Of a stretch of DNA of 64,000 nt, positions 1 through 64,000 are shown piece after piece. The DNA lies in NCBI RefSeq assembly GCF_009766005.1, contig NZ_LMUK01000051.1, positions 1-64,000 on the forward strand, written 5' to 3'. This DNA comes from Bradyrhizobium sp. S69 (GTDB taxonomy: Bacteria > Pseudomonadota > Alphaproteobacteria > Rhizobiales > Xanthobacteraceae). The notes under the pieces are model-generated. The model was not told the DNA's origin and ran no database searches. It saw only the letters and a list, made by a program, of their open reading frames with translations. The first letter of the stretch is position 1; each line of letters starts with the position of its first letter. The position numbers and the translations under genes were made by a program.

Positions 1-130
1 AGTTGGGTCAGGAGTCAAGGACAATTTCTGAAAATCAGAAATGATGCGGAGGCGTGAAAGGGACTGGACACAACATCGTGTGATTTGCCCCGCCGGAAAA
101 ATCAATCTGGTGATTTCCGCAAACCGCAAC
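1..130. other. Gene-less left edge, remnant of a longer dispersed element
   Basis: No credible gene. The stretch begins with AGTTGGGTCA and then has GGACTGGACA near 60 and TGATTTGCCC near 81. The same three blocks occur in the same order at 62038-62120, so both look like decayed copies of one dispersed element. It runs directly into the palindromic repeat that starts at 131. Confidence 0.5.
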
Positions 131-267
131 GTCATCCTGAGGTGCGCGCCATCTTTGGCGCGCCTCGAAGGATGGTGTTCAGCGTCGTGCTTGCTGCCCA
201 TCCTTCGAGGCTCGCAAAGGCTCGCACCTCACGGGTGAACGCAATTGCGTTCATCCCGGGGATGACG
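131..267. repeat. Dispersed palindromic repeat, GTCATCCTGAGGTGC family, copy 1
   Basis: Starts GTCATCCTGAGGTGC and ends with the complementary GGGGATGACG. Inside are inverted TCGAAGGATG and CATCCTTCGA blocks, so the whole unit can fold on itself. Related copies lie at 1970-2103, 7642-7744 and 62186-62324. It is non-coding; the reading frames across it are accidental. Confidence 0.85.
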
Positions 268-392
268 GTGCGTTGCTGCAGAGGCGCCTCTCGCGCCGTA
301 CCCCCGTCTTCGCCGCACCACCGCCCTTGCCCGCGCCGCGCGCCGCCCCATCTCTCGGGTCACGTCAACTCACTCTCATCAGGATGCCTTTC

Positions 393-1139
393 ATGGCCAA
401 GCTCGATAACAAGATCGTTCTCATCAGCGGCGGCACCAGCGGGATTGGTGCGGAGACCGCCAAACTGTTTCAATCCGAAGGCGCGACGGTGGTCGTGACC
501 GGGTCCAGCGAGCGCTCGGTGGAGGCCGCCAAGCCAGCATTGCCCGGGATCGAGGTTCTGCTCTCGGACGCCAGCAACGTCGCCGCGACCAAGGCCCTGG
601 TCGATCAGGTCAAAGCCAAGCACGGCCGCATCGACGTGCTGTTCGTCAACGCCGGCATCGCCAAATTCGCGCCGATCGCGCAGGTCGACGAAGCCTTCTA
701 CGACAGCCAGTTCAACACCAACGTCAAGGGCGCATACTTCCTGATCAAGCACGCCATCCCGGTCATTCCCGACGGCGGCGCGATCATCCTGACCGCCTCG
801 GTGGCCGGCGCGGGCGGCGGCTTGGCGGGCAGCTCGATCTACGGATCGACCAAGGCGGCGCTGCGTTCGTTCGGCCGCACCATCGCCAGGGAGCTGGCAC
901 CGCGCGGTATCCGGGTCAACACCATCAGCCCCGGCCCGATCATCACGCCGATTCTCGACAAAGGCGGCCTCACGCCGGCTCAGAAGGAAGGCTTCATCGA
1001 GGGCGCCAAGACCCGCATTCCGCTCGGCCGCACCGGTACTTCAGCCGAAGTCGCCGCCGCAGCGCTCTATCTGGCCGCCGATGCCACCTACTCTACCGGC
1101 GCCGAACTGTTCGTCGACGGCGGCTTGATTGATCTCTGA
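393..1139 (+). CDS. SDR family NAD(P)-dependent oxidoreductase
   Basis: A 248-residue classical short-chain dehydrogenase, the usual length for the family. The Rossmann glycine motif GGTSGIG is at residues 13-19, the NAG motif follows in FVNAGIA, and the catalytic YxxxK appears as YGSTK. The C-terminal part has the SPGPI block after beta-strand 6 and ends in DGGLIDL, normal for this family. An ATG at 384 would add three residues; an open frame reaches back to 273 but runs through repeat DNA and is not protein-like. The substrate cannot be read from the sequence. It stands alone between two repeat elements, so no operon partner helps with function. Confidence 0.88.
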   Translation: MAKLDNKIVLISGGTSGIGAETAKLFQSEGATVVVTGSSERSVEAAKPALPGIEVLLSDASNVAATKALVDQVKAKHGRIDVLFVNAGIAKFAPIAQVDEAFYDSQFNTNVKGAYFLIKHAIPVIPDGGAIILTASVAGAGGGLAGSSIYGSTKAALRSFGRTIARELAPRGIRVNTISPGPIITPILDKGGLTPAQKEGFIEGAKTRIPLGRTGTSAEVAAAALYLAADATYSTGAELFVDGGLIDL

Positions 1140-1190
1140 TCCGCTAGAGCGGCATGAGGTTAGATTAAGCCACGCAATCCGCCCGCTTCA

Positions 1191-1344
1191 CTTCACCTCT
1201 CCCCGGCGGGGAGAGGTCGATTTGCTCTCGGCGATGCGAAGCATCGTCCGGTGCAAATCGGGTGAGGGCCGTCATACCAAACGAATGGCCCTAACCCCTC
1301 ACCCGGCGCTACGCGCCGACCTCTCCCAACGGGAGAGGTGAAGG
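1191..1344. repeat. Dispersed palindromic repeat, CTCTCCC family, copy 1
   Basis: Begins CACCTCTCCCCGGCGGGGAG and ends CTCTCCCAACGGGAGAGGTG, with inner GGGTGAGGG and CCCCTCACCC arms, so it folds into a long branched hairpin. A related copy is at 4811-5014. It fills the gap between the SDR and HD genes and may help end transcription of the SDR. Confidence 0.8.
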
Positions 1345-1394
1345 GACATCGCGACCGCCTACCACTTTCATTGTTTCCGCAGTATAGCTTGACG

Positions 1395-1943
1395 ATGAAC
1401 CACGACGCGTTGTTGGCAGCCTACGCGGCACCTGGCCGCCACTATCACAATTTGCAGCACATCGAAGACTGTCTCGCCGCGCTCGCGCGCGTGGACCATC
1501 TCTCGGCGGTCGAGCGCGAAATTCTCGAGCGGGCGATCTGGTGGCACGATGTGGTTTACGATTCCACCAGATCAGACAATGAAGAGCTCAGCGCCCGGCT
1601 CGCCGAGCAGCACATCCGTGATGACCTTCGTCAGGAAGTCGGCCGCCTGATCCGCCTGACAAAGACCCATAAGGTCGAGCCCGACGATCGCCTCGGGGCG
1701 ATCCTGATCTCGATCGACCTCAGCATATTGGGCGCGGAGCCCGCGCGATACGATGCCTATGCCGCGGCGATCCGCCAGGAATTCGCGCATGTCAGCGAGC
1801 GCGACTATCGCGACGGCCGCGCCCGCGTGCTGAGCCAATTCGCCGCGCGGCCGGTGATCTTTCCCGATGCAGGCTTTGCCGCGACCTATGATCGACGGGC
1901 CCGCGAAAACCTGGCGCGCGAACTGGTTTCGTTGAGCGGGTGA
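1395..1943 (+). CDS. HD-domain predicted metal-dependent phosphohydrolase
   Basis: A 182-residue soluble protein of the HD superfamily (COG4339-like). The motif HYHNLQH is at residues 16-22 and the HD doublet lies in WWHDVVYD at 51-52; these are the expected metal ligands, followed by SDNEELSA, typical of this subfamily. The substrate is unknown for this family. The ATG at 1395 is chosen because it places the conserved NHDALLAAY start right before the HxxxH helix; the open frame back to 1338 covers the end of a repeat. The neighbours give no functional hint. Confidence 0.8.
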   Translation: MNHDALLAAYAAPGRHYHNLQHIEDCLAALARVDHLSAVEREILERAIWWHDVVYDSTRSDNEELSARLAEQHIRDDLRQEVGRLIRLTKTHKVEPDDRLGAILISIDLSILGAEPARYDAYAAAIRQEFAHVSERDYRDGRARVLSQFAARPVIFPDAGFAATYDRRARENLARELVSLSG

Positions 1944-1969
1944 TGGGTATCGCTCATGCACCCACGGGC

Positions 1970-2103
1970 GTCATCCTGAGGAGGCGCGAAGCGCCGTCTC
2001 GAAGGATGGTGTTCAGCGTCGTGCTTGCGGCCATCCTTCGAGGCGCGCGAGAAAGAGCGCGCACCTCACGGGCGAACGCTTCGCGTTCGTCCCGGGGATG
2101 ACG
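1970..2103. repeat. Dispersed palindromic repeat, GTCATCCTGAGGTGC family, copy 2
   Basis: Begins GTCATCCTGAGGAGGCGCG, has TCGAAGGATG and CATCCTTCGA as inverted inner arms and ends CCGGGGATGACG. It lies between the convergent HD and TetR genes, where it could act as a bidirectional transcription end. Confidence 0.82.
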
Positions 2104-2171
2104 GCAGCGCCGTTGCTCGATATCCGCGTCGCTTTGTGGTCCCGCGTATCAGGCCGATGCGCGCTACCTGC

Positions 2172-2822
2172 TCATTTCGTCGACAGGTGGGTGCCGTAGC
2201 GGAGGCCGTCGATGAACAGGGCGACCATGCGCTCGGCCCGGCCGGCGCCGTCATTGTAGGCGGACGAGCACAGACTTGCGACCGCGCCCAGAATATCGTC
2301 GGCATCGACATCGCTGCGGACCTCGCCGGCGGCCACCGCCGACTCCAGAAGCGGTCGAACGGCGGGTTGGACGCGCTGTTCGAAATAGCCGCGCAGCGGC
2401 GCGAAGGCCGGGTTTCCCGAGTGCAGCGCCGGGGCCAGTCCACGTTTGGCGGTGATGAAGGCTGCGTATCGCTGCAGCCATTTCGCCAGAGCTTCGAACG
2501 GCGGGTGTTCGGCGGCAAGGATTGGCGCGGCGTCCGCACAGGCGTCGATCTCGTGACGGAACACGGCCGCGATCAGGTCTGAGCGCTCCGGAAAATGCCG
2601 GTAGAGCGTGCCGACGCCGACGCCGGCCTTCTCGGCGATTTCCCGCACCGGCGCGTCGACCCCTGACGTCGCGAACACCGCCTTGGCCGATTGCAGCAGC
2701 GCGTCGAGGTTCCGCTGGACGTCGATCCGCACGCGCCGATCCGAGCCGTGCCGGGGACCCGCTTCATCACCTTGGTCGATCGGTTTGCTGCTCACAACAT
2801 TTTCACTTGAAAAACGGAACAT
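2172..2822 (-). CDS. TetR/AcrR family transcriptional regulator
   Basis: A 216-residue TetR-type repressor. The helix-turn-helix is clear at about residues 59-78 (VREIAEKAGVGVGTLYRHF), followed by an all-helical ligand-binding half. It is divergent from the SDR gene at 2920, and two copies of a palindrome (2814-2830 and 2840-2856) lie in the gap, so it very likely represses itself and the SDR/aldo-keto reductase pair. The start is uncertain: the ATG at 2822 sits inside the first palindrome and has no good ribosome site; GTG codons at 2798 or 2795 are alternatives that leave the palindrome fully upstream. The inducer is unknown, but a reactive carbonyl is a reasonable guess given the targets. 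Confidence 0.85.
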   Translation of the reverse strand: MFRFSSENVVSSKPIDQGDEAGPRHGSDRRVRIDVQRNLDALLQSAKAVFATSGVDAPVREIAEKAGVGVGTLYRHFPERSDLIAAVFRHEIDACADAAPILAAEHPPFEALAKWLQRYAAFITAKRGLAPALHSGNPAFAPLRGYFEQRVQPAVRPLLESAVAAGEVRSDVDADDILGAVASLCSSAYNDGAGRAERMVALFIDGLRYGTHLSTK

Positions 2823-2856
2823 CGTTCCGTATTTTAGATACGGAACATCGTTCCAC
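2814..2856. promoter_or_regulatory. Tandem palindromic operator between TetR and SDR genes
   Basis: The first site, ACGGAACATCGTTCCGT at 2814-2830, is a perfect palindrome (7-3-7). The second at 2840-2856 repeats ACGGAACATCGTTCC with two mismatched end bases. The centres are 26 bp apart, with an AT-rich spacer (ATTTTAGATA) that may hold -10 elements. The form and position are what TetR repressors bind. Confidence 0.8.
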
Positions 2857-2868
2857 TTCGGCCAAGCT

Positions 2869-2925
2869 AACGCAGTCAGGCGGCGCTGACAACAAATCGA
2901 CCGACAAGAGGAACCCACCATGCAG
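2869..2925 (+). repeat. Duplicated 5' leader, copy upstream of the SDR gene
   Basis: About 57 bases ending in the first two codons (ATGCAG) of the SDR gene match, with small gaps, the 60 bases at 3703-3762 in front of the aldo/keto reductase. Shared blocks include AACGCAGT, CGGCGCTGACA and CCACCATGCAG, and each copy carries its own ribosome site. Confidence 0.8.
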
Positions 2926-3678
2926 GACAAACCCGTTGCCCTGGTCACCGGAGCCAATCAAGGAATTGGCCTTCAGATCGCCAGCGATCTCGTACCACAC
3001 GGCTTTACGGTGCTGGTCGGGTCGCGCGACCTCGCGCGTGGCGAGGCCGCGGCCAAGACGATCGACGGAGACGCCCGCGCAGTACAACTCGACGTGACGG
3101 ATCAGGCTTCGATCACCGCCGCGGCGAAGCGCATCCGCGACGAATTTGGCCGCCTCGACGTGCTGGTCCAGAACGCGGCGATCTCGAATGTAAATAGGCT
3201 GCCCGGCCAGTCCGTCGAGGCGTACGCCAAGACAACCCGCCCGAGCAACGTATCGCTCGATGAGATGCGCTCGGTGTGGGACACCAACGTGTTCGGCGTC
3301 CTCGCCGTCTACCAGGCGATGCTGCCGCTTCTGCGCGAAACGCCGAATGCTCGCATCGTCAACGTATCGAGCGGCGCCGGGTCGCTGACGTTGAACGCGG
3401 ACCCGGCCTTCGCCTGGCGCTCGATCTTCGGTCCGGTCTATCCGGCGTCCAAGACAGCACTCAACGCATTGACGCTCGCGATGGCGATCGAACTTGAACC
3501 GGAAGGTATCAAGGTCAACGCGGTCTCGCCGGGCTTCACCAGGACGAAGCTCAATGGATATGCCGGCACGGATACGATCGAGCAAGGCGCCCGCGAAGCG
3601 GTGCGCGTTGCGCTGCTCGGCGCGGATGGTCCGACCGGGACGTTCACGCGCTGGGAAAACGGCACGATCCCGTGGTGA
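2920..3678 (+). CDS. SDR family oxidoreductase, carbonyl-reductase-like
   Basis: A 252-residue short-chain dehydrogenase resembling the eukaryotic-type carbonyl reductases. The cofactor motif is GANQGIG at residues 11-17, then VQNAAIS for the NNAG motif, NVSSGAG with the catalytic serine, and YPASK as the catalytic tyrosine-lysine pair. The ATG at 2920 has AGAGGA just upstream. It is divergent from the TetR gene and followed 78 bp later by an aldo/keto reductase with a near-identical leader, so the two probably form one TetR-controlled unit for reducing aldehydes, ketones or quinones. The exact substrate is not visible. Confidence 0.87.
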   Translation: MQDKPVALVTGANQGIGLQIASDLVPHGFTVLVGSRDLARGEAAAKTIDGDARAVQLDVTDQASITAAAKRIRDEFGRLDVLVQNAAISNVNRLPGQSVEAYAKTTRPSNVSLDEMRSVWDTNVFGVLAVYQAMLPLLRETPNARIVNVSSGAGSLTLNADPAFAWRSIFGPVYPASKTALNALTLAMAIELEPEGIKVNAVSPGFTRTKLNGYAGTDTIEQGAREAVRVALLGADGPTGTFTRWENGTIPW

Positions 3679-3702
3679 TCCAGTCTCACGCGCAAGAAAT
3701 TC

Positions 3703-3762
3703 AACGCAGTTAGGGCGGCGCTGACAGCAGATCGATCAACCAAAAAGGAAACCACCATGCAG
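3703..3762 (+). repeat. Duplicated 5' leader, copy upstream of the aldo/keto reductase
   Basis: Second copy of the leader found at 2869-2925. The likeness starts at AACGCAG and ends with ATGCAG, the first two codons of the aldo/keto reductase; the DNA upstream of the shared block does not match. Confidence 0.8.
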
Positions 3763-4788
3763 TACCGCACACTGGGAAAAACCGGCATCAAGGTTACGCC
3801 CTATTGCCTCGGCGCGATGATGTTCGGACGGCTCGCCAACGCCGATCACGACGATTGCATCCGCATCATCCACAAGGCCCTGGATTTCGGTATCAACTTC
3901 GTCGACACCGCCGACAGATACAGCAGCGGCGAGTCGGAGGAGATCGTCGGCAAGGCGCTGAAAGGCCGGCGCGACACCATCGTGCTGGCTACCAAGGTGC
4001 ACGGGCCGATGGGCGGGGATCCGAACCAGCAGGGCAATTCGCGGCGCTGGATCACGCAAGCATTGGAGGCCTCGCTCCGCCGCCTGCAGACCGACCATAT
4101 CGATCTCTACCAGATCCACCGGCCCGCGCCCGACACCGACATCGAGGAGACGCTGTCGGTGCTCACCGATTTGATGCGCGCGGGAAAACTGCGCGCGATC
4201 GGCTCATCGACCTTCCCGGCCTCGGAGATCGTCGAAGCGCAGTGGACGGCCGAACGGCGTGGGCTCTCCCGCTTCCGCACCGAACAGCCGCCCTACTCGA
4301 TCCTGGATCGCGGCATCGAGCGTGAAGTGCTCCCTGCCTGCGAGCGTTACGGAATGGGCGTGATGGTCTGGAGTCCGCTCTCAAAGGGCATGCTCACCGG
4401 CCGCTACCGCAAGGGCCAACCGCTGCCCGACAGCCTGCGCGTCAGATATATGCCCAAGCAGATGTCCGACGAGCGCAACCTCGATGCGGTCGAGCAGTTG
4501 CTTCCCATCGCGCAAGCGGCCGGGCTGTCGCTGACGCATATGGCGATGGGTTTCGTGATGGCGCATCCCAGCGTGACCTCGGCGATCCTCGGGCCACGCA
4601 CGATGCCGCAACTGGACGACCTGCTGGCCGGCGCGGAGGTTCGTCTCACTGACGAAATCCTGGACAAGATCGACCAAATCGTCCCGCCCGGAATCGACGT
4701 CGCCCCGAATGCGGCCGCTTACATTCCGCCGGCGATCCTCAACGCCGGACTGCGTCGCCGTCCGGCCGCCGAACGCGCGGCGGCGTGA
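3757..4788 (+). CDS. Aldo/keto reductase
   Basis: A 343-residue NADPH-dependent aldo/keto reductase of the long bacterial type, a TIM barrel. The catalytic tetrad can be read: aspartate and tyrosine in FVDTADRYSSGESE, lysine in LATKVHG, histidine in YQIHRP. The C-terminal part has the cofactor-binding region around SAILGPRT. The start ATG at 3757 follows an AAGGAAACC ribosome site. It lies behind the SDR at 2920 under the same leader type, suggesting a shared carbonyl-detoxifying role under the divergent TetR regulator. The substrate is not determined by sequence. Confidence 0.9.
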   Translation: MQYRTLGKTGIKVTPYCLGAMMFGRLANADHDDCIRIIHKALDFGINFVDTADRYSSGESEEIVGKALKGRRDTIVLATKVHGPMGGDPNQQGNSRRWITQALEASLRRLQTDHIDLYQIHRPAPDTDIEETLSVLTDLMRAGKLRAIGSSTFPASEIVEAQWTAERRGLSRFRTEQPPYSILDRGIEREVLPACERYGMGVMVWSPLSKGMLTGRYRKGQPLPDSLRVRYMPKQMSDERNLDAVEQLLPIAQAAGLSLTHMAMGFVMAHPSVTSAILGPRTMPQLDDLLAGAEVRLTDEILDKIDQIVPPGIDVAPNAAAYIPPAILNAGLRRRPAAERAAA

Positions 4789-4810
4789 GTGGATGCGAGG
4801 TCGTTCTAGT

Positions 4811-5014
4811 TTCCCTTCTCCCACCCAACTCGGGTTTACCCGAGTTGGGCACATTAAATTGTCGAAGTCGGATAAATCCGACTTCGATGTGGGAGAAGGT
4901 GGCGCGGACGCAGTCCGTGCCGGATGAGGGGTAGCAACATAACGAGAGTCAGAGACCCCTCACCCGTCTCGCATCTAAAGATGCGAGCCACCCTCTCCCA
5001 CAAGGGGAGAGGGA
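4811..5014. repeat. Dispersed palindromic repeat, CTCTCCC family, copy 2
   Basis: About 200 bases with nested hairpins: CAACTCGGG with CCCGAGTTG, AAGTCGGA with TCCGACTT, TCGCATC with GATGCGA, and outer arms TTCTCCCAC and CTCTCCCAC. It is related to the copy at 1191-1344 and fills the gap between convergent genes. Confidence 0.78.
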
Positions 5015-5034
5015 AGATCGCATCAGCGTCGTCA

Positions 5035-5289
5035 CTACTCGCTGTAGCGGTCAGCACGTTTGATCGCGACATGGTGCTCCATATGATGCCGAACCGCTTT
5101 GGCGCTGCCGGCCGGCATCATCGCCATCGCATCGGGCGCCGGTGACGGCGAGTTTGCGTGCAGCAGGTCACCATTCGGATGGAAAAAAGCGTAATTGCCG
5201 GGCTCCTGGATTGCCTCCTGGGCAAACACTTGACCTGCCATGGTGGCCGACAAAATCAGGGCCGCGCTCAATAATTTGAATCGGGTCAT
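5035..5289 (-). CDS. Small exported protein of unknown function
   Basis: An 84-residue protein with a clear N-terminal signal peptide (MTRFKLLSAALILSATMAGQVFAQ), so the mature part is about 60 residues and periplasmic. The mature region reads EPGNYAFFHPNGDLLHA and ends in a His-rich stretch (VRHHMEHHVAIK). I do not recognise the family. The ATG at 5289 is supported by the signal peptide and by AGGAGAC upstream; longer frames run into repeat DNA. The histidines could bind metal, but that is a guess. Convergent with the aldo/keto reductase across a repeat. Confidence 0.7.
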   Translation of the reverse strand: MTRFKLLSAALILSATMAGQVFAQEAIQEPGNYAFFHPNGDLLHANSPSPAPDAMAMMPAGSAKAVRHHMEHHVAIKRADRYSE

Positions 5290-5470
5290 CGATCGTCTCC
5301 TTGCCGACGGCCGCCGGAATATGCGGTCGTATGACAACAAGATCGTTATCTGGGCCCGACATTCCCGGCGTGCAGCGCCGTGACGATCACGCTTCGGCGA
5401 TCCGCGCGTGAGGTGGGCTTCAGAGGTTGATTCAAAAGCAGCAAATAAAATCGGATATTTCGAAGAACTC

Positions 5471-5622
5471 GTCATGCCCGGGCAGAAGCGCGAAGCGCGT
5501 CTTCGCGCTAGATGTCCCGGGTATCCACGTCTTGCTGCACCCAAGTCAAAAGACGTGGATGGCCGGGACATAGGCGAGCGGAAGCGACGCCGTCCTACGG
5601 ACGGCTATGCCCGGCCATGACG
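5471..5622. repeat. Dispersed palindromic repeat, GTCATGCCCGGG family, copy 1
   Basis: Starts GTCATGCCCGGGCAG and ends GCCCGGCCATGACG, with inner TCCACGTCTTG and AGACGTGGAT arms. Copies of the same family lie at 12558-12644 and 34158-34284. It occupies the middle of the 5290-5643 gap; the rest of that gap holds no gene that I can support. Confidence 0.82.
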
Positions 5623-5643
5623 AACTCCTCTGCGTCAAACGCT

Positions 5644-6840
5644 CTAAAACAGCGGCGGAATCTGCGCGACCTTGACCGGTCCGAGATACGCCGCGCCGGC
5701 GACAAAGCGCAGCGGGAACGCACGGGCCTTCTTGCCTTCCAGTTCGGCTTCCTTGCCGAGCGCGTTGAGGCCCGCGACGACGCCGACATTGACGTTCTGC
5801 TTGACCGCCTTGCCGAGACCGGGGATGGCGCGATCGAGCGCGCCGAACAGATTGCTGACGTCCTGCGCCTTGACGCCCGGCGCCACCTTATCGAGCGTCG
5901 CCTGCGGCACGCCCTCATCGAGCATCTTCTCGAGGCCAAGCGCGGGGATCACCTTCTCGAGGCCCACCACCGTCATCTCCAACTCGCCGTCGAGCAGGCC
6001 CTGCGGGTCGAGGCTGAGCTTGCCGGCTGCGACCGCGACCAGGTCGCCCTGCTGGATCCGCGACTGCACGATCTCGACATTGCCGCCGGCCGCCTGGATT
6101 TCGCGAAGCCGTTGCGGCCACGGCTTTGGCGAGAAATCCTTCAAGCCGCTGAGCGTGACCCGCACATCGGCGTCGAACGGCTGCGCCAGCAGCGGATGCA
6201 CTTCCTGGATGCTGCCGCCTGATATCGACAACGCGGTCTCGATCACCGGGTGATCCGACGGCGAACCGTCGAGCAGCCTTCCATGCAACTCGATGTGCTT
6301 GGCGCGCGCCAATGGCTTCTGCGTCGAACTGGAGACCCGGTCGATCGCGGGATCGTCGAACACCAGCGCGACCCGCTGCGGCACACCCGGGAGCCCGACG
6401 ATGCTGCTGCGGGCCGAACTCCACTTCGCGATCATCGAGGACGTATTGCCGGGGGTGACGATCGTCGCCGGCGCGGTGAACTCCGCGATCAGCAATTTCG
6501 GATCGTAGACCTGCGCCACCACCAGGATTTGGGCCAGCTTGGCGATGATCGGCGGCTGCGCCGGATTCTGGCCCGCGGTCTGCGCCGTCAGCGACACGTT
6601 GACGCCATCGCAGCGCACTTCGAGCCGGAACGGATAGCCCCCGACCGAGCGCCGGGCACAATCATAGACCCGGCCGGACCGCGCCTCGCGCGCCCGCCAG
6701 GCATCGGCCGTCTCATCGACCTTGGAAGCGGAATAGAACCAGAACGCGCTCCAGGCCGCGGCAGCGACCAGGAGCAGGACGGGCATGATGAAAAGGCGCC
6801 ACAGCGGGCGCCGGCGCGGCGCGAGGTTGAGATCGGACAT
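5644..6840 (-). CDS. DUF2125 domain-containing membrane-anchored protein
   Basis: A 398-residue protein of the DUF2125 family, common in Bradyrhizobium and related groups. A short cytoplasmic start (MSDLNLAPRRRPLWRLF) leads into one membrane segment (IMPVLLLVAAAAWSAFWFY, about residues 18-36), with the rest periplasmic. The periplasmic part has YDCARRSVGGYPFRLEVRC, a conserved block of the family. The biochemical role is unknown; fold and context point to the envelope. The ATG at 6840 is preferred over the in-frame ATG at 6870 because it begins the conserved N-terminus and has AGGACG upstream. Divergent from the cyclotransferase gene. Confidence 0.85.
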   Translation of the reverse strand: MSDLNLAPRRRPLWRLFIMPVLLLVAAAAWSAFWFYSASKVDETADAWRAREARSGRVYDCARRSVGGYPFRLEVRCDGVNVSLTAQTAGQNPAQPPIIAKLAQILVVAQVYDPKLLIAEFTAPATIVTPGNTSSMIAKWSSARSSIVGLPGVPQRVALVFDDPAIDRVSSSTQKPLARAKHIELHGRLLDGSPSDHPVIETALSISGGSIQEVHPLLAQPFDADVRVTLSGLKDFSPKPWPQRLREIQAAGGNVEIVQSRIQQGDLVAVAAGKLSLDPQGLLDGELEMTVVGLEKVIPALGLEKMLDEGVPQATLDKVAPGVKAQDVSNLFGALDRAIPGLGKAVKQNVNVGVVAGLNALGKEAELEGKKARAFPLRFVAGAAYLGPVKVAQIPPLF

Positions 6841-6989
6841 GGAGCGTCCTTTGACGAGCAATTTTGTCAATTAAGCGATGCGGACACGCGCCGCAATCAA
6901 GTTAACCCGCGTTCGGAGCCAACTTATGGGTGAATTTCCGGATTAACCTGTTTTGATCGGAGGCCGGTTTCTGCTAGGCGTCGCCGCAA

Positions 6990-7592
6990 ATGGCAACCAA
7001 AATCGTATCCGAAACGGAATTGTCCAACACCGACCCCGATTCCGGCCGCAAGGCAGACCTCTGGGTGTTCGGCTACGGCTCGCTGATGTGGCGACCGGGA
7101 TTCGAGTTCATCGAGCAGGTGCCGGCGCGGCTGATCGGCGAGCACCGCGCGCTCTGCGTCTATTCGTTCGACCATCGTGGAACCCCGGAAAAGCCCGGCC
7201 TGGTGCTCGGCCTCGACCGCGGCGGCGCCTGCCGCGGCATCGCGTTCCGCGTCGCGGCCAGCCTGCGCGACGCCACCGTCGAGTACTTGCGCGCCCGCGA
7301 GCAGACCACCAACGTCTACCGCGAAGTGACCCGTTCGGTCTGGCTCGACAACGCCGCGCGAGAACGGGTAGCCGCGCTGACCTACGTGGCCGATCGCGGC
7401 CATGTGCAATATGCCGGACGGCTATCGCTCGCCGAGCAGCTGCGTTACGTGCAGCATGGCTACGGCCGTTCCGGCAACAATCGCGATTATGTGCTGGAAA
7501 CCGTCAAGGCGATCGAAGCGCAAGGTTTTCGCGACGAGCAATTGCACCGGTTGGCGCTGATGCTGCACGACGACACCCCGCGGCACCGGTGA
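6990..7592 (+). CDS. Gamma-glutamylcyclotransferase, ChaC-like
   Basis: A 200-residue protein of the ChaC family, which cleaves glutathione to 5-oxoproline and Cys-Gly in the cytosol. The signature GYGSLMWRPGFEF is at about residues 28-40 and forms the 5-oxoproline pocket; the REQTTNVYREV block holds the expected catalytic glutamate. The length fits the bacterial members. The N-terminal 22 residues ahead of DLWVFGYGS are poorly conserved, so the start could be a little further in. It stands alone between a divergent DUF2125 gene and a repeat element. Confidence 0.87.
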   Translation: MATKIVSETELSNTDPDSGRKADLWVFGYGSLMWRPGFEFIEQVPARLIGEHRALCVYSFDHRGTPEKPGLVLGLDRGGACRGIAFRVAASLRDATVEYLRAREQTTNVYREVTRSVWLDNAARERVAALTYVADRGHVQYAGRLSLAEQLRYVQHGYGRSGNNRDYVLETVKAIEAQGFRDEQLHRLALMLHDDTPRHR

Positions 7593-7641
7593 TTTAAGAT
7601 GCAACGGTCGCCCCTGCGGACCGCAGGGACACGCCGGAACC

Positions 7642-7744
7642 GTCATCCTGAGGTGCGAGCGCAGCGAGCCTCGAAGGATGACCGCAAGCACAGCGATGAA
7701 CAGCATCCTTCGAGGCTCGCAAGGGCTCGCACCTCAGGATGACG
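7642..7744. repeat. Dispersed palindromic repeat, GTCATCCTGAGGTGC family, copy 3
   Basis: Starts GTCATCCTGAGGTGCGAGC and ends GCTCGCACCTCAGGATGACG, an almost perfect end-to-end inverted repeat with inner CTCGAAGGATG and CATCCTTCGAG arms. It separates the convergent cyclotransferase and acyltransferase genes. Confidence 0.87.
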
Positions 7745-7771
7745 TTGAGATAGCTTCGCAGAATCGATCCG

Positions 7772-8542
7772 CTACCCTTTCGCCGGCGCAGACGGCACCC
7801 GGCCAAATAATTGCGCCTGCTCCTGCTGCGCGGTCTCGACCAGACGGTTGGTGGCGTCCTCGATCACGGCCGAGACGCGGGCGATGAATTCGCGGCGCGC
7901 CAGGCCGGGCGGCAACGGATCGAGGAACTCAACTACCAGCGTGCCGGGATAGCGCATGAAGGTGCGGCGCGGCCAGAACAGACCCGAATTGAGCGCGACC
8001 GGAACGCAGGCTACGCCGCAATCGACGTAGATCTGCGCGATCCCGCTTTTGTAGTCGGGCGGCGCGCCGACCGGACGCCGGGTGCCCTCGGGAAAGATGA
8101 TGAGCTGGCGTCCGCGCCGAACCGCCTCACCGGCGCGCCGCGTCATCGTCAACAGCGCACGGCCGCCGGCGCTGCGATCGATCCCGATCATGTTCGCCTT
8201 CTTCAGATACCAGCCGAAGAACGGAATCCACATCAGATCGCGCTTGAGGATAAACAGCGGTTGCTTGAAGAATTGCAGCAGCGCGAAGGTTTCCCACATC
8301 GACTGGTGCTTCGAGGCGACGATCAGCGGCCCTTGCGGGATTTTTTCCAGCCCGCGATATTCCACCCTGGTGTTGCAGATCACCCGCATCAGCCAGATGC
8401 TGCTGCGCGCCCAATATCTGGCGATGTTCAGGATGGCCCAACGCGGCATCAGGAAGGTCGGGATCGCGAGCAGGATCCAGAACACCAGCAGCGCATAGAA
8501 CAGCACGTTGTAGGCCAGCGAACGCAAGAATATCGAAACCAT
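7772..8542 (-). CDS. Lysophospholipid acyltransferase, PlsC-like
   Basis: A 256-residue membrane-associated acyltransferase, probably acylating lysophosphatidic acid in the inner membrane. A hydrophobic segment (LAYNVLFYALLVFWILLAIPTFL) is at the N-terminus. Motif I reads KHQSMWE, an HX4E variant of the usual HX4D, and the later motif is FPEGTR. The start ATG at 8542 lies 10 bp behind the YdcF stop, so the two are probably co-transcribed. Genomes of this group often have several PlsC paralogues, so the exact acyl acceptor is not certain. Confidence 0.86.
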   Translation of the reverse strand: MVSIFLRSLAYNVLFYALLVFWILLAIPTFLMPRWAILNIARYWARSSIWLMRVICNTRVEYRGLEKIPQGPLIVASKHQSMWETFALLQFFKQPLFILKRDLMWIPFFGWYLKKANMIGIDRSAGGRALLTMTRRAGEAVRRGRQLIIFPEGTRRPVGAPPDYKSGIAQIYVDCGVACVPVALNSGLFWPRRTFMRYPGTLVVEFLDPLPPGLARREFIARVSAVIEDATNRLVETAQQEQAQLFGRVPSAPAKG

Positions 8543-8552
8543 CGAAATCCGA

Positions 8553-9296
8553 TCAGTTGGCTTGAGCGGTTGCGCCCCGGCGCGGCGCCAGCGAACCGGT
8601 CGGCAGATCGGCACCCTCGGACACCAGATCGAGACCGGCATCGGCCAGCCGCACCCGCATCTCCACGGCGACGTATTTGACGTATTCCGATAGCAACAGC
8701 CGCAAGGTCGCGCCACTGGTCCACCACGGTTCGTCGCGCCATTTATCGCCGACCACGGCGAACGGGATCAGCGCGATATCGGGCATCGCGTGCGACATTT
8801 CGACGATGGCGCGCGGCATATGGTAATTCGAGGTCACCACGATCAGCGATTTGAAGCCGCGCTCATGGGCCCAGCGCCGGGTCTCGGCCGCGTTGCTGCG
8901 GGTGTTGACCGCCGAGCGGTCGAGATCGACGCAACAGCCGAGCAGCGCCTGGTTGTTGTCCGGCAGCGAACGGGAGATGTCGCTGACATCGTTGGTTGGA
9001 TGCACGCCGGAGATCAACAGCCGCTTGCCGAAGCCTGCGGCCAGCAATTCCATCGCGTCGGAAACCCGCGACGAGCCGCCGGTGAGCACCACGATGCCGT
9101 CGGCGGTTTGCGCCGGCCGGCTCTCGGCCCCGCGCAATTGCGACAGAAATCCGACGAATCCAACCGCGGCGCCGACGAACGCCGCAGCCAGCATGGCCAC
9201 CAAGGTGCCGCGCAGCCAGGAAGGCGCGGCTTTGGTCGCCTTGCCAGTTGGCTCGGCATTCGGCTCGGCCGGGATATGGTCGGACTGTGAACTCAT
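8553..9296 (-). CDS. YdcF family protein (DUF218)
   Basis: A 247-residue membrane-anchored protein with one N-terminal membrane segment (LRGTLVAMLAAAFVGAAVGFVGFL) and a YdcF/DUF218 domain. Family motifs seen are IVVLTGGSSRVSDAMELL, RSNAAETRRWA and VVTSNYHMPRA. Members such as ElyC affect peptidoglycan or envelope carbohydrate metabolism, so an envelope role fits its place between ftsX and an acyltransferase. The ATG at 9296 is chosen over one at 9329 because it begins just before the charged cytoplasmic leader. The biochemical reaction is unknown. Confidence 0.85.
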   Translation of the reverse strand: MSSQSDHIPAEPNAEPTGKATKAAPSWLRGTLVAMLAAAFVGAAVGFVGFLSQLRGAESRPAQTADGIVVLTGGSSRVSDAMELLAAGFGKRLLISGVHPTNDVSDISRSLPDNNQALLGCCVDLDRSAVNTRSNAAETRRWAHERGFKSLIVVTSNYHMPRAIVEMSHAMPDIALIPFAVVGDKWRDEPWWTSGATLRLLLSEYVKYVAVEMRVRLADAGLDLVSEGADLPTGSLAPRRGATAQAN

Positions 9297-9350
9297 GTGA
9301 GGTCTGGTCGTCTTCCTTTGCTTCAACAAGCGCCTAAGGCGTTACACTAG

Positions 9351-9390
9351 AACGTTTTCAGGCGAAATGGAGTCCGCTTGATGCGGTATC
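9351..9390. repeat. Fragment of a CTAG-family repeat
   Basis: The bases around 9350-9375 (CTAGAACGTTTTCAGGCGAA) resemble the GAGCGTTTTCGAGCGAAGTGG arm of the full repeats at 34986-35090 and 42326-42431. Only part of the unit is left, in the gap between ydcF and ftsX. Confidence 0.45.
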
Positions 9391-9421
9391 GTCGCGCAGA
9401 CCCGCTTCAGTCCAGCCCGCT

Positions 9422-10393
9422 TCAGTCGATGTCGTCGAGCGTGGCAAACAGCGTTCGGCGCGAGGCCCAGGCGGTGATCGCCGCGATCAACACCGCCTGC
9501 GCCGCCAGCGCCAGATACCCCGAAGGCCGCAGCGAAAACGTGCCCAGCAAGGCTGCGAACTGATCGCCGACCGGCGTGCCGGAGAACCAGCCGGCGATCG
9601 ATTCGGAAAAGCCGAAGCCGAGCATGGCGACGCCGCCGCCGATCAGGCCGCCCTCGAGGCCAAGCCGCAGGAAATGCCGCTGAAACCGGTTGGCGATATA
9701 GCGGTCGCCGGCGCCGACGAAATGCAGCACCTCGACGATCGGCCGATTGGCGGCCATCGCGCCGCGGGTCGCGAACGATACCGAAATGATGGTGGCGACG
9801 ATCACCAGCGCCAGGATGCCGAGGCCGGCAAATACCGTGGCGCCGGTCATGGTCCGCATCCGCTCGATCCAGGCGCGGTGATCGTCGACGCTGGTGGAGG
9901 GCGCAACCTGCGTCACCCGGCTGCGCAAGCCGGCGAGATCGAGCGTGGTGCCGGGCTGAACCCGCGCGACGATGACCCGCGGGATCGGCAGATCGTCGAA
10001 CGACAGCCCGCTGCCGAGCCACGGCTCCAGCAATTTCGACGATTGCTCCTTGGTGAACGGCCTGACCTCGACGATGCCGGGCTGGCTGCGCATCGCCTCG
10101 ACCACCGCGGCGCTGTCGCGATCGAGATCGCGGCCGGGCGCCGGGCGCACCTGGAGGGTGATTTCGCTCGAGACATCGGACTGCCACTCCGCCGCCGACG
10201 CGCTCACCAGCAGCACCGCGCCGGTGGTGATCGAGGCGAGGAAGGTCATGATCGCGACCACGGCGACCAGCGCCCGGCCGGCGATCGAGGCGCGCGGCAC
10301 GATCGGCGACAGGTTGCGCGCCTTGGCCGGCACCTGCGGGCGATCCTGCCCCAGGTCCATCAGCGGGCCGTGTTCGTCTCCGGTTCTACTCAT
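9422..10393 (-). CDS. ftsX: Cell division protein FtsX (ABC permease)
   Basis: A 323-residue four-span membrane protein of the FtsX family. A proline-rich cytoplasmic start leads to membrane span 1 (ALVAVVAIMTFLASITTGAVLLV), then a periplasmic domain (ITLQVRP to WIERMRTMTG), then three C-terminal spans. With FtsE it forms the complex that activates peptidoglycan hydrolases at the septum. The ATG at 10393 overlaps the ftsE stop by 8 bp, so the two are translationally linked. Divergence from enterobacterial FtsX is high, as usual in alphaproteobacteria; the ftsE neighbour makes the call firm. Confidence 0.88.
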   Translation of the reverse strand: MSRTGDEHGPLMDLGQDRPQVPAKARNLSPIVPRASIAGRALVAVVAIMTFLASITTGAVLLVSASAAEWQSDVSSEITLQVRPAPGRDLDRDSAAVVEAMRSQPGIVEVRPFTKEQSSKLLEPWLGSGLSFDDLPIPRVIVARVQPGTTLDLAGLRSRVTQVAPSTSVDDHRAWIERMRTMTGATVFAGLGILALVIVATIISVSFATRGAMAANRPIVEVLHFVGAGDRYIANRFQRHFLRLGLEGGLIGGGVAMLGFGFSESIAGWFSGTPVGDQFAALLGTFSLRPSGYLALAAQAVLIAAITAWASRRTLFATLDDID

Positions 10394-11045
10394 AGATATG
10401 CAGCCGTCCCTGATGCAGCACCAGCCGCCGCGCTTCATACTGGTCCATCAGGTTGATGTCGTGGGTCGCGATCACCACCGCGGTGCCGGACTTGTTCAGT
10501 TCGATGAACAGCCGCAACAGCCGCCGCCCCAGGGTCGGATCGACGTTGCCGGTCGGCTCATCCGCCAGCAACAGATGCGGCCGCGAGATCACCGCGCGCG
10601 CGATCGCCGCGCGCTGCTTCTCGCCGCCGGACAGGATCGGCGGCAGCGCATCCATCCGCTCGCCGAGCCCGACCCATTTCAGGAGGTCGATGACTTCGCG
10701 CCGATAGGTCGATTCCTCGCGGCCCATCACCCGGAACGGCAGCGCCACGTTTTCATAGGTCGTCATGTGATCGAGCAGGCGAAAGTCCTGCAACACAATG
10801 CCGATCCGCTTCCGCAAATCGGAAACCTCTTCCTTGCCGAGCAGCGAGACGTCGTGACCGAACAAATTGACCAGGCCGCGGGTCGGCCGCAGCGACAGGA
10901 ACAACAGCCGCAGCAGCGAGGTCTTGCCGGCGCCGGAGGGCCCGGTGAGGAACTGAAAGGAGTGCGCGGGAATCACGAAACTGAGGTCGCGCAAAATCTC
11001 CGGGCCGAGCCCGTAGCGCAAACCGACATTTTCGAACCGAACCAA
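10386..11045 (-). CDS. ftsE: Cell division ATP-binding protein FtsE
   Basis: A 219-residue ABC ATPase. Walker A is GPSGAGKT at residues 35-42, the signature is LSGGEKQR, Walker B is HLLLADEPTG and the switch histidine is in VIATHD. Length and the FENVGLRYG start are typical of FtsE. It powers the FtsX permease at the division site. It overlaps ftsX by 8 bp downstream. The divergent gene at 11210 encodes a zinc-ribbon membrane protein, an arrangement I believe is conserved in this bacterial family. Confidence 0.93.
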   Translation of the reverse strand: MVRFENVGLRYGLGPEILRDLSFVIPAHSFQFLTGPSGAGKTSLLRLLFLSLRPTRGLVNLFGHDVSLLGKEEVSDLRKRIGIVLQDFRLLDHMTTYENVALPFRVMGREESTYRREVIDLLKWVGLGERMDALPPILSGGEKQRAAIARAVISRPHLLLADEPTGNVDPTLGRRLLRLFIELNKSGTAVVIATHDINLMDQYEARRLVLHQGRLHIYE

Positions 11046-11209
11046 GCTCAGCTCCGTTCGATAGGGCCCCGGGGAAAGACCGGGAGCCAGAGACCAGCAC
11101 TCCGTTGCGGTGGTGAACCGAACAATACGGTTGTGCTTCGGTTATGGTTTCCGATTCGTTAACGGTCGCCTTGTAGCATCCGCGCAACGCCCTTGTGGAG
11201 AGTGGCTCC

Positions 11210-12082
11210 ATGCATATCGTTTGCCCGCATTGTACGACGTCCTATGCCATTGATCTGGCAACTTTGGGCGCGTCCGGCCGTACCGTCCGCTGTTCCCGCT
11301 GCAAGGAGGTCTGGCTGGCGCGGCCGGAGGAGGCGATTGCCATGGCCGCTCCGGTGGCCGCCACCGCCGGCGATGGCGATGACGTGGCCGCCGAATGGGA
11401 GCGGATGGCGGACGAGGACGAAGATCCGCTAGGAGCCCGCACCGACCAGGGCATCCCGGTGGTCGACAGCCCCTCGATATCGGCCGATTGGCCCGCCGGC
11501 GGGCCATCCGAGACGGATTGGTCGCAGCACGAGATGGAGGAACCCGACGCCGGGCGGCCAAGCCTGCTGTCGCGGCTACGCCATCTTTTCAAGCCGCGAG
11601 CCCGGCTCCGCGCCCGCGGCCGATCGTGGTTCAGCGTGCCGTTCGCCGGCCTTCCGACCGCTTGCGCCGCGATGGGCGCGCTGGTGCTGGCGCTGGTGAT
11701 CTGGCGCGGCGACATGGTGCGCCTGCTGCCGCAGACCGCTTCGTTCTACCGCATGGTCGGGCTCGATGTGAATTTGCGCGGGCTGATGTTCAAGGACGTC
11801 AAGATCAGCAGTGAAACCGTGGACGGCAAGCCGGTGCTGGTGATCGAGGGCGTGATCACCGCCGAGACCCGCAAGGCCGTCGAGCTGCCGCGGCTGCGCT
11901 TCAGCGTCCGCGACGCGCAGGGCGCCGAAATCTACGCCTGGAACGCGGTGCTGGAGCAGCCGATCCTGAAGCCGGGCGAAACCGCCTGGTTCAAGTCGCG
12001 GCTGGCCTCGCCGCCGCCGGAAGGGCGCAATATCGATGTACGCTTCTTCAACAAGAGGGACATCGCCGGCGGCAGCGCATAA
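11210..12082 (+). CDS. MJ0042-type zinc-ribbon membrane protein
   Basis: A 290-residue protein. The N-terminus is a zinc ribbon with CPHC at residues 5-8 and CSRC at 28-31 (MJ0042 family), followed by an acidic, low-complexity linker, one membrane segment (GLPTACAAMGALVLALVIW) and a C-terminal domain similar to DUF3426 (VDGKPVLVIEGVITAETRK). The ATG at 11210 with GGAG 9 bases upstream is preferred; a GTG at 11195 would add five residues. The function is unknown; an envelope or gene-regulatory link through the ribbon is plausible. It is divergent from ftsEX and followed 44 bp later by the response regulator gene. Confidence 0.84.
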   Translation: MHIVCPHCTTSYAIDLATLGASGRTVRCSRCKEVWLARPEEAIAMAAPVAATAGDGDDVAAEWERMADEDEDPLGARTDQGIPVVDSPSISADWPAGGPSETDWSQHEMEEPDAGRPSLLSRLRHLFKPRARLRARGRSWFSVPFAGLPTACAAMGALVLALVIWRGDMVRLLPQTASFYRMVGLDVNLRGLMFKDVKISSETVDGKPVLVIEGVITAETRKAVELPRLRFSVRDAQGAEIYAWNAVLEQPILKPGETAWFKSRLASPPPEGRNIDVRFFNKRDIAGGSA

Positions 12083-12126
12083 AGCCGAGCCCGCTTGTCC
12101 CGACGTTTTTATGATACGGTGCCTTG

Positions 12127-12504
12127 ATGCCGCGCGTGCTGATCGCCGACGATGAAGAATCGATGCGGACTCTGGTGGCGCGCGCCATCGCGATGGACGG
12201 CCACACCATCGTGACCGCGGAGGATGGCGCCGAAGCGCTGGAAATCCTGACCAGCGATGCCGGCGCGTTCGATCTGCTGCTGACCGATATCCAGATGCCG
12301 GTGATGGACGGCATCGCGCTGGCCTTGACGGCGGCGCGCGATTTCCCCGACCTGACGATCCTGCTGATGACCGGCTTTGCCGACCAGCGCGAACGCGCCT
12401 CCGGCCTCAACGCCCTCGTGCATGACGTGGTGACCAAGCCGTTTTCAGTGGCGGATATCCGCACCGCGGTGGCCGACGCGCTGGCGTCGCGGAAGCGGGA
12501 CTAG
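12127..12504 (+). CDS. Single-domain response regulator, CpdR-like
   Basis: A 125-residue receiver-only protein. The acidic pocket is DDEE at residues 8-11, the phospho-acceptor is Asp54 in LLLTDIQMP, the conserved threonine lies in LLMTGFAD and the lysine in VTKPFS. The pattern ARAIAMDGHTIVTAEDGAEAL and the ending KPFSVADIRTAVADAL resemble CpdR, the adaptor that directs ClpXP to cell-cycle substrates in alphaproteobacteria. Whether it is the true CpdR or a paralogue cannot be settled without comparing all copies in the genome. A TTG three bases upstream (12124) is also in frame. Confidence 0.75.
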   Translation: MPRVLIADDEESMRTLVARAIAMDGHTIVTAEDGAEALEILTSDAGAFDLLLTDIQMPVMDGIALALTAARDFPDLTILLMTGFADQRERASGLNALVHDVVTKPFSVADIRTAVADALASRKRD

Positions 12505-12557
12505 GCGGGGGCAGAGGCCGCATTACGCGCCGTAAGGATCGCTGAACCTTTCAACTC

Positions 12558-12644
12558 GTCATGGCCGGGCTTGTCCCGGCCATCCACGTCTTTGCCCCGA
12601 AAAGAAAGCAAGACGTGGATCACCGGGACAAGCCCGGTGATGAC
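12558..12644. repeat. Dispersed palindromic repeat, GTCATGCCCGGG family, copy 2
   Basis: Starts GTCATGGCCGGGCTTGTCCC and ends ACAAGCCCGGTGATGACG, with inner TCCACGTCTT and AAGACGTGGAT arms. It lies between the convergent response-regulator and TIGR02302 genes. Confidence 0.86.
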
Positions 12645-12670
12645 GGTTTGTGTATCCGGGCCAAGCGCCC

Positions 12671-15277
12671 TCAATAATCCTTCAGCAGCCGCTCGAGATA
12701 GTCGAGTTCGAGCTGCGGCCGCGCCGTGTCGCCGAGACGGCGGCGGAGTTCTTCGAGGATGCGGCGGGCGCGCTGCACGTCGATCTCGCCGGGAATCTTC
12801 ACGGTCATGTCGTCGCCGAATTCGCGCCCGTGCAGCGGGCGGCCGAGCGGATCGGTGGAATTGCCGCTGCTCTGCTGGCGTCCGGCGCGATTGCCCGGGC
12901 CGTCGCCCTGCCCGTCGCCATCGCCCTGCTGCATCGCCTGCGCCAGGCTCTGGGCGCCCTTGCGCATCGCGTCCAGCGCCTTGCCTTGCGAATCCACGGC
13001 GCCATCGGCATTGCCGTCACCGAGCTTGCCGTCGGCATCGCCCATGGCGTTGTCGGCATCGCCGAGCGTATCTGCGCTGTCGCCATTGTCGGCCTGCTGA
13101 TCGCCGTCGTCGTCGCCTTGTTGTCCCTGCTGACCCTGCCCGCCTTGTTGACCCTTCTGGCCTTTCTCGCCCTTCTGACCCGGCTGACCCATGCCGCGCT
13201 TGGCCAGTTCCTGCTGCAATTTCTTGAGCCGGTCGCGCAGGCCCTGCTGATCCTGTTGCAGATCGCCCATGCTCTGGTCGCCCGGCTTGCCGCGCGAGCG
13301 ATCGCGCCGCGAATCCTGGCCCTGCTTGAACGTCTTGTCGCGCAATTGCTGCTGCTTACGGATCACGTCGCCGAGCTCGTTGAGCGCCTGCTCCATGTCG
13401 TTGTCGCCGGACTGGCCGGGCTGCGCCAGTTGCAGATTCTCGAGCATCTGCTGCAACTGCTCCAGCAATTGCTTGGCGGCATCCTTGTCGCCGGAGCGCG
13501 ACAGCCGCTCCATGCGCTCGATCATGCTGTTGAGGTCCTGCTGGCGCATCACTTTGGTATTGGGATCGAGCGGCCGCGCCAGGGCTTGCGGATTGTTGCG
13601 CATCTGGTCGGCCAGCTGGCGCATGTAATTATCCAGCGTCGCGCGCAGATCCTGCGTGAGTTTCTTGATCTCCTCGTCGCTGGCGCCGCGATCCAGCGCC
13701 TGCTTGAGCGCGTCCTGCGCGGCACGCAAAGCCTTGTCGACATCGGTGATGTTGCCATCCTCGATGGTGACGGCGAGCGCCCACAGGCTGGCGACCACCT
13801 CGCGCAGCGCATCGTCGGTACGGGCGGCCTCGAGCTGCCGCGCCACGTCATGGAGGCCGAGATACTGGCCGGCCTCGGGGGTGAAGATGTCCGGCTCGAT
13901 CATCAGCGCATCGAGCGCGGCGTAGACTTGGTCGTTTTGATTGGCATCGAGCGCCAGGATGCGGCGCTGCTCGATCAGCGCCCGCGCCAAGGGTTTGGTG
14001 AACAAACGCTCCGGCAAACGCATGTCGAAGGGGTCGCTGTGGCCCTCATTGCCGGCCTCGTCCTTTGCCGTCAGGGTCAGCGTCACCTCGGCCCCGGCAT
14101 AGGGATCCTCGCTGAGGTCTTTCACGGTCTGACCGACGCCGTTGCGGGTCCGGGCGTTCGGCAGCACCAGCGAAAACTTCGGGGTATCGTACAGCGGTCG
14201 CGGCTCGCCGGCGCCCTGCGGCCGCTCGCCGGCGCGCGCGACGATATGCGCCTGCGCTTCGGTGACGCCGTAGTCGTCCTCGATCTTGTAGGACAATTGC
14301 AGCGAACCGCGGGCCTGACGCTCGGGATCCTTGGCCAGCGCGATCGTCGGCGCGCGGTCGGGGACCGCGCTGAACTTCCATTGCGGCTGGCCGGAGGGCG
14401 CGCGGACATGCGCGGTGCCGTCACCTGCAATCGTGAAATGTTTTTCGTTGGTGCCCTGCGGCGCCTGTTCGGTCGGCACGGCTTCGGTCAGATTGCCGGA
14501 CACCGCGACATCGAGCGCGCCGCCGCTGGAGCGCACGATCAGCGTCGAACCCGCCGGAACCGGCAACGGTCCGGCCGCAACGCTGCTTGTTGCGCCGGCT
14601 TCCTTGTTCGCCGCCGACAGGATGACCGGAGGCTTGCCGGTGTAGATCGGCGGCGTCACCCAGGCATCGACCCTGACATTGGCCGGCGACAATACGCCGT
14701 TCCAGTCGAACGCGGCTTCGGTGCGCATCATGCGCTCGTCGCCCGCCGCGATATAGGTCGCCACCATCAGCACCGCGACCAGCGCGCGCAGCGCCCAGGG
14801 ATCGTGGATCGGAAGCCGCGGTGAAGGCAGGCCGGCGCGGATGCGCTTGATCGAGGCCAGCGTGCGCTCACGCTGCGCCTGCCACAGCGCGCGCGCCACC
14901 GGGTCCTGCGACACCAGCGTATCGGTCAAGGTGGTCGCCGGGCGATGGCGCAGCCCGGTGCCGCGGTCGAGCCGGCTCAGCGCCTGTTCACGGCTCGGCC
15001 AGCGAAACCGCGAAAGCGGAAACAGCGCAGCCAGCGCCAGCAGCACGAACAGGCCGAGCCCGACGGCGCGGGCGATGAACGGCAGCACCAGCCACAGGCC
15101 AGCCCACGACACCACCAGAAACAGCCCGACGACCGTCAGAAGCCGCGCCAGATGCGGCCAGCTCTGCTCCCACGCGATGGCGTATTGCGCCCGTTGCACG
15201 GCCTGCGCCAACCGCAGCCGCGACGCGGCATCGGGGTCGCGCGCGGGTTCCGGCAGATCGGGGGGTGCACCGCTCAA
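12671..15277 (-). CDS. TIGR02302 family (DUF4175) large membrane protein
   Basis: An 868-residue protein of the TIGR02302/DUF4175 family, found in alphaproteobacteria and of unknown function. Two membrane segments lie near the N-terminus (LLTVVGLFLVVSWAGLWLV and GLGLFVLLALAALFPL), then a large periplasmic region with beta-rich domains, then coiled-coil-like helices rich in Gln and Met. Residues 696 to about 800 are low-complexity, with collagen-like GQKGEKGQKGQQG followed by Asp/Gly-rich repeats. The TTG at 15277 is chosen because AAGGAG stands 6-7 bases upstream and the next in-frame starts would cut into the conserved start. Context of envelope genes suggests a role there. Confidence 0.86.
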   Translation of the reverse strand: MSGAPPDLPEPARDPDAASRLRLAQAVQRAQYAIAWEQSWPHLARLLTVVGLFLVVSWAGLWLVLPFIARAVGLGLFVLLALAALFPLSRFRWPSREQALSRLDRGTGLRHRPATTLTDTLVSQDPVARALWQAQRERTLASIKRIRAGLPSPRLPIHDPWALRALVAVLMVATYIAAGDERMMRTEAAFDWNGVLSPANVRVDAWVTPPIYTGKPPVILSAANKEAGATSSVAAGPLPVPAGSTLIVRSSGGALDVAVSGNLTEAVPTEQAPQGTNEKHFTIAGDGTAHVRAPSGQPQWKFSAVPDRAPTIALAKDPERQARGSLQLSYKIEDDYGVTEAQAHIVARAGERPQGAGEPRPLYDTPKFSLVLPNARTRNGVGQTVKDLSEDPYAGAEVTLTLTAKDEAGNEGHSDPFDMRLPERLFTKPLARALIEQRRILALDANQNDQVYAALDALMIEPDIFTPEAGQYLGLHDVARQLEAARTDDALREVVASLWALAVTIEDGNITDVDKALRAAQDALKQALDRGASDEEIKKLTQDLRATLDNYMRQLADQMRNNPQALARPLDPNTKVMRQQDLNSMIERMERLSRSGDKDAAKQLLEQLQQMLENLQLAQPGQSGDNDMEQALNELGDVIRKQQQLRDKTFKQGQDSRRDRSRGKPGDQSMGDLQQDQQGLRDRLKKLQQELAKRGMGQPGQKGEKGQKGQQGGQGQQGQQGDDDGDQQADNGDSADTLGDADNAMGDADGKLGDGNADGAVDSQGKALDAMRKGAQSLAQAMQQGDGDGQGDGPGNRAGRQQSSGNSTDPLGRPLHGREFGDDMTVKIPGEIDVQRARRILEELRRRLGDTARPQLELDYLERLLKDY

Positions 15278-15514
15278 TCAAATCTCCTTGCAAGCGCCCA
15301 CGCAAATCTTGCTCAGACCCTGCCCATGCAAATCTCGCGCCCGAACAACACCCTAGCACGGCGGCGGCAATGAGGCACCCGGTCAGTTACGGTATCCCAC
15401 ACCCCAATGCACGCATGACACGAAGGCGTGACTGCGGGCCCGCGACCTCGTAACGTCGCTCAATCCGGGAAAGCAATCGGCGAACGTCTAAGAGCCATCG
15501 GAAACGTCTAAACC
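15278..15514. other. Gene-less spacer before an inserted-looking block
   Basis: No gene, RNA or clear promoter that I can support. The DNA separates the TIGR02302 gene from a repeat element and the dehydrogenase at 15645. It may hold the TIGR02302 promoter, since that gene starts at 15277 on the minus strand. Confidence 0.5.
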
Positions 15515-15623
15515 GTCATTGCGAGCGCAGCGACGCAATCCAGAGCGACAAAGAAAGTCTGGATTGCTTCGCGGAGTTTATCATCGGGCGGGCGTTCGCC
15601 CGACCCGGTGGCTCGCAATGACG
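15515..15623. repeat. Dispersed repeat, GTCATTGCGAGCG family, with nested 40-bp module
   Basis: Starts GTCATTGCGAGCGCAGCGAC and ends CGCAATGACG, with inner CAATCCAGA and TCTGGATTG arms. The right half is interrupted at 15573-15612 by a 40-bp hairpin module also found at 17706, 26982 and 33212 inside other repeats. A second, uninterrupted family member is at 61496-61577. It lies about 20 bp upstream of the dehydrogenase start. Confidence 0.85.
15573..15612 (+). repeat. Nested 40-bp hairpin module, copy 1
   Basis: Begins GGAG and ends GGTGGC; the central arms are CGGGCGGGC and CGCCCGACCCG. This copy has GGGC/GCCC where the other three have GCGC/GCGC, a paired change that keeps the stem intact. 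Confidence 0.85.
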
Positions 15624-15644
15624 AACGTCAAAGGAAAATAAAAA

Positions 15645-16556
15645 ATGGATATCGGATTCATCGGCCTCGGGAAGATGGGCTTCCCAATGGCGCGTCGGCT
15701 GGTCGAGGCGGGGCATCAGCTCGTCGTGTTCGACACCCGCAAGGAAGTGGTCGACCAATTGATCGCGCTTGGCGCACAGGCGGCTTCGTCGCCAAAGGAT
15801 ATCGCCGACCGCGTCGAAACCGTGATGGCAAGCCTGCCGTCGCTGCAAGCCTCGCTCGAGGTTGCGACCGGCAGCGGCGGCGTGATCGAGGGCAAGCGCG
15901 TCAAGCGCTTCGTCGATCTGTCCACGGTCGGTTCGCAGATGGCGGTCAAAATTCACGGCCTGCTGGCCAGCAAACACATCGTCCAGATCGACAGTCCGGT
16001 CAGCGGCGGCGTCGGCGGCGCCGAAAAGGGCACGTTGGCGGTCATGGTATCGGCGCCGCGCGCCGATTTCGAAATCGTCAAGCCGGCGCTGGACGTGATC
16101 GGCAAGGTGTTCTTCATCGGCGAAAAGCCCGGCTCCGGGCAGACCATGAAGCTCGCCAACAATTTCCTGTCGGCCACCGCGATGGTCGCGACCTCGGAAG
16201 CGGTGGTGATGGGCGTCAAGTCCGGGCTCGATCCCGCCGTCATGATCGACGTGATCAACGCCGGTTCCGGCATGAACACCGCGAGCCGCGACAAGTTTCC
16301 CCGCGCCGTGCTGCCGCGCAGTTTCGATTTCGGTTTCGCGACCGGCCTGATGGTCAAGGACGTCCGGCTCGCGCTCGACGAGATGAAATCGCTGGGGTTG
16401 TCGATGGAAGTCGCCGAGGCGGTCGGCCGGCTCTGGGAAGTCGTGATCCGCGAGATGGGTCCGGAGTCGGATTTTACCTCGGCAATCAAGCCGATCGAGA
16501 AGGCCGCCGGCGTGGTGGTCGGCGGCGCCAAGGGCGGCAGTCACGCCGCGAAATAG
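15645..16556 (+). CDS. NAD(P)-dependent oxidoreductase, 3-hydroxyisobutyrate dehydrogenase family
   Basis: A 303-residue beta-hydroxyacid dehydrogenase. The N-terminal cofactor motif is GFIGLGKMGFPMARRL at residues 4-19, then the substrate motif DSPVSGGVGGAEKGTL and the catalytic lysine in GSGQTMKLANNFL, all as in the HIBADH/tartronate semialdehyde reductase family. It reversibly oxidises a short 3-hydroxy acid in the cytosol; which one is not clear. The sequence is complete and ends in a basic GGAKGGSHAAK tail. A GcvA-type LysR gene follows 123 bp later on the same strand. Confidence 0.87.
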   Translation: MDIGFIGLGKMGFPMARRLVEAGHQLVVFDTRKEVVDQLIALGAQAASSPKDIADRVETVMASLPSLQASLEVATGSGGVIEGKRVKRFVDLSTVGSQMAVKIHGLLASKHIVQIDSPVSGGVGGAEKGTLAVMVSAPRADFEIVKPALDVIGKVFFIGEKPGSGQTMKLANNFLSATAMVATSEAVVMGVKSGLDPAVMIDVINAGSGMNTASRDKFPRAVLPRSFDFGFATGLMVKDVRLALDEMKSLGLSMEVAEAVGRLWEVVIREMGPESDFTSAIKPIEKAAGVVVGGAKGGSHAAK

Positions 16557-16679
16557 CGTTTCGCGTGGCCGAGTCATCATGCATGGCTTCGTTGCAACAT
16601 CCGCGGCGCGAGAGCGCGGCGGCGTGCTTGCGGCAGCAGGATGGGCCCCATAGGATGACACGGCAGCCGGGGATCTGTG

Positions 16680-17609
16680 ATGCCGCTTCGTCTTCCACCA
16701 CTCGCAGCGCTTCGCTTCTTCGAAGCAGCCGGCAGGCTTCAGAGTTTCAAACTTGCCGCTGCCGAACTGAACGTGACGCCGAGCGCGGTAAGCCACGGCA
16801 TCGTCGGATTGGAGCAGTCCGTCGGTATCGAGCTTTTCATCCGCGAGCCGCGCAAACTTTCACTGACCCCGGCGGGTGAAGATTATCTGCGCTATATTTC
16901 CGACGCGCTCGCGCTGATCGCGATCGGCACGCAACGCCTGCCAAACAACCGGAAAAACCGCACCATCGCCTTGAGCTGCGCCCCGACGCTGGCTTCGCGC
17001 TGGCTGTTGCCGCGGTTGCACAATTTCAGCGATCGCTGGCCGAATGTCAGCGTCACCGTGGATACGTCACGACGGCAAGTCGCCTTTCCGGTCGACGGCT
17101 TCGATTTTGCCATTCGCATGAGCCGCGCCCCGCAGGCTGACGCGGGCTGGACCAAATTGTTCGGCGAAGAGCTGGTCCCTGTTTGCAGTCCCGCTTACAG
17201 GGATATCCTGCTCGATGCAGAAGGAAATATCGACCTCACCCGGGCGACGCTGATCCACGTCATGCCGGCCAGCGAAGACTGGAAGAGTTGGCTGAATGGA
17301 AAGGGCATCGACGCCATAGATCCTGCGGGGGGACTGCGGTTCGACACGATACAACTCGCCTTCGAAGCGGCGGCCATGGGCCTGGGCGTAGCGCTCGGGC
17401 GGCGCCCGCTGGTCGACAGCGATCTCGCCAGCGAGGCGCTGGTCGAGATCGATCCGGACATGGTCACGGCCGAGACCGCCTACTGGCTCGTGAGCTCCGA
17501 AGGCGCTGACCATCGGCCTGATCTCGTCGGCTTCAAGCGCTGGCTGTTGCGCGAGGCCGACGCCTTCAAAGCGACCACGCTGGAAAACGCTAGAGCCCTT
17601 TTCCGATAG
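16680..17609 (+). CDS. LysR family regulator, GcvA-like
   Basis: A 309-residue LysR-type regulator. The winged helix-turn-helix is at about residues 4-62 (LPPLAALRFFEAAGRLQSF to LSLTPAGEDYL), with the GcvA-type pattern AAAELNVTPSAVSHGIVGLEQ; the effector domain follows. An ATG at 16680 directly follows a GTG at 16677 in the same frame. The last codons (NARALFR and the TAG stop) are read from a CTAG-family repeat, so the original C-terminus may have been altered by the repeat. It may control the dehydrogenase upstream or the hydrolase/DUF1330/RraA genes downstream. Confidence 0.86.
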   Translation: MPLRLPPLAALRFFEAAGRLQSFKLAAAELNVTPSAVSHGIVGLEQSVGIELFIREPRKLSLTPAGEDYLRYISDALALIAIGTQRLPNNRKNRTIALSCAPTLASRWLLPRLHNFSDRWPNVSVTVDTSRRQVAFPVDGFDFAIRMSRAPQADAGWTKLFGEELVPVCSPAYRDILLDAEGNIDLTRATLIHVMPASEDWKSWLNGKGIDAIDPAGGLRFDTIQLAFEAAAMGLGVALGRRPLVDSDLASEALVEIDPDMVTAETAYWLVSSEGADHRPDLVGFKRWLLREADAFKATTLENARALFR

Positions 17610-17639
17610 AATCGGAACGGGGCTCTAGTCTTTTGTTTT
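17591..17639 (+). terminator. Terminator-like hairpin in CTAG repeat A
   Basis: Stem TAGAGCC with GGCTCTA and TTCCGAT with ATCGGAA around an AGA loop, followed by TCTTTTGTTTTG. The TAG stop of the LysR gene falls in the loop, so a terminating ribosome would compete with folding. Confidence 0.6.
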
Positions 17640-17705
17640 GACGCGTTTTCTACCGCAGATAAGTCTACGTAATCTGCGCAGATTGCTATGCGAACCGGTT
17701 TCCAC

Positions 17706-17745
17706 GGAGCCTGTCATCGGGCGCGCATTCGCGCGACCCGTTGGC
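17706..17745 (+). repeat. Nested 40-bp hairpin module, copy 2
   Basis: Begins GGAGCCTGTCAT and ends CGTTGGC, central arms CGGGCGCGC and GCGCGACCCG around ATTC. The flanks (CCAC before, TCGAAAAC after) match the uninterrupted repeats at 34986 and 42326, where only TTCGC stands in its place. Confidence 0.88.
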
Positions 17746-17756
17746 TCGAAAACGCT

Positions 17757-18731
17757 TTAATGGGATGACACCACGAAGCCCGGACCGTTCTCGGGACGGC
17801 TGCCGAATTTCAGCCATTGCAGCGGAAGCTGCCATAGTTTTGGTTCGAACCGGCTGTGGAAGAAGTCGAAATGGCCGATCGCAGGCTCGCCGATCGATTG
17901 CGGTGAAATCCTGACATGCGTTCGTAGGCTGTGGCTGAAATAGGCGAGCAGCCGCTCCACCGCGGCGACGGTGCCGAACTCGTCGTCGGTGAGACTGACC
18001 GCCAAGGTCGGCGCCGTGACAGTTGCGAACGGCCGCACCAGATCGCGCTTGTCAGCGTAGCGCATGGCAGCGCGGCCCCGCCAGGTCTCCTCGCAACGTT
18101 CCCGGCTGAGAACCCAGTCCCGCACGACGCCTTTCGGGGTATCTTCGAGCCATCCGAACTTCTCGCCGGGGAAATAGCCGAACAGCATCGTCACCAGCGG
18201 CATGACGACATGCCACTTTGCGAACATCCGCCATCTGGCGTTCGCGGCGTAGTCCCGCCAATAGGCGTATTGCGCGCCCACCGTGAAGACGCGGCGAACC
18301 AAATGATTCGACTCGGCGAGACCTAGAATAAACCCGCCGACGCTGTGGGCGACCACCTGAATGGGCTGCCCCGAAAACTCCCGATCGGCGTATCGCAGCA
18401 CGGCCTCGAAATCGAGCCGTCCCCAATCGATCCACGAGGCATCGAAGCCGCGCAGGCTTTCCGGGCGCGACTCGCCGATGCCGCGATAATCATACGCGAT
18501 GACGTCGAACCCGTGGTTGAAGAGGAAACCGGCGAAGCGGAAATAATAACGGCAACGAACCGACGTGGCCGGATTGATGATCACCACCGGCCGCGCGGCA
18601 GCGCCTTCCGGATGACGCCAGAAAAATCCCCTGATGGCATAGCCGTCCGCCGCGCGCGTCTCGAACGGGCGCTGTACGATCGCGATTGGAGCTTGCCCCG
18701 GCGGTTGACCGTGAGGAAGCAGCGTCAGCAT
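17757..18731 (-). CDS. Alpha/beta hydrolase
   Basis: A 324-residue cytosolic alpha/beta hydrolase. The oxyanion-side strand is VVIINPATSVRCRYY, the DYRGIGES block is typical, and the nucleophile elbow is AHSVGG. A late aspartate in LTDDEFG and histidine in GHFDFF complete a plausible catalytic triad. The substrate is unknown. The ATG at 18731 is chosen with CGGAG upstream; a GTG at 18779 would add 16 residues. Its stop codon lies in the CTAG-family repeat shared with the convergent LysR gene. Confidence 0.82.
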   Translation of the reverse strand: MLTLLPHGQPPGQAPIAIVQRPFETRAADGYAIRGFFWRHPEGAAARPVVIINPATSVRCRYYFRFAGFLFNHGFDVIAYDYRGIGESRPESLRGFDASWIDWGRLDFEAVLRYADREFSGQPIQVVAHSVGGFILGLAESNHLVRRVFTVGAQYAYWRDYAANARWRMFAKWHVVMPLVTMLFGYFPGEKFGWLEDTPKGVVRDWVLSRERCEETWRGRAAMRYADKRDLVRPFATVTAPTLAVSLTDDEFGTVAAVERLLAYFSHSLRTHVRISPQSIGEPAIGHFDFFHSRFEPKLWQLPLQWLKFGSRPENGPGFVVSSH

Positions 18732-18966
18732 GGGGCGGACTCCGGATTTGTCCGGTGCATCGGCTAAATCCACATGCACCCGGCGTTGCTGGACCGACCT
18801 TTCTTTAGAAGCCGACGGGCTGCACGTTCAAACGAGGTCTTAGCGATCACAGGTGAGGAAACTTCATCCGTCGTCAAAACCTTCTCCTTTGCCGCCTCAA
18901 TGGCTTGCTGCCACTGTCGTGGTGATACCACCATCCCTTGCAACTCCCCTCCGGAGAATGAGATTC

Positions 18967-19302
18967 ATGGCTGCCTACATCGTTGCCCAGTTCGACGTGA
19001 AGGATTGGGACAAATTCCGTGAATACGGCAAACGCACCGCGCGAACGATCGCCAGCTTCGGCGGGCGTTTCATCGCGCGCGGCGGCGAGATCGTGACGCT
19101 GGAAGGCCCGCAGGACACAATGCGGATCGTGCTGATCGAATTTCCGTCGATCGCGAAGGCGACGGCATTTTATCAATCGCCCGATTACACCACGACCAGA
19201 AAATGGCGCGAGGATTGCGCGGTCGCCAAATTCGTCGCGATCGACGGCTTGTCGCCGGACGCCTGGTCGGCGGCCGTCGCCGAAAGCGAGGCTCTCGCTT
19301 AG
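18967..19302 (+). CDS. DUF1330 domain-containing protein
   Basis: A 111-residue protein of the DUF1330 family, a small ferredoxin-like alpha/beta barrel fold related to Dabb and NIPSNAP proteins. Typical blocks are AAYIVAQFDVKDWDKFREY, GGRFIARGG, IVLIEFPS and FYQSPDY. The role of the family is not established; small-molecule binding or catalysis is likely. The ATG at 18967 has GGAGAATGAG upstream; an ATG at 18958 is also possible. It is followed 36 bp later by an RraA-like gene, so the two are probably co-transcribed. Confidence 0.87.
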   Translation: MAAYIVAQFDVKDWDKFREYGKRTARTIASFGGRFIARGGEIVTLEGPQDTMRIVLIEFPSIAKATAFYQSPDYTTTRKWREDCAVAKFVAIDGLSPDAWSAAVAESEALA

Positions 19303-19338
19303 TTTTCATATCAGTCCTCAACCAAACGGAGGTCTCCT

Positions 19339-20046
19339 TTGACATCAGGAGATGACAGCATTCAACTCGACCAATTGACCACCGCGCACCTGGCGGATGC
19401 ATGCTTGCGCGTCCAGGTGCCGCTGCGATGTGCCCCGCATGTGATGCGCCCCGCCGTGGCCGGCATGAGAGCCAGCGGCAGGGTACGCCCGGTACGCCAC
19501 GTTGGCAGCGTCGACGTATTTCTCGAAGCACTGGAGCAAGCGGACGCCGGCGACGTTCTTGTCGTCGACAATGACGGCCGGCTCGACGAGTCCTGCGTCG
19601 GCGATCTGGTGGCGCGGGAAGTCAAAGGCGCCGGGCTTGCGGGCATGGTGATTTGGGGATTGCATCGCGATAATCCCGAGGTGGCGGAAATCGGCCTCCC
19701 GCTGTTCAGTCTCGGCTTGATCCCGGCGGGCCCGCAGCGGCTGGATCCGAGACCCCCCGACACGTTCGAAGCCGCCAATGTCGGTCCGCATCGGGTCACA
19801 TCCAGCGACATCGTCTTGGCCGATGAAGATGGCGTGCTGTTTCTGCCCAGCGAACACCTTGCGCTGATCGTCGCGACCGCGGCCGGCATCCGGGACACCG
19901 AGCGGCGGCAAGCCCTCGCGATGGCAGGCGGGCAGAGCTTGCGCGAGCAATTGCAGTTTGCGGAATATTTGTCGCGGCGGCGTCGCGATCCGCAGCATGG
20001 CTTTCGTCAGCACCTCAGGGAGATCGGCGGCGCTATCGAGGAATGA
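19339..20046 (+). CDS. RraA family protein (aldolase-like)
   Basis: A 235-residue protein of the RraA/dimethylmenaquinone methyltransferase-like family, whose members include 4-hydroxy-4-methyl-2-oxoglutarate aldolases. Seen are LTTAHLADACLRV near the start, GDVLVVDNDGRLDESCVGDLVA, and GLAGMVIWGLHRD; the last usually reads GVVIDGAVRD, so the metal and substrate residues differ (WGLHRD in place of DGAVRD). The TTG at 19339 is the only start that fits, with GGAGG 7 bases upstream. The enzyme activity is unproven; the altered motif argues for a different substrate or lost activity. Confidence 0.8.
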   Translation: MTSGDDSIQLDQLTTAHLADACLRVQVPLRCAPHVMRPAVAGMRASGRVRPVRHVGSVDVFLEALEQADAGDVLVVDNDGRLDESCVGDLVAREVKGAGLAGMVIWGLHRDNPEVAEIGLPLFSLGLIPAGPQRLDPRPPDTFEAANVGPHRVTSSDIVLADEDGVLFLPSEHLALIVATAAGIRDTERRQALAMAGGQSLREQLQFAEYLSRRRRDPQHGFRQHLREIGGAIEE

Positions 20047-20094
20047 ATAGACGGTCTGTGATGGTCATGCGTCGCGTGGCAGGCCTGCCGCGCG

Positions 20095-21360
20095 TCACAG
20101 CCACGGCGCAGGCTTGTCCATCGCGATCAGGTCTTCGACCTCGATGCGAGGCCGCACCACCGCGTATTGATCGTCCTTGACCAGCACTTCCGGGATCAGC
20201 GCGCGGGTGTTGTAGGTGCCGGCCTGCACCGCGCCATAGGCGCCGGCGGTCATGATCGCCAGGAGATCGCCGGCCGCAGGCACCGGCATGTTGCGGTCGA
20301 GCGCGAGATAGTCGCCGGTCTCGCAGACCGGCCCGACCACGTCGGCGGTGATCATGCGCGCGCCGGGGCTTGCCTCGCGTACCGGCAGGATGTCGTGATG
20401 CGCCTCGTACAGGGTCGGCCGGATCAGATCGTTCATCGCGGCATCGATGATGACGAAGTTTTTGGCGTCGCCCGGCTTCACATAGATCACACGGGTGACC
20501 AGGATGCCGGCATTGCCGACGATCATGCGGCCCGGCTCGAACATCAGCGTGCAGCCGAGATTATGCGTGACCCGCTTGACCATCGCGGCATAGGCGTCCG
20601 GCGCCGGAGGCGCTGCGCGGTCCATGTAATAGGGAATGCCGAGGCCGCCGCCGAAATCGATGTGCGAGATGGTGTGGCCGTCGGTGCGCAGCGTCTGGAC
20701 GAATTCGGCCAGAATCCGGAACGCGGTTTCCATCTTGGAGAGGTCCGTGATCTGGCTGCCGATATGCATGTCGGTGCCGGTCACTTCGATCCCCGGCAGT
20801 TTGGCCGCGCGGGCATAAACCGCGCGAGCGCGGGCCAACGGAATGCCGAACTTGTTTTCCGATTTGCCGGTCGCGATCTTGGCATGGGTGCCGGCATCGA
20901 CATCCGGGTTGACCCGGACCGAGATGCGCGCGGTCTTGCCGCTTTCAACGGCGAGCCGCGACAGCAATTCGAGTTCGGGCTCGGACTCGACATTGATGCA
21001 CAGAATATCCGCCGCCAGCGCCGCGCGCAGCTCGGCTTCGGTCTTGCCGACGCCGGAGAACAAAATCTTTTGCGGCGGAATGCCGGCGGCCAGCGCGCGC
21101 TTCAATTCGCCGCCCGACACCACATCGGCGCCGGCGCCGAGCTTGGCCAGCGTGCGCAGCACCGACTGGTTGGAATTGGCCTTCATGGCGTAGCACACCA
21201 CGGCCTTTTCGCCGGCGAAGGCTTCGGCAAAAACCCGGTAATGGCGCTCCAGCGTCGCGGTCGAATAGCAATAAAACGGCGTGCCGACCGCATCCGCCAA
21301 TTCGATCAGATTCACCGCCTCGGCGTGCAGCACGCCGTTGCGATAGTCGAAATGGTTCAT
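20095..21360 (-). CDS. lysA: Diaminopimelate decarboxylase
   Basis: A 421-residue PLP enzyme that makes lysine from meso-diaminopimelate in the last step of lysine synthesis. The PLP lysine is Lys60 in CYAMKANSN; HIGSQI and the glycine-rich DFGGGLGIPY block bind the phosphate, and GPVCETGDYLA gives the C-terminal active-site cysteine. Length is standard. It is followed upstream in the transcript by lptM (7 bp gap) and argH, giving an argH-lptM-lysA operon on the minus strand. Confidence 0.96.
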   Translation of the reverse strand: MNHFDYRNGVLHAEAVNLIELADAVGTPFYCYSTATLERHYRVFAEAFAGEKAVVCYAMKANSNQSVLRTLAKLGAGADVVSGGELKRALAAGIPPQKILFSGVGKTEAELRAALAADILCINVESEPELELLSRLAVESGKTARISVRVNPDVDAGTHAKIATGKSENKFGIPLARARAVYARAAKLPGIEVTGTDMHIGSQITDLSKMETAFRILAEFVQTLRTDGHTISHIDFGGGLGIPYYMDRAAPPAPDAYAAMVKRVTHNLGCTLMFEPGRMIVGNAGILVTRVIYVKPGDAKNFVIIDAAMNDLIRPTLYEAHHDILPVREASPGARMITADVVGPVCETGDYLALDRNMPVPAAGDLLAIMTAGAYGAVQAGTYNTRALIPEVLVKDDQYAVVRPRIEVEDLIAMDKPAPWL

Positions 21361-21367
21361 GATTAGC

Positions 21368-21676
21368 TCAGTTGCTATTCAGCAGCGGGTCGAGAACGAA
21401 CGATCTCTTGGGGCCCTTGCCGGCGGTCGGCGCGGTGTCGGCACCGTAGGTCGAATTGAACAGGCTCGGCGTCGCTGCGCGCTGCGCATCGGTATCGGTC
21501 GGCTCGGCGGCGGACGACTGCGCCACGGGCGATTGCGATCCAGAGGACTGTGACTGCGATCCGGTCGGTGGCAAATCGAGCGGGCCTTTACGGCCGCACC
21601 CGGTCAACGCCAGCACCGAAGCGGCGAGCAGGACGACGGTCCATCTCGGCGAGAAAGGATTAGAATGACGATTCAC
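21368..21676 (-). CDS. lptM: LptM-like lipoprotein (LPS translocon maturation)
   Basis: A 102-residue lipoprotein with a signal peptide and lipobox LTGC (Cys27), followed by GRKGPLDLPP, the hallmark of LptM/YifL, which helps assemble the LptDE translocon at the outer membrane. The rest is Ser/Gln/Ala-rich and poorly conserved. It begins with GTG at 21676. It sits between argH and lysA, the usual place in proteobacteria. The tail is longer than the enteric protein, as is common in rhizobia. Confidence 0.88.
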   Translation of the reverse strand: MNRHSNPFSPRWTVVLLAASVLALTGCGRKGPLDLPPTGSQSQSSGSQSPVAQSSAAEPTDTDAQRAATPSLFNSTYGADTAPTAGKGPKRSFVLDPLLNSN

Positions 21677-21766
21677 GGCGATATCCCCAAAGCGGCGGCA
21701 CCATACAAAGATTGCCCCGCTCTGGCGAGACCCGGGCGGTGACGAAATTACGGCGCAAAACCTGGT

Positions 21767-23164
21767 TCAGCCCAATTTTCGCTCTTTTTCCAGTCGCTTG
21801 AGCCACGCCTTGGCTTGCGCCAGCACGTTCTTCGGCGCGGTGCCGCCAAAACTCGTGCGGCTTTTGACCGAGGACTCGACCGATAGCACCGCCAGGGCAT
21901 CCCTGGTGATGCGCGGCTCGACCGCCTGCATCGCCTGCAAGGATAGTTCGTGCAGCGCGATCCCGGCCTTGGACGCCTCCGCGACAATGCGCCCGGTGAC
22001 GTGATGGGCGTCGCGGAACGGCATTTTCAGGGTCCGCACCAGCCAATCGGCGAGATCGGTAGCCGTAGCGTAGCCCTCGCCGGCGGCGAGCTTCATCCGC
22101 GCCTGATCCGGCACCAGGTCGAGCACCATTCCGGTCATCGCCCGGATCGCCAGCGACAGCGCGGAAAACGCTTCCATCGCGCCCTGCTTGTCCTCCTGCA
22201 TGTCCTTTTGATAGGCCAGCGGCAGGCCCTTCATCACGATCAAGAGCGCGGTCAGCGCGCCGATCACCCGGCCGGTCTTGGCGCGAACCAGTTCGGCGGC
22301 GTCAGGATTGCGCTTCTGCGGCATGATCGAGGAGCCGGAGGTGAATTTGTCGCTGAGCCGCACCAGCCCCACCAGCGGCGAGGTCCAGATCACGATCTCC
22401 TCGGCGAAGCGCGACAGATGCACCGAGGCGATCGCCGCCGCCGACAGCGTTTCCAGCACGAAATCGCGATCGGAGACCGCGTCGAGCGAATTGGCCATCG
22501 GACGGTCGAAACCTAAAGCCTTGGCGGTGGCGTGGCGATCGATCGGGAATGAAGTTCCGGCCAAAGCCGCGGCGCCGAGCGGCGATTCGTTGAGGCGCTT
22601 GCGGGCATCGGCGAAACGGCCGCGGTCGCGCCCGGCCATCTCGACATAGGCCAGAAGATGATGCCCGAAGGTCACCGGTTGGGCGGTCTGCAAATGGGTA
22701 AAGCCCGGCATCACGGTGCCGGCATGTTCCAGCGCCCGCTCGACCAGCGCGTATTGGAACGCGGCCAGGGCGGCGTCGGTCTGGTCGATGACATCGCGCA
22801 CATACAGCCGGAAATCGGTCGCGACCTGGTCGTTGCGCGAACGCGCGGTGTGCAGCCGGCCCGAGGCGGGTCCGATCAGTTCACCAAGCCTGCTCTCGAC
22901 ATTCATGTGAATGTCCTCGAGCGCCCGTTTGAAATCGAACGAACCCTTGGCAATCTCTGACAAAATCGTGTCTAGACCCTTGCCGATATTTTTCGCATCG
23001 TTTGCGGTAATAATGCCTTGCGCAGCGAGCATCGCGGCGTGGGCCTTGGACGCGGCAATGTCCTGGGCATACAAATGACGATCGACGTCGATCGAGACGT
23101 TGATTTCCTCCATGATCGCATCGGGACGTTCCGTGAACCGGCCGCCCCACATCTTGTTGCTCAT
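21767..23164 (-). CDS. argH: Argininosuccinate lyase
   Basis: A 465-residue fumarase-superfamily enzyme that splits argininosuccinate into arginine and fumarate. The N-terminus [15 protein letters not shown] is typical, and the family signature [12 protein letters not shown] with the catalytic serine is intact. Other active-site blocks are [10 protein letters not shown] and [12 protein letters not shown]. It begins the argH-lptM-lysA transcript and is divergent from tlpA, with a 104-bp gap. Confidence 0.97.
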
Positions 23165-23268
23165 GATTTGTTGCTCATATCCTGCCGCTTGCCGTCATGC
23201 CCGCCAGCGATGCGTCACCGCCGCACCCGATCCTCATGTCGGCTCTGCATAGCCGTATCTGATACAGG

Positions 23269-23958
23269 ATGACAAACGATATGCCTGAAGACCCCTTGCC
23301 CCGCCTGGCCGTGACGCGCCGGATTCCCATCGCGATCGGGGCCGTGCTGATCGGGGCGGTGATTGGATTTGCCGGGGTATATGGCATTGGCGGATTTGGG
23401 CGCCATTCCGCCGGCGATCCGGCCTGCCGCCCGGCGATCGCGCTGTCGAATAAACTGGCGCCGCTGGCGCATGGCGAGGTGGCGGCGCTGACCATGGCCA
23501 CGACCCCCCTGAAACTACCGGACCTCGCGTTCGAGGACGCCGACGGCAAACCCAAAAAACTCTCGGACTGGCGCGGCCGCACGGTACTGGTCAACCTCTG
23601 GGCCACCTGGTGCGTGCCCTGCCGCAGGGAAATGCCGGCGCTCGACAGCCTGCAGACAAAACTCGGCGGACCGGATTTCGAGGTGGTCGCCGTCAACATC
23701 GACACCCGCGACCCGGACAAGCCGCGGAATTTCCTCAAAGAGGAGAAACTGACCCGGCTCGGCTTTTTCACCGACCCGAAAGCCAAGGTTTTCCAGGATC
23801 TTAAGAGCATCGGCCGGGCGCTGGGGATGCCGACATCGGTGCTGGTCGATGGCCAGGGCTGCGAGATCGCCACCATTGCCGGACCGGCCGATTGGGCCAG
23901 CGACGACGCCGTCAAGCTGATCTCGGCGGCCTTGAAGCCGGCAACGGCGGGATTTTAG
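23269..23958 (+). CDS. tlpA: Thiol:disulfide interchange protein TlpA
   Basis: A 229-residue membrane-anchored thioredoxin-like protein. One membrane span (about residues 20-43) leads to a periplasmic thioredoxin fold with WCVPC (Cys115, Cys118). The block LKLPDLAFEDADGKPKKLSD and the ending GQGCEIATIAGPADWASDDA match what I know of Bradyrhizobium TlpA, which keeps cysteines of cytochrome oxidase assembly proteins reduced (CoxB, ScoI). ATGs at 23269 and 23281 are both possible starts. Divergent from argH. Confidence 0.9.
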   Translation: MTNDMPEDPLPRLAVTRRIPIAIGAVLIGAVIGFAGVYGIGGFGRHSAGDPACRPAIALSNKLAPLAHGEVAALTMATTPLKLPDLAFEDADGKPKKLSDWRGRTVLVNLWATWCVPCRREMPALDSLQTKLGGPDFEVVAVNIDTRDPDKPRNFLKEEKLTRLGFFTDPKAKVFQDLKSIGRALGMPTSVLVDGQGCEIATIAGPADWASDDAVKLISAALKPATAGF

Positions 23959-23976
23959 GGGTTTCACGCACCCGAA

Positions 23977-24068
23977 CGTAGGGTGGGCAAAGCGCAAGCG
24001 TGCCCACCGAGCTGGTTCGATGCTTGAAATGGTGGGCACGGCGCAAAGGCGCCTTTGCCCACCCTACG
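23977..24068. repeat. Dispersed repeat, CGTAGGGTGGGCAAAG family, copy 1
   Basis: Starts CGTAGGGTGGGCAAAG and ends CTTTGCCCACCCTACG, a perfect outer inverted repeat, with inner GTGCCCACC and GGTGGGCAC arms. Its second copy at 26904-27036 carries the 40-bp nested module. It separates tlpA from a convergent small gene. Confidence 0.87.
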
Positions 24069-24082
24069 GCGGCGGTGGGATT

Positions 24083-24271
24083 TTAGGCTGAAATATTGAG
24101 GTTGCCGCCGACGCCGGCGCCAAGATTCGCCGTCGATGGCGTGCCTAACAGGGTCTGGACCTCGGATTTCGCCGCATCGGCGTTCGATTTCATGATCGAG
24201 GTGGTGACCTGGGTCTGGGTATTTGCCGCCTGCATCGCCATCATGGCGCCGACCACTGCCATCATATCCAT
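24083..24271 (-). CDS. Small putative motility protein, YjfB-like
   Basis: A 62-residue protein (MDMMAVVGAMMAMQAANTQ at the start) with the layout of the YjfB family: a short Met/Ala-rich N-terminal helix, a QTQVTTSIMKSNADAA helix, then LLGT and a Gly/Asn tail. YjfB members are listed as putative motility proteins, but their role is not known. The ATG at 24271 has GGGAGTAG upstream; a GTG two codons earlier is also in frame. No flagellar gene lies nearby, so the family link is tentative. Confidence 0.55.
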   Translation of the reverse strand: MDMMAVVGAMMAMQAANTQTQVTTSIMKSNADAAKSEVQTLLGTPSTANLGAGVGGNLNISA

Positions 24272-24332
24272 ACGCACTACTCCCCAACGCCGGCGACCCT
24301 AGCGAGCCAACGGTAAAAGACGGATTAAGACG

Positions 24333-25187
24333 TCAGGCGGCCGCTGCGAACGCTGCCCCCAACGTGCGCAGCGCGCGCCGGGTCCGCGCGTCCGCCGGCT
24401 TCGAATAAAGCATGACCTCGCGCGACGGCAGCGGCGGCAGGCCGAGCCGGGGCCCGAGATCGGCCGTATCGGATGGCGCGACCCGGCGCCCCAGTGCTGC
24501 GACCGCAAGGCCCGCGGAAATCGCAGCGCCAATGGCCGCGATCCCGCCGCCGACAAAGACCTCGGTCCAGGGCACGCCGGCCGCGTCCAGCGCGCCGACC
24601 GCCATGGCGCGCACGCTGCAAGGCTCGGCCTGGGTCGCCAGCCGCAGCGGCTCGCCGGTCGGACGATTGAAATCAGGCGTCCCCATCCAGCTGAATTGTT
24701 CCTCGAACAAGACCTCGCCGTCGCGGCGCTTGGCGTCGTGCCGGAGCGCGATCGCCGCATCGAGTTCACCGGCATCGAAGGCCTCGAGCACCGAACGCGA
24801 GGCATCGATCTGCAAACCAATCACAAGGCCCGGATCGGTCGCGTTGATGCGCTTGAGCACCGCGGCCAGTTCGCTACCGACGATGTGGTGGCTGACGCCC
24901 ACCGCCAGGCGGCGATGCTCGACCGCGAAGGCGCCGATCGCGGATTGATGTGCGGCGACCAGATGGCGCGCGGCGCCGAGAAACGCGCTGCCCTCCGCCG
25001 ACAGCCTGACCAGCCGCGGGGTTCGCTCCAGAAGGCGCCGGCCGAGCCCGTCTTCCAACCGCTTGATCTTCAGGCTGATCGCGGATTGCGTGGTGTCCAG
25101 CGCCTCCGCGGCCCGGGTAAAACTGTTCAGATCGGCCACCAGCACAAAGGCCTGTACCGCCTCGATATCGAGCGCTCGCATGGTCAT
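24333..25187 (-). CDS. LysR family transcriptional regulator
   Basis: A 284-residue LysR-type regulator. The N-terminal helix-turn-helix is VQAFVLVADLNSFTRAAEAL with TTQSAISLKIKRLEDGLGRRLL, then a linker helix and the effector domain (AVGVSHHIVGSELAAVL on). It is divergent from the tautomerase/aminotransferase pair, and two palindromes with TTTCA/TGAAA half-sites lie in the gap, so it most likely controls that pair and itself. Two in-frame ATGs (25187 and 25181) are possible starts. The inducer is unknown. Confidence 0.87.
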   Translation of the reverse strand: MTMRALDIEAVQAFVLVADLNSFTRAAEALDTTQSAISLKIKRLEDGLGRRLLERTPRLVRLSAEGSAFLGAARHLVAAHQSAIGAFAVEHRRLAVGVSHHIVGSELAAVLKRINATDPGLVIGLQIDASRSVLEAFDAGELDAAIALRHDAKRRDGEVLFEEQFSWMGTPDFNRPTGEPLRLATQAEPCSVRAMAVGALDAAGVPWTEVFVGGGIAAIGAAISAGLAVAALGRRVAPSDTADLGPRLGLPPLPSREVMLYSKPADARTRRALRTLGAAFAAAA

Positions 25188-25189
25188 TC

Positions 25190-25222
25190 ATTTCAATATG
25201 AAATCACTGAAATAGTATTTCA
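25190..25222. promoter_or_regulatory. Two palindromes, candidate LysR-type operator
   Basis: ATTTCAATATGAAAT (25190-25204) and TGAAATAGTATTTCA (25208-25222) are both perfect 6-3-6 palindromes, with centres 18 bp apart and the same half-site in opposite order. They lie just upstream of the LysR start and 70 bp before the tautomerase. Confidence 0.72.
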
Positions 25223-25292
25223 TATCGTTTTTTAATGGTCAAGCATGGCCTATAACCTGTCGGTCACCACCGACCACCAACAGGAGCGCCCC

Positions 25293-25676
25293 ATGCCGCT
25301 GACCCGGGTTTCCATGCGACGGGGCAAGCCCGCCGCCTACCGCAAGGCCATTCTTGAGGGCCTCTATCAGGCGATGCGCGAGACCTTCAACGTCCCCGAG
25401 GGCGATCGCTTCATGATCCTGACCGAACACGACGAAGATAATTTCGCCTACGACGCAAATTATCTCGGCATCAGGCGCAGCGATGACCTCGTCATCATCC
25501 AGCTCACCGTCAGCAACACCCGCCCGAGGGCGCAAAAGCAGGAGCTGTACCGGCGCATCGTCGAGAAATTGACCGCCAACCCCGGCCTTCGTCCCGAAGA
25601 CATCTTCATCAATTTGGTCGAGGTGCTTCCCGAAAACTGGTCGTTCGGCCACGGCGTGGCGCAGTACGTGCAATGA
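25293..25676 (+). CDS. Tautomerase family protein
   Basis: A 127-residue member of the tautomerase superfamily. The start MPLTRVSMRRGKP provides Pro2, the catalytic N-terminal base once Met is removed. It is about twice the length of 4-oxalocrotonate tautomerase, like the cis-CaaD/MSAD-type or MIF-like two-unit members. The ATG at 25293 has CAGGAG upstream; a longer frame to 25245 would hide Pro2 and is rejected. Its TGA overlaps the ATG of the aminotransferase by 4 bp, so the two are translationally coupled. The substrate is unknown. Confidence 0.86.
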   Translation: MPLTRVSMRRGKPAAYRKAILEGLYQAMRETFNVPEGDRFMILTEHDEDNFAYDANYLGIRRSDDLVIIQLTVSNTRPRAQKQELYRRIVEKLTANPGLRPEDIFINLVEVLPENWSFGHGVAQYVQ

Positions 25677-26899
25677 CCGCCAAGCCCTTGAACGCCATGC
25701 CCGTGTTGTCACCGCGCGTCAGTGCCATCCAGCCGTCGCCCGCCTCGGTGCTGCGCCGCCGCGCCCGCGAGTTACGCGGCGCCGGGCGCGACATCATCGA
25801 GATGTCCTCGGGCAATCTCGATTTCGCCACGCCGGACCATGTCATCGCGGCGGCGCATGACGCGGCCTTGCGAGGAGACACCCGCTACACCGATGTCGAC
25901 GGCACGCCTGAACTGAAGCAGGCGGTGCGCGCGGCATTGCAGCGCGACCATGGCCTCGACTATGCCACCGACGAGATCGTCATCACCAACGGCTCGACGC
26001 AGGCGCTGTTCAATGCGTTGCTGGCGACGCTTGCGCCGGGCGACGAGGTGATCGTGCCGGCGCCCTATTGGGCGCCCTATCTCGACCAGGTGCGGCTCGT
26101 CGGCGGCGAACCTGTCGTCGTGCCCTGTCCGCAGAACAACGGCTTCAAGCTGCGCCCGGAGGACCTAGAGGCCGCGATCACCGCCAAAACCCGCTGGCTG
26201 GTGATCAATAACCCGGTCAACCCGTCGGGTGCGGTCTATCGCCGCGACGAACTGGCCGAGATCGCCGCCGTGCTGCAACGATACCCCGATGTCTGGATCA
26301 TGGCCGACGGCCTCTACGAACAGATCGTGTTCGAGGGTGACCGCGCACCTACGCTGGCCGCAATCGAACCGCGCCTGAAGCCGCGGACGCTGACCGTCAG
26401 CGGGCTCGCCAAGGCCTATGCGATGATGGGATGGCGCATCGGCTACGCCGCCGGCCCGGCCGCGCTGATCCGCGAAATGATAAAGATCCAGTCGCAGACC
26501 ACGTCCTGCGCCTCGTCGATCAGCCAGGCCGCCGCGATCGCCGCACTCGACGGCCCGCAGGACCTGCTGCGGGAACGGATCGCGATCCTGCGCGGCAAGC
26601 GCGACCGCTTTGTCGCGCTGGTGAATGATTGTCCTGGTCTTAGCTGCGCCGCGCCGGAGGGAACGTTTTATCTCTTGGTGTCCTGCGCCGGCGTGATCGG
26701 CAAGCGCGCGCCCGACGGCACGGAAATCGGCAGCGACCGCGATTTTGCGGCCTATTTGCTGCAGAACGCCGACCTCGCGGTATTCCCCGGCGAGGATAGC
26801 GGGGTGTCGCCGGCGATCCGGGTCAGCTTCGCCAATCCGTCAGCGCTGATCGAGGAATCGGGCCGGCGATTGAAGCGTGCGTGCGAGGCGCTGCGGTAA
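25673..26899 (+). CDS. Class I/II PLP-dependent aminotransferase
   Basis: A 408-residue fold-type I aminotransferase, similar to aspartate/aromatic aminotransferases. The PLP-binding lysine is Lys247 in SGLAKAYAMMGWRIGY; NNPVNPSG holds the PLP-pyridine partner asparagine, and VSFANPSA near the end holds a substrate-binding segment where the usual arginine precedes it (RVSF). It moves an amino group between an amino acid and a keto acid in the cytosol. Translational coupling with the tautomerase suggests the enzymes act in one pathway on an enol/keto acid. Confidence 0.86.
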   Translation: MTAKPLNAMPVLSPRVSAIQPSPASVLRRRARELRGAGRDIIEMSSGNLDFATPDHVIAAAHDAALRGDTRYTDVDGTPELKQAVRAALQRDHGLDYATDEIVITNGSTQALFNALLATLAPGDEVIVPAPYWAPYLDQVRLVGGEPVVVPCPQNNGFKLRPEDLEAAITAKTRWLVINNPVNPSGAVYRRDELAEIAAVLQRYPDVWIMADGLYEQIVFEGDRAPTLAAIEPRLKPRTLTVSGLAKAYAMMGWRIGYAAGPAALIREMIKIQSQTTSCASSISQAAAIAALDGPQDLLRERIAILRGKRDRFVALVNDCPGLSCAAPEGTFYLLVSCAGVIGKRAPDGTEIGSDRDFAAYLLQNADLAVFPGEDSGVSPAIRVSFANPSALIEESGRRLKRACEALR

Positions 26900-26903
26900 A
26901 AAT

Positions 26904-27036
26904 CGTAGGGTGGGCAAAGGCGCTCTCGCGCCGTGCCCACCGTTCAACATGAGAGGTCATTTAATTTCTTGGTGGGCACGCGGAGCCTGTCATCGGGCGC
27001 GCATTCGCGCGACCCGGTGGCTTTGCCCACCCTACG
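26904..27036. repeat. Dispersed repeat, CGTAGGGTGGGCAAAG family, copy 2, with nested module
   Basis: Starts CGTAGGGTGGGCAAAG and ends CTTTGCCCACCCTACG as in the copy at 23977. The right arm is interrupted by the 40-bp module at 26982-27021. It lies between convergent genes. Confidence 0.87.
26982..27021 (+). repeat. Nested 40-bp hairpin module, copy 3
   Basis: Begins GGAGCCTGTCAT and ends CGGTGGC with arms CGGGCGCGC and GCGCGACCCG. It sits between GGGCACGC and TTTGCCCACC of the host repeat. Confidence 0.88.
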
Positions 27037-27046
27037 GCAGCGTAGC

Positions 27047-27928
27047 CTAGCGTGTCGGGACCGGCTTTTCGCCGCGATAGTCGTAGAAGCCGCGCTGGGT
27101 CTTGCGGCCGAGCCAGCCGGCCTCGACATATTTCACCAGCAGCGGACAGGGCCGGTATTTGGAATCGGCCAGCCCCTCATGCAGCACCTGCATGATCGAC
27201 AGACAAGTGTCGAGGCCGATGAAATCCGCCAGTTCCAGCGGCCCCATCGGATGGTGCGCGCCGAGCTTCATCGCCGCATCGATCGCCTCGACATTGCCGA
27301 CGCCTTCATACAGCGTGTAGATCGCCTCGTTGATCATCGGCAGCAGGATGCGGTTGACGATGAAGGCCGGGAAATCCTCCGATACCGCGATCTGCTTGCC
27401 GAGCCGGCTGACGAATTCCTTGGCCGCCTCGAAGGTGGTGTCGTCGGTGGCGATGCCGCGGATCAGTTCGACCAGCTCCATCAGCGGCACCGGATTCATG
27501 AAATGAATACCGATGAAGCGTTCGGGACGGTCGGTCGATGCCGCAAGCCGCGTGATCGAGATCGATGAGGTGTTGGACGCGACGATCGCCTCGGGCTTCA
27601 GCACCGCGCAGACGTCGTGGAAGATCTTGCGCTTGACGTCTTCCTTCTCGACCGCGGTCTCGATCACCAGGTCGCAGTCGGCAAGGCCCTCCATGGTATC
27701 GCTGGTAGCGATCCGGTTCAGCGCCTGCTTGCGGGCATCGTCGGTGATGATCTTCTTGACGACCTGGCGCGACAGATTGCCGTTGATGGTCGCCATCGCC
27801 GACTTCAGCCGGTCATCGGAGACGTCGTTGAGCACGACATCGAGCCCGGCCAGCGCCGCGACATGCGCGATGCCGTTGCCCATCTGGCCCGAGCCGATCA
27901 CGCCGACCTTGTTGATCACTACCGCCAT
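27047..27928 (-). CDS. 3-hydroxybutyryl-CoA dehydrogenase
   Basis: A 293-residue enzyme oxidising (S)-3-hydroxybutyryl-CoA to acetoacetyl-CoA with NAD(P), in butyrate, polyhydroxybutyrate and fatty-acid metabolism. The cofactor motif is GSGQMG at 12-17; the catalytic histidine-glutamate pair lies in GIHFMNPVPLMELVE, and the C-terminal dimer domain has GAHHPMGPLELADFIGLD. Length is that of HbdA/PaaH/FadB2-type proteins. The ATG at 27928 begins MAVVINKVGVIG; an ATG at 27940 is also possible. It lies downstream of etfBA on the same strand, fitting a beta-oxidation context. Confidence 0.92.
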   Translation of the reverse strand: MAVVINKVGVIGSGQMGNGIAHVAALAGLDVVLNDVSDDRLKSAMATINGNLSRQVVKKIITDDARKQALNRIATSDTMEGLADCDLVIETAVEKEDVKRKIFHDVCAVLKPEAIVASNTSSISITRLAASTDRPERFIGIHFMNPVPLMELVELIRGIATDDTTFEAAKEFVSRLGKQIAVSEDFPAFIVNRILLPMINEAIYTLYEGVGNVEAIDAAMKLGAHHPMGPLELADFIGLDTCLSIMQVLHEGLADSKYRPCPLLVKYVEAGWLGRKTQRGFYDYRGEKPVPTR

Positions 27929-28036
27929 CTTGCCATCCATCCGGGCGACGCGCGATTGCAGCGCGCCTTCCCATGCCTTGTCTAACGCCGCCCGAAATCC
28001 ACTCAACCGGGTGGCGGTTGATCCCGTTCTTGCCCG

Positions 28037-28978
28037 TTACTTGCCGAGTGCCTCGGTCAGTTCAGGAACCGCCTGATACAGATCCGCGACCAGGCCATAA
28101 TCGGCGACCTGGAAGATCGGCGCGTCCTCATCCTTGTTGATCGCGACGATCACCTTGGAATCCTTCATGCCGGCGAGATGCTGGATCGCGCCGGAAATGC
28201 CGATCGCGATATAGAGCTCCGGCGCCACCACCTTGCCGGTCTGGCCGACCTGCCAATCGTTCGGCGCATATCCGGCATCCACCGCGGCGCGCGAGGCGCC
28301 GACACCGGCGCCGAGCTTGTCGGCCAACGGCTCGATATATTTGGCGAAATTCTCCCGGCTCTGCATCGCGCGACCGCCGGAGACGATGATCCTGGCCGAC
28401 GTCAGTTCGGGACGATCGCTTTTTGCGACCTCCTCGCCGACGAAGCTGGAGAGGCCGGGATCGGCGGCGGATGCGGCATTTTCAATGGCCGCGCTGCCGC
28501 CATCGCCGGCCGCGGCGAAGGTCGAGGTCCGCACCGTGATAACCTTCTTGGCGTCCTTGGACTTCACGGTCTGGATCGCGTTGCCGGCGTAGATCGGCCG
28601 CTCGAAGGTGTCGGGCGAGACCACCTTGATGATTTCCGACACCTGCATCACGTCGAGCAGCGCTGCGACGCGCGGCATCACGTTCTTGAAGCGCGAGGTC
28701 GCGGGCGCCACGAAGGCGTCATAGCTGGGAGCCAGCGCCACGATCAGCGCCGCCAGCGGCTCGGCAAGATCATGGGCGTAGGCATCGCCCTCGGCCAGCA
28801 GCACCTTCGTGACGCCGGCAAGCTTGGCGGCCGCCTCCGCGGCGGCCTTGGTGCCTTCGCCGCCGCCGGCAACCAGCACATGAACCTCGCCGCCCAGTTG
28901 GGTGGCCGCGGTCAGCGCCTTGTTGGTGGAGTCCTTCAAGGTTGCGTGTTCGTGTTCGGCAATCAACAGCGTCGTCAT
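28037..28978 (-). CDS. etfA: Electron transfer flavoprotein subunit alpha
   Basis: A 313-residue ETF alpha subunit. The C-terminal FAD-binding signature is clear: [10 protein letters not shown]-like [11 protein letters not shown], then [45 protein letters not shown]. With EtfB it passes electrons from acyl-CoA and other dehydrogenases to ETF:quinone oxidoreductase. It starts directly after the etfB stop with no gap, so the two are co-translated. The 3-hydroxybutyryl-CoA dehydrogenase follows 108 bp later. Confidence 0.95.
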
Positions 28979-29728
28979 TTAGAGAACCCCGGCTTCGGTC
29001 TTGAGCTTCGATACCAACTCGGCGACGTCCTTGACCTTGACGCCTCCCTTGCGGCCCGGCGGCTCGGTGGTCTTGAGGATTTCAAGATGCGGGGTGAGAT
29101 CGACACCGTAATCCGCCGCGCTCTTGTCCGCGATCGGCTTCTTCTTGGCCTTCATGATGTTGGGCAAACTTGCATAGCGCGGCTCGTTAAGCCGTAGATC
29201 GGTAGTTACGATCGCGGGGCCCTTCAGTTTCACGGTCTGCAAGCCGCCATCGACTTCGCGCGTCACCTTGAAATCGGAGCCGTCGACTTCGAGCTTGGAG
29301 GCAAACGTCGCCTGCGACCAGCCGAGCAGCGCGGCCAGCATCTGGCCGGTCTGGTTGCTGTCGTCGTCGATCGCCTGCTTGCCCAGGATCACAAGGCCGG
29401 GCTTCTCTTCATCCGCGATGGCTTTGAGAATCTTCGCGACCGCCAGCGGCTCGACATTGCCTTCCGCCTTGACCAGGATGCCGCGATCGGCGCCCATCGC
29501 AAGACCGGTGCGGATGGTTTCCGACGCCTGCGCCGGACCGATCGATACCACCACGACCTCGGTCGCCTTGCCGGCTTCCCTCAGCCGCAGCGCTTCCTCG
29601 ACGGCGATTTCATCGAACGGATTCATCGACATCTTGACGTTGGACAGTTCAACGCCCGTTCCGTCGCTCTTGACGCGGACTTTGACGTTGTAGTCGACCA
29701 CCCGCTTTACCGGCACCAAAACCTTCAT
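28979..29728 (-). CDS. etfB: Electron transfer flavoprotein subunit beta
   Basis: A 249-residue ETF beta subunit. It starts [19 protein letters not shown], has the AMP-binding region, and contains the recognition-loop block VNLSNIK-like [24 protein letters not shown]. The C-terminal [24 protein letters not shown] is typical of alphaproteobacterial EtfB. It is the first gene of etfBA and pairs with EtfA to carry electrons from beta-oxidation to the quinone pool. Confidence 0.95.
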
Positions 29729-30021
29729 CGATCCTCTTTCGCTTGGTTTTCAGGTCTTATCGCTTGTTTGTGACCTGTTCGGTTACTGGCCGCGGAACCT
29801 AAAGGTCCGGCCAAGCCCGGTCAACGCGCGAGGGCCAAAAATCGCCCCCTTCGAGCTTATCCATCCTGCCATGAACCGTACCTGAAGGGCCCACCCGGCA
29901 CGAAGCGGGAACCGGTTTATCCGAACAAACCACCTCGTTGGTCCCGGGATCGTGCTTTGAACGGCAAGATACCGCCAAACCTCGATCCATCAGCGTGGGA
30001 TACCATACCGCCGGACACGCC

Positions 30022-30594
30022 TTAACGGTTCTGGCCGGGCACCCAGAGCACGTCGCCGGCCCCATTGTTGTTCACGGCGCGGCTGGCGACGAACAGGAAA
30101 TCCGACAGCCGGTTCATATACTGGATCGCGGCGTCGCTGACCCGCTCGTCGGGCTGGGCTGCGAGTTCCACCATCATCCGTTCCGCCCGACGGCATATGG
30201 TGCGCGCCAGATGCAGATAAGCCGCCGCGGGCGTGCCTCCGGGCAGCACGAACGAGGTCAACGGCGAAAGCGGCTCATTTAGCGCGTCGATGTCGCGCTC
30301 GAGGCGTTCGACCTGGCTCGACAGCATCCGCAACCGCTCCGCTTTGCCCTCGCGCTCGGGCACCGCCAGATCGGCGCCGAGATCGAACAGATCGTTCTGG
30401 ATCAGGCCCAGCATCACATCGAGATCGCGCATCTGCGAAAGATGCAGCCGTACGATGCCGATGGCGGCGTTGGTCTCGTCCACGGTTCCATAGGCGCCGA
30501 TGCGCAGGTCGTATTTCGCGCGCCGTTCACCATTGCCAAGCGCGGTGGTGCCGTCATCGCCGGTCCGCGTGTAGATACGATTGAGGACGACCAT
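30022..30594 (-). CDS. Cob(I)alamin adenosyltransferase, PduO type
   Basis: A 190-residue ATP:corrinoid adenosyltransferase, making adenosylcobalamin from cob(I)alamin and ATP. The ATP-binding N-terminus is RIYTRTGDDGTTALGNGERRAK; the family signature is LARTICRRAERMMVEL, and YMNRLSDFLFVASR near the end lines the corrinoid site. The product serves methylmalonyl-CoA mutase and similar enzymes. It follows the twin-transmembrane gene by 27 bp. I see no cobalamin riboswitch upstream, so its supply is probably constitutive. Confidence 0.93.
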   Translation of the reverse strand: MVVLNRIYTRTGDDGTTALGNGERRAKYDLRIGAYGTVDETNAAIGIVRLHLSQMRDLDVMLGLIQNDLFDLGADLAVPEREGKAERLRMLSSQVERLERDIDALNEPLSPLTSFVLPGGTPAAAYLHLARTICRRAERMMVELAAQPDERVSDAAIQYMNRLSDFLFVASRAVNNNGAGDVLWVPGQNR

Positions 30595-30621
30595 CTCGGG
30601 CTCCGATATCTTAAACTTGCT

Positions 30622-30816
30622 CTAATGCCCCATCGCCCAAACCGTCAGCATGGTGAGGACGATGGCGATGAATTGCAGCAGCACCCGCCATTGCATCAGC
30701 TTCTGCGACCGGCTCGGCGAACCGCCCCGCATCATGTTGATCAGGCCAAGCAGCAGCACGAACGCGACGGCGCCGACGGCGATGGGAAGGATTAACTTGC
30801 TCAGGAGTCCACTCAT
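30622..30816 (-). CDS. Twin transmembrane protein, HIG1-like
   Basis: A 64-residue inner-membrane protein with two membrane segments (LSKLILPIAVGAVAFVLLLGLINMM and LQFIAIVLTMLTVWAMGH) joined by RGGSPSRSQKLMQWRVL, which matches the RG..N..MR.RV pattern of HIG1-domain proteins. HIG1 proteins associate with respiratory oxidases in alphaproteobacteria and mitochondria, so a respiratory role is possible but not shown. The start at 30816 is chosen to begin just before the first membrane segment. It is followed by the adenosyltransferase gene. Confidence 0.8.
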   Translation of the reverse strand: MSGLLSKLILPIAVGAVAFVLLLGLINMMRGGSPSRSQKLMQWRVLLQFIAIVLTMLTVWAMGH

Positions 30817-30945
30817 GACGCCTACATAACACCGCATGGCGCGATCCGCCAACGTCTGCGCCCATGCGCGATGCAACCATCTGGCTTTCAAGCACGTAAT
30901 ATCAGAAGGTGACCATCGAACCGGTCGCGCAAGCTCAGGTGCAAT

Positions 30946-31839
30946 GTGAGGCAAATTCACTACGTCTATCTGGTCGCCCTGGATGCGTTCTACACGTTTC
31001 TCGCCGATGACGGCTGGGCGATCGCGAGCCACATCGCGCTGTCGACCTTGATGGCGCTGTTCCCGTTCCTGATCGTGCTGGCCTCGCTGGCCGGCTTCTT
31101 CGGCTCCAAGGAACTCGCCGACCAGGCCGTGCAATTACTGCTGCAAACCTGGCCGAAACAGGTCGCCGATTCGCTGTCGGGCCAGATCCACGAGGTGCTG
31201 ACCACCAGTCGCGGCGACATCCTGACCATCGGTGCGGTTCTGGCGGTGTACTTCGCCTCCAACGGCGTCGAGGCGCTGCGGGTCGCGCTCAACCGCGCCT
31301 ATGCGGTGAGCGAGCCGCGGCGCTGGTACTGGCTGCGGCTGGAATCGATCGGCTACACGCTGATCGCCGCCTTCACCTCGCTGGCAATGGCGTTCCTGAT
31401 CGTGCTCGGCCCGCTGATCATCGAGGCGGTGCGGCGCTACATTCCGCTGATCGTCGAAACCAACGAACACTTCCTCAACCTCGCGCGCTACGGCATCACC
31501 ATCGCGGCGCTGATCGTCGCGCTGTTTATCCTGCATGCGTGGCTGCCGGCCGGCCGCCGCAGCTTCCTGCAGATCCTGCCCGGCATCATCTTCACCATGG
31601 TGGCCTCGCTGATTTCCGGCATCGTTTTCGGCCAGTACCTCTCACGCTTCGCCAACAACTACGTCACGATGTATGCCGGGCTCGCCTCGGTGATCATTGC
31701 GCTGGTGTTCCTGTATTTCATCGCCGCGATCTTCGTGTATGGCGGCGAACTGAACGCGGCGATCATCAAGTCGCGGCTGCCGACCGGCGTGTCGCTTCAA
31801 GCAGCGCAGTCGCTAAAGCCCGCGGAGACACAGGTTTGA
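30946..31839 (+). CDS. YihY/BrkB family inner-membrane protein
   Basis: A 297-residue protein with about six membrane spans. Family blocks are ASHIALSTLMALFPFLIVLASLAG, NGVEALRVALNRAY, and FVYGGELNAAI at the end. Older names (ribonuclease BN, virulence factor BrkB) are not supported for this family; transport is suspected. The GTG at 30946 is the start; the ATG two bases earlier is followed at once by a stop. The last 74 bp overlap the 3' end of the convergent hybrid kinase gene, an unusually long convergent overlap. Confidence 0.88.
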   Translation: MRQIHYVYLVALDAFYTFLADDGWAIASHIALSTLMALFPFLIVLASLAGFFGSKELADQAVQLLLQTWPKQVADSLSGQIHEVLTTSRGDILTIGAVLAVYFASNGVEALRVALNRAYAVSEPRRWYWLRLESIGYTLIAAFTSLAMAFLIVLGPLIIEAVRRYIPLIVETNEHFLNLARYGITIAALIVALFILHAWLPAGRRSFLQILPGIIFTMVASLISGIVFGQYLSRFANNYVTMYAGLASVIIALVFLYFIAAIFVYGGELNAAIIKSRLPTGVSLQAAQSLKPAETQV

Positions 31840-33061
31840 CCAGAAAGGCATCCGCGCCGGCCGCGCGCGACGCCGCTTCATCATCGCCGCGGCCCGATAC
31901 GCCGATGATCGCGATACGGCCAAGCGGCGGGTCCAGGCGGCGGATGCGCTTGATCGCCTCGATGCCGTCGATGCCCGGCAACACCATGTCCATCAGCACC
32001 GCGTCGAAGTCGCCTTGCGCGATCCGCTCGACCGCCGCCTCGCCGCGGCCGATGAATTCCGCATGATGGCCGAGTTCGGTCAGGATGGTGTTGAGCACGA
32101 CGCGGCCGAACGGATTGTCCTCGACGCTGAGCACCCGCAACGCCGGCGTGGCAACCGACGACGGCTCGACCTCGCCGCCGGCGCCGGTTTTCGCCGGCCT
32201 GGCGCGGGCCAAGGTCACCTTCAGCGTAAACGTGGTGCCGCCGCCACGCCGGGGCGTGATGGCGATATCGCCGTCCATGGCACGGGCGAGCTGTTTCACC
32301 GACGATAGTCCAAGCCCGGCGCCGCCGAAGCGCGAGGCGATGCTGACATTGGCCTGTGAGAACGGGCGAAACAGCCGCTTGATCTCGGCGAGCGAAAGAC
32401 CAATTCCGCTATCGGAAACCGCGAACGCGACCGCGATCCTGCCCTTGGCGCCGCGCGACATCGACACCGCAAGCGCGACGCCGCCCTGCTCGGTGAATTT
32501 CACCGCATTATCGATCAGATTTTCCAGCGCCGCGCGCAGCCGAACCGGATCGCCGATCACCAGCGCCGGAAGCTTTTCCGAAATGTCGACCGCCGAGCGC
32601 AACCCCTTGGCCGCCGCCCTGCCGGCCAGCGCATCGCCGATATTGCGGGCCAGCGCCCGCAGATCGAACAGGTCCTGCCGGACCTCGCTGCCGGCCGTTG
32701 CCGTCTTCGCGGCATCGACGAACAGCGTCGCCAGGCTGGCGAGGTGTTCGGCGCCGGCCTTGATGGTATCGACCCAGCGCCGCTCGCGCTCGCCGAGGTC
32801 CGAGGTCGCCAGCAGATCGCTGATCGCCAGGATTCCGGTCAGCGGCGTACGAACCTCATGCGCGAACGCCGCAAGTGCTGCTTCGACGATCCCGGGTGAG
32901 GGCTTCTTGGCTGCGACGGTCTTGGCTTTGACAGGCTTCGCAGTAACGCTCTTGGCCACGCGCTTGCGCACCGTGCCCGCGGTGGCACGCGAAGCACGTT
33001 TTTTCGTCGCTCGCCGTTTCGGCGGCGGCGCGGTGCGCTGTGAGCGCGATCTGAACGCCAT
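31766..33061 (-). CDS. Hybrid histidine kinase with basic N-terminal tail
   Basis: A 431-residue cytosolic hybrid kinase with no sensor or membrane domain. Residues 1-55 hold 19 Lys/Arg and no acidic residue, in a Lys-Ala-Thr-Pro pattern like histone H1 tails. Then come the H box FAHEVRTPLTGILA, N box ENLIDNAVKFT, G boxes DSGIGL and GAGLGLSSVKQL, and a C-terminal receiver with DAVLMDMVLPG and LVKP. The partner and signal are unknown. The start at 33061 begins MAFRSRSQRT; an ATG at 33094 is possible. Its 3' end overlaps YihY by 74 bp. Confidence 0.85.
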   Translation of the reverse strand: MAFRSRSQRTAPPPKRRATKKRASRATAGTVRKRVAKSVTAKPVKAKTVAAKKPSPGIVEAALAAFAHEVRTPLTGILAISDLLATSDLGERERRWVDTIKAGAEHLASLATLFVDAAKTATAGSEVRQDLFDLRALARNIGDALAGRAAAKGLRSAVDISEKLPALVIGDPVRLRAALENLIDNAVKFTEQGGVALAVSMSRGAKGRIAVAFAVSDSGIGLSLAEIKRLFRPFSQANVSIASRFGGAGLGLSSVKQLARAMDGDIAITPRRGGGTTFTLKVTLARARPAKTGAGGEVEPSSVATPALRVLSVEDNPFGRVVLNTILTELGHHAEFIGRGEAAVERIAQGDFDAVLMDMVLPGIDGIEAIKRIRRLDPPLGRIAIIGVSGRGDDEAASRAAGADAFLVKPVSPRALATALLEATRRSAAAT

Positions 33062-33169
33062 GATTCCCCCGACCCGGCAGGTCCAGCATGCCATGGCATG
33101 CCACCGGGAGTCACGCAGGCCAAGCTATTTGCACACCGGGACGGACTTGGGGCTGATTCGTGGCTTGGA

Positions 33170-33262
33170 TTCTTGTTTTGACGCGTTTTCTTGACGCGAA
33201 CCGGTCTCCACGGAGCCGGTCATCGGGCGCGCATTCGCGCGACCCGTTGGCTTGAAAACGCT
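33170..33262. repeat. CTAG-family repeat, partial copy D, with nested module
   Basis: Only the right-hand hairpin of the repeat (TTTTGACGCGTTTTC to TTGAAAACGC) is present; its loop holds the 40-bp module at 33212-33251. It lies in the gap between the hybrid kinase and gluQ. Confidence 0.82.
33212..33251 (+). repeat. Nested 40-bp hairpin module, copy 4
   Basis: Begins GGAGCCGGTCAT and ends CGTTGGC with arms CGGGCGCGC and GCGCGACCCG. The flanks CCAC and TTGAAAAC are those of the CTAG repeat where TTCGC is expected. Confidence 0.88.
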
Positions 33263-33275
33263 ATAAAGCGAAGCC

Positions 33276-34145
33276 TTAAAGGCCGACCAGTCGGCGGATA
33301 TCGGCTGGCGTCGCGCCCTCGGCGCGCAGGTCGCGCAAACCGGTGGCCTCGGTCGATTTTGACAGCTTCTGCCCGGCGCCATCCCGCATCAACCGGTGAT
33401 GCCGGTAGACCGGCTGTGGCAGCCCGAGCAGCGCCTGCAGCAGCCGATGAACGCTGGTCGACCAGAACAGGTCCTCGCCCCGCACCACCTCGGTGACGCC
33501 CTGCAAGGCATCGTCGATCACCACCGACAGATGATAGCTGGTCGGTATCTCCTTGCGCGCCAGGATGACGTCGCCCCAGGCTTGCGGCCAGCCCGTGACC
33601 GCGCCGCTCTCCCCCGCCGGGCCTGCCCCGCGCTCGCTCCAGGCGAGATCGCCGACCCGCGCGATCGCCGCTTCCATGTCAAGCCGCAGCGCATACGGTG
33701 TCCCCGATTCGAGCAACGCCGCGCGCGCCACCGGCGCAAGCGATTTCGCCGCACCAGGATAGAGCGGCGCGCCGTCGGGATCGCGCGGCCACGCGCCGTC
33801 GGCCTCCCGTTGCGCCACCAGCCTTGCGATATCGGCACGGCTTTCGAAGCTGGGATAGATCAGGCCCTGGGCGGTCAGCGTTTCGATCGCGTCGCGATAG
33901 GCGCAAAAATGCTCCGACTGCCGCCGCACCGGATGTTCCCAGGCGATGCCGAGCCAGGCGAGGTCCTGGTAGATCGCGGTCTCGAATTCCGGCCTGCATC
34001 TGCTGGCGTCGATATCCTCGATCCGCAGCAGCAACCTGCCACCGGCCCGGCGCGCCAAATCAAAGTTCAGCAGCGCCGAATAAGCGTGACCAAGATGCAG
34101 ATAGCCGTTCGGACTCGGGGCAAATCGGAAAACGGGTGGCGGCAT
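33276..34145 (-). CDS. gluQ: Glutamyl-Q tRNA(Asp) synthetase
   Basis: A 289-residue class I synthetase fragment that attaches glutamate to queuosine in tRNA-Asp. It has the catalytic half of glutamyl-tRNA synthetase only: RFAPSPNGYLHLGHAYSAL with HLGH at 17-20, RIEDIDASRCRPEF, and KLSKS near residue 263. The lack of the anticodon-binding domain and the length set it apart from GltX. The zinc site cysteines of the enteric enzyme are not seen. It stands between two repeat elements. Confidence 0.94.
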   Translation of the reverse strand: MPPPVFRFAPSPNGYLHLGHAYSALLNFDLARRAGGRLLLRIEDIDASRCRPEFETAIYQDLAWLGIAWEHPVRRQSEHFCAYRDAIETLTAQGLIYPSFESRADIARLVAQREADGAWPRDPDGAPLYPGAAKSLAPVARAALLESGTPYALRLDMEAAIARVGDLAWSERGAGPAGESGAVTGWPQAWGDVILARKEIPTSYHLSVVIDDALQGVTEVVRGEDLFWSTSVHRLLQALLGLPQPVYRHHRLMRDGAGQKLSKSTEATGLRDLRAEGATPADIRRLVGL

Positions 34146-34157
34146 TGTTCAAGCTCC

Positions 34158-34284
34158 GTCATGCCCGGGCTTGTCCCGGGCATCCACGTCTTGCAACAGT
34201 GCCGCAAGAAAAGCATGTCCATCAACCGCGGGCCAATGCCATCTGTAGAAGACGTGGATGGCCGGGACGAGCCCGGCCATGACG
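34158..34284. repeat. Dispersed palindromic repeat, GTCATGCCCGGG family, copy 3
   Basis: Starts GTCATGCCCGGGCTTGTCCC and ends CGAGCCCGGCCATGACG, with inner TCCACGTCTT and AGACGTGGAT arms. It is followed at once by a tandem 14-bp duplication (34281-34308). Confidence 0.85.
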
Positions 34285-34308
34285 ATTGCCAAGAGACGAT
34301 TGCCAAGA
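34281..34308 (+). repeat. Tandem 14-bp duplication
   Basis: GACGATTGCCAAGA occurs twice in direct tandem, the first copy sharing its GACG with the end of the upstream repeat. It lies 10 bp before the glycosylase start, in its leader. Confidence 0.85.
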
Positions 34309-34317
34309 ATTGAAACA

Positions 34318-34965
34318 ATGACCGTTCATCTCAATACCCAGGCCGATCTCGAAGACGCCATCCATGCGCTGGTCAAACGGGACCCGCGGCTGAAACCCAT
34401 CTTCCAACTCACCGGCATGCCGGCGCTGCGGCAGCGCGAGCCGGGATTTGCCGGACTTGCGGCGATCGTCACCGGCCAGCAGCTCTCCACCGCGAGCGCC
34501 GCGGCGATCTGGGGCCGCCTCAGCGTTGCGTTCGATCCATTTCACCCTGATGCGATCCGCAAGGCCCGCGCCGATCGCCTCGGCCGGCTCGGGCTGTCCG
34601 CGGCCAAGATCAAGACCCTGAAGAACATCGCGCGCGAGCTCGCCGCCGAGCGATTGAACCTCGACGTGCTCGCCAACGAGGATGCCGATGCCGCGCACAA
34701 CACGCTGACCGCGCTGCACGGCATCGGCCCGTGGACCGCCGACGTCTATCTGCTGTTTTGCCTTCGGCATGGCGATGCCTGGCCGGCGGGCGATCTCGCC
34801 GTGCAGGAGGCTGTCAAGATCGGCCTCGGACTGAAGACGCGCCCGACGCCGAAGGAAATGGCGCCGCTCGCCGAACCGTGGCGGCCGCTGCGCGGCGCGG
34901 CGGCGCATCTGTGGTGGAGCTATTATCGCGTGCTGAAGAAGCGCGAGGGCGTGATTTCAAAGTAG
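34318..34965 (+). CDS. DNA-3-methyladenine glycosylase, AlkA type
   Basis: A 215-residue HhH-GPD base-excision glycosylase that removes alkylated purines. The helix-hairpin-helix is LHGIGPWTADVYLLF at about 133-147 and the catalytic aspartate is Asp159 in PAGDLAVQ. It lacks the N-terminal domain of E. coli AlkA, as many bacterial AlkA-like proteins do. The ATG at 34318 fits; the open frame back to 34258 runs through a repeat. Regulation by an Ada-type system is not evident here. Confidence 0.91.
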   Translation: MTVHLNTQADLEDAIHALVKRDPRLKPIFQLTGMPALRQREPGFAGLAAIVTGQQLSTASAAAIWGRLSVAFDPFHPDAIRKARADRLGRLGLSAAKIKTLKNIARELAAERLNLDVLANEDADAAHNTLTALHGIGPWTADVYLLFCLRHGDAWPAGDLAVQEAVKIGLGLKTRPTPKEMAPLAEPWRPLRGAAAHLWWSYYRVLKKREGVISK

Positions 34966-34985
34966 CCTTGATTTCAAAGCAGCCT

Positions 34986-35090
34986 CAGAGCGTTTTCGAG
35001 CGAAGTGGGCACCGGTTCGCGTGAAGAAAACGCGTCAAAACAAAAGACTAGAGCCCCGTTCCGATTCCATCGGAACGGAAAAGGCTCTAG
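34986..35090. repeat. CTAG-family repeat, copy B, full length
   Basis: Read on the minus strand it starts CTAGAGCC, forms a CCGTTCCGAT/ATCGGAACGG hairpin, then TCTTTTGTTTTGACGCG and a second hairpin GCGTTTTC/GAAAACGC with GCCCACTTCGCTC in its loop. It is uninterrupted and thus shows the original state of the site used by the nested module. Its outer TAG is the stop codon of the LysR gene at 35087. Confidence 0.87.
35032..35090 (-). terminator. Terminator-like hairpin in CTAG repeat B
   Basis: On the minus strand, stem TAGAGCC/GGCTCTA with CCGTTCCGAT/ATCGGAACGG, then TCTTTTGTTTTG. It starts at the stop codon of the LysR gene and is placed to end its transcript. Confidence 0.68.
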
Positions 35091-35974
35091 CCGCGCAACC
35101 GCAGCTGGTCCTCGCGCGCGCATGCGGTGACGAAGTCGATCACCGCGCGTACCGCGGGGAGTTCGACGAGGTCCGGATGCGCCAGCAGCCAGAGATCCGA
35201 CACGCTGACGAGCTTCTGCGGGGCGACGCGAACCAGATCGGGATCGTCGGCGGCGACAAAGCAGGACAGCGCCGATATTCCAAGGCCCATCCTCGCGGCG
35301 GCAAGCATATCGCCCTGGGACGAACAGCGCAGCACGACCGATCCCTGCCGCGTGATGAGATTGCTCCAGCGTGCCAGACGCTCGTTCGACGCCCGGTCGG
35401 CAAAGCCGATGACGCTGTGTCCCTTCCATTCGTCGCGCCGTTCCGGCAGCCGCCGGCGTGCCGCGTAGTCGCGCGAGGCGTAGAACCCGGTACCGATGCG
35501 GCCGATCTTGCGGCCGATCAGGTTCTCTTCGCCGCTATCGACCGGCCGCAGCACGACATCGGCCTCGCGGCGGCGCACGCTGGCCGGAAACGGATGGGTG
35601 ATGATCTCGAGCTGGATATGGTCGTGCGCGCGCAGGAACGGCCCGAGCCGCGGCATCAGCCAGTGGGACGCGAATGTCGGACCGATCGAGAGCTTGACCA
35701 CGCCGCGCGCCTGCGCACCGGTCGCCGATACGGCGGCTTCGGCCCGCAATGCCGCCGCCGCCATGGCCTCGACATGTTCGCGGAATTTGCGCCCCTGCGA
35801 CGTCAGCGAAAGGCCTTCGTGGGAGCGCGCGAACAAGGGGATGCCGAGCTGATCTTCCAGCGCGGCGATCTTGCGGCCAACCGTCGGATGACTGGAACGC
35901 AGCTGGCGCGCGGCCGCCGCGAAGCTGTGGGTTTCGGCCACCGCGACGAAGGTCTTGCAAAGATCCCAGTCCAT
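35087..35974 (-). CDS. LysR family transcriptional regulator
   Basis: A 295-residue LysR-type regulator. It begins MDWDLCKTFVAVAETHSFAA with the HTH at about residues 17-40 (AARQLRSSHPTVGRKIAALE), followed by the effector domain. The ATG at 35974 has GGAGGACG upstream. The TAG stop is the first trinucleotide of a CTAG-family repeat. It is divergent from the nitronate monooxygenase gene; a perfect palindrome at 36026-36039 lies between them. It probably controls that gene and the acyl-CoA synthetase behind it. Confidence 0.87.
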   Translation of the reverse strand: MDWDLCKTFVAVAETHSFAAAARQLRSSHPTVGRKIAALEDQLGIPLFARSHEGLSLTSQGRKFREHVEAMAAAALRAEAAVSATGAQARGVVKLSIGPTFASHWLMPRLGPFLRAHDHIQLEIITHPFPASVRRREADVVLRPVDSGEENLIGRKIGRIGTGFYASRDYAARRRLPERRDEWKGHSVIGFADRASNERLARWSNLITRQGSVVLRCSSQGDMLAAARMGLGISALSCFVAADDPDLVRVAPQKLVSVSDLWLLAHPDLVELPAVRAVIDFVTACAREDQLRLRG

Positions 35975-36002
35975 CGGCGTCCTCCAACGGGTCAGGCAGC
36001 TA

Positions 36003-36039
36003 TGTTCAATAATGATAAGATTGCCGTTCAATATTGAAC
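36003..36039. promoter_or_regulatory. Candidate LysR operator
   Basis: GTTCAATATTGAAC at 36026-36039 is a perfect 14-bp palindrome, and a further half-site TGTTCAAT lies at 36003-36010. The placement between the LysR gene and its divergent neighbour is what is expected for autoregulation and activation. Confidence 0.68.
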
Positions 36040-36125
36040 AGAAGAGGTGACCCGTCCAGATCTATAATGGGGTCGCATAACGAGGCCCCGGCTGGAGCCG
36101 GCCCGGGACCACAAGGGAGGATTGA

Positions 36126-37100
36126 ATGCCGTTGCCAGCGTCGCTTGCCGATACCCTCGAACTGCCCGTGCTCGGATCGCCATTGTTCATCGTATCCGGA
36201 CCCGAACTGGTGATCGCCCAGTGCAAGGCTGGCGTCGTCGGCTCGTTCCCGGCGCTCAATGCGCGCCCGGTCGAAAAGCTCGATGAATGGCTGACGCGAA
36301 TCGAAAACGAACTCGGCGAGTACAAGGCGCTGCATCCGCACAAGAAGGTCGCGCCCTACGCCGTCAACCAGATCTGCCACGCCTCCAACGACCGGTTGAT
36401 GAAGGACATGGAAACCTGTGTGAAGCACCGGGTTCCCATCATCATCACCTCGCTGCGGCCGCCGCTTGAGATCGTCGAGGCCGCGCATTCTTATGGCGGC
36501 GTGGTGTTTCACGACGTCATCAACGCAAGGCACGCGCGGAAAGCCGCCGAACAGGGCGTCGACGGCCTGATCCTGGTATGCGCCGGCGCGGGCGGGCATG
36601 CCGGCACGCTGTCGCCGTTCGCGCTGGTGCGCGAGGTCAAGCAATGGTTCAAGGGCACCGTCCTGCTGTCGGGGGCGATTTCCGACGGCTGGAGCATTGC
36701 CTCGGCGATCGCGCTCGGCGCCGACCTTGCCTATATGGGCACGCGCTTCATCGCGACGACCGAGGCCAACGCCGATCCGGCCTACAAGGCCGCGCTGACC
36801 CAATACGCCGCGCACGACATCGTCTATTCCAACCTGTTCACCGGGGTGCACGGCAACTACCTCGGCCCGTCGATCGTGGCCGCGGGCCTTGATCCGCACA
36901 ATCTGCCGGTCGCCGACAAGTCGAAGATGAATTTCGGTTCCGGCGGAAACAGCAAATCCAAGGCGTGGCGCGACATCTGGGGCTGCGGACAGGGCATCGG
37001 CCCCATCACCGATGCGCCGCCGGTCGCCGAGCTGGTCGAGCGGCTGAAGGCAGAGTTCGAGGCGGCACGAAGCGATTTTCTGCAACGGGCGCGCGCCTGA
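36126..37100 (+). CDS. Nitronate monooxygenase (NMO/2-nitropropane dioxygenase family)
   Basis: A 324-residue FMN-dependent TIM-barrel enzyme that oxidises nitronates to carbonyls and nitrite. FMN-binding blocks are LPVLGSPLFIVSGPEL, GVVGSFPALNARP, CAGAGGHAGTLSPFALV with the active-site histidine, and LLSGAISDG with GADLAYMGTRFIAT. The length and FGSGGNSKSKAW block fit the longer alphaproteobacterial subgroup. The gene is divergent from a LysR and is followed 35 bp later by an acyl-CoA synthetase. The true substrate may be another small CH-acid. Confidence 0.88.
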   Translation: MPLPASLADTLELPVLGSPLFIVSGPELVIAQCKAGVVGSFPALNARPVEKLDEWLTRIENELGEYKALHPHKKVAPYAVNQICHASNDRLMKDMETCVKHRVPIIITSLRPPLEIVEAAHSYGGVVFHDVINARHARKAAEQGVDGLILVCAGAGGHAGTLSPFALVREVKQWFKGTVLLSGAISDGWSIASAIALGADLAYMGTRFIATTEANADPAYKAALTQYAAHDIVYSNLFTGVHGNYLGPSIVAAGLDPHNLPVADKSKMNFGSGGNSKSKAWRDIWGCGQGIGPITDAPPVAELVERLKAEFEAARSDFLQRARA

Positions 37101-37135
37101 GACCGGTGCTACTCCGCCGCCAAGGAGACAGTGAC

Positions 37136-38668
37136 GTGACCATGATCATCAGCGGCGAACGCCGGATCGGCTATCCCGCGCTGCAGGCCCATATTAGGAG
37201 CGCGGCCACGGGATTTCAAACGCTCGGCCTGCGCGACGGCGCACCCGTGGCCATGATGCTGCGCAACGATTTTGCGCTGTTCGAAGTCGCCGGCGGCGCG
37301 GCGGCATTGGGCAGCCCGGTGGTGCCGATCAACTGGCACTTGAAGGCGGAGGAGGTCCGCTACATCCTCACCGACAGCGGCGCCAATATTCTGGTCTGCC
37401 ATGCCGACCTGCTGCCGCAAATCCGCGACGGACTGCCCGAGAATCTGCGGCTCCTTGTGGTGGCAACGCCGCCGGAAATCGCCGCCGCGTTCAACATCGC
37501 GCCTGAGCTGACCAAAGTCCCGGCCGGACTGACGGACTGGGACGTTTGGCGCGACAGCCACGCCGCGTCGCTCGAGCCGCCCGGCCGCAGCGCGCCGATG
37601 TTCTACACCTCGGGCACCACAGGCATGCCGAAGGGCGTGCTCCGCCACCCGATGCCGCCGGAACGGCTGGCCGCGGCCGAGCGCGTCGGCGCCATCGCCT
37701 ATGGCATCAAGCCGAACGAGGATCAGGTCATCCTGATGAACGGCCCGATGTATCATTCGGCGCCGAATACCTATGGCATGATGGCGTTTCGTCACGGCTG
37801 CACCATCGTGCTCGAACCGCGGTTCGATCCCGAGGACCTGCTGCAACTGATCGCGCAGCACCGCGTCACGCACATGCACATGGTGCCGACCATGTTCGTG
37901 CGCCTGTTGCGGCTGCCGGACGACATCAGGCAGCGCTACGACCTCTCCTCGCTGCGCTTCGTGGTTCATGGCGCCGCCCCCTGCCCGCCGCATATCAAGC
38001 GCGCGATGATCGACTGGTGGGGGCCGGTGGTTCACGAATATTTCGGTTCGACCGAAACCGGAATTCCGGTGTGGCATTCGGCCGAGGAGGCCCTGAAGAA
38101 GCCCGGCACGGTCGGCCGCGCGATCGAGGGCGGCACCGTGAAAATCTTCCGCCCCGACGGTAGCCTGTGCGAGGTCAACGAAGCCGGCGAAATCTACATG
38201 CGGCAGATTTCGGTGCCGGATTTCGATTATCACGGCAAGGCCGCGGCGCGTGCCGAGGCCGGCCGCGATGGCCTCGTCAGCGTCGGCGACGTCGGCTATC
38301 TCGACCAGGACGGCTATTTGTTCCTGTGCGACCGCAAGCGCGACATGGTGATCTCGGGCGGCGTCAACATCTATCCGGCGGAGATCGAGAACGCGCTGAT
38401 CGCCATGGACGGCGTGCGCGACTGCGCGGTGTTCGGCATTCCCGACGACGAATTCGGCGAGCGGCTATGCGCGTGCATCGAGCCGGAACCGGGCGCCGTG
38501 CTGTCGTCTGCCGCCGTGCAGGATTTTTTGCGCAGCCGTCTCGCCAATTTCAAGGTGCCGAAGGAGATTCAGTTTCTCGACGCACTGCCGCGCGAAGCGA
38601 CAGGCAAGATTTTCAAGCGCAAGCTGCGCGATCCCTATTGGCAAGGCCATATCCGCGCCGGGGCATGA
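37136..38668 (+). CDS. Acyl-CoA synthetase (AMP-forming)
   Basis: A 510-residue ANL-superfamily ligase that activates a carboxylic acid to its CoA thioester. The AMP-binding P-loop is FYTSGTTGMPKGVL, then YFGSTETG, GDVGYLDQDGYLFLCDRKRDMVISGGVNIYPAEIE, and the acyl-transfer lysine near the end in ATGKIFKRKLR. A GTG at 37136 with GGAG upstream is chosen; an ATG at 37142 is an alternative. It probably forms an operon with the nitronate monooxygenase. The substrate chain length is not readable. An intrinsic terminator follows at 38673. Confidence 0.9.
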   Translation: MTMIISGERRIGYPALQAHIRSAATGFQTLGLRDGAPVAMMLRNDFALFEVAGGAAALGSPVVPINWHLKAEEVRYILTDSGANILVCHADLLPQIRDGLPENLRLLVVATPPEIAAAFNIAPELTKVPAGLTDWDVWRDSHAASLEPPGRSAPMFYTSGTTGMPKGVLRHPMPPERLAAAERVGAIAYGIKPNEDQVILMNGPMYHSAPNTYGMMAFRHGCTIVLEPRFDPEDLLQLIAQHRVTHMHMVPTMFVRLLRLPDDIRQRYDLSSLRFVVHGAAPCPPHIKRAMIDWWGPVVHEYFGSTETGIPVWHSAEEALKKPGTVGRAIEGGTVKIFRPDGSLCEVNEAGEIYMRQISVPDFDYHGKAAARAEAGRDGLVSVGDVGYLDQDGYLFLCDRKRDMVISGGVNIYPAEIENALIAMDGVRDCAVFGIPDDEFGERLCACIEPEPGAVLSSAAVQDFLRSRLANFKVPKEIQFLDALPREATGKIFKRKLRDPYWQGHIRAGA

Positions 38669-38672
38669 ACCG

Positions 38673-38699
38673 AACGCTGTTTCAAACGAACAGCGTTTT
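38673..38699 (+). terminator. Intrinsic terminator after acyl-CoA synthetase
   Basis: Perfect 9-bp stem AACGCTGTT / AACAGCGTT with a 7-base loop, followed by TTA. The T run is short (four with the stem end), so it may be moderate in strength. Confidence 0.68.
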
Positions 38700-38790
38700 A
38701 AACTAAGTTGCTGTTGCAAAACATTCATCGGAACACGCAAAGATCACGGCAGCCATTCTTCGCTCACCAACAACGCCGGAGATCGAGACC

Positions 38791-39873
38791 ATGAACGCCA
38801 CCGACTTCATCGTCGCGCGCGATGATTTTCAGCACTGCAAATTCATCGAGACCACGATCCCCGACGCCACCGAGCTGCCCGACGACGCGCTGCTGATCAA
38901 GGTCGATCGCTTCGCCTTCACTGCCAACAACATCACTTACGCGGTGCTGGGCGACGAGCTGAAATACTGGGAGCTGTTTCCGGCGCCAGAAGGTTTTGGC
39001 AACATTCCGGTGTGGGGATTTGGCGAGGTAATCGCCTCGCGCCATCCAAGCATCGCGATCGGCGAGCGGTTGTTCGGCTATTTTCCGATGGCGACGCATC
39101 TGGTGATCGAAGCCGCCGACGTCAGCAAGCGCGGCCTGCGCGACGCCGCAGCCCATCGCCGGAACGTCGCTCCGGTCTATAATTCCTATGCGCGCATCGG
39201 CGGCGATGCTGGGTTTGCCGGGCGGCAGGGCGACTATCAGGCGCTGCTGCGGCCGCTGTTCATGCTGTCGTTTCTGGTCGACGATTATCTTGCCGAAAAC
39301 GAATTCTACGGCGCGCGCTGCGTGATGCTCTCCAGCGCTTCCAGCAAGACCGCGTTCGGGCTGGCGCATCTGCTGCATGGCCGTGACGGAATCAAGGTGA
39401 TCGGACTGACCTCGGCGTCGAATGCCGATTTTGTCAGTTCACTGGGCTGCTACGACGAAGTCGTCACTTACGACAATTTTCAATCGCTGCCCTCAGATGT
39501 GCCCGCGGCGTTCGTCGACATGGCGGGCAACAGCGCGTTGCGCGAAAAACTGCACCGGCATTTTGGCGACCAGATGAAATATTCCGGGCGTATCGGGTTG
39601 ACCCACCGCAGTTCGTCGCCCGATGAGCCGCCATTGCCGGGCGCCAAGCAGATATGGTTCTTTGCCCCCGACCAGATTCGAAAGCGCGCCAAGGAATGGG
39701 GGCCCGGCGGCATCGACACGCGCTTCAGCGCGGCGTGGTCGGGCTTTGCGCCGATGCTGGATCGATGGCTGACCGTGACCGAAGGTCGCGGACCGGTTGC
39801 GGTGCGCGAGGCCTATCTCGACACCCTCAATGGCCGCGTGCCGCCGCATCAGGGCGTTATCCTCTCGCTTTAG
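38791..39873 (+). CDS. DUF2855 family protein
   Basis: A 360-residue protein of the DUF2855 family, which is distantly like medium-chain dehydrogenases: a GroES-like N-terminus (VDRFAFTANNITYAVLGDELKYW, WGFGEVIAS) and a Rossmann-like middle (CVMLSSASSKTAFGLAHLL). No zinc ligands are visible. The enzymatic role is unknown. It is preceded by a terminator and followed 104 bp later by a flavin monooxygenase on the same strand, so the two may work on a common ketone-like substrate. Confidence 0.87.
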   Translation: MNATDFIVARDDFQHCKFIETTIPDATELPDDALLIKVDRFAFTANNITYAVLGDELKYWELFPAPEGFGNIPVWGFGEVIASRHPSIAIGERLFGYFPMATHLVIEAADVSKRGLRDAAAHRRNVAPVYNSYARIGGDAGFAGRQGDYQALLRPLFMLSFLVDDYLAENEFYGARCVMLSSASSKTAFGLAHLLHGRDGIKVIGLTSASNADFVSSLGCYDEVVTYDNFQSLPSDVPAAFVDMAGNSALREKLHRHFGDQMKYSGRIGLTHRSSSPDEPPLPGAKQIWFFAPDQIRKRAKEWGPGGIDTRFSAAWSGFAPMLDRWLTVTEGRGPVAVREAYLDTLNGRVPPHQGVILSL

Positions 39874-39977
39874 CGAATATCCGATATCTCCTCACGCCCT
39901 TTCTGCGTCCTCTCGAATGGGTATAGGCTGGCGCAACGAGAAAACGCCGCGCAGACGGCTGGTGAGAGAGACGCGCC

Positions 39978-41762
39978 ATGCTCGACAAGACCGACGATAT
40001 CTCGGTGGCCGCCGAGAATTGGCTCGCGCAGTTCGACGATGCGCTCGGCAGGGCCGACCAAGCGCTGCTTGAAGCGCTGTTTCATTCCGACTCGTATTGG
40101 CGCGACGTGCTGGCGCTGAGCTGGAACATCCAGACCCTCAACGGCGCCGATGCGATCCTCGATGAATTGAAAGCCCGCGCGCCGCGTGCCGTCCCGACTG
40201 GATTTGCGATCGATCCGGACCGCCGGGCGCCACGCCAGGTGACGCGCGCCGGTACCGGCGCGATCGAGGCGATCTTCAAGTTCGAGACACGCGTGGGGCG
40301 CGGCAGCGGCATCCTCCGGCTGATCCCGGATGCCGCCGACGGCAACCGGCTCAAGGCCTGGACATTGCTGACCGAGCTTGGCGAGCTCAAGGGTTTCGAG
40401 GAACGACTCGGCAAGGAGCGCCCGCGCGGCAGCGCCTATTCGCGCGATTTTCGCGGCCCCAACTGGCTCGATCTGCGCAAGGCGTCGGCTGAGTACGCCG
40501 ACCGCGATCCCGATGTGCTGGTGGTCGGCGGCGGCCAGGCCGGGTTGACGATCGCGGCACGGCTGAAGCAATTGAATGTCGATACGCTGATCGTGGATCG
40601 CGAGAAGCGCATCGGCGACAATTGGCGCAGGCGCTACCATGCGCTGACCTTGCACAACCAGGTGCAGGTCAATCATCTGCCCTACATGCCGTTCCCGGCG
40701 AACTGGCCGGTTTATATCCCCAAGGACAAGCTCGCTAACTGGTTCGAAGCCTATGTCGAGAGCATGGAGCTGAACTTCTGGACCGGCACTGGATTCGAGC
40801 GCGGCGTCTATCATGACGCCGAAGGCCGCTGGTCGGTGGTGCTGCGCCGGGCCGACGGCACCGAGCGCACGATGCATCCGCGCCATATCGTGATGGCCAC
40901 TGGCGTCAGCGGCATTCCGAACCGGCCTGAGATTGCCGGCCTGACAAACTTTGCCGGCGCCGTGCTGCATTCCAGCCAATATGGCGATGGCGAAGCGTGG
41001 AATGGCAAGAAGGCCATCGTCATCGGCACCGGCAATAGCGGCCACGACATCGCGCAGGATCTGCATTCGAGCGGCGCCCAGGTGACGCTGGTCCAGCGCA
41101 GCTCGACCTTGGTCACCAATATCGAACCGTCGGCGCAACTGGCTTACGCGACCTATAATGAGGGCACGCTGGAGGATAACGATCTGATCGCAAGCTCGAT
41201 GCCTCTGCCGCTGGCCAGAAAAAGTCACGTGCTGCTGACCGAGCAATCGAAGAAGCTCGACAAGGAATTGCTGGATGGGCTGGCGCGGGTCGGATTCAAG
41301 CTTGATTTCGGCGACGGCGGCACCGGCTGGCAGTTCAAATATCTGACCCGCGGCGGCGGCTATTATTTCAATGTCGGCTGTTCCGATCTGGTGGCCGCCG
41401 GCAAGATCGCGCTGCGGCAGTTCGCGGATATCGAGACGTTCGCCGCGGGCGGCGCACGAATGAAGAACGGCGACACGATCGCGGCCGACCTGATCGTGCT
41501 GGCGACCGGCTACAAGCCGCAGGAACATCTGGTCCGCCACTTGTTCGGCGACGAAGTCACCGCGCGGGTCGGCCCGATCTGGGGGTTCGGCGAAGAACAG
41601 GAATTGCGCAACATGTACACCCGCACCGGTCAGCCCGGCCTGTGGTTCATCGCCGGCAGCCTGGCGCAATGCCGCATCAATTCGAAATATCTGGCGTTGC
41701 AGATCAAGGCGATCGAGCAACGCTTGCTGGAACGCGACGTCGGGCCTCACCGCTCCTCGTGA
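39978..41762 (+). CDS. NTF2-like domain fused to flavin-containing monooxygenase
   Basis: A 594-residue two-domain protein. Residues 1 to about 145 look like an NTF2/SnoaL-type domain (ALLEALFHSDSYWRDVLALSW, DGNRLKAWTLLTELGELKG). From 178 on is a flavoprotein monooxygenase: FAD motif VVGGGQAG at 182-189, and second nucleotide motif IGTGNSGHDIAQDL. The ATGYKP block near the C-terminus closes the fold. It probably adds oxygen to a ketone, amine or sulphur compound. The fusion is known in this enzyme group; the role of the NTF2 part is unclear. The 3' end overlaps the convergent DUF2380 gene by 16 bp. Confidence 0.87.
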   Translation: MLDKTDDISVAAENWLAQFDDALGRADQALLEALFHSDSYWRDVLALSWNIQTLNGADAILDELKARAPRAVPTGFAIDPDRRAPRQVTRAGTGAIEAIFKFETRVGRGSGILRLIPDAADGNRLKAWTLLTELGELKGFEERLGKERPRGSAYSRDFRGPNWLDLRKASAEYADRDPDVLVVGGGQAGLTIAARLKQLNVDTLIVDREKRIGDNWRRRYHALTLHNQVQVNHLPYMPFPANWPVYIPKDKLANWFEAYVESMELNFWTGTGFERGVYHDAEGRWSVVLRRADGTERTMHPRHIVMATGVSGIPNRPEIAGLTNFAGAVLHSSQYGDGEAWNGKKAIVIGTGNSGHDIAQDLHSSGAQVTLVQRSSTLVTNIEPSAQLAYATYNEGTLEDNDLIASSMPLPLARKSHVLLTEQSKKLDKELLDGLARVGFKLDFGDGGTGWQFKYLTRGGGYYFNVGCSDLVAAGKIALRQFADIETFAAGGARMKNGDTIAADLIVLATGYKPQEHLVRHLFGDEVTARVGPIWGFGEEQELRNMYTRTGQPGLWFIAGSLAQCRINSKYLALQIKAIEQRLLERDVGPHRSS

Positions 41763-42268
41763 TCCAGGATTTCCCGGACAATGAACGATTCCGCGTGGCG
41801 CCAGGCCTTGTCATTGTCGCCGCGGAAGGTGACGAGACGATTGAAAACGACATTCCGCGCTTTGACATCGATTATGTCGAATTTTGCCCATTGCACCAGC
41901 GTGCTGACCTTGTGGAAGCTGCTGATCAGCAGATAGCCGGCGCCGGCCGCTTGCGCCTTGTCGAGCAACTGGCCGGCTTCGATATCGCCAATCGAACAGG
42001 CGTTCGGCGGGCAATCGAGTGCTGCGTTTTGCACTTTTCCGCCCGCCGCCAAATCGGTGCGCAACGAAGCCTCGAATTCGCGCAGGCGCCGGAAATGGTC
42101 GGCGCTTTGATCGATGACCTCGCCCGAGGTGTCGATATACTGGATTTCGGCGACCGCGATGACGGGCGGCTCGGCTTGCGCCAGAGCCTGCCGGCCGGGA
42201 CCGGCGCAACAAGCGGCGGCGGCAATCAGGACAAGACCGAGTGATCGCAGGCTGATCGGCTTTTTCAT
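41747..42268 (-). CDS. DUF2380 domain-containing exported protein
   Basis: A 173-residue exported protein. Residues 1-31 form a signal peptide (LGLVLIAAAACCAGPGRQALAQA), and two cysteines follow in CPPNACSIGD. The DUF2380 pattern is VIAVAEIQYIDTSGE, FEASLRTDLAAGGK, DKAQAAGAGYLLISSFHKVS, and FNRLVTFRGDNDKAWRHAESFI. The function is unknown. It shares size and layout with the next gene (DUF3280), so the two are probably distant paralogues. A CTAG-family repeat with a terminator hairpin lies between them. Confidence 0.83.
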   Translation of the reverse strand: MKKPISLRSLGLVLIAAAACCAGPGRQALAQAEPPVIAVAEIQYIDTSGEVIDQSADHFRRLREFEASLRTDLAAGGKVQNAALDCPPNACSIGDIEAGQLLDKAQAAGAGYLLISSFHKVSTLVQWAKFDIIDVKARNVVFNRLVTFRGDNDKAWRHAESFIVREILDHEER

Positions 42269-42325
42269 GGCGACTGGGCTCCCTTTTCTGGATTCGACTT
42301 CCGTCTGCGGCCGTTGTGTCTGGCG

Positions 42326-42431
42326 CTAGAGCATTTCCGGTTCTGATGGAATCAGAACCGGGCTCTAGACTCTTTTTTTGACGCGTTTTCTTGACGCGAA
42401 CCGGTATCCACTTCGCTCGAAAACGCTCTAG
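42326..42431. repeat. CTAG-family repeat, copy C, full length
   Basis: Starts CTAGAGC and ends GAAAACGCTCTAG. Left hairpin has arms CCGGTTCTGAT and ATCAGAACCGG around GGA; right hairpin has GCGTTTTC and GAAAACGC around a loop with GTATCCACTTCGCTC. Its last TAG (minus strand) is the stop codon of the DUF3280 gene. Confidence 0.88.
42327..42379 (+). terminator. Terminator-like hairpin in CTAG repeat C
   Basis: Outer arms TAGAGC/GCTCTA, inner arms CCGGTTCTGAT/ATCAGAACCGG, then ACTCTTTTTTT on the plus strand. No plus-strand gene ends here, so it may simply block transcription running into the region. Confidence 0.55.
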
Positions 42432-42952
42432 TTCGCGCTTTCCAGCAAGCGGCGCTGGATCAGCCAGCGGGCTCCGCGGCTCCAGGCCGAATTGGCGCCC
42501 GCGCGCAGGTCGGTCTGCTCGACGTCAACCAGCGCCCCGGATCGGACATCGCGAATCTTGTAGGTCACCGCATAGTCGGTGCGGCTGATGCGCGTGACGA
42601 TGCCGATCATGGACTGGTCGGCGTCGAGACCGGCGGCGATTTTGGCTTCGCACCCGTTGCAATCGTGCAATTTGCCGGCTTTCGCCGCTTCGTCGTCGGC
42701 TGCGCCGACGTCGACCAGTTTGTACCGCCCTGATTCCGCGATCAGCCGGCGCGCTTCGTCGGTCGAAAGGCGCAGTTGCTCGCGGTCGATGTCATCTGGC
42801 GGAATGTAGGCGGCGGCAGCGCTGAAATCTTCCAGTTCAAAGGGAAACAGCGCGAGCCGGATCGGGGCCGGCGCGGCGGCTTGCTCGGCCGCGGCGACCT
42901 GGAACCCAGCGGCCATCATGACCGAGGCGAGAATCAAGGGAATGCCGCGCAT
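42428..42952 (-). CDS. DUF3280 domain-containing exported protein
   Basis: A 174-residue exported protein with a signal peptide (MRGIPLILASVMMAAGFQVAAAE). The DUF3280 layout is IRLALFPFELEDFS, DEARRLIAESGRYKLVDV, then CNGCEAKIAAGLDADQSMIGIVTRISR and DVRSGALVDVEQTDLRAGANSAWSRGARWLI. The CNGC pair may form a disulfide or bind a ligand. The fold resembles small periplasmic proteins that sense or carry ligands. The ATG at 42952 has AGGAGG upstream. It is divergent from the sensor kinase gene, suggesting co-regulation. Confidence 0.84.
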   Translation of the reverse strand: MRGIPLILASVMMAAGFQVAAAEQAAAPAPIRLALFPFELEDFSAAAAYIPPDDIDREQLRLSTDEARRLIAESGRYKLVDVGAADDEAAKAGKLHDCNGCEAKIAAGLDADQSMIGIVTRISRTDYAVTYKIRDVRSGALVDVEQTDLRAGANSAWSRGARWLIQRRLLESAN

Positions 42953-43104
42953 GGATGCCTCCTGGAGAAGTCGAACGGCCTGATATCGTCCGATCCGACG
43001 GCGACGCGAAACCGTGATTTTCCCTGAATTGACCGGGTGAAATGCCCGATCTGCACCTGCCGCGCTTTCTTCCCGACGAAATTTGCTTCTACAATGCAAG
43101 GGCG

Positions 43105-44538
43105 ATGGAACAGAGCTTGCCGCAAGCCCTCAATCAAACCCTCAATCAACCTGCGCTTCATTTCGCGGTGGGTCGCCCACGCGCCATCGATCTGAAGCTG
43201 CGGCTGGCGTTATGCGTCGCGGCGCTGGCGGCGGTTTGCTTGCTCGCGGTCGCGGCCTATGCCCTGTTTGACAGCGACCGCGCCGCCCGCGCCAAGGGGA
43301 ACCGCATCGCCGAAATGGTCGCCAAGGACATTTCCCTGCAGCTTTCGCAAGCCCAATGGTACTCGCAGTCCCCGGAGCACGCGCCGGATTTGCAACGGAT
43401 CGCGGCGCCGTTGATGGAGCCGGGTCTCTGCATCGCCTATCAGGACAAGACCGGCACCTTCCGTCAGGGCATCTGCAGCGGCGCGCTCGCCAGCGAAGAT
43501 ATCGCCCCCGAAAGCTACGCGGCGCTCTATCGCGCGATTTTCCATCCCGGCGAACCGATCACGAAACCGCTTTTCATCGAGGGCGAGACGCAGGGCGTGG
43601 CGGTCGCGACATTCGACCCCGCCACGCAGATCGGCCGGAGCTGGCGCGAGGCCAGCCGCCTGCTTTCCGTCATGGCTTTCGCGCTGGTGGGGCTTTGCCT
43701 TGCGGTCTATGCCGCGCTGGCGCGGGTATTGCGGCCGACGCTGGTCATTCGCACCGGGCTAGCGCAGCTCGCCGCCAACGATCTTTCCGCGCGGCTGCCG
43801 AGTTTCGATCTCGCCGAACTCTCGGCTATTTCCGACGTCTTCAATACGCTGGCCGAGAGGCTGGAAACGACGCTCGCCGAACGCAACGCGCTGACGCGAA
43901 AGCTGATCGCCGTCCAGGACGAGGAGCGGCGCCATCTTGCGCGGGAATTGCACGACGAATTCGGCCAGTCGCTTACCGCCATCGCGGCACAGGCCGCGGC
44001 GGCGGCGCATACCGCGGAGCGCCAATGTCCGCCGCTTTACGAAGAATGCCGTGGCATCTCGCGGACCACGGCAGGCATGATGGCGACGCTGCGCGGGGCG
44101 CTGGTGCGGCTACGGCCGCCCGACATCGAGGAACTCGGCCTCACCCAGAGTCTCGAAAGCCTCGTTGCAAGCTGGAATGGCATCGAGAAGGGCCATACGC
44201 GATTTGATATTGCCATTGCCGGCCGGGTCGACGATTTGCCGCAAAGCGTCTGCGCCAACCTTTATCGTATCGCGCAGGAAGCGATCACCAACGCCGCGAA
44301 ACATGCCCAGGCGAGTTGCGTGCAACTGCGGATCGAGGCGGGACCGGCCGACATCGTCTTGAGCGTCGAGGACGACGGCGAAGCAACGGGCACTAGCCTC
44401 GCGCCAAAACCCGGCATGGGCCTGCTCGGTATGCAAGAGCGGGTCGCCTCGCTCGGCGGAACGCTGCGCTTCGAGCGGCGAGCCTCGGGCGGTGCCAGGC
44501 TGGTCGCGACCATTCCCAATATGGCGGCGGAGCCTTGA
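43105..44538 (+). CDS. NarL-type sensor histidine kinase
   Basis: A 477-residue membrane sensor kinase. Two membrane spans (about residues 37-56 and 193-215) flank a periplasmic sensor of about 135 residues, then a HAMP-like linker, the HisKA_3 box RRHLARELHDEFGQSL and an ATPase with NLYRIAQEAITNAAKHA and GMGLLGMQERV. The ATG at 43105 is favoured by length before the first span; an ATG at 43042 is possible and then a TACAAT at 43091 would be inside the gene. It is coupled to the response regulator (2-bp gap). Confidence 0.86.
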   Translation: MEQSLPQALNQTLNQPALHFAVGRPRAIDLKLRLALCVAALAAVCLLAVAAYALFDSDRAARAKGNRIAEMVAKDISLQLSQAQWYSQSPEHAPDLQRIAAPLMEPGLCIAYQDKTGTFRQGICSGALASEDIAPESYAALYRAIFHPGEPITKPLFIEGETQGVAVATFDPATQIGRSWREASRLLSVMAFALVGLCLAVYAALARVLRPTLVIRTGLAQLAANDLSARLPSFDLAELSAISDVFNTLAERLETTLAERNALTRKLIAVQDEERRHLARELHDEFGQSLTAIAAQAAAAAHTAERQCPPLYEECRGISRTTAGMMATLRGALVRLRPPDIEELGLTQSLESLVASWNGIEKGHTRFDIAIAGRVDDLPQSVCANLYRIAQEAITNAAKHAQASCVQLRIEAGPADIVLSVEDDGEATGTSLAPKPGMGLLGMQERVASLGGTLRFERRASGGARLVATIPNMAAEP

Positions 44539-44540
44539 GC

Positions 44541-45203
44541 ATGGCCATCGCCAAGTCCCGCGCGCGGGTGATGCTGGTGGACGACCATGCGATCGTGCGC
44601 GAGGGCTATCGCTCGCTGTTGCAGAAGCAGGACCATCTTCAGGTCGTCGCCGAGGCGGGCGACGGCGCCGACGCCTATCGCCTTTACAAGGAAGCCAAGC
44701 CGGATCTCGTCATCATGGATCTATCGATGCCGGGCATTGGCGGGGTGGAGGCGATCCGGCGTATCAGGCAATGGGACGGTTCCGCGCGCATCCTGGTATT
44801 CACCATGCACCAAAGTGCTGCCTATGCGGTCCAGGCCATCAAGGCGGGCGCCCGCGGCTTTGTCACGAAAAGCAGCCCGCCGGATATTTTGCTCCGCGCG
44901 ATCGGCGATGTCATGGCCGGGCGCATCGCACTCAGCCCCGACATCGACCACGAACTCGCCATCAATCGTCTCGCCGGCGAACCTTCCGCGATCGACACCC
45001 TCAGCCCGCGGGAATTTGAAATCCTGCGGATGCTGCTGGCCGAAAAATCCGTGGAGGACATCGCTGAAACACTGCATATCAGCGTCAAGACCGCCGCCAA
45101 CACCCGCTATCACATCCGCGCCAAGCTTGGCGTCGCCTCCGACATCGAACTGGTCCGTCTTGCGCTTCGTCAGCGGATCATCGCGGCGGATATCGAAGGC
45201 TAA
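44541..45203 (+). CDS. LuxR/NarL-family response regulator
   Basis: A 220-residue regulator. The receiver has DDH at 14-16, phospho-acceptor Asp60 in LVIMDLSMPG, and lysine in VTKSSPP. The C-terminal HTH is LSPREFEILRMLLAEKSVEDIAETLHISVKTAANTRYHIRAKLG. It follows the kinase by 2 bp, an ordinary two-component pair. Targets are unknown; the divergent DUF3280 gene and the downstream NHL protein are the nearest candidates. Its stop is followed at once by a run of CAA units. Confidence 0.9.
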   Translation: MAIAKSRARVMLVDDHAIVREGYRSLLQKQDHLQVVAEAGDGADAYRLYKEAKPDLVIMDLSMPGIGGVEAIRRIRQWDGSARILVFTMHQSAAYAVQAIKAGARGFVTKSSPPDILLRAIGDVMAGRIALSPDIDHELAINRLAGEPSAIDTLSPREFEILRMLLAEKSVEDIAETLHISVKTAANTRYHIRAKLGVASDIELVRLALRQRIIAADIEG

Positions 45204-45219
45204 CAACAACAACAACAAC
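45203..45219 (+). repeat. CAA trinucleotide microsatellite
   Basis: Five CAA units follow directly on the TAA stop of the response regulator, ending in CATGGGAG. It lies between that stop and the ribosome site of the NHL-repeat gene, where slippage would change spacing between the two. Confidence 0.9.
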
Positions 45220-45234
45220 ATGGGAGACAACCAC

Positions 45235-46203
45235 ATGCCAACCATCCTCGGCTCCGGCGAGCATCGTTACCGCGTCGTTGAAAACTGGGCGAAGCTGCCG
45301 CAGGATTTGCATCTCACCGACGTCGCCTCGGTCGCGGTCGACAGCAAGGACCAGATTTACGTGTTCAATCGCGGCGACCACCCGATGGTGGTGCTGGATC
45401 GCGACGGCAATTTCCTGCGCAGTTGGGGCGAAGGCCTGTTCAGCCGCGCGCATGGCCTGCATATCGACGCCGACGACAATCTGTATTGCACCGACGACGG
45501 CGACCACACGGTGCGAAAATGCTCGGTCGACGGCAAGGTGCTCTTGACCATCGGCATCCCTCGGCAGCCCGCGCCCTTCATGAGCGGCGAACCGTTCCAC
45601 CGCTGCACCCACACGGCGCTGTCGCCCAAGGGCGAGATCTACGTTTCGGACGGCTACGGCAATGCCTGCGTCCACAAATACACGCCCGACGCCAAACTGA
45701 TCAAAAGCTGGGGCGAACCCGGCACTGATCCCGGCCAGTTCAACATCGTCCACAACATCGCCACCGACGCCGACGGTTTTGTCTACGTCGCCGACCGCGA
45801 GAACCACCGCGTTCAGGTGTTCGACGGCAACGGCAAATACGAGACGCAGTGGAATAATCTGCACCGGCCCTGCGCGCTGCATTGCTGCGGCGGCAAGCAT
45901 CCGACGTTCATCATCGGCGAGCTCGGCCCGGGCCTCGCGGTCAACCGCAAGGTACCCAATCTCGGCCCGCGCCTCTCCATCGTCGACGCCAAGGGAAAGC
46001 GCATCGCCCGGCTCGGCGGCGAGAATGGTCCGGGTCTCGAGGCCGGCAAATTCCTCGCCCCGCACGGCCTCGCGCTCGATTCGAAAGGCGACATCTATGT
46101 CGGCGAGGTCGGCGTCACCGACTGGAAGACCAGTTTTGCGGAAACGCCGATGCCGCCGGAGCTGAAGATCGCCCGCTGCCTGCAGAAGCTGGAGAAAATA
46201 TAA
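45235..46203 (+). CDS. NHL-repeat protein, peptidyl-amidating-lyase-like
   Basis: A 322-residue beta-propeller protein with repeated NHL units (for example VASVAVDSKDQIYVFNRGDHPMVV, NIATDADGFVYVADRENHRVQVFD, HGLALDSKGDIYVGEVG). The overall likeness is to peptidylglycine alpha-amidating lyase, but bacterial members act on unknown substrates. No signal peptide is seen, so it is probably cytosolic. GGGAG stands 8-13 bases before the ATG at 45235. It lies 31 bp behind the response-regulator gene and is convergent with a lactonase-like gene. Confidence 0.83.
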   Translation: MPTILGSGEHRYRVVENWAKLPQDLHLTDVASVAVDSKDQIYVFNRGDHPMVVLDRDGNFLRSWGEGLFSRAHGLHIDADDNLYCTDDGDHTVRKCSVDGKVLLTIGIPRQPAPFMSGEPFHRCTHTALSPKGEIYVSDGYGNACVHKYTPDAKLIKSWGEPGTDPGQFNIVHNIATDADGFVYVADRENHRVQVFDGNGKYETQWNNLHRPCALHCCGGKHPTFIIGELGPGLAVNRKVPNLGPRLSIVDAKGKRIARLGGENGPGLEAGKFLAPHGLALDSKGDIYVGEVGVTDWKTSFAETPMPPELKIARCLQKLEKI

Positions 46204-46234
46204 CGACGCCGGCGATGATGCTGCGGTCAGACGA

Positions 46235-47059
46235 TCAGGCGGCGACCGGCCGGCGAGCCGCCAGGCGGTCGGCGGCCTGCGGATCATGGGTCGGCAGATA
46301 CACCACCGGGCCGGACGCCGCGAAGCGCCTGATCGCATCCAGCGTCGCGCCAGAGACACCCTCATCCTCGCTGACGCCATCGAGCTTGCCCGCGAGCATC
46401 AGTGCTTCATTGTAAGAGGTGTCGCCGGCCAGCAAAAGACTGATATCGCCGTCCTGAACCACGACCGAGATATGATCCGCGGTGTGACCGGGCGTTGCCA
46501 CCGCGATGACATCTCCGCTCTCCGTCAGCCGCCGGCTCGACGCGAACGGACCAAACGGCTCGGCCGCCAGATGCAGCGGCGCCGGATCGAACCATGACGG
46601 CCAGCGCTGCGGAAGATAGCCGCGGATGCGGCCGAGTGTTCCGCTGGCCAATCGCAGCTCGCCGGGCGCAACCAGGATCTCGCTGTTTTGAAAATGCGCC
46701 AGGCCGCCGTCATGATCCATATGCAAATGGGTGAGCACGACCCGCTTGACGTCGCGCGCGCCGATGCCGAGCGCCCGTAGCTGCGGGCCGATCTCCTGTT
46801 CGGGCTCGATGCGAAACGCCACCTCCCAGCGCACGTAGGGATGCAGCGACTTTCCGCTTTCCAGCAGATGCGCGCCCTGGCCGGTGTCGACCACGACGAC
46901 GCCCTCGACCGTCTCGATGGCCCAGGCGTAGGTCGGCAACCAATCGGTCCAAATAGCATCGGTGAAAATCGCAAGCCGCCGCGACAGCCCGTGGCCGCGG
47001 CCCTCGACCTGCGCCGTCTTGATCCGGACTTGTCCGGTTTGGATCGCGTGAACCTTCAT
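46235..47059 (-). CDS. N-acyl-homoserine-lactonase-like metallo-beta-lactamase fold enzyme
   Basis: A 274-residue metallo-beta-lactamase-fold hydrolase close to the AiiA/AttM lactonases. The zinc motif is HLHMDHDGG (His111, His113, Asp115, His116), then a histidine in GHTADHIS and the bridging aspartate in LLLAGDTSYN. Such enzymes open acyl-homoserine lactones and can quench quorum sensing, but others hydrolyse different lactones or thioesters. The ATG at 47059 has GGAGGT upstream. The ClC gene ends 28 bp upstream on the same strand, so both may be on one transcript. Confidence 0.83.
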   Translation of the reverse strand: MKVHAIQTGQVRIKTAQVEGRGHGLSRRLAIFTDAIWTDWLPTYAWAIETVEGVVVVDTGQGAHLLESGKSLHPYVRWEVAFRIEPEQEIGPQLRALGIGARDVKRVVLTHLHMDHDGGLAHFQNSEILVAPGELRLASGTLGRIRGYLPQRWPSWFDPAPLHLAAEPFGPFASSRRLTESGDVIAVATPGHTADHISVVVQDGDISLLLAGDTSYNEALMLAGKLDGVSEDEGVSGATLDAIRRFAASGPVVYLPTHDPQAADRLAARRPVAA

Positions 47060-47087
47060 GGCCGGGACCTCCGCGTGGTCGCTGGAA

Positions 47088-48848
47088 TCAGATTTCGCCG
47101 ATCGCCTCACGCCGCCGTTGCTCGGATGCTTCGGCGTAGCGCTTCATGGCGTGGGCCTCGCTCAAAATTCCGATCGGCTGATGCGCGCCGTCGTCCTCGA
47201 CCACCGCCAGCTGTTCGGCTTCCGCCGCGTCGAACACGGCGATGGCCTCCTGGATATTCATGAACGGATGCAACACCACGTCGCGATAATGCAGAATGTC
47301 GATCAGGCCGTGGGGCGCCTCGAGATCGGGCGCGTGCGCCTCGGCCACCAGCGCCAGTCCGACATAACGGCCGTCGCTGTCGACCCCAATCACTTGGGTC
47401 TTGGAGCCCAGTGGAAACTTGCTGCGAAATTCCTCGATCGGCATGCCGGCAGAGACCATGGTGACGTCGGGCCGCATCAGGCGCCGCACCGTGAGATCCC
47501 GGATCCAGCCGACATCCGCTGCACTTCGGATGGTTTCACCGCGCAGATGCAATCGCCAGGTCGCGAACGAATAGCCGAACAATTCGCGGGTGATCTGGGT
47601 CGAGATCATCACCGCGACCAGCACCGCGGTGGTGAGCCAGAGATTGCCGGTGGATTCGAGCGCGATGAACGACATGGTCAGCGGCCCGCCGATCACCGAG
47701 GCCGACAGCGCGCTCATGCCGACGATCGCATAGACGTTCGGATCGAGCTTGAGCGCGGGCCAGACCGCGTCGATGCCGCCGGCGAACAAATGGCCGCCCA
47801 GCGCGCCCAGAAACAGCGTGGCAAAGAACAATCCGCCGCGAAAGCCGCTGCCGAGCGAGATGATGGACGCCAGTACCTTCAGCGCGAACATGGTGGCGAT
47901 CACCGTCAACGGGATCGAGACAAAGCCGGCGAAATGCAGCGCGCCGTGCCCCGACGACATCACTTGCGGCGTCGCCAGCGCGAGCAGGCCGACGGCAAAC
48001 CCACCGAGCGCCGGGCGCAAGGGTGGCCAGAGCCGCGTCTTCGCCAGCAAGGTTTCGCCGAGGGCTACGCCGCGCATGATGGCGATGCCGACCAGGGCCG
48101 CGAGTATTCCGAGCACGGCGGCGATGACAAGATCGCGTCCGACCACGTCGCCGACCGGACCGACGCCGATGCCGAGCGACAAGGGTGAAAACGCATGGGT
48201 GACAAAATAGCCCGCCACCGCCGCGATGCCGACCGGCGTCAGGCTCGCCGGCGTATAGCCTCCGATCACCAGCTCGAAGGCGTAAAAGGCGCCCCCGAGC
48301 GGCGCCCCGAAGGCGCCGGCGATGGCCGCGGCGGCGCCGCAGCCGACCATCAGGCGCTGGTCGCTGCGTCGCAGATGAAAGCCGCGCCCCAGCGACGCCG
48401 CGAGCCCGCTGGCAAGCTGGGTGTATCCTGCTTCGAGCCCGACAGAGGCGCCGACACCGCTCGACCAGATGGTCTGCAACGCCACGATCACGCTGCCGCG
48501 AAACGACATCAGTCCGCCATGCAGCGCATTGGCCTCGATCGGATCGATTTCGCGCGCCGGCCGCCACCGCAACAGCAGCATGAAGGCGAGGCCAAGCAAC
48601 AGGCCGCCGAGGCTCGGGACCAGCAGAGCGCGCCACGGCTCGATACGGAACTGGCTGGACAGCCGGTCTCCCCATTGGAGCTCGAACAGCGCAACGTGCA
48701 TCGCTTCGACCGCGATGCTCATCGCGGCCACCACCAGCCCGCCGACGGTTCCAACCAGCGCCGCAAGGACCACCAGGCTGGTTTCATGCGCGCGAACGAA
48801 CGCCCGCAGCCGCTGCGGAGCCTCAAGATAACGCGAGCTGGTAGCCAT
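47088..48848 (-). CDS. ClC-type chloride channel/antiporter with CBS domains
   Basis: A 586-residue ClC family membrane protein: about 10-12 spans in the first 430 residues, then a cytosolic pair of CBS domains (LMRPDVTMVSAGMPIEEF and HPFMNIQEAIAVFDAAEAEQLAVVEDD). Filter motifs are GVGASVGLEAG (the gating glutamate kept, though GxEGP is altered to GLEAG) and GSGFRGGLFFATLFLG. The intracellular proton glutamate region reads PLGGAFYAFELVIGG. Whether it is a channel or a proton exchanger cannot be decided. It is divergent from the HNH gene. Confidence 0.9.
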   Translation of the reverse strand: MATSSRYLEAPQRLRAFVRAHETSLVVLAALVGTVGGLVVAAMSIAVEAMHVALFELQWGDRLSSQFRIEPWRALLVPSLGGLLLGLAFMLLLRWRPAREIDPIEANALHGGLMSFRGSVIVALQTIWSSGVGASVGLEAGYTQLASGLAASLGRGFHLRRSDQRLMVGCGAAAAIAGAFGAPLGGAFYAFELVIGGYTPASLTPVGIAAVAGYFVTHAFSPLSLGIGVGPVGDVVGRDLVIAAVLGILAALVGIAIMRGVALGETLLAKTRLWPPLRPALGGFAVGLLALATPQVMSSGHGALHFAGFVSIPLTVIATMFALKVLASIISLGSGFRGGLFFATLFLGALGGHLFAGGIDAVWPALKLDPNVYAIVGMSALSASVIGGPLTMSFIALESTGNLWLTTAVLVAVMISTQITRELFGYSFATWRLHLRGETIRSAADVGWIRDLTVRRLMRPDVTMVSAGMPIEEFRSKFPLGSKTQVIGVDSDGRYVGLALVAEAHAPDLEAPHGLIDILHYRDVVLHPFMNIQEAIAVFDAAEAEQLAVVEDDGAHQPIGILSEAHAMKRYAEASEQRRREAIGEI

Positions 48849-49051
48849 TTGCCGGGTCCGTTGACGGCCAAAAACAGCCGTCCGCCCCCGGTTTAGCTGT
48901 GTTTGCGCCGATCACGCAATCCGGAGGCCTGAGTGAAGCCTCGTCGGGCCGGGCGGATAAGGCCTGCAACGCTCTTCACAATCCCGTCACGCTGCCTGTA
49001 GTATGTCAACACAAGCTGCTTCGCAGCCAAATCGGGGGCCAGGAGCGTTAC

Positions 49052-49609
49052 TTGAACGCACATGTCTCGCAAGGTGGTTGGCCGGTACTGGTACTTAACG
49101 CGGACTTCCGGCCGCTGAGTTACTATCCGTTGTCACTGTGGTCGTGGCAGGACGCGATCAAGGCTGTGTTCCTTGACCGCGTCAATATCGTCGAACATTA
49201 CGACCGCGCGGTGCGCAGCCCGACGTTCGAAATTCAGCTGCCGAGCGTGGTATCGCTGAAATCCTTCGTCAAGCCGACCACGCATCCGGCCTTCACCCGG
49301 TTCAACGTGTTCCTGCGCGACCGCTTCATCTGCCAATACTGCTCGGCGGCCGACGATCTCACCTTCGATCACATCATCCCGCGCAGCAAAGGCGGCCAGA
49401 CCACCTGGGAAAACGTGGTCGCCGCGTGTTCGCCGTGCAACCTGCGCAAGGGAAACCTGACGCCGCAGCAGGCCCGGATGTTTCCGAGGCAACACCCGTT
49501 CGCGCCCACGGTGCATCAGCTGCATCGCAACGGCCGGCTGTTCCCGCCGAACTATCTGCATGATAGCTGGCTCGATTATTTATATTGGGACACCGAACTC
49601 GATCCGTAG
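49052..49609 (+). CDS. HNH endonuclease family protein
   Basis: A 185-residue protein with a C-terminal HNH nuclease domain: CQYC, then DDLTFDHIIPRSKGGQTTWENVVAACSPCNLRKGN (the DH, N and CxxC elements all present). The N-terminus WPVLVLNADFRPLSYYPLSLWSWQDAIK is conserved in this widespread alphaproteobacterial family, whose target is not known. The start is TTG at 49052 with AGGAG 6 bases upstream; the open frame reaches 48899, but that part is not protein-like. It is not linked to any restriction or phage gene here. Confidence 0.87.
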   Translation: MNAHVSQGGWPVLVLNADFRPLSYYPLSLWSWQDAIKAVFLDRVNIVEHYDRAVRSPTFEIQLPSVVSLKSFVKPTTHPAFTRFNVFLRDRFICQYCSAADDLTFDHIIPRSKGGQTTWENVVAACSPCNLRKGNLTPQQARMFPRQHPFAPTVHQLHRNGRLFPPNYLHDSWLDYLYWDTELDP

Positions 49610-50039
49610 GGCGGGGACGGGATGCCGATCGTCGTGGGATCACTCAATGACCGCGCGATCAATTGTAGGATCGGTCTACCGTGGCTCCGACGTTGACTGG
49701 TGCTTTGCCGCTTCCGCGTCGGCCGCTTTCGAGGCCACGAGGTCTCTCCCCGCTCATGCGCGGTGAAACTTCGGCCAGCCCTATTTTTCCATTCAGCATC
49801 TTGGCCGCCACATTTTGTCCGGCCGTGAGATGACTCCCTAATTGTCGGGCGGCGAGATTCAGCGGGCCCTCGTCACATCACGGGGCCGAAGCCTTTGCAA
49901 AGCCGCGGGTACTTGAAATTCGTCCATCAATGTTGGTTCACCGCCAGCGTGACATCGAGAGCCGGCTGAGGAGCAATCTCGTTCGAGCGGGCCGCCGGCG
50001 GGCCTCGCCCTACCCTTGCGGCCTGGAATTTCGGCCTCT
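49610..50039. other. Gene-less spacer of about 430 bp
   Basis: I see no supportable gene. A minus-strand frame of about 70 codons is open near 49660-49880 but has a stop just upstream and no recognisable motif. The DNA is less repeat-like than other gaps in the window and may be the decayed flank of the MarR/efflux pair to its right. Confidence 0.5.
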
Positions 50040-50083
50040 ACAAATATTTGTGTCTATGCAACTATCGCAAATGCGCGTATATT
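50040..50083. promoter_or_regulatory. Promoter/operator region of the MarR gene
   Basis: A perfect palindrome ACAAATATTTGT at 50040-50051 and a TATATT -10-like element at 50078-50083 lie upstream of the MarR start at 50090. ATTTG and CAAAT half-sites recur (the latter near 50068-50072), as in many MarR autoregulatory operators. Confidence 0.55.
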
Positions 50084-50089
50084 GCGCCT

Positions 50090-50578
50090 ATGCACGAATT
50101 TCCTCCGGACATGGACCCGCTCGCCGTCGCCCTGATCATGGCCGTCGTTCCGCTGATCAAGGACAGCCAGACCGAGGTCATGACCGCAACGGCCGAGTTC
50201 GATCTGACCATGTCGCAACTGCGCATGCTGTTCGTGCTGGACAAGGCGCGTGCCGATCTTGCGGTCAACGAAGTGGCCGATCAGGTCTCGCTGTCGATGG
50301 CCGCCGCCGGCCGGGCCGTCGATGGCCTGGTTCGCGGTGGCCTGCTGTCGCGCCGCGAAGACCCGCTTGACCGGCGCATCAAGCGCATCGGCCTTACCGA
50401 TGCCGGCAAGAAGGCGATCGAACAGATCGGCGCGGCACGCCGGCACTCCGTTGAACGTTTCGTCGATGCGCTGAACAAGACCGAGCGCGCGGCATTGACC
50501 GCGGCCGTAGCTACCCTGGGAGCACTGACGCGCAAGCATTTCTCCGCCATGTTTCCCAGCCTGTTACCCCCCTCTTAG
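50090..50578 (+). CDS. MarR family transcriptional regulator
   Basis: A 162-residue winged-helix regulator. The recognition region is LAVNEVADQVSLSMAAAGRAVDGLVRGGLLSRREDPLDRRIKRIGLTDAG with the beta-wing DPLDRRIK. It lies 11 bp before a DHA2 efflux gene, and a palindrome lies upstream, so it probably represses both until a toxic substrate is present. An alternative GTG/ATG upstream (50048) runs into the operator and is less likely. Confidence 0.9.
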   Translation: MHEFPPDMDPLAVALIMAVVPLIKDSQTEVMTATAEFDLTMSQLRMLFVLDKARADLAVNEVADQVSLSMAAAGRAVDGLVRGGLLSRREDPLDRRIKRIGLTDAGKKAIEQIGAARRHSVERFVDALNKTERAALTAAVATLGALTRKHFSAMFPSLLPPS

Positions 50579-50589
50579 GATACATCTGC

Positions 50590-52104
50590 ATGACCTCCTC
50601 TGTTCAGACCGGTGCCCCGAGGGCGCTCGATCGTCGCGTTTTACGCATCGCTGCCGTGGTCGTTCTTGGCAGCTTTATGTCGATCCTCGACACCACCATC
50701 GTCAATGTCGCGATCAGGGAGCTGTCGCGGTCCTTCAACGTTTCACTGTCGGTCACCCAGTGGGTATCCACCAGCTACATGCTGGCACTGGCCACCGTGA
50801 TTCCCTTGACCGGCTGGGCGGCAGATCGCTTCGGCACCAAACGCCTGTACATCGGCTCGATCCTGCTTTTCGTGCTCGGCTCGGCGCTCTGCGGCGTAGC
50901 GTGGTCGGCCACGTCGTTGATCGCATTCCGCGTGCTGCAGGGTCTCGGCGGCGGCATGATCATGCCGGCAGGCATGACGATACTGTCGCACGCGGCCGGC
51001 CATGACCGCATGGGGCGCGTGATGGGCATCGTCGGCGTACCGATGCTGTTGGCGCCAATTGTCGGGCCGATCCTCGGCGGCTGGTTCGTCGACGACATCT
51101 CCTGGCGCTGGATCTTTTTCGTCAACTTGCCGATCGGCGTCATCGCCCTGTTTTCCGCGACGAGCATCCTGGAACGCGACGAACCCAAGCCGCATCACAC
51201 ACTCGATTGGCTCGGTCTTTTGCTGTTATCGCCGGGATTGGCGATTTTCGTCTACGGGCTGGCTGAAACGGCGGCGGGTGGCGGGTTCAAATCGTTTGAC
51301 GCGTTGGGCGGCGTCGTCGTCGGCCTGTTGCTGGTAGCTGCATTCGTGTGGCACGCCAATCGCCGGGATGGCGCATTGATCGACGTGCGGCTTTTTGCAC
51401 GCCGTACGGTAGGCTCGGCGGCGCTGACCATGTTCCTGTTCGGTACGGCGTTCTTTGGTACAGCGCTGCTGCTGCCGCTGTACTTCCAGGTGGTGCGTGG
51501 TGAATCGGCGCTGCATTCCGGCCTGCTGCTCGCCGTGCAGGGCCTCGGCGCCATGATCTCCATGCCGATCGCCGCACGCATCACCGACACGACGGGTCCG
51601 GGGCGCATCGTACTGACAGGCCTGACCCTGGTTGGGCTGGGTATGCTGGGCCTCACCCAAATCCAGAGCGATACGCCATTCTGGTTGATTGAAGGCACAC
51701 TGTTCTTGCTCGGCCTCGGAATGGGTTCGACGATGATGCCGTCCATGAGTGCCGCTCTCGCCACGCTGCAGCGCCATGAGATCGCGCGTGCGACCAGCGG
51801 CTTGAACGTGGTGCAGCGGGTAGGTGGTTCGATAGGTACGGCTGTGCTCGCCGTGGTCCTGTCGCACCAGATCGCGAAGATCGTCCCCGCAGCGGCGGCA
51901 GGCGGGAGCGGCATGCAGGCCATGCGGAACTTGTCGCCCGCGATGTACACCGAGGCGCTCCCTGCGCTTGGCAGGGCCTTTGGCCATACCTTCATGTGGT
52001 CCTTGGCCATCATCGCGCTGGGGTTGATTGCAGCAAGCTTTCTGCCGCGGCAGAAAGTGACAGCTGCGACCGAAGTGGTGCATGCCCCCGCCGCAGCGGA
52101 ATGA
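50590..52104 (+). CDS. DHA2 family MFS multidrug efflux transporter
   Basis: A 504-residue transporter with 14 predicted spans, DHA2 (EmrB/QacA) type. Seen are LDTTIVNVAIRELSRSF in span 1, the motif A-like GWAADRFGTKRLYIGS after span 2, and motif C-like GVPMLLAPIVGPILGGWFVDDISWRWIFFVNLPIGVI in span 5. It exports drugs or toxic metabolites using the proton gradient. No membrane-fusion partner gene is near. It is probably co-transcribed with the MarR gene. Confidence 0.92.
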   Translation: MTSSVQTGAPRALDRRVLRIAAVVVLGSFMSILDTTIVNVAIRELSRSFNVSLSVTQWVSTSYMLALATVIPLTGWAADRFGTKRLYIGSILLFVLGSALCGVAWSATSLIAFRVLQGLGGGMIMPAGMTILSHAAGHDRMGRVMGIVGVPMLLAPIVGPILGGWFVDDISWRWIFFVNLPIGVIALFSATSILERDEPKPHHTLDWLGLLLLSPGLAIFVYGLAETAAGGGFKSFDALGGVVVGLLLVAAFVWHANRRDGALIDVRLFARRTVGSAALTMFLFGTAFFGTALLLPLYFQVVRGESALHSGLLLAVQGLGAMISMPIAARITDTTGPGRIVLTGLTLVGLGMLGLTQIQSDTPFWLIEGTLFLLGLGMGSTMMPSMSAALATLQRHEIARATSGLNVVQRVGGSIGTAVLAVVLSHQIAKIVPAAAAGGSGMQAMRNLSPAMYTEALPALGRAFGHTFMWSLAIIALGLIAASFLPRQKVTAATEVVHAPAAAE

Positions 52105-52283
52105 GCTTCAGGTTGCACCCCGTCAAGCCGTTGAAATCTCGATGGCGAATGCCAAGATAGAACGGGCGTCGGCGGCTGACCGCGGCCGGCGCAGGGGATG
52201 CGTGCGCGATCGGGGACGTGCGTAGACGGATATTGGTGGTATATTCCCCGCCAGGCTTGCGCTGAAGCAACGGGAGCGCCTCA

Positions 52284-53255
52284 ATGCCCTCTTTGACGGA
52301 ATGGAAGGTGCCGCCGGCGAATCAGCCTCGCGCCGGCGACTATGCTTTCGACCTCGATCGGGCGTTGGCGTCAGTGATCGGCCTGCATTCGATCATTCCG
52401 AACGACGCCTTCAGCGCCGACAATCTGGGCACCGAACGCGCCGGCAATGGCGTGCTGATCGACCACGGGCTGGTGTTGACTATCGGCTATCTGATCACCG
52501 AGGCCGAAGCCGTCTGGCTGCATCTTGGTGACGGCCGCGTCGTGCAGGGGCATGCGCTCGGCGTTGATCCCGAAAGCGGCTTTGGCCTGGTGCAGGCGCT
52601 CGGCCACATCGATATCGATCCGCTCCCGCTGGGCTCTTCGGCATCCGCCGACATCGGCGACCGCGTGGTGCTGGGCGGCGCCGGCGGCCGCACCCGATCG
52701 GTCGCGAGCCACATCGCCGCCAAGCAGGAGTTTGCCGGCTATTGGGAATATTTGCTGGACGACGCGATGTTCACCCATCCCGCACATCCCAATTGGGGCG
52801 GCGCCGGACTGATCTCGAATCGTGGCGAATTGATCGGCATCGGCTCGCTGCAGCTCGAACGTGAGCGCGAGGGCAAGAGCGAACACCTCAACATGGTGGT
52901 GCCGATCGATCTGCTCAAGCCGGTGCTCGACGACTTGCGAAAATTCGGCCGCGTCAACCGGCCGGCGCGTCCGTGGCTCGGAATGTACTCGGCCGAGATC
53001 GAGAACAAGATCGTCGTGGTCGGGATCTCCGCGAAAGGTCCGGCGGCGCGCGCCGAGCTGAAGGCCGGCGATGTTATTCTGGCGGTGAACGGCGAGAAGG
53101 TTTCCAGTCAGACAGAATTCTACCGCAAGCTCTGGTCGCTCGGACCCGCCGGCGTCGACGTGCCGCTGACCGTTTACCACGAAGGCGTCACCTTCAACGT
53201 GGTGCTGGCCTCGACCGATCGCGCGAAGATGCTCAAGGTGCCAATATTGCACTGA
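52284..53255 (+). CDS. HtrA-like protein with PDZ domain, catalytic triad lost
   Basis: A 323-residue protein with a trypsin-like S1C domain (about 25-220) and a PDZ domain (about 225-315: RPWLGMYSAEIENKIVVVGISAKGPAARAELKAGDVILAVNGEKV). All three catalytic positions are replaced: the His of the usual NAHV is Tyr69 (LTIGYLI), the Asp of TDLALL is Gly99 (ESGFGLVQ) and the Ser of GNSGG is Trp171 (PNWGG). So it is most likely a pseudoprotease. No signal peptide is visible, so the site of action is uncertain. It is followed 34 bp later by an esterase gene. Confidence 0.84.
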   Translation: MPSLTEWKVPPANQPRAGDYAFDLDRALASVIGLHSIIPNDAFSADNLGTERAGNGVLIDHGLVLTIGYLITEAEAVWLHLGDGRVVQGHALGVDPESGFGLVQALGHIDIDPLPLGSSASADIGDRVVLGGAGGRTRSVASHIAAKQEFAGYWEYLLDDAMFTHPAHPNWGGAGLISNRGELIGIGSLQLEREREGKSEHLNMVVPIDLLKPVLDDLRKFGRVNRPARPWLGMYSAEIENKIVVVGISAKGPAARAELKAGDVILAVNGEKVSSQTEFYRKLWSLGPAGVDVPLTVYHEGVTFNVVLASTDRAKMLKVPILH

Positions 53256-53289
53256 AGAGTGTTGCACTGAACCCGCAAGGAAGCGCGCG

Positions 53290-54360
53290 ATGAGCGAGGC
53301 CGTGGTGGACGACATCGTGGCCGTGCTTCCGCCGTTGCTGCAATCGCTCGAAGCGCTGGGCTTGATCGCCCGCCATCTCAACCCGCCGGATTTCGGCCGC
53401 GTGATGCACGCCGTCGGGACGCCCGACCAATCCTTGCAAGCGGTGCAGCCGCGGCTGGCCGATTGGCCGGCAGAATTCGCAGATGTGCAGACCGCGCTGC
53501 AGGCGGCAAGCGACGCCGCGCTGAAGGCGTTCGAAGGCTTGCGCGCGGTGCAAAACGGCAATGGCGACCTGGTCGCGGTGTTTCGCGCGCTGCGTTACGC
53601 GCCGCGCGCGCAGGAAGCCTTGTATCCGCTGGCCGAAAAATTTCCACCGGTGAGCAGCTTCTTTGTCGATCCCGCCTGCCGCGACGATGCCGAGCTGTCG
53701 GCGCGGCTCGCCGCACCCGCGGGTCAGGATACCGGAATCATGCACGATCACAACGAGGCCGGCAGCCGTGGCGGCTTCTCGCTCTACGTGCCGGAATATT
53801 ATACGGCCGATCGCGCCTGGCCGCTGGTGATGGCGCTGCATGGCGGCAGCGGCAATGGTCGCGGCTTCCTGTGGAGCTGGCTGCGCGACGCCCGCAGTTT
53901 TGGCGCCATCCTGGTCGCCCCGACCGCGATCGGCAGTACCTGGGCGCTGATGGGCGAGGACGTCGATACGCCTAATCTCGCCCGCATCCTCGACATCGCA
54001 CGCGCACGCTGGAATATCGATCCGAAACGGCTGCTACTGACCGGCATGAGCGACGGCGGCACGTTCAGTTACGTCACCGGGCTCGAGGGCAGCTCGCCTT
54101 TCACGCATCTCGCACCGATTTCCGCGACCTTCCATCCCCTGATGGCGGAAATGGCGGACGCCAAGCGGCTGCGTGGATTGCCCGTTCATATCGTGCATGG
54201 CCAGCTCGACTGGATGTTTCCGGTACAAATGGCGCGGCAGACCCGGCAATTGCTGTCGGCGGCCGGCGCCGATGTCACCTATCGCGAGATCGAGGATCTC
54301 AGCCATTGCTACCCGCGCGAGATCAACCGGGCGATCCTGAGTTGGCTCAACGGCGCATAG
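53290..54360 (+). CDS. Alpha/beta hydrolase, phospholipase/esterase type
   Basis: A 356-residue protein: an N-terminal helical region of about 150 residues of unknown role, then an alpha/beta hydrolase. The oxyanion strand is WPLVMALHGGSGNGRGFLW, the nucleophile elbow GMSDGG, then VHIVHGQLDWMFPVQMA with the aspartate and LSHCYPREI with the histidine. It is of the dienelactone hydrolase/phospholipase type. The link to the upstream pseudoprotease (34-bp gap) suggests they act together. A strong hairpin follows the stop. Confidence 0.85.
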   Translation: MSEAVVDDIVAVLPPLLQSLEALGLIARHLNPPDFGRVMHAVGTPDQSLQAVQPRLADWPAEFADVQTALQAASDAALKAFEGLRAVQNGNGDLVAVFRALRYAPRAQEALYPLAEKFPPVSSFFVDPACRDDAELSARLAAPAGQDTGIMHDHNEAGSRGGFSLYVPEYYTADRAWPLVMALHGGSGNGRGFLWSWLRDARSFGAILVAPTAIGSTWALMGEDVDTPNLARILDIARARWNIDPKRLLLTGMSDGGTFSYVTGLEGSSPFTHLAPISATFHPLMAEMADAKRLRGLPVHIVHGQLDWMFPVQMARQTRQLLSAAGADVTYREIEDLSHCYPREINRAILSWLNGA

Positions 54361-54400
54361 TCGAAAGCCGGCGGCACGCGATGCACCGCCGGCTTTCGAC
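54360..54400. terminator. Long hairpin between convergent genes
   Basis: A perfect 15-bp stem GTCGAAAGCCGGCGG / CCGCCGGCTTTCGAC with an 11-base loop, beginning at the last base of the esterase stop. There is no T tract; it probably still works as a bidirectional end between the esterase and the SDR gene at 54413. Confidence 0.72.
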
Positions 54401-54412
54401 GCACTCCCGGCT

Positions 54413-55312
54413 TCAGCCATGGACGGTCGGGTGAAGCAGGTCGGAAAGCCCAACCCGGTTCAGCATCTCGTCGCGAACGCGATCGATGACGCCGAACGCG
54501 ACTTCCGCGCCATCGTGCGTGGGATCAACATGAACGCGGAACGGACGCTGGCCGAACGGCGTATCGACGACCCTGACGATCGCATCGGCCACCGAGGCAG
54601 CATCAGCCTCCGGCGGTACGATGGCCGCGAACGCCTGCTGGATCTGCTCGCCGAACCCGGCATAGGGGCCCGCTTCATATTCCGCGACGCGCGCCAGATC
54701 GGCCGGCGAACCCGCATGCGCGAAATGATTGGTCCCCCCGGTGAAGGCGCCGGGCACGATGATCGAGGTTTCGATGCCCCAGCGCACGAGTTCGCGGGTG
54801 TAGACCACGGCGAGCGCATCCATGCCGGCCTTGGCGGCGAAATACGGCGAAAGATACGGAGGTGTGCCGCCGGCCACGCTGCTCGAGGACACCCAGACCA
54901 ATAGCCCCCTGCGCTGCTGGCGCAGTTGCGGCAGCGCCGCGCGATTGACGCGCTGGGTCGAGAGCACGTTGACGTCGTAGAGCTCGGCAAGCTGCTCGGG
55001 TGTAAACGCCTCCGCCGGTCCGAACGACATGTGGCCGGCGTTATGGATCACGACATCGAGACGTCCCTGCTCGGCGACGATCTGCGCGATAGCAGTGTCG
55101 GCGGATGTTTGCGAACCGACGTCGAGTTCAAGGGCATGCAGGTCGACCTTGCTGTCGCGTGCGAATTTCTCGACGTCGGCGACCTGGACCGCGTTGCGGC
55201 CCGTGGTGTCGCGCATCGAGGCGTAGACGGTGTGACCCGCTCGGGCCAACGCGTTGGCGGAAAGCCGGCCAAAGCCGCTGGAAGCACCGGTGACGACGAT
55301 AACCTGTTTCAT
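54413..55312 (-). CDS. SDR family oxidoreductase
   Basis: A 299-residue short-chain dehydrogenase with a longer C-terminal part. The cofactor motif is TGASSGFG at 8-15, the NAG motif is IHNAGH, the catalytic serine is in VWVSSSSVAGG and the YxxxK is YFAAK. It may reduce a hydrophobic ketone. It lies 54 bp behind the SDR at 55367 and is probably on the same transcript. The substrate is unknown. Confidence 0.86.
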   Translation of the reverse strand: MKQVIVVTGASSGFGRLSANALARAGHTVYASMRDTTGRNAVQVADVEKFARDSKVDLHALELDVGSQTSADTAIAQIVAEQGRLDVVIHNAGHMSFGPAEAFTPEQLAELYDVNVLSTQRVNRAALPQLRQQRRGLLVWVSSSSVAGGTPPYLSPYFAAKAGMDALAVVYTRELVRWGIETSIIVPGAFTGGTNHFAHAGSPADLARVAEYEAGPYAGFGEQIQQAFAAIVPPEADAASVADAIVRVVDTPFGQRPFRVHVDPTHDGAEVAFGVIDRVRDEMLNRVGLSDLLHPTVHG

Positions 55313-55366
55313 GACAGATATCCTTTGCGATGGATCACATGGAGATTGTTGATGAGGGATTTCCGT

Positions 55367-56107
55367 TCAGACCATGCCGCCATTGGCGCGCAGCACCTGG
55401 CCGTTGATCCATCCGCCGTCCGGGCCGGCGAGGAAGGACACCGTCGCCGCGATGTCCTGCGGCGTGCCGAGACGTTGCAGCGGATTCATCTTCGCCATGC
55501 GGTCGATCAATTCCTGCGATTTTCCGTTGAGGAACAGCTCCGTCCCCACCGGACCCGGCGCCACGGCATTGACCGTGATGTTACGGCCGCGCATTTCCTT
55601 CGACAGGATCGCCGTCATGGTTTCAATCGCGGCCTTGGTCGCGGCATAGACGCCGTACGTTTCCAGCTTGATGCCGACCACGCTGGTTGAGAAATTGACG
55701 ATGCGCCCGCCATCGCGCAAACGTTTCGCGGCTTCGCGCATCGCGTTGAAGCTGCCCTTGAGATTGATCGCGATCTGCCGGTCGAACAGCGCATCGTCGC
55801 TGTCGGCGATGCTGGCGAGCTTCATGATGCCGGCATTGTTGACCAGCACATCGACCCCGCCGAACGCCGCTTCCGCCGCGTCGAACATGCCGCGCACTGC
55901 ATTCGGGTCGCTGACGTCGGCCTTCGCCGTCAGGGCCCGGCCGCCCTTCGCTTCGATCTTCTTTGCCAGCGCTTCGGCGGATTTGACGTCGCCGGAGTAG
56001 TTGATGACGACGGTCAAGCCGTCGGCGGCCAGGCGCTCGGCCACCGCGGCGCCGATGCCCCGCGACGCGCCCGTAACGATTGCTACTCTATTGGATTCGT
56101 TCGTCAT
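55367..56107 (-). CDS. SDR family oxidoreductase, FabG-like
   Basis: A 246-residue classical SDR: TGASRGIGAAVA at 12-23, NNAGI, and the Ser-Tyr-Lys triad in FSTSVVG and YAATKAA; the C-terminal GPDGGWINGQVLRANGGMV is typical of FabG-like proteins. It is divergent from a LysR gene (119-bp gap) and followed by another SDR. A role in a catabolic or stress-related reduction is likely; the substrate cannot be read. Confidence 0.87.
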   Translation of the reverse strand: MTNESNRVAIVTGASRGIGAAVAERLAADGLTVVINYSGDVKSAEALAKKIEAKGGRALTAKADVSDPNAVRGMFDAAEAAFGGVDVLVNNAGIMKLASIADSDDALFDRQIAINLKGSFNAMREAAKRLRDGGRIVNFSTSVVGIKLETYGVYAATKAAIETMTAILSKEMRGRNITVNAVAPGPVGTELFLNGKSQELIDRMAKMNPLQRLGTPQDIAATVSFLAGPDGGWINGQVLRANGGMV

Positions 56108-56226
56108 TTTAAGTCTCCTGTGGTTTCGGCGGGTGCCCGCGTCTGATGAGGAGAACCTAAATCCTTCCGAGATCCGGATAATTATGCGATATCTGGCAAT
56201 ACAATCCGGAAAAGACGAACAATCTA

Positions 56227-57114
56227 ATGGACCGATTCGAGGCGATGCGGGTCTTCACCCGGGTGGTGGAGCGGCGCAGTTTTACGATCGCGGCCAACGA
56301 TCTGGGCGTGCCGCGCTCGACCGTCACGGACGCGGTGAAAACGCTGGAGGCGCGGCTGGGCGTGCGGCTTCTGGAGCGCACCACGCGAACCGTCCGCCCC
56401 ACCCTCGACGGCGAGGCGCATTACCGGCGTTGTCTGGCGTTGATCGCCGACCTCGAAGACGCCGAAGGCGCCTTCGGCGGCGCCAAGCCGAAAGGCTTGT
56501 TGCGGCTCGAGGTGCAGGGCACGCTGGCGCGTCACTTCGTGCTGCCGCGCCTGCCGGACTTCTTCGCTGAATATCCCGACATCGAAATCAGCATGAGCGA
56601 AACCGAGCGATGGGTCGACCTGATCCGCGAAGGCGTCGATGTCGTCTTGCGCTTCGGCCAGCTCCCCGACAGCGACATGATCGCGCGCGAGGTCGTGGTG
56701 CTGCAGCGCCTGACCTGCGCGGCGCCGAATTATGTCGAGCGCCATGGCACCCCCGTCACACCCGACGCGCTCGACGGCCACCGCATGATCGGACTGCGCT
56801 CGCTCACCACGGGAAGGGTGCGGCCGATGGAATTCATAGTCGGCGACGGCGTGCAGGAAATCATGCTGCCGACCACGATATCGGTGACCGGAACGGAAAG
56901 CTTTCTTGCCACCGCGCGGCTCGGGTTGGGCCTGGTCCAGATACCGTATTTCCACGCCGAGCAAGACCTCGCGCGGGGAACGCTGGTGCAGGTGCTGCCG
57001 GCATGGCCGCCGCGTCCGGTACCGGTGTCGCTGCTCTATCCGCGCAACCGCCAATTATCGCCGCGGGTTCGGGTTTTCCTCGATTGGGCGATGCGGCTGT
57101 TCGGCCGGAGTTGA
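56227..57114 (+). CDS. LysR family transcriptional regulator
   Basis: A 295-residue LysR regulator of the DhmR/PA0477 type. The HTH is FTIAANDLGVPRSTVTDAVKTLEARLGVRLLERTTRTVRPTLDGEAHY. The effector domain is whole. It is divergent from two SDR genes, so it very likely regulates them. AT-rich dyads lie in the gap near 56180-56200 (ATAATTAT). A small exported-type gene follows 59 bp later. Confidence 0.9.
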   Translation: MDRFEAMRVFTRVVERRSFTIAANDLGVPRSTVTDAVKTLEARLGVRLLERTTRTVRPTLDGEAHYRRCLALIADLEDAEGAFGGAKPKGLLRLEVQGTLARHFVLPRLPDFFAEYPDIEISMSETERWVDLIREGVDVVLRFGQLPDSDMIAREVVVLQRLTCAAPNYVERHGTPVTPDALDGHRMIGLRSLTTGRVRPMEFIVGDGVQEIMLPTTISVTGTESFLATARLGLGLVQIPYFHAEQDLARGTLVQVLPAWPPRPVPVSLLYPRNRQLSPRVRVFLDWAMRLFGRS

Positions 57115-57173
57115 TTCGGTGCTGGAACCAGCCTCGCTCGAGCGCGTTGTCCGCCGTCACTGGAGGATTACTC

Positions 57174-57380
57174 ATGCGGACGTTTCTGGGAATGATTTTG
57201 GGCGCGTTGCTGCTGGTCGCGGGCGTGTATGTCCACGATTCGATGGCGACTTCGACCGTTGCCAATGGTGAGGTGGCACAGTCCAGCCGCACCCTCGTCA
57301 ACTGGGATGTCGCATCGAGCGACTGGAACATCATGAAGACCCGAGCCCATGAGGATTGGGTGAGGCTGTCGGCGAAATAA
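57174..57380 (+). CDS. Small membrane-anchored or exported protein, unknown
   Basis: A 68-residue protein that starts MRTFLGMILGALLLVAGVYVHDS, one hydrophobic helix, followed by a polar stretch ending WNIMKTRAHEDWVRLSAK. The family is not recognised, though short one-span proteins like it are common in rhizobia. GGAGG lies 8 bases before the ATG, and a strong terminator follows, so it is a real gene. It sits downstream of the LysR gene and may share its transcript. Confidence 0.78.
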   Translation: MRTFLGMILGALLLVAGVYVHDSMATSTVANGEVAQSSRTLVNWDVASSDWNIMKTRAHEDWVRLSAK

Positions 57381-57395
57381 TCGTTTCGACCTGAT

Positions 57396-57436
57396 ATCGA
57401 CGCCCTCGCCGCCGGCGGGGGCGTCGATTTTTTTTG
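57396..57436 (+). terminator. Intrinsic terminator
   Basis: Perfect 10-bp stem ATCGACGCCC / GGGCGTCGAT with a GC-rich loop, followed by an unbroken run of at least eight T. It ends the transcript of the small gene at 57174. Confidence 0.88.
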
Positions 57437-57487
57437 CTCGTCATATTTCTTGCAGAATTACTTCTTCCGAATTTATTTCTTCCAAGA

Positions 57488-58180
57488 TCACTTCTTCGCC
57501 GCAGCGGCCTTGCGCGCATCGGCGATCACTTGACCGAATTCTTCCATGGTCAATATGCCGGGCACGCGAAACTTGCCGACGATAAAGGACGGCGTGCCGT
57601 CGAAGCCGAACGCCTCGGCTTGCGCCTTGTTGCGCTTGATGACGGCATCGATCGCCTTGGCGTTGGTGGCAAGGTCGCTGGTGAGCCGGTCCATGTCGAC
57701 ACCGGCGCCGGACAGCAATTCCTTGATCCGCGGCTCCGTCAATTTCGAGCTGACGCCCATCATGGCCTCATGCGCCTTGACGAACTTATCCTGATATCTC
57801 GTGGCGAGCGCCATCCGCGTCGCGACCACGGAAGTCGGCCCCAGGATCGGCCAGTCCTTCCAGATCAGGCGGACCTTGCCATCGTCCTGCACCACCTGCC
57901 GCAGTTCGGGCTCGAGCTTGCGGCAATATGGACAATTATAGTCGAACCATTCGACGATGGTGACGTCGCCGTCGGGATTGCCGACCACCGGAATATCCGG
58001 ATCGCGCAGCACCTGCGCTTCCGTCAGCTCCTGTTCCGGATCGCCCTCCGCCCATGCCGGTCGCGACATGAGCCCAAGTGCTACCGCTCCAAGCGCTGCC
58101 GAACCTAGCCCGAGCAGCGCAAGGGCTTCACGGCGGGATCTCGCCGGATACCGCCGGGCCGCATCGATCGGGGTGGACAT
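57488..58180 (-). CDS. DsbA family thiol:disulfide oxidoreductase, Tat-type signal
   Basis: A 230-residue periplasmic protein. The start has a twin-arginine signal: SRREALALLGLGSAALGAVAL, with the cleavage region at PAWAEG. The thioredoxin-like domain has CPYC (Cys83-Cys86) in FDYNCPYCRKLEPEL and the cis-proline in GFDGTPSFIVG. It probably oxidises or isomerises periplasmic protein thiols. It is downstream of TauE on the same strand. dsbB is 4.6 kb to the right. The ATG at 58180 fits the signal peptide better than 58228. Confidence 0.88.
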   Translation of the reverse strand: MSTPIDAARRYPARSRREALALLGLGSAALGAVALGLMSRPAWAEGDPEQELTEAQVLRDPDIPVVGNPDGDVTIVEWFDYNCPYCRKLEPELRQVVQDDGKVRLIWKDWPILGPTSVVATRMALATRYQDKFVKAHEAMMGVSSKLTEPRIKELLSGAGVDMDRLTSDLATNAKAIDAVIKRNKAQAEAFGFDGTPSFIVGKFRVPGILTMEEFGQVIADARKAAAAKK

Positions 58181-58224
58181 TTTCGAAGTCTCCGGCAGGC
58201 CCAAAGCGGGCAAATTATCTACGT

Positions 58225-59007
58225 TCAAGATAGGGATAAGTTACGCACCAGCATATAGATCGCCACCGCGATAATGATGGCCGCGAACACGATATTGAGC
58301 GCGCCGCGCCGCGCCGCCAGATGCCGCGCCGAGCGGGTGCCGATCAAGCCGCCGGCGATGCCGCCGACGATGAACACTGCCGCCAACTCCCATGAGATCA
58401 GGCCCGACCACGCATAGCTGGTCGCGGTGGTGAGGCCGAACGCGGTGACCGCCACCAACGACGAGGACACCGCATTCATGATCGCCATGCCGGTCGCGAG
58501 CATCAGCGCCGGCACGATCAGGAAGCCGCCGCCGATGCCGAAAAAACCGGACATCGTCCCGGTCGCAAGCCCAAGGCCGACGATCGCGGGCATGTTGGTC
58601 CAACTGATCCGCACGTCCGGCAGGCCGGTCTTCGACCGCGACTTCAGCATCAGCGCGGCGATCACCAGCATCACCAGCGCGAACAGCGAAAGCAGCCGCT
58701 GGCCGTCGACCATCTTGCCGAAGATCGAGCCGATGAAGGCGCCGATGATCCCGGCCGCCGCGAACGGCAGCGCGCAGGACCATCGCACGGTGCCGCCGCG
58801 GGCGTGATTCGACAGGTTAAAGGCGGCGTTGGCGGCGACCGCGATCGCGCTGGTGCCGATCGCCAGATGGGCATCGGTGACGCCCACCACATAGACCATC
58901 AGCGGCACCGCCAGGATCGATCCGCCGCCGCCGACCAGGCCAAGCGAAAAGCCGACCAGCGATCCCGACACCAGTCCCAGCACTGCCTGCGTTACGGAAA
59001 TGATCAA
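58225..59007 (-). CDS. TauE/SafE family sulfite exporter
   Basis: A 260-residue membrane protein with about eight spans. The N-terminal pattern SLVGFSLGLVGGGGSILAVPLMVYVVG and the central AIVGLGLATGTMSGFFGIGGGFLIVPALML are the paired GGGG/GIGGG repeats of TauE/SafE (PF01925). It is thought to move organosulfur anions or sulfite. The start is TTG at 59007; no better start is found. It is 44 bp ahead of the DsbA gene, so sulfur and thiol chemistry may be linked here. Confidence 0.88.
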   Translation of the reverse strand: MIISVTQAVLGLVSGSLVGFSLGLVGGGGSILAVPLMVYVVGVTDAHLAIGTSAIAVAANAAFNLSNHARGGTVRWSCALPFAAAGIIGAFIGSIFGKMVDGQRLLSLFALVMLVIAALMLKSRSKTGLPDVRISWTNMPAIVGLGLATGTMSGFFGIGGGFLIVPALMLATGMAIMNAVSSSLVAVTAFGLTTATSYAWSGLISWELAAVFIVGGIAGGLIGTRSARHLAARRGALNIVFAAIIIAVAIYMLVRNLSLS

Positions 59008-59102
59008 GCCGGAGTCTCGTGTGCGCCGACGCGATCCCGCGCGATCAGCAAAAATAGAAACACGGGCATAACAACGATGTCAGGCCCGTGTCAAAAACGC
59101 GC

Positions 59103-59603
59103 TTACGCGCCCTTCAGCTTCTTGTTGCATTCGCTGTAATAGCCGCCGCCCTTCATGATCCACTTCAGGCCGCCATTGCCGTTGGTGGCCTTGTTGGCGC
59201 GGTACTGATCGTCACAGGTTTTGAAACGGCCCTTGCCGGCGGACAGGCTGGAGTATTTCGGATCCACCGCATTCGGGAACACCGCGTTACCCACGGCCTC
59301 CGGCGCGGCGGGGGCGGCTGCGACCGGCTTCGGAGCCCGCGCCGGCTTGGCCTCGGCAGCGGGCGGCGGGGCGGCAGGCGCCGCGGCGGGAGCGGCCGCG
59401 GGTGTTGCAGCGGCGTCGGCGCCACATTCGGCCTTGCGGAAATCGTTCCACTTCTGGCCGTTGAGGCTGCCCGCGGTCTTGGCTTCCTTATATTTTGCAC
59501 TGCATTCCGACATCGACAGGGCGTTGGCGGGCGAAACCGCCGCGAACGCGACAAAACCCGACATCGCAACGGCACAGGCTAGGAATTTTGCTTGAACGGT
59601 CAT
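59103..59603 (-). CDS. Secreted protein with two Cys-containing domains and Ala/Pro linker
   Basis: A 166-residue exported protein with a signal peptide (FLACAVAMSGFVAFAAVSPANA). Two short domains, LSMSECSAKYKEAKTAGSLN... and FKTCDDQYRANKATNGNGGL, each have a Cys pair and a similar Trp/Lys pattern, so they look like a repeat. They are joined by about 50 residues of Ala/Pro (APAAAPAAPPPAAEAK). The family is not recognised. It lies between the TauE gene and a divergent PsiF gene. Confidence 0.72.
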   Translation of the reverse strand: MTVQAKFLACAVAMSGFVAFAAVSPANALSMSECSAKYKEAKTAGSLNGQKWNDFRKAECGADAAATPAAAPAAAPAAPPPAAEAKPARAPKPVAAAPAAPEAVGNAVFPNAVDPKYSSLSAGKGRFKTCDDQYRANKATNGNGGLKWIMKGGGYYSECNKKLKGA

Positions 59604-59614
59604 CCTTGGTCTCC

Positions 59615-59645
59615 TTGGGTCAGAAGCATTGGGGTCAGAAGCATT
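59615..59645 (+). repeat. Tandem duplication in a leader region
   Basis: TGGGTCAGAAGCATTG is followed directly by GGGTCAGAAGCATTGG, a 15-bp-period duplication upstream of the minus-strand secreted protein gene; a third partial unit (GCATTGGG) lies near 59660. Confidence 0.75.
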
Positions 59646-59841
59646 GGGGCTGATAACGCATTGGGCACATGATCATCTGAAGACCCCTATCCTAACCTAG
59701 CGACGGCGCACAACAAAGCCGGTGTCGATCCCGGCAACTAAAATATCGGGCGAAGGAAATTCCGCGCCGTGGCAACTCGTTCATCCGCTGTTCAGCATCG
59801 CGAGCCGACCTTGCGCGCCTCTTCAACCTGAGGTGCTTCCC

Positions 59842-60096
59842 ATGATGACCCTGTCTTCCCGCGTCGCCGCGACCGCCATTGCCTCCCTGTTCCTGATGGG
59901 CTCCGCGTTTGCGCAGACCCCCGCGGCCGCTCCCGCCGCGAAAATGGACAAGAAGCCGGTGGTCCATACCGCCGCCTCGCTGGAATGCTCCAAGGAAGCC
60001 GACGCCAAGGGCCTGCACGGCAAGGAACGCAAGAAATTCCGTTCCGAATGCAAGAAGGGCGCCGCCGCCCCGGCAGCAGCACCAGCCGCGAAGTGA
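59842..60096 (+). CDS. PsiF-family small exported protein
   Basis: An 84-residue protein with a signal peptide (ending SAFAQ) and one PsiF-like repeat: LECSKEADAKGLHGKERKKF then SECKKG (Cys49, Cys70), followed by an Ala/Pro tail. PsiF was first seen as a phosphate-starvation-induced protein in E. coli; the function is unknown. The ATG at 59842 has GAGGTG upstream. It is divergent from the Cys-domain protein gene; both are small, exported and disulfide-capable, near dsbA. Confidence 0.85.
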   Translation: MMTLSSRVAATAIASLFLMGSAFAQTPAAAPAAKMDKKPVVHTAASLECSKEADAKGLHGKERKKFRSECKKGAAAPAAAPAAK

Positions 60097-60264
60097 TCCT
60101 CGTTCGCCCCTGGCTTTTGCAGGGTTAGCGACGATCAAATATCTCCCCTCTCCCGCGACCAGGGAGAGGGGAAACCAAAGCGTGCATTGCTGCAGTCGCG
60201 CTGGCGCAATTGTGCAGGGCACCGGGATTTGACATAAAACGGCGTGAGCCGAATCCCCGCATCG

Positions 60265-61329
60265 ATGGCATTTGCCATCCCGACCCGCACCAAGACCCTG
60301 AACGTCCTCGAAACGCTGGCGATCGCCGTCGCCGGTGGCGGATTGTTTTTGTGGGCGCAGTTGCCGGGCGGGCTGATCACCGGGGCCATGATTTCGGTGG
60401 GCATCGCGGCGATCGCGGGGCGGCCGCTGACGGTGCCGCCGGTCGTAACCCAATCGATGCTGGTGCTGCTGGGAATTTCGCTGGGTTCGCTGGTCTCGCG
60501 GCAGCTCTTGCAGCATGTCGGCGCCTATCCTTTGACCATCGCACTGCTGGCGCTGGCGACGTTCTGCTCGACCTTCGGCAGCAGCCTCTATCTGCAACGC
60601 GTCCATGGCTGGGATCAGACCTCGGCATTCCTGGCGGGAAGCCCGGGCGCGTTGTCGCAAATCATCATCCTGGCCGCCGAAAAGGGCGCCGACGTGCCGG
60701 CGATCGCCGTGGTGCAGACCGTGCGGGTGATCATCCTGACCGCGGCGCTGCCGCTGCTGCTGACCTTGACCGGCCTTGCCCCGGCCTCGGCGCCGACCGT
60801 GCTGTTCGCCACCGCCTCGCCGCTCGAACTCGCCGAGCTGATCGCAGCCTCGGTCGCGGTCTCACTGCTGCTGCGGCTGATCAAATTCCCCGCGAGCTGG
60901 ATGTTCGGCGCGATGATCGGATCGAGCCTGCTGCATGGCACGGGTCTGGTCGAGGGTGGCCTGCCGCCATGGGCGCGCGGCATCGCGCTGGTCGGCATCG
61001 GTGCGGTGATCGGGGCGCGGTTCGCGCGGATGCGGATCAAGACCCTGCTCGGCCACCTCAATGCGTCGCTCGGATCGTTCGCGATTGCGATCGCGATTTC
61101 CGGAATTTTCGTCGCCTTCATTGTCCTCACCACCCACGTCCATTTCGCCGATGTCGTCGTCGCCTTCGCGCCCGGCGCGATGGACGCCATGCTGGCGCTG
61201 GCGCTGACCCTGCATATCGACCCGATCTTCGTCGGCGCCCATCATCTGTCGCGTTTCGTGTTCGTCACCATCTCGACTCCCGGCATCGTCCATCTGTTCG
61301 GACGCCCGCAGGACGATGTGGATGATTAG
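60265..61329 (+). CDS. AbrB family membrane protein (PF05145)
   Basis: A 354-residue membrane protein with about ten spans in two homologous halves (LPGGLITGAMISVGIAAIAG and FPASWMFGAMIGSSLLHG are matching motifs). The AbrB name comes from a link to ammonia monooxygenase control; it is not a DNA-binding protein, and transport is more likely. The ATG at 60265 is used; a GTG at 60244 is also open. It stands alone upstream of a long repeat-rich gap. Confidence 0.84.
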   Translation: MAFAIPTRTKTLNVLETLAIAVAGGGLFLWAQLPGGLITGAMISVGIAAIAGRPLTVPPVVTQSMLVLLGISLGSLVSRQLLQHVGAYPLTIALLALATFCSTFGSSLYLQRVHGWDQTSAFLAGSPGALSQIIILAAEKGADVPAIAVVQTVRVIILTAALPLLLTLTGLAPASAPTVLFATASPLELAELIAASVAVSLLLRLIKFPASWMFGAMIGSSLLHGTGLVEGGLPPWARGIALVGIGAVIGARFARMRIKTLLGHLNASLGSFAIAIAISGIFVAFIVLTTHVHFADVVVAFAPGAMDAMLALALTLHIDPIFVGAHHLSRFVFVTISTPGIVHLFGRPQDDVDD

Positions 61330-61344
61330 GTAGGGGCAGCCTAT

Positions 61345-61468
61345 CGTCGTCCCGGCCTTGAGCCGGGACCCATAGCCCCTGGCCTTAGTTAGCGCAGAAG
61401 GCATTTGCTTCAATGCCGAAAACGCGAGTCCTCGCCGTATGGGTCCCGGCTCGGAGGCCGGGACGACG
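61345..61468. repeat. Dispersed palindromic repeat, CGTCGTCCCGGCC family
   Basis: Starts CGTCGTCCCGGCCTTGAGCC and ends GGAGGCCGGGACGACG, with inner GGGACCCATA and TATGGGTCCC arms. Single copy in this window. Confidence 0.84.
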
Positions 61469-61495
61469 TGGGTAGGATCGCGTTCGCGCAAAACC

Positions 61496-61577
61496 GTCAT
61501 TGCGAGCGAAGCGAAGCAATCCACGGCCGCAAGGGAAGAGCTGGATTGCTTCGTCGCAAGTGCTCCTCGCAATGACG
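61496..61577. repeat. Dispersed repeat, GTCATTGCGAGCG family, copy 2
   Basis: Starts GTCATTGCGAGCGAAGCG and ends CTCGCAATGACG with inner AGCAATCCA and TGGATTGCT arms. Unlike the copy at 15515, it lacks the 40-bp nested module. Confidence 0.83.
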
Positions 61578-62185
61578 GCTGAACACATCGCCGCGTTCTC
61601 GCGACACGATGCGCCCGAGCTTTGCAAATTCGTTTGCCCTCAAAAAATAAAGAGGGCGCACGCGCCCCTCAAGAGAGGGCGCGGGGAAGACCGGGTGCGC
61701 GCTGCACCCGCGGTCTCATGTGCAAAGGCAAACAACAAAACGCACATGAGCATACAGGTTCAGCGGAAACACTCCGGCCTTCCCTGCGCAATGGTTTTAC
61801 AGCTTATATCGTGCTCTCCCCGGCGAGACCTGGCTTGTTTGCCACCGTCATCCCCAAGGAGCGTGAGCTCCTTGCGAATTTGACACCAGCCATTGGGGCG
61901 TCAGGACCACACGACTTTGCCGTCCGCGTCAGCCGCATTCGTCAATCGCAGCTCTCGCGTCCATCGCATCCCACCGCGCGTTTCGTGACGTGCGCAACGC
62001 CCCTCTTGCCGGGCGGGACGCACGCTATACGCAACTGAGTTGGGTCAAAAACAAAGCGAAATATTTTTTACGAAGGGGCTGGACAGGATTCCGCGCGCGA
62101 AGGTGATTTGCCCGTCGGGCAGTTTTTTAGCGCTTACGACCACCGCGCAGCCGTCATCCCGAAGGCCTGTGAAGCTATCTCAAAC
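61578..62185. other. Gene-less region, remnant of a long dispersed element
   Basis: About 600 bp with no supportable gene. It includes inverted pieces (GAGGGCGC near 61650 and 61674), GCATACAGGTTCAGCGG near 61751, and, at 62038-62140, AGTTGGGTCA, GGGCTGGACA and TGATTTGCCC, which also occur in that order at the left edge of the window. I read it as a decayed multi-copy non-coding element. Confidence 0.5.
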
Positions 62186-62324
62186 GTCATCCCCGGGACG
62201 AACGCGGAGCGTTCGCCCGTGAGGTGCGCGCTCTTTCTTGCGCGCCTCGAAGGATGGCCGCACGCACTGCGCTGAACACCATCCTTCGAGGCTCGCCGAA
62301 GACGGCGAACACCTCAGGATGACG
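62186..62324. repeat. Dispersed palindromic repeat, GTCATCCTGAGGTGC family, copy 4
   Basis: Starts GTCATCCCCGGGACGAACG and ends ACACCTCAGGATGACG, in reverse order to copy 1. Inner arms CTCGAAGGATGG and CCATCCTTCGAG. Confidence 0.84.
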
Positions 62325-62495
62325 GCGAAGCCGTTGCGCGAGCATGACGGCTGAGTTGTTGCGGCGGTACCGGCAAACGCGCCGAAGTCCTATGCCGCCT
62401 TTATAAATCACCACCTGAACCACGCTCGCATTCCTATCTTGCGATGCGCACTTTCATCGGCGTCGGGGGCGATGAAAGACGAAGGAAAACGAGCC

Positions 62496-62702
62496 ATGAA
62501 GACGATTACGTTGGCCGCATCGATGATGGTGCTGGTTGCGATCTCAGGACAGGCGTTGGCGGGTGCCGCCGCAGCGGATGCGTGGCATCGTGCCCATGCA
62601 TCGGCCAGCCCGACGGCGATGCGCGCGTACGACGCGGTGACGCCGGCGACGGCGGAGCCCACTACGCACCGCTATCACGGGGGACCGAAAGTGAATGATT
62701 GA
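62496..62702 (+). CDS. Small exported protein, unknown
   Basis: A 68-residue protein with a signal peptide (MKTITLAASMMVLVAISGQALAGA) and a mature part of about 45 residues rich in Ala, His and Thr (AAADAWHRAHASASPTAMR, HRYHGG). The family is not recognised. The ATG at 62496 is supported by the signal peptide and GAAGGAAAACGAG upstream. An overlapping frame from 62444 is not protein-like. Convergent with dsbB. Confidence 0.68.
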   Translation: MKTITLAASMMVLVAISGQALAGAAAADAWHRAHASASPTAMRAYDAVTPATAEPTTHRYHGGPKVND

Positions 62703-62750
62703 GGTTGATGCCGTCGACGATGAACTCGCGCGCGAGCGCGCGGGTTCATG

Positions 62751-63290
62751 TCACTTGCGGACCAGACCGCGGATTCCCCAGGCGCCGATCGCGGCCATCA
62801 ACAGCGAGATCAGCACGTTGTAGCCGGCCAGCGACAGGCCGAGAAACGTCCACTGGATTTCGTCGCAGCGCACCACTTTGACGGTGTCGAGACGCTCAAG
62901 CAGACTGCCGGCGCTGCCGAGATTGCCGATCGGACCGGTGCAGTCGGTCGGCCCCTGCCAGAACTTCCATTCGACGCCGGCATGATAGGTGCCGAGCACC
63001 GCGTTGCCCAGCGCAGCCAGCGTCAGCAGCGCGAGCCCCGCCAGCAAGATGCCGCGCGGCGCGTCCTTCGCCGCGGCCAGCGCCACCAGCACACCGAGCG
63101 GGACCGCCAGATAATAGGCATAGCGCTGCTCGAGGCAAAGCGGACAGGGCACCAGGCCCAGCACCAACTGGAAGAACCAGGCGCCCACCAAGGTCGCCGC
63201 CGCGATCGCGGTGACGGCCAGCGCCGCGGTCAGCGCGGGGTTGCGGGCCGTGGAGACGTGCGATGGATGGGCAATGGCGTCCGATGTCAC
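62751..63290 (-). CDS. dsbB: Disulfide bond formation protein DsbB
   Basis: A 179-residue inner-membrane protein with four spans that passes electrons from DsbA to quinone. The first periplasmic Cys pair is CPLC (49-52) in LGLVPCPLCLEQRYAYY, and the second pair is spread over DCTG and VRCDE. It starts with GTG and has GGAGG upstream. It probably partners with the DsbA-like protein at 57488. Confidence 0.9.
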   Translation of the reverse strand: MTSDAIAHPSHVSTARNPALTAALAVTAIAAATLVGAWFFQLVLGLVPCPLCLEQRYAYYLAVPLGVLVALAAAKDAPRGILLAGLALLTLAALGNAVLGTYHAGVEWKFWQGPTDCTGPIGNLGSAGSLLERLDTVKVVRCDEIQWTFLGLSLAGYNVLISLLMAAIGAWGIRGLVRK

Positions 63291-63549
63291 AGGGCCCTCC
63301 AGGGGATTTCCAGGGTCTTCAGGTCCAAGGCTTTCAAATTTTCTAGGCCTTCAAGCGTCCTATCCCGCGCATCCGGCGCTGTCGAGGCAGCCCGCGATCA
63401 CACTGGAGTGTTTTGGGCCGGCCGACGGCGGCGAGCATGACCGGCGGCGCCAGACGCCGGTGGTCCTTGGATTGCCCTTGGGCGAAAAGCCAGCGAAAGC
63501 AAACCGATAGGCTTCGAATCAAGAGACTTGTTGGATCAAGAGACTTGGG
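63291..63549. other. Gene-less spacer with a 13-bp direct repeat
   Basis: No gene seen. ATCAAGAGACTTG occurs at 63518-63530 and again at 63535-63547, directly before the tRNA promoter. Confidence 0.6.
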
Positions 63550-63577
63550 TTGACCCACCGGCCGCGGCCGCTATATT
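63550..63577 (+). promoter_or_regulatory. Promoter of tRNA-Leu
   Basis: TTGACC at 63550-63555 and TATATT at 63572-63577 with a 16-bp GC-rich spacer, 41 bp upstream of the tRNA. It fits a housekeeping-sigma promoter. Confidence 0.75.
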
Positions 63578-63618
63578 CCGCCCGCTTCGCGACGTCGGGC
63601 TTGCCCGATCATGCGGAT

Positions 63619-63703
63619 GCCCCTGTGGCGGAATTGGTAGACGCGCTCGACTCAAAATCGAGTTCCGCAAGGAGTGCTGGTTCGATTCCGGCCAGGGGCA
63701 CCA
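63619..63703 (+). tRNA. tRNA-Leu (anticodon CAA)
   Basis: An 85-base type II tRNA. The acceptor stem GCCCCTG pairs with CAGGGGC, the D arm reads GGCGGAATTGGTAGACGC, the anticodon stem CTCGA/TCGAG encloses the loop CTCAAAA with anticodon CAA (reads UUG), a variable arm TCCGCAAGGAGT follows, and the T arm is GGTTCGATTCC. The 3' CCA is encoded. All parts fit a leucine tRNA. Confidence 0.97.
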
Positions 63704-64000
63704 CGCAGCTTGCCGGCAGAGTCTGGGACGTACATCGCTAATCGGGCCGCGCCCGATAGGTCGAAGCCCGCGGATGCGTCAGACTTTTTTTGTCAGGCAG
63801 ACATCGCAAACACCGGCAAGAACGAGCCGAGATAAATGCACTTTCACCGTAGCTGAGAGGCGGAGCTCCCCTTCGCCACAGAATCTTCTTCAGCCTTGTG
63901 ATTCTTCAGGACCAGCCCTCAATAGAGCCGCACAGTTGCCTCAGGCTCATGGTTTCGAGTTCTCCGATTAGAACAAAGCTGCTGTCGGTGAGACCGCTCA
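63704..64000. other. Gene-less stretch after the tRNA at the window edge
   Basis: No gene or RNA is supported. A T-rich run near 63786 (CTTTTTTTGTCAGGC) lies about 80 bp downstream of the tRNA and may belong to a terminator, though no strong stem is clear. A tRNA 3' end is a common integration site, but nothing here proves an island. Confidence 0.4.

Follow-up and report, generated by a model that had tools for sequence, protein, structure and literature searches.

The window, meaning the whole stretch of 64,000 nucleotides that was analyzed, encodes a protein that keeps the two-domain fold of an HtrA protease and has lost all three residues of the catalytic triad (this protein and its relatives are referred to below as pseudo-HtrA). 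Because the same triad loss is kept in relatives across the class, the window protein is very probably a working protein that does not cut and that is mislabeled in databases as a protease. Annotated public plasmid records of such proteins mostly read “S1C family serine protease” and once “signal protein PDZ”; the former label would assign the wrong chemistry to a gene that is nearly universal in its genus. We consider it likely, with some reserve, that the window protein is a non-proteolytic, peptide-binding HtrA scaffold, adaptor, or holdase and that it belongs to an old family of HtrA-derived pseudoproteases.

The reading frame, which begins with ATG, is the one given in the original prediction, which also described the fold motifs and the PDZ domain as retained. 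Both domains were indeed found by Pfam (Table 1), and the Trypsin_2 and PDZ_2 pair is present in all 89 aligned family members. The best curated models were DegS and Do-type endopeptidases, far under their cut-offs (91.4 bits against a cut-off of 422.95 bits for DegS). A structure model, one of the checks proposed with the original prediction, yielded an HtrA fold (mean pLDDT 95.1, pTM 0.91), and comparison with the PDB gave whole-length matches, the best of which include DegP24 (Z 25.4, with a large rmsd of 8.8 over 278 residues that span two domains), Deg1 (Z 25.4, rmsd 5.7 over 282 residues), and DegS (Z 24.8, rmsd 6.0 over 283 residues). In 84 aligned upstream regions, no conserved promoter was seen besides the ribosome-binding site, and the remaining upstream 250 bp are poorly conserved.

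Table 1. Features of the pseudo-HtrA gene and the adjoining esterase gene, with positions in the window
Feature	Position	Strand	Basis
GGAG ribosome-binding site, 7 nt 5' of the ATG	52273..52276	+	Four adjacent bases each at least 95% kept in 84 aligned upstream regions
HtrA-type pseudoprotease gene, 323 aa, without signal peptide	52284..53255	+	ATG start; stop ends at 53255
Arg52, 243/243 in the family	52437..52439	+	Ser (5) or Gly (4) in 9 ordinary HtrAs
Trypsin_2 (chymotrypsin-like) domain, residues 54–186	52443..52841	+	Pfam match (E 7.6e-14) and model/PDB matches
Tyr69, catalytic His position	52488..52490	+	Profile–profile alignment, profile merge, HtrA addition, family tally
Glu73, 242/243 in the family	52500..52502	+	Gly (3), Lys (3), Asn (2) in 9 ordinary HtrAs
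Gly99, catalytic Asp position	52578..52580	+	Profile–profile alignment, profile merge, HtrA addition, family tally
Trp154-Glu155-Tyr156 signature, each 243/243	52743..52751	+	Mostly Glu/Asp-Asp-Phe in ordinary HtrAs
Asn170, oxyanion-hole Gly193 position	52791..52793	+	Profile–profile alignment, HtrA addition, family tally
Trp171, L1 loop, residue preceding the Ser position	52794..52796	+	W 217, F 19, H 5, Y 2 of 243
Gly172, catalytic Ser position	52797..52799	+	Profile–profile alignment, profile merge, HtrA addition, family tally
Trp231-Leu-Gly233-Met in the PDZ domain	52974..52985	+	Alignment; W 242/243, G 243/243
PDZ domain (PDZ_2), residues 232–305	52977..53198	+	Pfam match
C-terminal tail behind the PDZ domain, residues 313–323, RxxxLKxPxxH type	53220..53252	+	Conservation among relatives
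Esterase (alpha/beta hydrolase), 356 aa, neighbor gene	53290..54360	+	ORF, domain matches, locus comparison
All-helical N-terminal domain of the esterase, residues 3–141	53296..53712	+	Structure model, mostly high confidence
Esterase Ser254 (GMSDG)	54049..54051	+	With Asp307 and His339, all invariant in 48 aligned sequences

The register of the lost triad was set in three ways: by profile–profile alignment with nine ordinary HtrAs, by a profile merge, and by extending the family alignment with 11 ordinary HtrAs. The segment HPNWGGAGLI of the pseudo-HtrA aligns without gaps with NPGNSGGALV of ordinary HtrAs, which places Gly172 at the catalytic Ser, Trp171 at the preceding Asn, Asn170 at the oxyanion Gly193, and the invariant Gly173 at Gly196. 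All 11 added HtrAs carry H, D, N, S, and G at columns 69, 99, 171, 172, and 173. The original prediction had Tyr69, Gly99, and Trp171 standing in for His, Asp, and Ser. Each of the three alignments bears out the first two and puts Trp171 one residue before the Ser position, which rules it out as the Ser replacement; the loss of the whole triad stands, with Gly172 as its third member.

To follow these positions through the family, relatives were drawn from named genome records (the best 80 of 578 loci) and from genome searches of the order, class, and phylum. The resulting 243 aligned relatives are redundant (some genomes were included twice, and L001–L081 are of the genus type), and 132 representatives sharing less than 85% identity gave the same residue picture. 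Two loci were left out of the 243, namely L087 (no ORF match) and L249 (partial gene). Where start sites were needed, L118 and L128 (no start found) were also left out, so that 130 of the 132 representatives remained; 88 of these plus the window protein make up the 89-row alignment (A2). In a tree with seven ordinary HtrAs, the 132 representatives form a clade of their own with an SH-aLRT support of 100, obtained by a quick search and with a long outgroup branch. Within this tree, 64 representatives group as subfamily B (support 96), and representatives outside it, including the window protein, are called window-type here; this is a remainder group and not an established clade.

Among the 243 relatives, position 69 is Tyr in 239, Phe in three, and His in one; position 99 is Gly throughout; and position 172 is Gly in 197, Ser in 25, Ala in 13, Gln in three, Thr in two, Pro in two, and Asn in one. 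Hence, His is replaced in 242, Asp in 243, and Ser in 218 of the 243 relatives, and no relative has an intact triad or even two of its three residues, whereas the triad is intact in 11/11 ordinary HtrAs. This alignment of orthologs, also proposed as a check at the outset, shows that the loss is kept. At position 170, Gly is absent from the nine commonest residues, which cover 229 of the 243 relatives. Ser172 occurs in 24 of the 132 representatives (five window-type, 19 subfamily B), and one relative (L242:3965-4906) is the only one of the 243 with His69 (in GHLIVEA), together with the retained Gly99 and a Pro at 172. Given the 25 relatives with Ser172 and the His69 of L242, the site is not dead in an identical way everywhere. 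Judging from the residues present, the window protein would be unable to cut peptide bonds, and the conclusion that it is not a protease is well supported: both the triad and the oxyanion glycine are gone, and their loss is conserved in a gene under selection. This upholds the non-protease part of the earlier proposal of a binding or scaffold protein; the binding part is one that we infer.

The family has invariant residues of its own. Seven positions are identical in 243/243 relatives (R52, G99, W154, E155, Y156, G173, and G233), and eighteen positions show conservation of at least 97% across the 89 members and are unlike the nine ordinary HtrAs, including R52, Y69, E73, G99, W154, E155, and Y156. 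Compared with the nine ordinary HtrAs only, E155 and Y156 depart mildly from the Asp and Phe found there. The family-specific residues perhaps line the old active site, a placement taken from alignment and not from distances. One could imagine that the site has been rebuilt into that of an active protease or of a different hydrolase, for example one using Glu73, Glu155, and Arg52, since these residues vary hardly or not at all in the family and are unlike those of ordinary HtrAs, and since Ser172 persists in some relatives. We regard this as highly improbable: position 172 is mostly Gly and the oxyanion glycine has gone; in the 89 aligned rows, neither Cys nor Lys occupies any column at 60% or more, and His does so only at position 168, within the L1 loop (213/243 in the full set). 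The sole near-invariant Ser is Ser188 (88/89 rows), where ordinary HtrAs have Thr.

The pseudo-HtrA is widespread. Searches found it in 47/297 genomes of the order (E 1e-30), in 79/337 genomes of the class, and in 31/349 genomes of the phylum, the last number obtained after removing nine weak matches of the ordinary HtrA type (6/9 checked at the sequence level) from the 40 listed; the three samples overlap and contain the window's own genome. The matches are separated by a gap in E-value, with near-full-length members at or below 6.2e-54, partial matches between 1.3e-37 and 6.6e-28, and ordinary HtrAs from 2.4e-26. In the genus, where presence only was scored and residues were not compared, 144/146 genomes were positive. 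The residue checks described above exclude these 144 genus matches, three of the nine weak phylum matches, and the fragments in G606. At least two matches were seen in 29 of the 79 positive class genomes; in G606, the multiple matches are fragments on three contigs. In another of them, G433 (L243, G433:C5:482312-483364), the matches are two pieces within a single open frame, pointing to some 30 residues inserted near position 198. The window's own genome has a further HtrA-like stretch with one in-frame TGA (L087, G000:C48:42928-43707).

The pseudo-HtrA is a core gene of the genus and is under purifying selection, with a median dN/dS of 0.146 (600 random pairs from 81 sequences). The idea of a decaying pseudogene can practically be dismissed on these grounds. 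It could draw on the triad loss and on one genus genome in which the gene is split near residue 108 into pieces about 0.8 kb apart, perhaps by an insertion (G956:C1:4333831-4335611), but the matches in the 144 positive genus genomes are free of internal stops and nearly all span residues 1–323, and the low dN/dS, the invariant residues, and the conserved C terminus likewise argue against decay.

Bacterial HtrA/Deg (S1C) proteins are generally exported to the periplasm or the membrane. The window protein departs from this pattern: only six codons are open 5' of its ATG, which leaves no room for a signal peptide, and the earlier observation that none is present is thereby confirmed. By a crude hydrophobicity score, 32/64 subfamily B members have a signal-like start, and the same score is passed by 3/66 window-type representatives, in these cases on an inner strand. 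The starts of relatives had been picked by nearness to the start of the window protein, which could mask longer N termini; hence, the upstream frames of the 66 window-type representatives were inspected. Fewer than 15 codons are open in 26 of them, and among the remaining ones a hydrophobic stretch upstream was seen in L105 alone, 52 codons up.

At the other end of the protein, the PDZ domain carries the conserved Trp231-Leu-Gly233-Met, which we take to be at the position of the carboxylate-binding loop, and is followed by a conserved tail. The last residue of this tail is His in 51, Gln in eight, and Asn in four of the 66 window-type representatives, and the strict LKxPxxH ending is found in 34/66 window-type representatives, in 81/81 genus-type rows (L001–L081), and in 3/64 members of subfamily B. 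We tentatively put forward a broader idea, namely that a class-wide pseudo-HtrA family may have turned the ruined active site into a new ligand site (Arg52, Tyr69, Glu73, Gly99, the W-E-Y signature, and an aromatic residue or His at 171). One group would lack signals and presumably be cytosolic, another branch would be largely exported, and the tail would act as a built-in PDZ ligand. If true, the HtrA scaffold would have found new uses on either side of the inner membrane.

The original prediction also noted an esterase with an extra N-terminal domain. Such a gene does lie directly downstream, and the extra domain is helical in the structure model and has no Pfam match. Ser254, Asp307, and His339 of the esterase presumably form an intact catalytic triad, as judged from their invariance. 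The hydrolase half was modeled at low confidence, and the best structural matches of the model are esterases; among these, AntI (6hxa; Z 10.8, rmsd 5.5 over 258 residues) covers a large part of the helical domain; this whole-length likeness is weak and serves as a lead only. In the genus and its bacterial family, the esterase adjoins the pseudo-HtrA on the same strand in 89/91 loci, with a median gap of 28 bp. It lies downstream in 87 of these 89 and upstream in two (L096 and L293), which represent a single sister-genus genome (G236) included twice; in L293 (G236:C75:47731-49877), the swapped genes are on the same strand and about 120 bp apart.

Such an arrangement could mean that the pseudo-HtrA is a dedicated regulator or stabilizer of the esterase, with the helical domain as a possible docking site. 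In favor of this, the two genes form an apparent shared transcription unit, the adjacency persists in the sister genus despite the swapped order, and all eight genomes of the order that have the esterase have the pseudo-HtrA next to it. Among 51 chosen genomes, 48 have the esterase, and both genes are missing together in two (G077 and G917). The distribution of the two genes nevertheless makes this explanation unlikely. The esterase was found in only 8/249 genomes of the order, all from the window's bacterial family, and 241 were negative at E 1e-20, including G002, G004, and G015, all of them positive for the pseudo-HtrA. The loci nearest the window protein (L001 and L037) and one of the 51 chosen genomes (G951) keep the pseudo-HtrA without the esterase, whereas another (G943, in about 1000 contigs and counted among the 48) has a piece of the esterase with no pseudo-HtrA found. 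Outside the window's bacterial family, no esterase was seen beside the pseudo-HtrA in flanks of about 1.5 to 4 kb, and adjacency inside one bacterial family may be mere inheritance. The esterase is thus a narrow-range neighbor of a wide-range protein; its constant presence as a neighbor is limited to the genus plus a single sister-genus genome, so it cannot explain the pseudo-HtrA family. The partnership hinted at originally is weakly supported.

No neighbor gene recurs across the window-type lineages, and several apparent conserved neighbors turned out to be antisense shadow ORFs, for example opposite uvrD. A glutathione-transferase-like gene lies near the pseudo-HtrA, at varied positions, in nine loci from two other bacterial families (L121, L122, L124, L125, L127, and L129–L132). 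Twelve subfamily B loci (L198, L205, L210, L215, L219, L224, L235, L237, L239, L242, L246, and L290) have a uvrD-type helicase gene (identified by Pfam on one example) divergently upstream. In other subfamily B loci (L181, L186, L187, L191, L199, L223, L238, L240, and L244), Sel1-repeat and MlaA-like genes follow, with MlaC-like genes in some and GGDEF-EAL genes in some (Pfam on single examples), and a link of these Sel1/MlaA/MlaC-like neighbors to envelope lipid transport is possible. A comparison with phage families gave one match, to a family of unknown function (E 2.8e-21).

Returning to the non-cutting scaffold, adaptor, or holdase that we favor, the protein would probably be a cytosolic, HtrA-like trimer. 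Its old substrate cleft, lined or plugged by the aromatic residues Tyr69 and Trp171 and perhaps by Trp154 and Tyr156, would hold peptides or unfolded segments, and the PDZ groove would do likewise. The conserved free C terminus may bind a PDZ domain, either its own or that of a partner, and the esterase would be at most a lineage-specific client. With its wide taxonomic range and lack of an export signal, the pseudo-HtrA would be a clean system for studying the role of an HtrA fold that is unable to cut.

No description of the pseudo-HtrA family was found in the open-licence literature. A 2008 survey of prokaryotes reported two “serine protease homologues” among 247 trypsin-like proteins in 91 genomes, including B. 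japonicum (PMC2605481). These are likewise inactive bacterial relatives of serine proteases, and the portion of the survey available to us describes no family like the pseudo-HtrA (PMC2605481).

The window protein resembles the HtrA/Deg proteins (DegP, DegQ, DegS, and Deg1; S1C) in having a chymotrypsin-like domain followed by a single C-terminal PDZ domain and in matching their fold over its whole length. Unlike them, it lacks the His-Asp-Ser triad, the oxyanion glycine at 193, and the signal peptide, and it has family-specific invariants.

A close parallel is MamO, the magnetosome pseudo-HtrA of Magnetospirillum, which, in the part of its description available to us, is HtrA-derived and catalytically impaired and has a non-glycine residue at 193 and a Trp at 192 in the L1 loop (PMC4794232). 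The window protein shares the degenerate triad, a non-glycine 193 (Asn170), and a Trp in L1 (Trp171), and this similar damage could mean that it is a pseudoprotease that binds metal and functions as MamO does. We hold this to be very unlikely. MamO has a metal site (PMC4794232), and such binding is not suggested here because the family has no invariant His, position 168 in the L1 loop coming closest, although the metal sites of MamO itself are outside the alignment. MamO carries a TauE domain (PMC4794232); Pfam found none in the window protein, and there were no magnetosome genes among the eight window genes scanned. The L1-loop Trp is at 192 in MamO and at 194, two positions along, in the window protein, and, unlike MamO, in which Thr is the predicted nucleophile and the catalytic residues are properly placed (PMC4794232), the window protein has lost His and Asp as well.
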